Part shown: positions 1-21,760 of the stretch, piece by piece
Layout of the letters: each line of letters starts with the position of its first letter
How positions within the stretch are numbered: the first letter of the stretch is position 1
From: a virus
Virus record (IMG/VR): IMGVR_UViG_3300022562_000559
Span: 1-21,760 of that record
Length of the DNA: 21,760 bases
Reading direction: 5' to 3' (one strand)
The notes under the pieces: generated by a model
Database searches by the model: none
Told to the model about the DNA's origin: nothing
The model's input: only the letters and a program-made list of their open reading frames with translations
Program-made: the position numbers and the translations under genes

Positions 1-285
1 GGCATGGCCGCTTTGCTGGTTGTGCTGCAGGCGTATAGCGAGGAAAGCCGCCGCGTGATCCTGAGTCGGCTCGCCGAGCATGAGAAAATGCGTATTCTGA
101 ATCAGCAGCAGACAACCCGTATTCGATACACGGCGATTCCTGCCAGGCGGGGGCTCTCCGAGGCATACAGCATGCTCGACGGCGCCACGCCGCTGGGCTT
201 GCTCGCTATCGAGAAGATCAGGCACGAGCTTGGCCAAGTTGACCAATTTTTGCAAACCATCGACCGATATTTCGGGCGCGCGTAA
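1..285 (+). CDS. Hypothetical protein, probably 5'-truncated by window edge
   Basis: The reading frame is open from the first base and ends at TAA 283-285. The first ATG is at 4, but no ribosome binding site can be seen, so the true start may lie outside the window. The visible product of about 93 residues is mostly helical and charged, with no motif I recognise. Its stop codon lies inside the left arm of the 18-bp palindrome at 282-299, whose right arm serves as the ribosome binding site of the next gene. That arrangement supports the reading frame. Function unknown. Confidence 0.55.
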   Translation, partial: GMAALLVVLQAYSEESRRVILSRLAEHEKMRILNQQQTTRIRYTAIPARRGLSEAYSMLDGATPLGLLAIEKIRHELGQVDQFLQTIDRYFGRA

Positions 286-299
286 CCCGCGGAGGTAAC
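282..299. repeat. 18-bp dispersed palindrome, junction copy
   Basis: GTAACC-N6-GGTAAC, 11 of 12 arm positions. The left arm holds the TAA of the upstream gene and the right arm reads GGAGGTAAC, the Shine-Dalgarno of the gene at 301. Confidence 0.85.
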
Positions 300-300
300 T

Positions 301-663
301 ATGACACTGGAAGAAATCGAAGGGGCCATGGAGCACATCGCCGTACTCAAGGAAAAGCGCCACTGGCGTACACTGTCCGAATTAACCGGCGGCACGGTGA
401 AGGCCGAAGCTATCCGTGTGCTCTACAAGCAGTTCAGGAAAGCAGAAACGGTGAAGCCGGAGTCCTGTTCGAGAGACTGGTACCGGCTCATCCGGGTCGT
501 GAAATTCGTGGAGGAAATGGTGATCGCAAGAGAAGTAGAATTCCCCATGCACCATTACTTCGGCGACGACTTTCTCACTGATGACCTGATAAACAGGCTG
601 GGTGTCGAGCGAGGTCAATTTGTGGCCGCATGGAAACTGATAATGGAGAACGACGTAGTATGA
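301..663 (+). CDS. Hypothetical phage protein, 120 aa
   Basis: ATG at 301 follows a strong GGAGG (291-295) at good spacing. The product is rich in Lys, Arg and Glu and predicted mostly helical, with Trp-containing segments such as HWRTLSEL and SRDWYRLIRVVKFVEEM. No signal peptide, membrane segment or catalytic motif is evident. It overlaps the next gene by ATGA (660-663), so the two are probably translationally coupled. I do not recognise the family. Its location in a leftward early cluster of small genes suggests a non-structural role, which is inference. Confidence 0.75.
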   Translation: MTLEEIEGAMEHIAVLKEKRHWRTLSELTGGTVKAEAIRVLYKQFRKAETVKPESCSRDWYRLIRVVKFVEEMVIAREVEFPMHHYFGDDFLTDDLINRLGVERGQFVAAWKLIMENDVV

Positions 664-851
664 TCCAGAAATACAACCCCGGAGACAGACGTGCAGTGCT
701 CGAGGGCTGCACCTGTTCTGTCGAAAAGAACCACGGCGGCAAGGGCGAGACGATCGCGACCGGCCGGCGTTTTTACCTCAGCAGGTACTGCCCCCTGCAC
801 GGTGACGACTACCAGGGCACCCGCCCGGAAACGAAGGAGGACGACACATGA
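660..851 (+). CDS. Small cysteine-containing phage protein, 63 aa
   Basis: I chose the ATG at 660, which overlaps the upstream stop as ATGA, over an earlier in-frame ATG at 630 that lies inside the preceding gene. The 63-residue product has GCTCSVEKNHGGKG near the N-terminus and YCPLHGDDY near the C-terminus. The CxC and CPLHG pair looks like a small metal-binding knuckle, and short phage proteins with this CxC...CPLHG pattern are common and uncharacterised. It ends in ATGA overlap with the gene at 848. Zinc binding is inference from the Cys and His pattern. Confidence 0.75.
   Translation: MIQKYNPGDRRAVLEGCTCSVEKNHGGKGETIATGRRFYLSRYCPLHGDDYQGTRPETKEDDT
772..789. repeat. Degenerate copy of the dispersed palindrome
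   Basis: TTTACC-N6-GGTACT matches 9 of 12 arm positions with the standard 6-bp spacer. It is out of the usual reading phase inside the gene at 660, so it may be chance. Confidence 0.3.
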
Positions 852-1468
852 GAATCCAGAACGCGATCGACCAGCTCAACGAGTTGCGCGACAATTTCGA
901 CAAGACCGGCATCGTGGACTTCACCAGTGTTGCCTGTACACGAAAACGATGGTCCGTCGTTGAGCCAGAGATCCCGGTGTTCATCTTGCGCCGGATGATG
1001 GCCGACCACGCGAAGCATCTGGGGCGCCCGTTCATCCTGTCTGGCCCTATGATTATGCACTGGGAGTCAATTGGCGGGCAGATTCCTCCGCGCAAGTACA
1101 TCTGGCGTGCCGAATCGCCGCCTGCCGACTCTAGTTCCAGAACGCACAAGGTGGTCGGCCGGTGGTATACATTCCCCAGTCTTCAGTATCTGTTCCCGGT
1201 TTACGCCCCGCTCACTCTCGTTGAATCGGAGGTAGCCAATAAACGATATTTTGCGCTGGAGGCAATCGCGGCATATGAGAACGGTCAACAGTTTGTACAT
1301 TCGGTATGTACCAACAAGAACATCACCTTTCATATCCTCGGGGATGAGCTGGTCGGATCGTTCCAGAAATACATGAAGGAGAACGAAAATGTTCAGGAGA
1401 TTCTTTTCAAAGGTGCTGGGAAGAAGCGGCGGAATCGAGGCGTCGCCCAATGTTACCTCGAAGGGTAA
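848..1468 (+). CDS. Hypothetical phage protein, 206 aa
   Basis: ATG 848 overlaps the upstream stop as ATGA, and GGAGG sits at 836-840. The product has no motif I recognise. It is soluble-looking, with a basic C-terminus (KGAGKKRRNRG). The last 80 bp overlap the gene at 1389 in another frame, an unusually long overlap for this compact genome. Its TAA stop (1466-1468) is contained in the right arm of the perfect palindrome at 1452-1469. Either the overlap is real or the natural terminus has been extended by a change near the end; I cannot tell which. Function unknown. Confidence 0.7.
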   Translation: MRIQNAIDQLNELRDNFDKTGIVDFTSVACTRKRWSVVEPEIPVFILRRMMADHAKHLGRPFILSGPMIMHWESIGGQIPPRKYIWRAESPPADSSSRTHKVVGRWYTFPSLQYLFPVYAPLTLVESEVANKRYFALEAIAAYENGQQFVHSVCTNKNITFHILGDELVGSFQKYMKENENVQEILFKGAGKKRRNRGVAQCYLEG

Positions 1469-1829
1469 CGAAGCCAAGCCTTTACAGACCCATCGAAAGA
1501 CGTTCGACCACGGTAAAGGTATCTTGATCGAAATCACGATGACCGAGCCTGGTTCCATACAGGTGTATACGTCAGTACCGGAATCCGAGGACTACGACGT
1601 GGGCAATATCATGCGGGAATTGACCAACAAGGCGCACTTCGCCGACTTCGTAATATCTGACGAAGAACAGAAGGTGCTCGCCAAGGCGTTCGCGGAGCTC
1701 AGGGAGATGAACGACTTGCCGCCTGCCCCCTTTCGTTTGTTTCGAGATGAAGTAATGGACCTGGTTTCGCATGGCGTTTCCCCTTCTATTGTATTGGGGA
1801 TACTGGTCCTGCTCGATAAAGACAGTTGA
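1389..1829 (+). CDS. Hypothetical phage protein, 146 aa
   Basis: ATG 1389 is preceded by AAGGAG (1377-1382), a good Shine-Dalgarno. The product starts with a basic, aromatic segment (MFRRFFSKVLGRSGG) and then has a mixed alpha/beta region. A hydrophobic stretch near the C-terminus (SIVLGILVLLD) is too short and late to call a membrane anchor with confidence. The perfect palindrome at 1452-1469 is read here as VTSKGN, the phase used by most in-gene copies. The gene overlaps the preceding one by 80 bp. It is followed by a probable promoter (1826-1854). Function unknown. Confidence 0.7.
   Translation: MFRRFFSKVLGRSGGIEASPNVTSKGNEAKPLQTHRKTFDHGKGILIEITMTEPGSIQVYTSVPESEDYDVGNIMRELTNKAHFADFVISDEEQKVLAKAFAELREMNDLPPAPFRLFRDEVMDLVSHGVSPSIVLGILVLLDKDS
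1452..1469. repeat. 18-bp dispersed palindrome, perfect copy
   Basis: GTTACC-TCGAAG-GGTAAC, the only copy matching all 12 arm positions. It lies in the overlap of two genes: it gives the stop codon of the gene at 848 and encodes VTSKGN in the gene at 1389. Confidence 0.9.
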
Positions 1830-1854
1830 CAAACGGTATGCGTTGGGTTATCGT
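1826..1854 (+). promoter_or_regulatory. Probable sigma70-type promoter
   Basis: TTGACA (1826-1831) is followed after 17 bp by TATCGT (1849-1854), which matches the -10 consensus at 4 of 6 positions. It lies mostly in the 54-bp gap before the gene at 1884, with the -35 overlapping the end of the upstream gene. GGT triplets recur at 1835, 1846 and 1857, an 11-bp period that may be coincidence. The -35 is perfect and the -10 is moderate. Confidence 0.5.
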
Positions 1855-1883
1855 CTGGTGTATTCTTGTAAGAGGGGACACCG

Positions 1884-2141
1884 ATGAAACACGACCAGAT
1901 CGACGACATTCTCGAAGAGCGTGAAAAGACCCACGGAGACTTCGGGCATGTGGCCTTGATCTCTCAAAAGCTCAAGGTCGCAATGGCATCGGCAGAATGC
2001 GACACACTGTCGGTGGTGCAAGCGGAAGCCCTCGAAATGATAGCGATGAAGATCGCTCGCATACTCGCAGGTGATTCAAACACCAAGGATCATTGGGAGG
2101 ATATCGGGGGATACGCGCGTCTCGTGTCGCGCAAACTGTAA
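1884..2141 (+). CDS. DUF6378-like phage protein, 85 aa
   Basis: ATG 1884 follows GAGGGG. The short product has the pattern ILEEREKTHGDF near residues 9-20, then EALEMIAMKIARILAGD and DHWEDIGGYARL. This matches my memory of the DUF6378 family of small phage proteins. The acidic helices (EALEMI..KIARI) recall all-alpha nucleotide pyrophosphohydrolase (MazG-like) folds, but whether this protein hydrolyses anything is unproven. It stands directly downstream of a promoter and ends with TAA in the palindrome at 2138-2155. Family assignment comes from recall of the motif, not a search. Confidence 0.8.
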   Translation: MKHDQIDDILEEREKTHGDFGHVALISQKLKVAMASAECDTLSVVQAEALEMIAMKIARILAGDSNTKDHWEDIGGYARLVSRKL

Positions 2142-2155
2142 CCCCAGGAGGTAAC
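2138..2155. repeat. 18-bp dispersed palindrome, junction copy
   Basis: GTAACC-CCAGGA-GGTAAC, 11 of 12. The TAA of the upstream gene is in the left arm, and AGGAGG for the gene at 2157 spans spacer and right arm. Confidence 0.85.
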
Positions 2156-2156
2156 C

Positions 2157-2861
2157 ATGCCGGTTTTCTCATACAAGACAATGAACGACATCAGGAATGC
2201 TTTTACTCAGCTGAAGGCGCGGGTGCAGACGGCCACATGCGCTGAAATGACGTGGAAAGAATACGTCACCTGCGCCATCCAGCCAGACCATCTGGACATA
2301 CTGTCCCGAGCGGCCATGATCGTCGGCCAATTCGGCAACGCCATCCAGCACTGTGCCATGTCGATCGACGACAGGAGCGGGAAATGCGGGAATACGGTTC
2401 ACGTCGTCCGCACGATCAGGCCCGGCGCGCAGAAACTACCCCTGCCGAACTACGCATCGAAGGGTTTCATCGACGACGCTCCGGCGGAACTCGTCAACAG
2501 GGTGTATTCCAAGATGGATGAGGCGCGCAGCATGATTTGGAAACTTGACAGGGCCGAGGCAGAACTCACTCAGCTCAACGACATCTGCGAGAACTCCAAG
2601 CAGCTGAAGGTCTTGTTCCCCGCCCTGCCGTCGGTCATGGGCATCGCCTACGCCGAGACCAAGCGGGCGGCGACCGTGGCGAAGCTGGGTGCCTATCGGG
2701 GGGCTCCGTCCCTGCCGGCGCTGTCCGCTGACTACAAGGACAACCTCAAGGATCTGTCGGCGGTCACCAACGTGGCGTCGCTGATCCCTGCCTCGATCGA
2801 CTTCTCGAAGTGGAACGGGGACGTCGTGTTCTCGCTCGATGTAAGCGCCGTCTACAGATAA
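2157..2861 (+). CDS. Hypothetical phage protein, 234 aa
   Basis: ATG 2157 follows AGGAGGTAACC. The product is soluble and mostly alpha-helical, with a likely coiled coil around residues 115-150 (VYSKMDEARSMIWKLDRAE then AELTQLNDICENSKQLK). The C-terminal quarter (SALSADYKDNLKDLSAV) is less regular and ends in short beta-like segments. Several cysteines are scattered without a clear metal site. No recognised domain. It is followed by a GC-rich hairpin (2864-2895), so transcription may partly stop after it. Function unknown. Confidence 0.75.
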   Translation: MPVFSYKTMNDIRNAFTQLKARVQTATCAEMTWKEYVTCAIQPDHLDILSRAAMIVGQFGNAIQHCAMSIDDRSGKCGNTVHVVRTIRPGAQKLPLPNYASKGFIDDAPAELVNRVYSKMDEARSMIWKLDRAEAELTQLNDICENSKQLKVLFPALPSVMGIAYAETKRAATVAKLGAYRGAPSLPALSADYKDNLKDLSAVTNVASLIPASIDFSKWNGDVVFSLDVSAVYR

Positions 2862-2863
2862 AA

Positions 2864-2895
2864 TTGCCGGCCGCTGTGACAGCAACGGCCGGCAA
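2864..2895 (+). terminator. Intergenic hairpin, possible weak terminator
   Basis: A perfect 10-bp stem, TTGCCGGCCG (2864-2873) with CGGCCGGCAA (2886-2895), encloses a 12-nt loop. There is no T-tract after it, so it may be a processing or attenuation structure instead of a classical terminator. Confidence 0.5.
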
Positions 2896-2913
2896 GTGGA
2901 CATGGGAGGTAAC
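2896..2913. repeat. Half copy of the dispersed palindrome
   Basis: The right arm GGTAAC (2908-2913) is intact and gives GGAGGTAAC before the tiny ORF at 2917, but the left arm (GTGGAC) has decayed. It may only be a ribosome binding site sharing the sequence. Confidence 0.35.
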
Positions 2914-2916
2914 ACA

Positions 2917-2973
2917 ATGCACCGTCAAGGTACCACCGTTACACCCAGGCAGTCAACTAACCTCTGGAGGTAA
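2917..2973 (+). CDS. Candidate 18-residue ORF between two ribosome binding sites
   Basis: ATG 2917 lies 4 bp after GGGAGGTAAC, a Shine-Dalgarno as strong as those of its neighbours. The frame reads MHRQGTTVTPRQSTNLWR and stops at TAA 2971-2973, inside the palindrome at 2957-2974 and 4 bp before the next ATG. It could be a leader peptide that couples translation to the gene at 2978, or a relic of a deleted gene that kept its start and stop. There is no protein-level evidence. Confidence 0.35.
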   Translation: MHRQGTTVTPRQSTNLWR

Positions 2974-2974
2974 C
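2957..2974. repeat. 18-bp dispersed palindrome, junction copy
   Basis: CTAACC-TCTGGA-GGTAAC, 10 of 12. The right arm carries GGAGG for the gene at 2978 and the stop codon of the 18-residue ORF. Confidence 0.8.
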
Positions 2975-2977
2975 TGA

Positions 2978-3310
2978 ATGAACGAACTGCCATACTACCG
3001 GAACTGCGTGACATGGCCGAAGTGGAGGGTCGCTGACCTCGAGCTGATCCAGGAAAAGGCCAACGAAATCTCGCTCGACGTGTTCATGCACTACGTCAAC
3101 AAGAACGACCTCGTGTCGCTCGTTAAGAGGCTGGGTTACAGCTCTGTCCTGAAGCCAGGTGTCAATGCCAAGCATCACACCATGGCACTGTCGGAAGACT
3201 ACCACGTCACCTACCACGTCTCGACCATCCGCGGTCGCCGGGTCTGCTTTATCCGACACAGCGCGACCGAGTACGTGTTCGCACCACGCAACCTTTTTGA
3301 TGGAGAATAG
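2978..3310 (+). CDS. Hypothetical phage protein, 110 aa
   Basis: ATG 2978 follows TGGAGGTAACTGA. The N-terminal half is helical (LELIQEKANEISLDVFMHYV) and the C-terminal half is beta-like (DYHVTYHVSTIRGRRVCFIR). The product is basic, so nucleic-acid contact is possible, but no known DNA-binding motif is visible. A 9-of-12 degenerate palindrome lies at 3122-3139 in the usual phase. The gene is followed after one base by the next ATG, so the two are probably cotranslated. Function unknown. Confidence 0.75.
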   Translation: MNELPYYRNCVTWPKWRVADLELIQEKANEISLDVFMHYVNKNDLVSLVKRLGYSSVLKPGVNAKHHTMALSEDYHVTYHVSTIRGRRVCFIRHSATEYVFAPRNLFDGE

Positions 3311-3311
3311 A

Positions 3312-3482
3312 ATGGCTAAGACCAAGAAGGTCTACACCTACGTCGGTCATGTCGTGAAGGGCGGCCGCAAGATCGGCGTCGTCTTCACATGCGAGAAAGA
3401 GCTGAAGGGGCTCGACTTCGAAACCGTCTACATCGACGGATACGGCGCCACCAAGCGCGTGCCGATCGAAGAAAACGCGTAA
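3312..3482 (+). CDS. Small basic phage protein, 56 aa
   Basis: I chose ATG 3312, which starts one base after the upstream stop and follows GGAG (3302-3305). A longer in-frame reading begins inside the previous gene and is unlikely. The product (MAKTKKVYTYVGHVVKGGRK...) looks like a small all-beta domain with alternating hydrophobic residues (KVYTYVGHVV, KIGVVFTC, FETVYIDG). Lys-rich ends suggest nucleic-acid or protein binding, which is inference. Its TAA lies in the palindrome at 3479-3496. Confidence 0.7.
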   Translation: MAKTKKVYTYVGHVVKGGRKIGVVFTCEKELKGLDFETVYIDGYGATKRVPIEENA

Positions 3483-3496
3483 CCTCTGGAGGTAAC
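3479..3496. repeat. 18-bp dispersed palindrome, junction copy
   Basis: GTAACC-TCTGGA-GGTAAC, 11 of 12. It provides the stop of the gene at 3312 and the Shine-Dalgarno of the ParB-fold gene at 3502. Arms and spacer equal those at 2957 except for the first base. Confidence 0.85.
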
Positions 3497-3501
3497 ACAT
3501 C

Positions 3502-4326
3502 ATGGACAAACTCCCCACCCCATGGAAAAGCACCGTGCGTCAGATGACGCCGGATCTCGCCATGAGCATCCTTGAGAAGAACACCGGCAACCGGGCCGTC
3601 CGTCCTTCGAAAGTCAGTGAGTATGCCATCGTCATCAGGAATGGTGACTGGCAGCTGACGCCCCAGGGTGTCATCATTTCCAAGGATGGCCGCTTGCTGG
3701 ACGGGCAGCACCGCCTTCATGCCATCGTCAAGTCTGGCGTGACCGTGCCGATGGTGGTCAGCGAGGGCGTCGACGAGGAACTCTACAAGTACCTCGATCG
3801 CGGCGCGGCGCGCTCCACGGCCGATGCGCTGAACGAGGACAAGAAATTCATTGAAACCGTGCGGTTCCTGTGCCGTCGCATCCGGGGGAACTCCGTTGTC
3901 CCCGACTTCCTCATCGCTGAAGTCCTGACCCGCCTCCGCCCTCAGCTGCAGGAACTTTACGAGTATTGCGCGTCCACGACGAGGATCTACAGCGCGGCCC
4001 CGATCCGGGCGGCGGTCATCCTCCACATGACCCGCGGGCCTGCCTACAAGGACTACGCGATGCGTATGTACAAGGCCATGGTGCGGACGAAAATCCACGA
4101 TCTCGAACTGGCGCCGGCGGCCTTCATGGCGTCGCTGATCAAGGGCAAAACGACGACCGCCGCCACTACCGATCTGTTCCTGCGGGCTTACAAGGCGCTC
4201 GACTACGACAACCGGGATATTTCGCGGATCATCATTCGCAACAACGACCTCATGGCCGACGAAATCGAGGGGGCGATGAAGGACTTCCTGAGCGAATCGT
4301 TCTACGAATACGTCAGGAAAGCGTAA
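3502..4326 (+). CDS. ParB/sulfiredoxin-fold phage protein, 274 aa
   Basis: ATG 3502 follows GGAGGTAACACATC. Residues 14-100 resemble the ParB N-terminal fold found in many phage proteins: MTPDLAMSILEKNTGNR, then NGDWQLTPQGVIISKDGRLL, the hallmark DGQHRLHA at residues 67-74, and YLDRGAARSTADAL near 97-110. In ParB relatives the GxxR/HR motif region binds nucleotide or carries nuclease activity. The C-terminal part (residues 115-274) is helical, with no clear HTH that I can see. Roles reported for this fold include partitioning, DNA degradation and regulation, so the exact function is open. It sits between two palindrome copies, which makes it one conceivable binder of those sites, but that is speculation. 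Confidence 0.8.
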   Translation: MDKLPTPWKSTVRQMTPDLAMSILEKNTGNRAVRPSKVSEYAIVIRNGDWQLTPQGVIISKDGRLLDGQHRLHAIVKSGVTVPMVVSEGVDEELYKYLDRGAARSTADALNEDKKFIETVRFLCRRIRGNSVVPDFLIAEVLTRLRPQLQELYEYCASTTRIYSAAPIRAAVILHMTRGPAYKDYAMRMYKAMVRTKIHDLELAPAAFMASLIKGKTTTAATTDLFLRAYKALDYDNRDISRIIIRNNDLMADEIEGAMKDFLSESFYEYVRKA

Positions 4327-4340
4327 CCTCAGTGGGTAAC
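4323..4340. repeat. 18-bp dispersed palindrome, junction copy
   Basis: GTAACC-TCAGTG-GGTAAC, 11 of 12. It holds the stop of the ParB-fold gene. Unlike the other junction copies it lacks GGAGG in the right arm, and the next gene uses a separate AGGAGG at 4347-4352. So the element is kept here without its ribosome-binding role. Confidence 0.85.
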
Positions 4341-4358
4341 ACAAACAGGAGGCCGGTG

Positions 4359-4607
4359 ATGGAAGCGCCGAAACGGATATGGCTACTACCGGAGAGTGTT
4401 GAAGGGTTTCACATCGACGGGGCGAGGTGGGCGCTGGAAGGCCCGTGCGCCAATGATGCCGAATACGTCCGCGCCGACCTCATCGACAAGGACGTGCTGC
4501 GGCAGGTGGAAGCGGCGCTTTTTTTAGGGTGCTGTGATCCTGTTACCGAACCTGACTGCACCGCCGCCCTCACCGCCCTGCACAAGATGATCGGAGAACT
4601 GGAATGA
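4359..4607 (+). CDS. Small phage protein, 82 aa
   Basis: ATG 4359 follows AGGAGG (4347-4352) at a 6-bp distance; a longer in-frame reading starts inside the ParB-fold gene and is rejected. The product starts MEAPKRIWLLPESV and continues to AEYVRADLIDKDVL, the layout of a widespread small phage or prophage family of unknown function (PkrIWl...eYvRaDl). The remainder is helical. The gene overlaps the next by ATGA and begins a run of four tightly coupled small ORFs leading into the DNA polymerase gene. Confidence 0.75.
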   Translation: MEAPKRIWLLPESVEGFHIDGARWALEGPCANDAEYVRADLIDKDVLRQVEAALFLGCCDPVTEPDCTAALTALHKMIGELE

Positions 4608-4894
4608 CCGATCTGGTGGAGTTGGTTGAAGAACTGCGGCGGGTTGTTCAGGCGTTGGGGGTGGAAGCCACGGACGTTTCCGACAGGTTGAAGGCTGCCG
4701 AAAACCACGCCGCCCTCCGCGCCCTGCCCTCAGTGAAGCCGGTCGATCCCGCAGCGATCCGGGCAGAGGCGTGGAGAAAGGCGAGCGAGCTTGTGCGAAG
4801 CTACGGCGAAGGCTCCGCGCGCCCACAATGTAAACGTGACTGTGAGGCTCTTGCGAATGCAATCCTCACCCTCATCGAGAAGGACAAGACATGA
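4604..4894 (+). CDS. Hypothetical helical phage protein, 96 aa
   Basis: ATGA overlap with the upstream gene fixes the start. The product is almost wholly helical (MTDLVELVEELRRVVQALG, then AENHAALRALPSV) and acidic to neutral. The C-terminal half has RAEAWRKASELVRSYGEG and CEALANAILTLIEKDK, a pattern seen in many small phage ORFs where an Ala-rich helix follows a short Cys motif. It overlaps the gene at 4891 by ATGA. Function unknown. Confidence 0.7.
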   Translation: MTDLVELVEELRRVVQALGVEATDVSDRLKAAENHAALRALPSVKPVDPAAIRAEAWRKASELVRSYGEGSARPQCKRDCEALANAILTLIEKDKT

Positions 4895-5226
4895 CCGACA
4901 CAAGCGAGTGCCTGCGCTGTGGGCAGAATGAGGCTTATGGCTGCAACTGCACATCGCAGGAAATGGCGAAGTTCTACGCCGACCGCATCGAGGCGCTAGA
5001 GGCCGAGAACGCACGGCTAAAGCTGGCCGTCAGTCATGCGAATGATCACGCGGACGCAGCCATCGCAGACAAGGACGCCGCAGAGGCCAAGCTGGCGAAG
5101 GTGAGAGACGACGCTTTTGAAAGGGCAGCACAGATTGCCGATGAATGGGCTACCGATACGCAAAGAGTTCACGGAAATGGCGGTCCTGCTGCGGCCATCC
5201 GCGAACTGAAAGGCGGTGACGCATGA
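4891..5226 (+). CDS. Coiled-coil phage protein with N-terminal Cys motif, 111 aa
   Basis: ATGA overlap gives the start. Residues 7-20 have CLRCGQNEAYGCNC, four cysteines arranged like a small zinc knuckle. This is followed by a coiled coil (about residues 28-65, EALEAENARLKLAVSHAND) and a helix DDAFERAAQIADEWATDTQ. The last part matches many small phage ORFs that end with A-A-x-I-A-D/E..., whose function is unknown. Zinc binding and dimerisation are inferred from the residues. It is coupled to the next gene by ATGA. Confidence 0.75.
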   Translation: MTDTSECLRCGQNEAYGCNCTSQEMAKFYADRIEALEAENARLKLAVSHANDHADAAIADKDAAEAKLAKVRDDAFERAAQIADEWATDTQRVHGNGGPAAAIRELKGGDA

Positions 5227-5471
5227 GCTCTTTTTACCACGGCGGGCAGGCGTTCCCGTTTGTACCGCCATGCGATGATCGTGGCGTTCCCGCTACAGGA
5301 TACGGTAGCTTCGAATACGGCATGAACATGCGACAGTATTTTGCTGCGGCGGCGCTGACGGGAATGCTCTCCAACCCCAACGGGGCCGTCATGGCCAACT
5401 GGACGCCGGAAATGATCGCCGAGCATGCTTCGAAGATCGCAGATGCAATGATATTGGAGGTTTGCCGGTGA
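5223..5471 (+). CDS. Small phage protein, 82 aa
   Basis: ATGA overlap gives the start. The product resembles a widely distributed small phage and prophage family: a Gly/Pro-rich N-terminus (GGQAFPFVPPCDDRG), a central YGMNMRQYFAAAALTGML and a C-terminal helix PEMIAEHASKIADAMILE. The GMxxRxYFAAxAL core is its recognisable signature, and the function is unknown to me. Its final codons carry TTGGAGGT, the Shine-Dalgarno of the DNA polymerase gene, and its TGA is shared with the polymerase GTG start (GTGA overlap). Confidence 0.8.
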   Translation: MSSFYHGGQAFPFVPPCDDRGVPATGYGSFEYGMNMRQYFAAAALTGMLSNPNGAVMANWTPEMIAEHASKIADAMILEVCR

Positions 5472-7324
5472 AGATGATCGTTCTCGACTTCGAGACGTAT
5501 TACAGCAGTGACTATTCCCTGCGGAAAATGACCCCTGTCGAATACATCCTTGACCCGCGGTTCGAGACGATCGGCTGCGCGGTCAAGGAGGGGGATGGCA
5601 AGAGCTTCTGGCTTACACACGAGGAGCTCATCGTTTACCTGGCCGGGTTACCGGACAAGGTTTGCATTATCTCCCACAACGCCCTGTTCGACATGTGCGT
5701 ATTGGCATGGCGTTACAACTACGTTCCCCACCTGATGATCGACACTATGGGTATGGCCCGAGCCGTCCTGCAGTGCAAACTTCGCCGCCTGTCTCTCGAG
5801 TACATTGCCGAACATCTTGGTATCGGACTCAAGGGTAAGACGGTTCACAAGGTGGCCGGCATGGGGCTTGCTGCCATCAAGGCGGCGGGCTTCTATGACG
5901 AGTACGCCGAATACTCCTGCAACGACGCTGACCTGTGCTGGGATATCTACCGCCGCATCCGCGACATGGGCTTCCCGGTCAGCGAAGTCGCCGTCATGGA
6001 CACCGTGCTGCGCTGCGCCGTCAAGCCCAAGTTCGAATTGGACCGCACGTTGCTGGCTCAGCATCTGAATGACACCATCGAAGCAAAGCGCCAGTTGATG
6101 GAAGGAACGCTCGCCCACGCGACCAGGGATGATCTGATGTCCAACGATCGCTTTGCGGCGCTTCTCAAACTTCTCGGCGTCGACCCTCCGATGAAGACCA
6201 GCCTGGCTACCGGGCTGCCGACATATGCGTTCGCCAAGACCGACCCCGAGTTCATCGCGCTTGAAGAGCACGACGACCCGCGGGTGCAAGCTCTCGTGGC
6301 GGCGCGGCTGGGTATCAAGAGCACGATCGAGGAGACGCGCACTCAGCGCCTCATCAACATCGCCAACCTTACCTGGCCGGGTAACACCGCGGCAATGCTG
6401 CCTGTTGCCCTGCGCTTTTCTGGAGCGCACACCCACCGGCTCAGCGGCGACTGGCAGCTGAACCTCCAGAACCTCCCCTCCCGAGTGAACAACACCCTGC
6501 GGCGTGCCATCGTGGCGCCCAAGGGGAAAGTCGTGGTCGCCGTTGACGCCAGCCAGATCGAGGCCCGTATCGCGGCATGGTACTGCGGACAGGACGACAT
6601 GGTGCACGCGTTCGCGAACAAGGAAGATATCTACTCTTCCTTCGCGTCGACCGTGTTCGGATACCCCGTCAACAAGAAGGAGCATCCGTCGGAACGCTTC
6701 ATCGGTAAGACGGGCATCCTTGGCCTGCAGTACGGCCTTGGATGGATGAAGTTCCAGAAGACCGTGGCGCTGCAGTCGAAGGCCCAGGTGGGCACCGAGA
6801 TCATGCTGACGGACGAGGAAGCGGCGCGCGTCGTGGCGCTCTATCGCTCTACCTACAACCGGGTGCCGGCCAAGTGGCGGTTCCTCGATCAGATGATCGC
6901 CCGAATGTCGGCGGGCACGGATCTTGAAGACGGACCGCTCCAGTTCATGAAAGAGAAGATCCTCCTGCCCAGCGGGCTCTACCTGTACTACCACGACCTC
7001 AGGAATGAGCCGGACACGGGCAACTGGCGGTTTACCTACGGAGGTAACCCGAAGTTCCTCTACGGTGGCAAGCTGCTCGAGAACATCATCCAGGCTCTGG
7101 CGAGGATATGCGTCATGGACGCGGCCGTGCGGGTCCGCAGGAAGTACGGGTTCGAACTCGCCCTGCAGGTGCACGACGAACTCGTCTACGTGGTCGACGA
7201 AGCCGACGCCCCCGGTGTCGTCGAGGCTGTCATCGCGGAAATGCGGACGCCGCCGACCTGGGGGCTGGATATCCCGCTCGATGCGGAGGGGGGCATCGGA
7301 TACAGCTATGGCGACGCAAAATAG
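5468..7324 (+). CDS. Family A DNA polymerase with 3'-5' exonuclease
   Basis: Replicative DNA polymerase of 618 residues, comparable to phage T7-type polymerases. I chose GTG 5468, 7 bp after GGAGG and overlapping the upstream TGA, over TTG 5462 or ATG 5474. Exonuclease motifs: Exo I D7-x-E9 (VLDFETYY), Exo II H70-N71...F74-D75 (HNALFD), Exo III Y149...D153 (YSCND). Polymerase motifs: motif A at D360 (VDASQIEAR), motif B RFIGKTGILGLQYG with Lys414, and motif C H569-D570-E571 (VHDELVY). No 5'-3' exonuclease domain is present. At the position equal to E. coli Phe762 the residue is Leu418. The gene heads the replication block and carries in-frame palindrome copies at 6368 and 7031. Confidence 0.95.
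   Translation: MKMIVLDFETYYSSDYSLRKMTPVEYILDPRFETIGCAVKEGDGKSFWLTHEELIVYLAGLPDKVCIISHNALFDMCVLAWRYNYVPHLMIDTMGMARAVLQCKLRRLSLEYIAEHLGIGLKGKTVHKVAGMGLAAIKAAGFYDEYAEYSCNDADLCWDIYRRIRDMGFPVSEVAVMDTVLRCAVKPKFELDRTLLAQHLNDTIEAKRQLMEGTLAHATRDDLMSNDRFAALLKLLGVDPPMKTSLATGLPTYAFAKTDPEFIALEEHDDPRVQALVAARLGIKSTIEETRTQRLINIANLTWPGNTAAMLPVALRFSGAHTHRLSGDWQLNLQNLPSRVNNTLRRAIVAPKGKVVVAVDASQIEARIAAWYCGQDDMVHAFANKEDIYSSFASTVFGYPVNKKEHPSERFIGKTGILGLQYGLGWMKFQKTVALQSKAQVGTEIMLTDEEAARVVALYRSTYNRVPAKWRFLDQMIARMSAGTDLEDGPLQFMKEKILLPSGLYLYYHDLRNEPDTGNWRFTYGGNPKFLYGGKLLENIIQALARICVMDAAVRVRRKYGFELALQVHDELVYVVDEADAPGVVEAVIAEMRTPPTWGLDIPLDAEGGIGYSYGDAK
5634..5651. repeat. Degenerate palindrome in polymerase gene
   Basis: TTTACC-TGGCCG-GGTTAC, 10 of 12, with a spacer identical to the copy at 6368 but in a different reading phase. 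Probably a weak or chance copy. Confidence 0.5.
6368..6385. repeat. 18-bp dispersed palindrome inside polymerase gene
   Basis: CTTACC-TGGCCG-GGTAAC, 11 of 12, encoding LTWPGN in frame. The spacer is itself nearly self-complementary. Confidence 0.8.
7031..7048. repeat. 18-bp dispersed palindrome inside polymerase gene
   Basis: TTTACC-TACGGA-GGTAAC, 11 of 12, encoding FTYGGN in frame. It contains GGAGGTAAC as the junction copies do, although no gene starts here. Confidence 0.8.
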
Positions 7325-7327
7325 CCA

Positions 7328-7356
7328 TTGACAAGTATCGTAAAAGTATATATAAA
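7328..7356 (+). promoter_or_regulatory. Near-consensus sigma70 promoter for winged-helix gene
   Basis: A perfect -35 TTGACA (7328-7333), a 17-bp spacer and TATAAA (7351-7356, 5 of 6 of the -10 consensus). The region is far more AT-rich than the rest of the window. It lies in the 57-bp gap before the regulator gene at 7382. The direct repeats at 7333-7376 cover most of it. Confidence 0.85.
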
Positions 7357-7376
7357 GTGTAAGATAAGTATCGGGT
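7333..7376 (+). promoter_or_regulatory. Four 11-bp direct repeats, probable operator
   Basis: The tetranucleotide AAGT begins at 7333, 7344, 7355 and 7366, exactly 11 bp apart. The first and fourth units share AAGTATCG, the second reads AAGTATAT and the third AAGTGTAA. The array runs from the end of the -35 box across the -10 and ends 6 bp before the start codon. Eleven-bp head-to-tail units are the known geometry of PhoB/OmpR-type winged-helix sites. The gene downstream encodes such a fold, so autoregulation is likely (inference). Four units would suit two dimers. Confidence 0.75.
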
Positions 7377-7381
7377 GAGAC

Positions 7382-7642
7382 ATGAGCGAGATCGTAGCAC
7401 TTCAGAAGAAATTCGATCTGCCGACTTCCTTGGCGAAGCTGTTGCTCTTGCTTGCCAAGAACGAAAACGTCACCAATGGCGACATCGAGTCTACCGGCAA
7501 GATCACCAAGGAGGCGAAGGGCGCCGTGTGGCGGCTGCGCAGGTCCGTCGCAGTACACGGAATCACCGTTCGGTCCCGTCGTGATGTAGGATACTGGCTC
7601 GAGGACGAGGATCGGGCCAAGGTCATGGATGCAATCAAGTGA
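7382..7642 (+). CDS. Winged-helix (OmpR/PhoB C-terminal type) regulator, 86 aa
   Basis: A stand-alone DNA-binding domain without a receiver domain. The layout matches Trans_Reg_C: helix 1 LPTSLAKLLLLLAKNENV (about residues 13-30), helix 2 NGDIESTG, recognition helix KEAKGAVWRLRRSVAVHG (about 43-60), and wing ITVRSRRDVGYWL (61-73), comparable to the family's hxxLRxKL...xTVRGxGYxL. ATG 7382 follows GGGTGAG. It has its own promoter with an 11-bp repeat array and is followed at once by a palindrome copy and a strong terminator, so it forms an isolated regulatory unit. It probably controls its own promoter. Wider targets are unknown. Confidence 0.85.
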   Translation: MSEIVALQKKFDLPTSLAKLLLLLAKNENVTNGDIESTGKITKEAKGAVWRLRRSVAVHGITVRSRRDVGYWLEDEDRAKVMDAIK

Positions 7643-7660
7643 GTTACCCGCCGCGGTAAG
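7643..7660. repeat. 18-bp dispersed palindrome, intergenic
   Basis: GTTACC-CGCCGC-GGTAAG, 11 of 12. It begins one base after the regulator's TGA and is the only strong copy that is neither in a gene nor a ribosome binding site, which argues for conservation as a DNA or RNA element. Confidence 0.85.
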
Positions 7661-7698
7661 GGCCGGTTGCCTCTGGCCGGAAACGCCGCATCCCCCTG

Positions 7699-7754
7699 AA
7701 CTTCCCCCTGACCGGATTGGACTGCAAAGCCTTGATGGTCGGGGGGAGTTTTTT
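7699..7754 (+). terminator. Intrinsic terminator
   Basis: The arm AACTTCCCCCTGACC (7699-7713) pairs with GGTC (7737-7740) plus GGGGGGAGTT (7741-7750), giving about 14 bp with two G-U pairs and one unpaired base or shift, and a loop of about 23 nt. Six T residues (7749-7754) follow. It isolates the winged-helix gene from the block at 7770. The stretch 7661-7698 holds no gene; it includes a GGCC...GGCC self-complementary segment. Confidence 0.8.
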
Positions 7755-7769
7755 CAAAAAGGAAACGTC

Positions 7770-8258
7770 ATGGCCATATTCAATTCGCCGCCCTACGCAG
7801 GAACCCTGACTGGTAACAACACGTCAGCCGCACAATTGTCGGGCTATGCCAACGTCTTCAACAACCAGTCCATCTCGAATGCCGACTATATTGCTGCCGA
7901 GATGCGGTCTATGCGTCAAAAACTGGACATGATCGACAATGAGAAGCGGTCCAGGATGCTCATGGATATGTTGGAGAAAGAGGATCAGGTGCTTGGCGGA
8001 GCCGCGATCCGTCTCAACCTCCTGTCCATGCGGATGCGCTGGGGTCAGTATAATAGCGAGCACCCGATTCCGCCGGCCGCAATGAACCTCAGGGACTCGT
8101 TAGGGATAAGCCCGAAGATCCAGAATCTCTACACCCTGGCCACGACTGAAACAGTGTTCGTCATTATGATCGTCAACGATAAGGCGGTGATACTCGAAGA
8201 CTCCGTGGCCTTGTATCCCTCCGACTCTCTCGTGGCTCAAATCAGGTTGCTTACATGA
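7770..8258 (+). CDS. Hypothetical phage protein, 162 aa
   Basis: ATG 7770 follows AAAGGAAA just after the terminator; an earlier in-frame ATG at 7629 lies in the regulator gene and is rejected. The N-terminus is Gly/Asn/Thr-rich (FNSPPYAGTLTGNN), then comes a long Met- and Lys-rich helix (residues 40-70, AAEMRSMRQKLDMIDNEK) suited to a coiled coil, and a C-terminal beta region (ETVFVIMIVNDKAVILEDS). No recognised domain. It overlaps the next gene by ATGA and so starts the nuclease-helicase run. No promoter consensus was found between the terminator and this gene, so expression may depend on read-through. Function unknown. Confidence 0.7.
   Translation: MAIFNSPPYAGTLTGNNTSAAQLSGYANVFNNQSISNADYIAAEMRSMRQKLDMIDNEKRSRMLMDMLEKEDQVLGGAAIRLNLLSMRMRWGQYNSEHPIPPAAMNLRDSLGISPKIQNLYTLATTETVFVIMIVNDKAVILEDSVALYPSDSLVAQIRLLT
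7800..7817. repeat. Candidate palindrome near start of 7770 gene
   Basis: GGAACC-CTGACT-GGTAAC, 10 of 12, in the usual reading phase (GTLTGN). Only 139 bp after the copy at 7643, closer than any other pair of strong copies. Confidence 0.55.
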
Positions 8259-8956
8259 CGGTTCCAACGGTTACCACGCGGGGTAAACCCAAGCCGTTCT
8301 CGTGGAGCTACAGCAAGCTCAAGAATTTCGAGTCGTGCCCGAAGCGTTACTACAACGTCGACGTCACGAAAAAATACAAGGAAGATGAAAGCGAGCAGCT
8401 GGCCTACGGGAACACGCTGCACAAGGTCACGGCCGAGGCCATTACCGGCAAGGCGCCGCTGCCCAAACACTTCTCATGGATGCAGACCTGGGTCGATCGA
8501 GTGCAGGACTTCCCCGCCGGCGTCGAACCCAACCTCCTTGTCGAGCAGCAGCTTGCCATCAGGAGCGACTTCAGTGCGACGACGTGGTTCGGCCACGACG
8601 CCTGGTACCGTGGCATTGCTGACGTCATCAAGACCATCGGTCCTGTCGCTGCTGTGCTGGACTGGAAGACCGGCAAGATCAAGGAAGACGGCGTGCAGTT
8701 GGCCCTCATGGCGGCCTGCGTGTTCGCCCACCATCCTCAGATCCAGAAGATCCGCACCGAGTTCGTCTGGCTGAAGGAAGACGCCATCACGCGGGCCGAC
8801 TTCAGCCGGGCAGACCTGCCGAAGGTGTGGAACGGGGTACTTCCCCGGGTAGCTCTTCTCGAGAACGCCACCAAGTCGATGGACTTCCCTCCGAAGCCTG
8901 GCAGCCTGTGCAGGAAGTGGTGTCCTGTCGACTCTTGCCCTCACCACGGTGTGTGA
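8255..8956 (+). CDS. PD-(D/E)XK nuclease, Cas4/AddB-like with Fe-S cysteines
   Basis: ATGA overlap gives the start. The 233-residue product has the RecB-type nuclease layout: SYSKLKNFESCPKRYY (about 18-33), the H56 segment GNTLHKV, D123 in GIADVI, and D136-x-K138 in LDWKTGK, followed by a QLALMA helix. Cysteines C28, C219, C223 and C228 (CRKWCPVDSC) are placed as in the 4Fe-4S cluster of Cas4 and AddB proteins. The family processes DNA ends as an exonuclease or recombination nuclease. Its neighbours are a second nuclease and a SNF2 helicase, so replication-recombination is the likely role. A palindrome lies in frame at 8270. Confidence 0.9.
   Translation: MTVPTVTTRGKPKPFSWSYSKLKNFESCPKRYYNVDVTKKYKEDESEQLAYGNTLHKVTAEAITGKAPLPKHFSWMQTWVDRVQDFPAGVEPNLLVEQQLAIRSDFSATTWFGHDAWYRGIADVIKTIGPVAAVLDWKTGKIKEDGVQLALMAACVFAHHPQIQKIRTEFVWLKEDAITRADFSRADLPKVWNGVLPRVALLENATKSMDFPPKPGSLCRKWCPVDSCPHHGV
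8270..8287. repeat. 18-bp dispersed palindrome inside nuclease gene
   Basis: GTTACC-ACGCGG-GGTAAA, 11 of 12, encoding VTTRGK at residues 6-11. Confidence 0.8.
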
Positions 8957-9030
8957 ATAACTTCGGTATAGTGTTCCGTATCCTCAAAGACACAAGATAT
9001 TGTTAAGCGTGTAGACATGGGAAAAAACCA

Positions 9031-9348
9031 ATGGCAATGACCCCGGAAGGTAAGGTAAAAAAGGCTGTTTCGGGGTTGCTTTCCTCTGTAAACGGTGTAT
9101 ACTATACGATGCCAGTGCCCGGAGGGTATGGCGATACGACCTTGGACTACTTGGGATGTTTCCGAGGGAAGTTCTTCGCAATCGAGACGAAGGCACCCGG
9201 AAAGAAACCGACACTGCGCCAACAGCAGATCATCAGCATGATGGAGCGCGCTGGGGCCGTGGTGTTCGTGATTGATGGTGACACAACCGAGCTGCAGCAG
9301 TGGCTCAAGCAGGAGTCAAAAGACGAAGATGACGGTGTTCGTGTCTGA
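9031..9348 (+). CDS. VRR-NUC domain nuclease, 105 aa
   Basis: A single-domain PD-(D/E)XK nuclease of the virus-type replication-repair family. Visible motifs: E6 in TPEGKVKK, D39 in GDTTLDYLG, E52-x-K54 in AIETKAPG and the Gln/Leu-rich LRQQQ segment (62-66) that follows as in the family. ATG 9031 has only a weak ribosome binding site and ATG 9037 is an alternative. The 74-bp gap upstream (8957-9030) is AT-rich, but I find no convincing promoter in it. The stop overlaps the SNF2 gene by about 20 bp. VRR-NUC genes next to SNF2 helicases are a known phage pairing, with suggested roles on branched replication intermediates. Confidence 0.9.
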   Translation: MAMTPEGKVKKAVSGLLSSVNGVYYTMPVPGGYGDTTLDYLGCFRGKFFAIETKAPGKKPTLRQQQIISMMERAGAVVFVIDGDTTELQQWLKQESKDEDDGVRV

Positions 9349-10879
9349 AAAGCACAAGCTGATTGGCGTCCCAGCCATCGGCGAGGTAATGAACGTTTTC
9401 CCCGACGCGAAGAAAGTTACCTACCAAGGTGACCAGTTCGCCCTTCTGCCGCACGGGATCGACGAGACGAAGTTCCTGCGCAACATCGGGTTCCAGGCCC
9501 CGGCGCCAGTCCTCAGCCAGTACAGCTGGGCCGGCGGTGTACCGTTCGACGTCCAGAAGCGCACCGTGGCCATGATGACCATGAACAAGCGCGCCTACGT
9601 GCTGAACGGCATGGGGACCGGCAAGACGAAATCGGCGCTGTGGGCGTGGGACTTCCTGCGCAGCATCGGCCAGGCCAACAAGATGCTGGTCGTCGCCCCA
9701 CTGTCGACGCTCAACTTCACATGGGCCAAGGAAGTCTTCACCACTCTACCCGGTGTAACGGTCGAAGTTTTGCATGGTACGAAGGCCAAGCGACTTACCC
9801 GGCTGGGTAACATGAACGCTCAGATCTATGTCGTGAACCATGACGGCCTGGGTGTCATCGCCGAGGAACTGGCGAACCGCACAGACATTGACACGGTTGT
9901 GCTGGACGAACTTGCAGTCTATCGTAACTCCCGGGCGACCCGGTCGAAGATTGTCCGCAAGTTGGTTTCTGACCGCAAGTGGGTGTGGGGATTGACGGGG
10001 TCGCCCACTCCGAATGAGCCCACCGACGCGTGGGGTCAGTGCCAGATCCTCACCCCCAACACCGTCCCGAAATACTTCAACCGCTACCGCGACGATCTCA
10101 TGGTCAAAGTGTCGCAATTTCGCTGGGTGGCGAAGAAGGACGCGATCGACCGCGTGTTCCAGGCCATGCAGCCGTCGGTCCGCTACACGCTGGACGACGT
10201 TGTCGAACTGCCCGATCTGGTTGAGCGCATCGTCGAGATCGAAATGGGCACGAAGCAGACCAAGGTCTATGAGCAGATGGAACGCCACGCGCGGGCCTTG
10301 GTGGACAGCCGGGAGATCGACGCCATGAACGCCGGCGCCGTTCTGAACAAGCTCCTGCAGATCAGCACCGGCTACGTCTACACCAGGGACAAGGGCATCG
10401 TGTCGCTCGACAACGAAGCGCGCATGACGGCTCTCGTGGACGCAGTGAACTCCACTGACCGCAAGGTCATCGTGTTCTCGCCGTTCGTCCACGCCCTGAA
10501 CGGCATCTTCGAGCGGCTTACCCACGAAGGTTACGAGGCCAGGGTGATCTCCGGCGACACGTCGAAGCGCGAGCGCGACGAGACATTCACCCTGTTCCAG
10601 AACACCGAGTCGGTGAAGGTCCTTGTGGCCCACCCGCAGACTATGGCACACGGGCTGACGTTGACCGCGGCCGACACCATCATCTGGTTCGCGCCGCTGC
10701 CCAACCTAGAAGTTTTTGAGCAGGCCAACGCGCGCATCCGCCGCATCGGCCAGAAGCACAAGCAGCAAATTCTCATGTTTTGCGCCACTCGTGCGGAGCG
10801 CAGGATGTATCACAAACTCCGCACCAAGCAGAACGTGCAGAATATGCTTCTGGATCTGTTCGCAGAAGCATCCGAATAA
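9329..10879 (+). CDS. SNF2-family helicase/ATPase
   Basis: A 516-residue superfamily 2 ATPase. Motif I NGMGTGKT (K99), motif Ia VVAPLSTL, motif II DELA (D193-E194), motif III GLTGSPTPN (221-229), then a second RecA domain with VIVFSPFVHALNG, VISGDTSKRERDE, VAHPQTMAHGLTLT (motif V) and QANARIRRIGQ (motif VI). The DELA box differs from the usual DEAH. Start ATG 9329 is chosen; an upstream in-frame ATG at 9272 lies in the nuclease gene. AGGAG (9311-9315) is rather distant, so a later start is possible. It likely remodels or translocates on DNA with the adjacent nucleases. Palindromes are read in frame at 9416, 9794 and 10517. Confidence 0.93.
   Translation: MTVFVSEKHKLIGVPAIGEVMNVFPDAKKVTYQGDQFALLPHGIDETKFLRNIGFQAPAPVLSQYSWAGGVPFDVQKRTVAMMTMNKRAYVLNGMGTGKTKSALWAWDFLRSIGQANKMLVVAPLSTLNFTWAKEVFTTLPGVTVEVLHGTKAKRLTRLGNMNAQIYVVNHDGLGVIAEELANRTDIDTVVLDELAVYRNSRATRSKIVRKLVSDRKWVWGLTGSPTPNEPTDAWGQCQILTPNTVPKYFNRYRDDLMVKVSQFRWVAKKDAIDRVFQAMQPSVRYTLDDVVELPDLVERIVEIEMGTKQTKVYEQMERHARALVDSREIDAMNAGAVLNKLLQISTGYVYTRDKGIVSLDNEARMTALVDAVNSTDRKVIVFSPFVHALNGIFERLTHEGYEARVISGDTSKRERDETFTLFQNTESVKVLVAHPQTMAHGLTLTAADTIIWFAPLPNLEVFEQANARIRRIGQKHKQQILMFCATRAERRMYHKLRTKQNVQNMLLDLFAEASE
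9416..9433. repeat. 18-bp dispersed palindrome inside SNF2 gene
   Basis: GTTACC-TACCAA-GGTGAC, 11 of 12, encoding VTYQGD in frame. Confidence 0.75.
9794..9811. repeat. 18-bp dispersed palindrome inside SNF2 gene
   Basis: CTTACC-CGGCTG-GGTAAC, 11 of 12, encoding LTRLGN at residues 156-161. Confidence 0.8.
10517..10534. repeat. 18-bp dispersed palindrome inside SNF2 gene
   Basis: CTTACC-CACGAA-GGTTAC, 10 of 12, encoding LTHEGY in frame, just before motif V. Confidence 0.65.
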
Positions 10880-10893
10880 CACAGGAGACTGAC

Positions 10894-11166
10894 ATGGAAT
10901 ACACGATCGAAAAGAACGTTGAAGTGCCCGCCGTCAACCGGCATAGGTCGTCGCGTACAGCTGCTATCTACAATGCCGCCATGGCGTGCAGCCCGACGGA
11001 CAGCTTTCTCGTCCCGTTCGGTGAAGATGGAAACACGCCACAGACTGTCGCCCGTCTGCGCGTGGCGGTGATGAGGCAGCTGTCCGAGGTTCGCAAGGTG
11101 AACCCTGACTGGAAATTCCTCACCCGGCATGTCGACAATGGGCTTCGCGTTTGGCGTAAAGCCTAA
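10894..11166 (+). CDS. Small phage protein, 90 aa
   Basis: ATG 10894 follows AGGAG (10883-10887). The product resembles a widespread small phage family with a DSFLVPF segment near residue 40, a helical RLRVAVMRQLSEVRK segment and a C-terminal KFLTRHVDNGLRVWR (about 74-88). Such proteins often lie beside regulators or replication genes and carry an F-x-T-R-x-x-x-x-G-x-R-V-W-R ending, but their function is not established. It sits in the SNF2-to-primase operon and its TAA just precedes the palindrome at 11166. Confidence 0.75.
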   Translation: MEYTIEKNVEVPAVNRHRSSRTAAIYNAAMACSPTDSFLVPFGEDGNTPQTVARLRVAVMRQLSEVRKVNPDWKFLTRHVDNGLRVWRKA

Positions 11167-11183
11167 TAACCCCTGGAGGTAAC
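11166..11183. repeat. 18-bp dispersed palindrome, junction copy
   Basis: ATAACC-CCTGGA-GGTAAC, 10 of 12. It gives GGAGG for the gene at 11187. A second in-frame TAA at 11167-11169 in the left arm lies right after the true stop, as if a tandem stop had been formed by the element. Confidence 0.8.
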
Positions 11184-11186
11184 ACC

Positions 11187-11588
11187 ATGACAGACATACC
11201 AGTCCCGGAGACTTTCGAAGGTATCGTTGAGCAATTCGTGAAGCTCCGGGACCGCATCAAAGAGGCGGATGCGGCCCACAAGGAGAAGACCGCCCCGGCG
11301 AAGAAACACCTTGAACTGCTGGGGAACCTGATGCTCAAGCGGCTGAACGATATCGGCGGTGAAAGCGTGAAGTCGAAGTCGGGCACGGTCTACAGGACCG
11401 ACCGCAAGACCGCGTCGATCGCCGATGGGGACATCTTCCGCAAGTACGTCATCGAGAACGCGAACTTCGACATCGTTGACTGGCGTGCCAACGCGCCGGC
11501 CGTCGAGGATTTCATCAAGGAGCATGGGTCGCCCCCGCCCGGGGTCAACTATAACGTCCAGCATACGGTGGGGGTACGTCGCGCATGA
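11187..11588 (+). CDS. Conserved phage protein of replication block, 133 aa
   Basis: ATG 11187 follows TGGAGGTAACACC. The N-terminal half is a long charged helix (residues 10-56, FVKLRDRIKEADAAHKE and KKHLELLGNLMLKRLND), probably a coiled coil. It is followed by GGESVKSKSGTVYRTDRKTAS, a beta-like region, and an ending with PPPGVNYNVQHTVGVRR. I recall similar proteins beside polymerase and primase genes of podophages, without a known role. Helical N-terminus plus SxxGTVYRT core suggests an oligomeric DNA-metabolism accessory, which is inference. It overlaps the RyR-domain gene by ATGA. Confidence 0.75.
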   Translation: MTDIPVPETFEGIVEQFVKLRDRIKEADAAHKEKTAPAKKHLELLGNLMLKRLNDIGGESVKSKSGTVYRTDRKTASIADGDIFRKYVIENANFDIVDWRANAPAVEDFIKEHGSPPPGVNYNVQHTVGVRRA

Positions 11589-11965
11589 CCAGGACGTATC
11601 ACGACTTCGAGCTCGCCGTCATCGAGAACATCGCTGAGGTGGCCCATGAAGTAAACCGGGCGTACTGTGAGGCCACGGGCGACTTCAGCCAGCCCGATTG
11701 GGACAACGCACCGGCCTGGCAGAAGGAAAGCGCGATCAACGGCGTCAAATTCCACGCCGAAAACCGCCACGTCACGCCCGAAGAAAGCCACAATAGCTGG
11801 CTAGAAGAGAAGCGCGCCGCTGGCTGGAAATGGGGTCCAGTGAAGAACCCCGATGCCAAGCAACACCCCTGCATGGCGCCCTACGACACCTTGCCGCTCG
11901 AACAGCGCGTCAAGGACCACCTGTTCACCGGCGTCGTCCGCACGATGCTCAAATCCGCCCTTTAA
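11585..11965 (+). CDS. RyR-domain phage protein, 126 aa
   Basis: ATGA overlap gives the start. The product has the RyR-domain pattern known from phage proteins: IAEVAHEVNRAYCEATGD (16-33), QPDWDNAPAWQKESAINGV (36-54), ESHNSWLEEKRAAGWKWG (67-84) and HPCMAPYDTLPLEQRVKD (94-111), then a hydrophobic helix LFTGVVRTML. The domain was first described in ryanodine receptors and is common in phage small ORFs, where its ligand is not established to my knowledge. Its TAA is in the left arm of the palindrome at 11962, which supplies the next ribosome binding site. Confidence 0.9.
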   Translation: MTRTYHDFELAVIENIAEVAHEVNRAYCEATGDFSQPDWDNAPAWQKESAINGVKFHAENRHVTPEESHNSWLEEKRAAGWKWGPVKNPDAKQHPCMAPYDTLPLEQRVKDHLFTGVVRTMLKSAL

Positions 11966-11979
11966 CCTCCAGAGGTAAC
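11962..11979. repeat. 18-bp dispersed palindrome, junction copy
   Basis: TTAACC-TCCAGA-GGTAAC, 10 of 12. It contains the TAA of the RyR gene and AGAGGTAAC directly before ATG 11981. Confidence 0.8.
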
Positions 11980-11980
11980 C

Positions 11981-13006
11981 ATGGCAAACGAACTCACTCT
12001 CCCTGCGGGCTTTGGCCCTCTGCCAGCGGCTTTTGCTGGCGACACCGGGAGCAACGACGACCTGGGCGCGGGCGTCGCCTCCTCCTATGCCGTCGTCGGC
12101 TACCGCGGCAAAGTCTGGTCGATCAAGTACCAAGGCGACGAGAAACAGCTGATGCGCGAAGACGGTGACGGTCCGCGCAACTCGATCGAAGTCATCCTCG
12201 TCAAGTCGTCCCCGGCGATCTCGAAGATCTTCTACCGCGCCGGCTACGTCGAAGGGTCCAATGCCGCGCCCGACTGCTGGTCGGCCAACGGACAAGTCCC
12301 CGATGGCTCCGTACTGAACAAGGTCAGCCCGACATGCGCGACCTGCCCGATGAACGCTTGGGGGTCCAGGGTTACCGAGGCAGGTAAACAGAACAAGGCG
12401 TGCGCCGACAGCCGCCGCGTGGCCGTCGTACCCCTGAACGACATCCACAATGAACTGTTCGGCGGTCCGATGCTGCTGCGTATTCCTGCAGCCTCGCTGA
12501 AGGACCTGAAGGCATACGGCACGCTGCTCGACAGCCATGGGTTCAAGTATTACGCCGCGGCCACCCGTGTGTCGTTCGACCCGGCAGAAGCCTTCCCCAA
12601 GATGGTGTTCACCGCCCTGCGGTCGCTCACCAACGAAGAGGCGTCGCTGATCAAGGAACTTCGGGAAGATCCGCGCACTCGCACGGTTCTGAACGAAGAT
12701 CTCGCAGCGGCGCAGGCGGCAGCGACTGCTGCTGCGACCGTGGCATCGTCGCCCTTTGGACAGCCCGTGGGTGGCGCTGCGCCGGCTGACGATGGCCAGG
12801 CGAAGCCCAAGGAAGCCGAGAAGCCCAAGGAAACGGCAAAACCGATGGCTGACCCGTTCGCCACGAAACCGCAGACGGCCCAACCGACCCAGGCCGCTAC
12901 GGAGACCGCCGCCCCCGCCAAGACCGAGACCACTTCGGTTGTCGAGGTCGAAAGCGGCGGCGACGCACCCGACTCGTTCGAGGATCTGCTCGACAGCATT
13001 CTGTAA
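11981..13006 (+). CDS. Putative ssDNA-binding protein with Zn site and acidic tail, 341 aa
   Basis: ATG 11981 is placed by AGAGGTAACC. Residues 30-160 are beta-rich with C99, C119-x-x-C122 and C141, which could bind one zinc ion. From about 235 the chain becomes a low-complexity Ala/Pro/Lys/Thr linker, and it ends in an acidic amphipathic tip DSFEDLLDSIL. A globular OB-like part, flexible linker and acidic tail is the architecture of SSB, T7 gp2.5 and T4 gp32 proteins, where the tail recruits replication partners. Its place between the helicase and primase genes fits. The OB fold itself cannot be seen by eye, so function is inferred. A palindrome is in frame at 12371 and a hairpin terminator follows. 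Confidence 0.7.
   Translation: MANELTLPAGFGPLPAAFAGDTGSNDDLGAGVASSYAVVGYRGKVWSIKYQGDEKQLMREDGDGPRNSIEVILVKSSPAISKIFYRAGYVEGSNAAPDCWSANGQVPDGSVLNKVSPTCATCPMNAWGSRVTEAGKQNKACADSRRVAVVPLNDIHNELFGGPMLLRIPAASLKDLKAYGTLLDSHGFKYYAAATRVSFDPAEAFPKMVFTALRSLTNEEASLIKELREDPRTRTVLNEDLAAAQAAATAAATVASSPFGQPVGGAAPADDGQAKPKEAEKPKETAKPMADPFATKPQTAQPTQAATETAAPAKTETTSVVEVESGGDAPDSFEDLLDSIL
12371..12388. repeat. 18-bp dispersed palindrome inside SSB-like gene
   Basis: GTTACC-GAGGCA-GGTAAA, 11 of 12, encoding VTEAGK at residues 131-136, between the paired cysteines and the last cysteine of the putative zinc site. Confidence 0.8.
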
Positions 13007-13017
13007 CGCATCGGCTG

Positions 13018-13043
13018 GGGGGCTCTCACCAACGGGAGCCCCC
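13018..13043 (+). terminator. Probable intrinsic terminator or attenuator
   Basis: GGGGGCTC (13018-13025) pairs with GAGCCCCC (13036-13043) across a 10-nt loop, and a short CTTT at 13053-13056 is the only T-rich stretch. It lies in the 63-bp gap between the SSB-like gene and primase gene and could lower primase expression relative to SSB. Confidence 0.6.
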
Positions 13044-13069
13044 GTCAACTATCTTTAGGGGATCGGACA

Positions 13070-15931
13070 GTGCTTGAGCATGCACGTATGTTTCTTGCCC
13101 GAGTTATGCCTGAGAATTTCGGGCCGGGCGCTTACATCAACGTCCATTGGGCCGGACCGGCCAAGGACGACCCTTCGAAGAAATTTTGGGATGGCCGGGC
13201 CTGCGAGACGATCGACGATGCAGTCCGCACCATCGCATGGGCGAACACGCTGGGGCAGAAGGACATCTATGTTTGCATGAGCCTTCAGGCGAAATGCGAA
13301 GAGAAGGTGTCAACCAAGGGCAACGTCTACAAGCGAGCCCTGCGGCTGGCCGAAGACGTCGTGGCCATCCGCTCGCTTTTCATCGACGTAGACGTCAAGC
13401 CAGGCGCGTATGAAACAACCGATGCGGCCATGGAGGCCCTGCGGGCCTTTGTCGAGGCCACCGGCATGCCCATACCCTCTGCCGTTGTCATGTCGGGTTC
13501 TGGCGGCTTCCACGTCCATTGGGCGCTGGACCGCGACCTCACTCGTGCCGAATGGCAAGAGTTTTCATACCGGCTCGCGGCCGCAACCTTGGCCACCGGC
13601 CTGCAGACAGACAGCCAGTGCACCATCGACTCGGCGCGCATCCTGCGTGTACCTGGAACGCTGAACCATAAGCATGAGGTACCCCGCGAGGTAACTCTGT
13701 TCAGCCTCGGGGACCGGGTCAGCACCGATCAGGTCGTGGCCGCGCTGTCCAAGTACGATCCCGTGGCAGCGCCGGCTCCGGCCAACCACTTCCCCGAGAA
13801 CGATGATCTCGGCGCGAACATGCCCGTCGGTCCCATAGATATTACCCTGGAGACGGCGGCCAAGAACTGCCCGTTCATCGGGCGGACCGTCGACACAGGC
13901 GGGAAGGACAACACGCAGCCCTTGTGGTTCCTGACCGCCAGCATCGCAACATTCCTTCGTGAGAAACGTGACGCGCTGCACCTGATGTCGAACCAGCACC
14001 CCGGGTACACGCCTGTTGAAACAGACAGGCTGTACGACCGGGTCGAGGCGACCAAGTTGAAAAGGGATATCGGATGGCCCAAATGCCAGAAGATCGCCCT
14101 GTCAGGAGCGCCCGAGTGTGCAAGCTGCCCCCTTCTGGCGCAGAACAAATCCCCCCTGAACTTCTCGACAAACGACCACAATATCGCCGCTGATATCGAC
14201 GCCACGCTCCCGAAGCAGTATGTTAGGACGAAGGACGGGACGATCCATGTCAAGACGGTTGACGATGATGGTACTCAACTCCTCATCCCGATATCGCACT
14301 ATCCCATCCTCAACGGATGGCTCTCGAATAACCCGTGGACATTCCACCTTGTCACCAAGGACGAGCACGATCGTCGTGTCGTTATGGAGGTACCTACCGA
14401 GGTAATCACCGGGAAGGACGGCTTCAGCAAGTATCTCGGGGCCAACGGCTTCTTCCTGACCGACAAGCAGTACAAGATCATGAAGGAGTTTTTCGTGTCC
14501 TGGATACAGAAGCTGCAGACCCACAAGGAGCGCGTGATCTCATCGGCGCCGTTCGGATGGTCAATCGTCGACAGTCGCATCGAGGGCTTCGCCTACGGTG
14601 GCAGGGTGTGGATGCCATCGGGTGACCGTCCGGCTGCCAACCCCAACCCCGTGCTGCAGGCGCAGTATTCCCCGAGGGGCGAGGATCAATACTGGAGAGA
14701 GGCGGCGCGCATCGTCTACTCGCAGAAACGGCCGGAACTGGATGCCATCCTCGCCGTCGCCTTCGCCGCGCCGCTGGTGCGCTTCACCGGCTTCCAGGGC
14801 CTCATCCTCAACGCTTTCAGCGCCGAGTCTGGCATCGGTAAGACCACGGCCATGAAAGTGGCCCAGGCAATGTGGGCGCATCCCGTGCTCGCCATGCAGG
14901 GCCTGAACGACACGACCAACGCGGTCATCAACAAGGCGGGTCAGATCCGCTGCCTTCCGATGATGTGGGACGAAATCAAGGGCGAGCAGCAAACCCGGAA
15001 GTTTTGCTCCATCGTGTTCGACGTCACGGGAGGCAAGGAGAAGTCCCGCCTGAACTCCGACTCGACCCTGAAGATGTCCGGCCTGTGGAATACCCTGCTG
15101 GTGTCAGCATCCAACGACAGCATCATCGACAGCATGGCGGCATTCGCGGGGTCGACAACGGCCGGCCTGTACCGCGTGTTCGAATACGTCGTGAAGAAGC
15201 CTGCGAACCCCCTGCAGAACGTCGGTGTGGTGCAGCGGTTGCTCGGCCTGCTGGATGACAACTTCGGCCACGCCGGCATGGTCTATGCCAAGTTTCTCGG
15301 TCAAAACCACAAGCGCGTGTCCGAGGAAGTCGCGGCCATGCAGGACCATCTGATCGCCGACCTGAAGGCCGACAGCGACGAACGCCTGTGGATGGGTACC
15401 CTGGCTGTCCTGATCAAGGGTGCCGACTACGCCAACGAGCTCGGGCTCCTCTCGATCGACACCGCCGCGCTGAAAAATTTCCTGTTGTCCGTGCTGGCGC
15501 ACATGCGAAACGAGATCAAGAACTCGCCAGTGGACATGAACAACGACATGAGCGTGTCGAGTGTACTGGCTGAGATCCTGTCCGAGACGCGGGCGCGCAA
15601 CACGCTGGTGACGAGCCGGGTGTGGGTCGGTCGCGGCAAGCCGCCGAAGGGGTCCGTGGCAATCAAGTGCGATGTCTCGCGCCTCGACAACATCGTCGTG
15701 CAGATCGGGAAGGAGGACAAGCTGATCCGCATCAGCTCGACTTTTCTGACTAGGTGGATGGCTGACCGCGGGTATTCCCGCAGCACGTTCGTGTCGAAGC
15801 TGGAGCGCGAGTTTGGCCTGCAGAAGATCAACGGGAAGCTCGGCGGCGGCACCGAACTGTCCTGCGCCATGGAGCACATCCTCGAGCTCGACGGCAACCA
15901 TCCAAAACTCGCTGCCCTGCTGGATCTGTAA
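13070..15931 (+). CDS. Primase-helicase fusion (AEP-type primase plus P-loop ATPase)
   Basis: A 953-residue protein. GTG 13070 is chosen, with AGGGG about 8 bp upstream; ATG 13088 is an alternative. The N-terminal third resembles archaeo-eukaryotic/RepB-type primases: metal-binding D106-x-D108 in FIDVDV, S-G-S-G-G-F-H148-V-H150-W, and R-I-L-R-V-P-G-T-L-N-H-K. Cysteines C267, C339, C350 and C353 (ECASC) could form a zinc or Fe-S site after the catalytic core. The C-terminal half has Walker A ESGIGKTT (K591), Walker B MMWDE (D634-E635) and a DUF927-like arrangement (NxTT...NSDSTLKMSG). It likely primes and unwinds at the fork with the family A polymerase. Palindromes at 13678 and 14389 use another phase. 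Confidence 0.9.
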   Translation: MLEHARMFLARVMPENFGPGAYINVHWAGPAKDDPSKKFWDGRACETIDDAVRTIAWANTLGQKDIYVCMSLQAKCEEKVSTKGNVYKRALRLAEDVVAIRSLFIDVDVKPGAYETTDAAMEALRAFVEATGMPIPSAVVMSGSGGFHVHWALDRDLTRAEWQEFSYRLAAATLATGLQTDSQCTIDSARILRVPGTLNHKHEVPREVTLFSLGDRVSTDQVVAALSKYDPVAAPAPANHFPENDDLGANMPVGPIDITLETAAKNCPFIGRTVDTGGKDNTQPLWFLTASIATFLREKRDALHLMSNQHPGYTPVETDRLYDRVEATKLKRDIGWPKCQKIALSGAPECASCPLLAQNKSPLNFSTNDHNIAADIDATLPKQYVRTKDGTIHVKTVDDDGTQLLIPISHYPILNGWLSNNPWTFHLVTKDEHDRRVVMEVPTEVITGKDGFSKYLGANGFFLTDKQYKIMKEFFVSWIQKLQTHKERVISSAPFGWSIVDSRIEGFAYGGRVWMPSGDRPAANPNPVLQAQYSPRGEDQYWREAARIVYSQKRPELDAILAVAFAAPLVRFTGFQGLILNAFSAESGIGKTTAMKVAQAMWAHPVLAMQGLNDTTNAVINKAGQIRCLPMMWDEIKGEQQTRKFCSIVFDVTGGKEKSRLNSDSTLKMSGLWNTLLVSASNDSIIDSMAAFAGSTTAGLYRVFEYVVKKPANPLQNVGVVQRLLGLLDDNFGHAGMVYAKFLGQNHKRVSEEVAAMQDHLIADLKADSDERLWMGTLAVLIKGADYANELGLLSIDTAALKNFLLSVLAHMRNEIKNSPVDMNNDMSVSSVLAEILSETRARNTLVTSRVWVGRGKPPKGSVAIKCDVSRLDNIVVQIGKEDKLIRISSTFLTRWMADRGYSRSTFVSKLEREFGLQKINGKLGGGTELSCAMEHILELDGNHPKLAALLDL
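13678..13695. repeat. 18-bp dispersed palindrome inside primase gene
   Basis: GGTACC-CCGCGA-GGTAAC, 11 of 12. Read in the alternative open phase (VPREVT). Confidence 0.8.
14389..14406. repeat. 18-bp dispersed palindrome inside primase gene
   Basis: GGTACC-TACCGA-GGTAAT, 10 of 12. Same alternative phase as the copy at 13678 (VPTEVI), with the same GGTACC left arm. Confidence 0.7.
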
Positions 15932-16167
15932 TGCCAGGCTCAAGGAAACGCCTGCTCCCCTATATCGAGTGGCTCCGGGAACAGGGCTGCGGAATACTAG
16001 GGGTTACCCGGCAGGGTAAACACTTGAAACAACACATTGAATACCGAGGAGAAGAGCGATGGGTCCTCATTTCATGGTCACCATCAGACCGCCGTGAGTT
16101 TTGCAATTGGAAGTCAGACACGAAAAAACTTCTACGGGAGATAGACGATGGCAAGCATGAAGCGTAA
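15931..16167 (+). CDS. Small phage protein, 78 aa
   Basis: TAATG overlap with the primase stop gives ATG 15931. The product reads MPGSRKRLLPYIEWLREQG, then VTRQGKHLKQHIEYRGEER, WVLISWSPSDRREF and WKSDTKKLLREID. The GKHLK and SPSDRR elements occur in a widespread small phage family of unknown role that often accompanies primases. Basic character suggests nucleic-acid binding (inference). It holds the in-frame palindrome at 16003 and overlaps the next gene by 20 bp. Confidence 0.8.
   Translation: MPGSRKRLLPYIEWLREQGCGILGVTRQGKHLKQHIEYRGEERWVLISWSPSDRREFCNWKSDTKKLLREIDDGKHEA
16003..16020. repeat. 18-bp dispersed palindrome inside small gene
   Basis: GTTACC-CGGCAG-GGTAAA, 11 of 12, encoding VTRQGK, immediately before the conserved KHLK segment. 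Confidence 0.8.
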
Positions 16168-16333
16168 GACGACGAAAATCCGGTTCACCCCGCTCACCAC
16201 GATGCTGATTGGATTATCGGATGAGCACATCGCGGCACTGTACCGGGTGGCCAAAACAAGAGGCAGAGCATTCTTTACGGACCCCTATAACATGATGGAA
16301 CTCCGTGAAGAACTTAGAAAGAGGAACATGTAA
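16148..16333 (+). CDS. Small basic phage protein, 61 aa
   Basis: ATG 16148 follows GGGAG (16135-16139) and overlaps the upstream gene by 20 bp; ATG 16157 is a possible later start. The product is rich in Arg, Lys and Met, with KRKTTKIRFTPLTTML and a C-terminal helix MMELREELRKRNM. No recognised domain. TAATG overlap couples it to the HTH gene at 16333, so it may act with that protein. Function unknown. Confidence 0.65.
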   Translation: MASMKRKTTKIRFTPLTTMLIGLSDEHIAALYRVAKTRGRAFFTDPYNMMELREELRKRNM

Positions 16334-16842
16334 TGTTGATCACAAAACGTCGCTACGAGCAGGTAGACGAGCTCCTGGCGCAGGGGAAAAGTCGTCGAGA
16401 AGTTGCCGATGAACTCGGCGTATCGCTCAACACCGTCCATTCGATGGTGCGATACAAGAAGGAAGTCGAAGCTGGTGACAGCTCCAACGGCTACAAGGTC
16501 GAGGGGCGCGCGCAGAAAGTCGCCGAACTCCGCAAACAAGGGCTGACCTTTGATGCGATCGGCGAGAAACTCGGCTGCAGTGCGGACGGCGCCCGCAGGT
16601 CGTACAGGTCAGCCGTCGACAGGGGGCTCATCGAACCGGTGTGGAGGTTCCGGCCAGGCCGGACAGCACATCACGTCGTGAGAACGAGCAACGTGCCCCG
16701 CGGCCGCGTGACCGACATACTGGAGGAACTCCCTGCGGATATCGGACGGGAACTGGTGAAACTTACCCCGGTAGGTAAAGCCATCACGGCCGGCCTGATC
16801 ATCGTTCTGAAGGCTTACTTCGACCAGCTGAACAAGGACTAG
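16333..16842 (+). CDS. Double helix-turn-helix DNA-binding protein, 169 aa
   Basis: TAATG overlap fixes the start. Two HTH units in tandem: residues 8-42 (YEQVDELLAQGKSRREVAD then ELGVSLNTVHSMVRYKK) and 61-94 (QKVAELRKQGLTFDAIGEK then LGCSADGARRSYRSAV). Both resemble resolvase or sigma-factor region 4 type tri-helical units. A basic linker (RPGRTAHHVVRTSNVPRGRV) and a hydrophobic C-terminal helix (about 148-162, possibly oligomerisation) follow. It is the last gene of the rightward block and carries a palindrome at 16762. A tandem HTH could contact both arms of the 18-bp element, so it is my preferred candidate binder among the genes visible here, though untested. Confidence 0.8.
   Translation: MLITKRRYEQVDELLAQGKSRREVADELGVSLNTVHSMVRYKKEVEAGDSSNGYKVEGRAQKVAELRKQGLTFDAIGEKLGCSADGARRSYRSAVDRGLIEPVWRFRPGRTAHHVVRTSNVPRGRVTDILEELPADIGRELVKLTPVGKAITAGLIIVLKAYFDQLNKD
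16762..16779. repeat. 18-bp dispersed palindrome inside HTH gene
   Basis: CTTACC-CCGGTA-GGTAAA, 10 of 12, encoding LTPVGK in frame. It is the last copy on the rightward-transcribed part. Confidence 0.75.
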
Positions 16843-16861
16843 TGGCTCCTCCAGGAGCCAC
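16842..16861. terminator. Convergent-junction hairpin, probable bidirectional terminator
   Basis: GTGGCTCC (16842-16849), loop TCCA and GGAGCCAC (16854-16861) form a perfect 8-bp stem in the 26-bp space between the two opposing stop codons. Clear T-tracts are missing on both sides, so efficiency is uncertain, but position favours a two-way terminator between the early and virion blocks. Confidence 0.7.
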
Positions 16862-16868
16862 ACCATTC

Positions 16869-17660
16869 CTACTGCTCGTAGGTCAGGATCGAATAACCCG
16901 GCGTCGGGTTGGTGCTTACCCGGGTCAAGGTTATGTCGCCTGCCGTAGCCGGGCCACGGATGATCCCGAACTCCGGCCCGCCATACCAGTTGCCTCGACT
17001 TCTCGCAATGAAGGAGGCTCCGCCGCCGAGGGCGGTAATGACCGTGCTGGTGTTATCTGGCGTATAGGTTGAATCATAAATCAAAATTGCGTTCGCAGGC
17101 ATTGCGATCGTTGCAACGTTTGCGGTCCAAGTTGGAATGGTATGCGTCCCTGGAATCCACCGGCCCGGCAGAAACGCCAGCAACGTTCCGATGAAATCGC
17201 TCTGCTGCGCCGGCGCCGTAAATTCCATAGAGGTAATCTGCGAGGGCTTCAGGCCCGGAGACCAGCAATAGGTAATGGCGTTGTCGTAGGCCGCGGCACT
17301 TGTCCCTTGGTGGTTCTCGACAATCGCAACCGGCGTCTGAGCAACCCCGTTGAACTTGGGGCTCACTGCGGCCAGTTCGCCATTGCCCTTAGAGCCGGAG
17401 AAAAACAGCCCCGTAACTCCCGTCACATGGTCGGCATTTACCGCGACCGAGTTCGGAGTCCATACGGTGGGCTGCGGTCCCGATGCAATATTCGATATGT
17501 TCTCTCCGACAGCCGACCTGTCAAAGTGATGGAAGTTATCCCCCTCTCCAACCTGTATCGAAGAAACATATTTCGCGTAGTTGTTTTGAAGTTCATCCAA
17601 AACATCAGAGACTCTCATTGTAGGTGCCGTGGAAACCGCCGGCATAAACGGAAAGGTCAT
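16869..17660 (-). CDS. Putative virion/tail appendage protein, 263 aa
   Basis: The last gene of the leftward block, starting at ATG 17660, which overlaps the upstream stop as ATGA. The N-terminus has a helical VSDVLDELQNNYAKYVSS segment and the remainder is Gly/Thr/Ser/Ala-rich and beta-like (GVTGLFFSGSKGNGE, GLKPSQITSMEF, TALGGGASFIARSRGNWYGG). Such composition and position beside a fibre-like gene suit a tail or fibre-tip protein or receptor-binding module. No recognised domain, so virion assignment rests on context and composition. No signal peptide is seen. Confidence 0.65.
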   Translation of the reverse strand: MTFPFMPAVSTAPTMRVSDVLDELQNNYAKYVSSIQVGEGDNFHHFDRSAVGENISNIASGPQPTVWTPNSVAVNADHVTGVTGLFFSGSKGNGELAAVSPKFNGVAQTPVAIVENHQGTSAAAYDNAITYCWSPGLKPSQITSMEFTAPAQQSDFIGTLLAFLPGRWIPGTHTIPTWTANVATIAMPANAILIYDSTYTPDNTSTVITALGGGASFIARSRGNWYGGPEFGIIRGPATAGDITLTRVSTNPTPGYSILTYEQ

Positions 17661-18439
17661 TGGAGCTTTACCACTGTCCCGGAAACACCATTGGTAGTCT
17701 TGACGATCATGAACTGGAACGCGTCTCCGTTCGTTGTCGAAAGCGCATCGCCCAGGATATTATCGAATCCCGACATGGTTATCGTCCCGGCAGATGCGTT
17801 GTTGAGTATGTCGATGACCATCGTGTAATGCCCGGAGGCAGTGGGCGCCGCAAGGGTGAACGCACCGCCATTTGTGATGGTGCGAATGTTCCCCGTGGTG
17901 GGGTCGGGCGTATAGGTGCCCGAGGACTGCGTGCCGTCATCCACCGCCGTGGTCGTGACTCCGGTAGCGAACCCCGAAACGTTGTATCCTGCGATGGTGC
18001 CGATCGACAGGAGCGTCTTCTGCGCCGCTGCGTCGGCAGCTTTCACCATGGCCAGGCCAGCCGTGGTTGTGCCCATCGTGGTCAAGGCAGCGTCGCCGTT
18101 GACGTCGTCGAGCACTGTCCGCATGAACGGACTCAGAGTCGTGATGTCGACCGTCGTGGCGCCGGTGAAGTACGGCAGCTTGTCAGTCGTAGGGCTCAGG
18201 GCACTGAGAGCCGTCAGGGTGGTGTTCTTCTGCTGCACGTCGAGGCTGGCCCTCGCCGTCGCCGCGGTGGACCCCCCGGTACCGCCAAGCGCGACGCTGC
18301 GCACATTGGTCTCCAGTGTGGTGGTGCGGTTACCCAGCGAGGTAATCGCAGCCGTGGCAGCGGATGTCTCCACTGCGTTGGCGTTGACCTTGGCTCGGAT
18401 CGAGCTAAGGCTCTCAAGGTTGTTGAAACTGTCGGCCAT
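17657..18439 (-). CDS. Putative tail fibre/collar-like protein, 260 aa
   Basis: ATG 18439 is preceded on its strand by AGAGGTAG. The N-terminal part is a helical coiled segment (residues 5-45, NNLESLSSIRAKVNANAVE then TSAATAAITSLGNRTTTLE), followed by VALGGTGGSTAATARASLDV (about 48-67), a motif typical of phage tail fibres. Thr/Gly/Ala-rich repeats end in a beta region (TMVIDILNNASAGTITMSGF). Trimeric fibre assembly is typical for such sequences (known for the class, inferred here). It carries a palindrome at 18329. It is coupled to the next gene downstream by ATGA. Confidence 0.75.
   Translation of the reverse strand: MADSFNNLESLSSIRAKVNANAVETSAATAAITSLGNRTTTLETNVRSVALGGTGGSTAATARASLDVQQKNTTLTALSALSPTTDKLPYFTGATTVDITTLSPFMRTVLDDVNGDAALTTMGTTTAGLAMVKAADAAAQKTLLSIGTIAGYNVSGFATGVTTTAVDDGTQSSGTYTPDPTTGNIRTITNGGAFTLAAPTASGHYTMVIDILNNASAGTITMSGFDNILGDALSTTNGDAFQFMIVKTTNGVSGTVVKLQ
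18329..18346. repeat. 18-bp dispersed palindrome inside fibre gene
   Basis: GTTACC-CAGCGA-GGTAAT on the plus strand, 11 of 12. On the coding strand it reads ATTACC...GGTAAC and encodes ITSLGN in the usual phase. Spacer identical to the copy at 19076. Confidence 0.8.
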
Positions 18440-18444
18440 GGGAT

Positions 18445-18723
18445 CTACCTCTCACTGCGCCAGGCGCGGTTTTTGCTTTTCGGTATTGCTTCGAGGTTAC
18501 TACGGGCGTTGGAACCACCGCTCCGCAGGGGGACCTTGTGGTTAACGTCCTTCCCGTCTCCCTTTTTGACGACGCCCTCTTTCATGAGCTTACGTCTTGC
18601 CTGGTCGTTCTTGACTCTTTTGGCGATATTCTCAGGGCGATGATTGTAGCCCTTCACCTGACGGGTGATTTGACCGGGTGTGCGGTGCGACTTCGGGTCG
18701 CGCTTTTCACCATTCTCAGCCAC
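18445..18723 (-). CDS. Small HNH-like phage protein, 92 aa
   Basis: I chose GTG 18723, 2 bp after the stop of the upstream gene and preceded on the coding strand by GAGGAG within that gene. The longer reading from 18843 overlaps the upstream gene by about 120 bp and is less likely. The N-terminal half is very basic (residues 1-50). The C-terminal half has KDVNHKVPLRSGGSNARSN and LEAIPKSKNRAW, the H-x-x-P-L-x-x-G-G-x-N...N-L pattern of HNH folds (H62, N76). The third His is replaced (KNR), so catalysis is doubtful. It may be a structural or DNA-associated virion protein. Assignment is by motif recall. Confidence 0.65.
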   Translation of the reverse strand: MAENGEKRDPKSHRTPGQITRQVKGYNHRPENIAKRVKNDQARRKLMKEGVVKKGDGKDVNHKVPLRSGGSNARSNLEAIPKSKNRAWRSER

Positions 18724-18724
18724 G

Positions 18725-21760: not shown

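Follow-up and report, generated by a model that had tools for sequence, protein, structure and literature searches.

Tandem 11-bp repeats on the promoter of a receiver-less winged-helix phage protein, a putative relative of PhoB/OmpR effector domains

The window, a stretch of viral DNA of 21,760 nucleotides, carries a gene for an 86-residue protein directly behind a gene for a family-A DNA polymerase (Table 1). The polymerase stop (7324) and the ATG of the small gene (7382) are separated by a gap of 57 bp, two-thirds A+T, which contains a promoter and an array of direct repeats. The -10 hexamer TATAAA was skipped by a simple promoter scanner, as T was required at the last position. Read directly from the sequence, AAGT was found at 7333, 7344, 7355 and 7366, an exact period of 11 bp. 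The unit is described better than by AAGT as xxxAxAAGTAT over 7328-7371, with AxAAGTAT as the recurrent part. The array lies over the core promoter of the gene which it precedes, from -35 through spacer and -10 to the start site. Behind the gene, the hairpin of the terminator was calculated with -30.6 kcal/mol (z -3.7 against shuffles) and is followed by T6. Thus, the strong terminator which the earlier note had placed at the end of this unit was confirmed.

Table 1 Features of the polymerase-regulator region and of a second candidate array in the window
Feature	Position	Strand	Basis or remark
Family-A DNA polymerase gene, start codon uncertain	5462..7324	+	Pfam DNA_pol_A 6e-31
-35 hexamer TTGACA	7328..7333	+	sequence
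-10 hexamer TATAAA	7351..7356	+	17-bp spacer from -35
Array unit 1 TTGACAAGTAT	7328..7338	+	in register with TTGACA
Array unit 2 CGTAAAAGTAT	7339..7349	+	in register with TTGACA
Array unit 3 ATATAAAGTGT, most divergent	7350..7360	+	in register with TTGACA
Array unit 4 AAGATAAGTAT	7361..7371	+	covers expected transcription start, inferred from -10
86-aa receiver-less winged-helix protein (P0004), putative array-binding regulator	7382..7642	+	AlphaFold2, family profile, 14 orthologues
Intrinsic terminator behind regulator gene	7698..7755	+	hairpin 7698-7751 into T6
Second candidate array, RGTW cores at 1824, 1835 and 1846; tentative	1824..1856	+	TTGACA(1826)-N17-TATCGT, before ORF at 1884

Five invariant columns in four units of period 11 occur in the window solely for registers starting at 7328-7333, and a lag-11 self-match scoring at least 8 was found at one place, the 7328-7371 array. 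In 6000 dinucleotide shuffles of the 57-bp gap, five invariant columns in four units at this period were never reached; with all periods of 8-13 admitted, an equal number arose in 0.03% of the shuffles. The plain pairwise lag-11 score of the gap is weaker, with P 0.009, or P 0.11 if any lag from 8 to 20 is allowed. Together with the AAGT positions and TTGACA-N17-TATAAA, these shuffle tests bear out the earlier description of four 11-bp direct repeats over a consensus promoter.

Rfam families were not found in the window. A second DNA-binding protein with two HTH motifs (HTH_23, 3e-9) is encoded at 16333-16842 and is a candidate alternative binder. A primase-helicase-like protein (DUF927; phrog_25314, 5e-270) is encoded at 13070-15931. 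Its homologue in the Rhizobium phages (MN988472, 42239-45322) is annotated as 'putative integrase', a label which is probably wrong, since a PF00589 domain was not found in this homologue. On the minus strand, 18725-21709 encodes a very large protein, the C-terminal part of which matches the DarB-like antirestriction family phrog_10089 (2e-31); matches to giant proteins of unknown function were also obtained.

No usable match in Pfam and PHROGs was obtained with the 86-residue protein alone. With 15 relatives, AlphaFold2 predicted a winged helix (mean pLDDT 90.3) with helices 3-11, 15-26, 32-37 and 45-57, strands 63-66 and 70-73 forming a two-stranded wing, and a C-terminal helix. The three helices and C-terminal beta-hairpin wing typical of OmpR/PhoB effectors are present in this model. 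The family profile reached NsrR, a regulator of the PhoB family (4.6e-4); weaker matches were to other response-regulator domains. Pfam Trans_reg_C was matched weakly by 5 of 16 family members (best 2e-4), the window protein not being among them. In the structure comparison BaeR (Z 8.3), NsrR (Z 8.0) and PhoP (Z 7.9) were found, but the fold search could not single out OmpR/PhoB, as TrmBL2, MotA, MarR- and ArsR-type winged helices were equal in score. The match to the activation domain of T4 MotA (Z 8.2, rmsd 2.5 over 79) reflects generic winged-helix similarity; unlike the window protein, MotA acts by sigma appropriation and has a separate DNA-binding domain.

An N-terminal receiver domain is absent, the 86 residues corresponding to the winged helix alone, and the orthologues (86-143 aa) are extended at the N-terminus only slightly, if at all. 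The N-terminal four-stranded antiparallel sheet of OmpR/PhoB effectors is absent, too: the model opens with helix 3-11 and has no strands before residue 30. Because this sheet is missing, the protein is, according to the model, a reduced relative of OmpR/PhoB effector domains and not a full member. Hence, the earlier assignment as a PhoB/OmpR-type domain with no receiver holds for a receiver-less winged helix whose profile reaches PhoB-type proteins, but not for a whole effector domain. Four orthologues (L008 2887-3213, L011 5944-6285, L089 6171-6518 and L098 6580-7008) have an extra heptad-like N-terminal segment of the REL/ALRARLRALE type, which could be a dimerising coiled coil.

Searches of viral contigs with the single protein yielded no close relatives, and an exact-sequence search for the window promoter gave no match. 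Orthologues were reached only through polymerase synteny, by searching for the polymerase first and then scanning its neighbourhood. In this way 14 orthologues were found, in Rhizobium phage RHph_TM3_14A (L002) and in L005-L011, L015, L087-L090 and L098; distant ones are present in L092 and L093. Most of them lie directly behind the family-A DNA polymerase gene. The window polymerase, the syntenic marker directly upstream of the regulator, is 50% identical to that of RHph_TM3_14A. L098, a related phage, is contig 42 (60,568 b) in the assembly of a bacterial isolate, Bradyrhizobium genosp. SA-3, and stands there as a contig of its own. Where whole records were scanned, one copy of the regulator gene per phage was detected. 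It is absent from four of five relatives chosen as lacking the gene; a weak match was seen in the fifth. The reading of the protein as a lysogeny repressor has little support, as an integrase is absent in 12 of 13 records and present in the L005 phage only.

The DNA between the polymerase stop and the regulator gene was compared for the 15 gene-bearing loci, with self-similarity at lags 5-30 measured against dinucleotide shuffles. Lag 11 was the outlier with a Stouffer score of 9.5, followed by lag 22 with 4.6, the rest reaching at most 3.2. A motif common to both halves of the pair was also best at lag 11, with 138 versus 112 +/- 4.7 in shuffles (maximum 124.6); lag 12 was next with 131.8. 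Across the relatives the unit core is RGT[AT]A, or about RGTWAY, with AAGTAT in the window phage. For single loci, lag 11 gave P<0.01 in the window, L005, L008 and L009, and P 0.08-0.17 in L002, L006 and L088. For L015 and L090 a signal was seen at lag 22 only. The per-locus test yielded nothing in L007, L010, L087 and L089; L010 and L011 are otherwise weak. Relatives with the gene but no repeats had been named in the earlier note as evidence against its reading. For the family as a whole this refutation did not come about, the spacing being kept, but L007, L087 and L089 have no defensible array, and that of L010 is weak.

The position of the units was compared as well. In the window, RHph_TM3_14A, L005, L006 and L088, -35 and -10 are near consensus and units lie on or between the hexamers; for L008 and L009 a poor -35/-10 match was found at the array. 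In L005 the strongest signal comes from an AAACC array that lies not on the promoter but upstream of it. Units and promoter do not always share the same strand, the units being reversed in RHph_TM3_14A, and the phase to -35 varies as well. The longest array seen, six consecutive RGTW units at 11 bp, runs through TTGACA-N16-TAATAT upstream of the orthologue in the phage of L088 (L149 5084-5150).

The 11-bp spacing was further examined at promoters picked solely by their -35/-10 hexamers, 37 in gene-bearing phages and 45 in gene-lacking relatives. A first control with post-polymerase DNA was mostly coding and therefore weak, and was superseded by this promoter-centred one. At the promoters of gene-bearing phages lag 11 stood out again with a Stouffer score of 4.5, against 2.4 for the best other lag, whereas -0.6 was obtained for the gene-lacking relatives, which are on average more distant, so that clade effects remain in the association. 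With the five recognised own promoters removed, the gene-bearing phages still gave 3.4. The array is thus probably not private to the regulator gene, because other consensus promoters of gene-bearing phages show lag-11 repeats and those of gene-lacking relatives do not.

In RHph_TM3_14A, arrays were found at three TTGACA-N17-TATA promoters, the regulator's own near 34598, where the orthologue is EVB41_062, and those at 20099 and 26537 (record coordinates). In the phage of L005 a TTGACAAGTAACCTTCAAGTAATTATATAG array precedes a nuclease gene. The promoter at 1826 is the sole other strong promoter of the window; its lag-11 z of 0.8 is not significant alone. The earlier note had regarded the unit as a self-contained switch. 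This found no support in that form, since similar arrays lie on these other promoters and since the regulator gene of several relatives runs straight into further genes with no terminator between. In the 723 kb from gene-bearing phages, at least three RGTWD units at lag 11 were counted at 12 sites, in the 524 kb from gene-lacking ones at a single site; this is supporting evidence only, because lag 13 gives 11 runs, the pattern was written after several sites had been seen and some sites lie in coding sequence. Lag 13 was rejected as a rival spacing, the RGTW runs arising mostly from GTTAC-type palindromic or tandem elements. Such elements were noticed in the window at 282, 2138 and 3479, where ribosome-binding sites lie within a GTTACC..GGAGGTAAC near-palindrome, and in relatives also in tandem at 13-bp spacing (e.g. 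L133 15121- and 13810-). As the unit core of several relatives, RGTTAC, is similar to the GTTAC half-site, the GTTAC elements and the 11-bp arrays may not be independent systems.

Every known binding site of an OmpR/PhoB-family regulator consists of direct repeats (PMC4832192). PhoP of M. tuberculosis binds as a tandem dimer to directly repeated motifs of 7 bp separated by exactly 4 bp, corresponding to 11 bp, and three and four motifs in a row are bound more tightly (PMC4832192). The window system resembles such effectors (M. tuberculosis PhoP, E. coli PhoB, KdpE) in its winged helix, its profile link and its direct repeats of 11 bp from start to start, sometimes three or four in a row. Unlike them, the 86-residue protein has neither receiver nor N-terminal four-stranded sheet, carries an added C-terminal helix and is phage-encoded. 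A further difference is the position of the window array on the core promoter.

The closest predicted viral structures are A0A6J5KXD5 (38% identity, TM 0.92) and A0A7S5QV85 of uncultured Caudovirales; A0A6J5NCT6, annotated as OmpR/PhoB-type, is a more distant match. Receiver-less proteins with an 'OmpR/PhoB-type DNA-binding domain' are known from uncultured Caudovirales by annotation only. A description of operators or function of such phage proteins was not found in the open literature, most subscription journals lying outside the search. P2 Cox and lambda Xis are small phage winged-helix proteins acting on tandem direct repeats, but their spacing and roles differ from the window system, and no sequence match of them to the window protein was found.

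Taken together, it is rather likely that this receiver-less phage relative of PhoB/OmpR effectors binds the 11-bp units in tandem and acts as a repressor of its own promoter and of some others of the phage. Protomers would line up head to tail on the direct repeats, one per helical turn and on the same DNA face. Four occupied units from -35 through -10 to the start site would exclude RNA polymerase, and the regulator gene would limit its own expression. The same protein may act at a few other phage promoters with such arrays. Autorepression, proposed before, is the simplest reading and a sound one, because protein bound in a row from -35 to the start would stand in the way of polymerase. As the N-terminal sheet is missing, it cannot be taken for granted that the protomers contact each other head to tail as in PhoB.

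It is unlikely that the arrays are operators of another clade-linked phage protein, such as the double-HTH protein encoded at 16333-16842, with the winged-helix protein doing something else. Such a second DNA-binding protein does exist in the window, and the association across phages cannot separate linked genes; but the highest density of arrays is seen at the promoter of the winged-helix gene itself, as would be expected if it were autoregulated, and the profile of the winged-helix protein matches the only family known for direct-repeat sites. That the protein activates these promoters, as PhoB does at pho boxes, appears quite improbable. PhoB-family proteins often activate, and the poor hexamers at the arrays of L008 and L009 would suit an activator. 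However, the near-consensus promoters of the other five phages named above need no help, their units lie where bound protein should block polymerase, and the varying phase to -35 argues against activation as well.

CtrA of alphaproteobacteria (TTAA-N7-TTAA) and PhoB are host regulators that use direct repeats of 11 bp; their sites would have the identical spacing, and two of the phages come from Rhizobium and Bradyrhizobium. That the arrays are sites of such a host regulator is very improbable: TTAA-N7-TTAA and pho-box pairs are both absent from the 723 kb of gene-bearing phage sequence, and of the three three-unit sites in the Bradyrhizobium assembly, the 60-kb phage contig has two and the other 8.6 Mb one. 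Phased A-tracts bending the promoter DNA with no specific protein are hardly credible, since the window units contain short A runs at 11 bp but the relatives keep the spacing with non-A-tract units (AGTAACCTTCG, GGTTAC, GGTGAAC).

Beyond repression by the winged-helix protein at its own and some other promoters, a regulon of the whole phage clade is conceivable, though doubtful. In this regulon unphosphorylated protomers, having neither receiver nor sheet, would polymerise at several promoters along arrays two to six units long, and the timing of each shut-off during infection would depend on the length and phase of the array.

If the binding and repression proposed here are true, tandem 11-bp sites would be readable without phosphorylation, receiver or N-terminal sheet, and the protein would illustrate how small a part of a PhoB-type regulator suffices. 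RHph_TM3_14A with its three array promoters would be a named, cultured model for studying regulation in a phage group that has received little attention. Furthermore, 11-bp arrays on consensus promoters would provide a simple marker for phage-controlled promoters in metagenomic phages.
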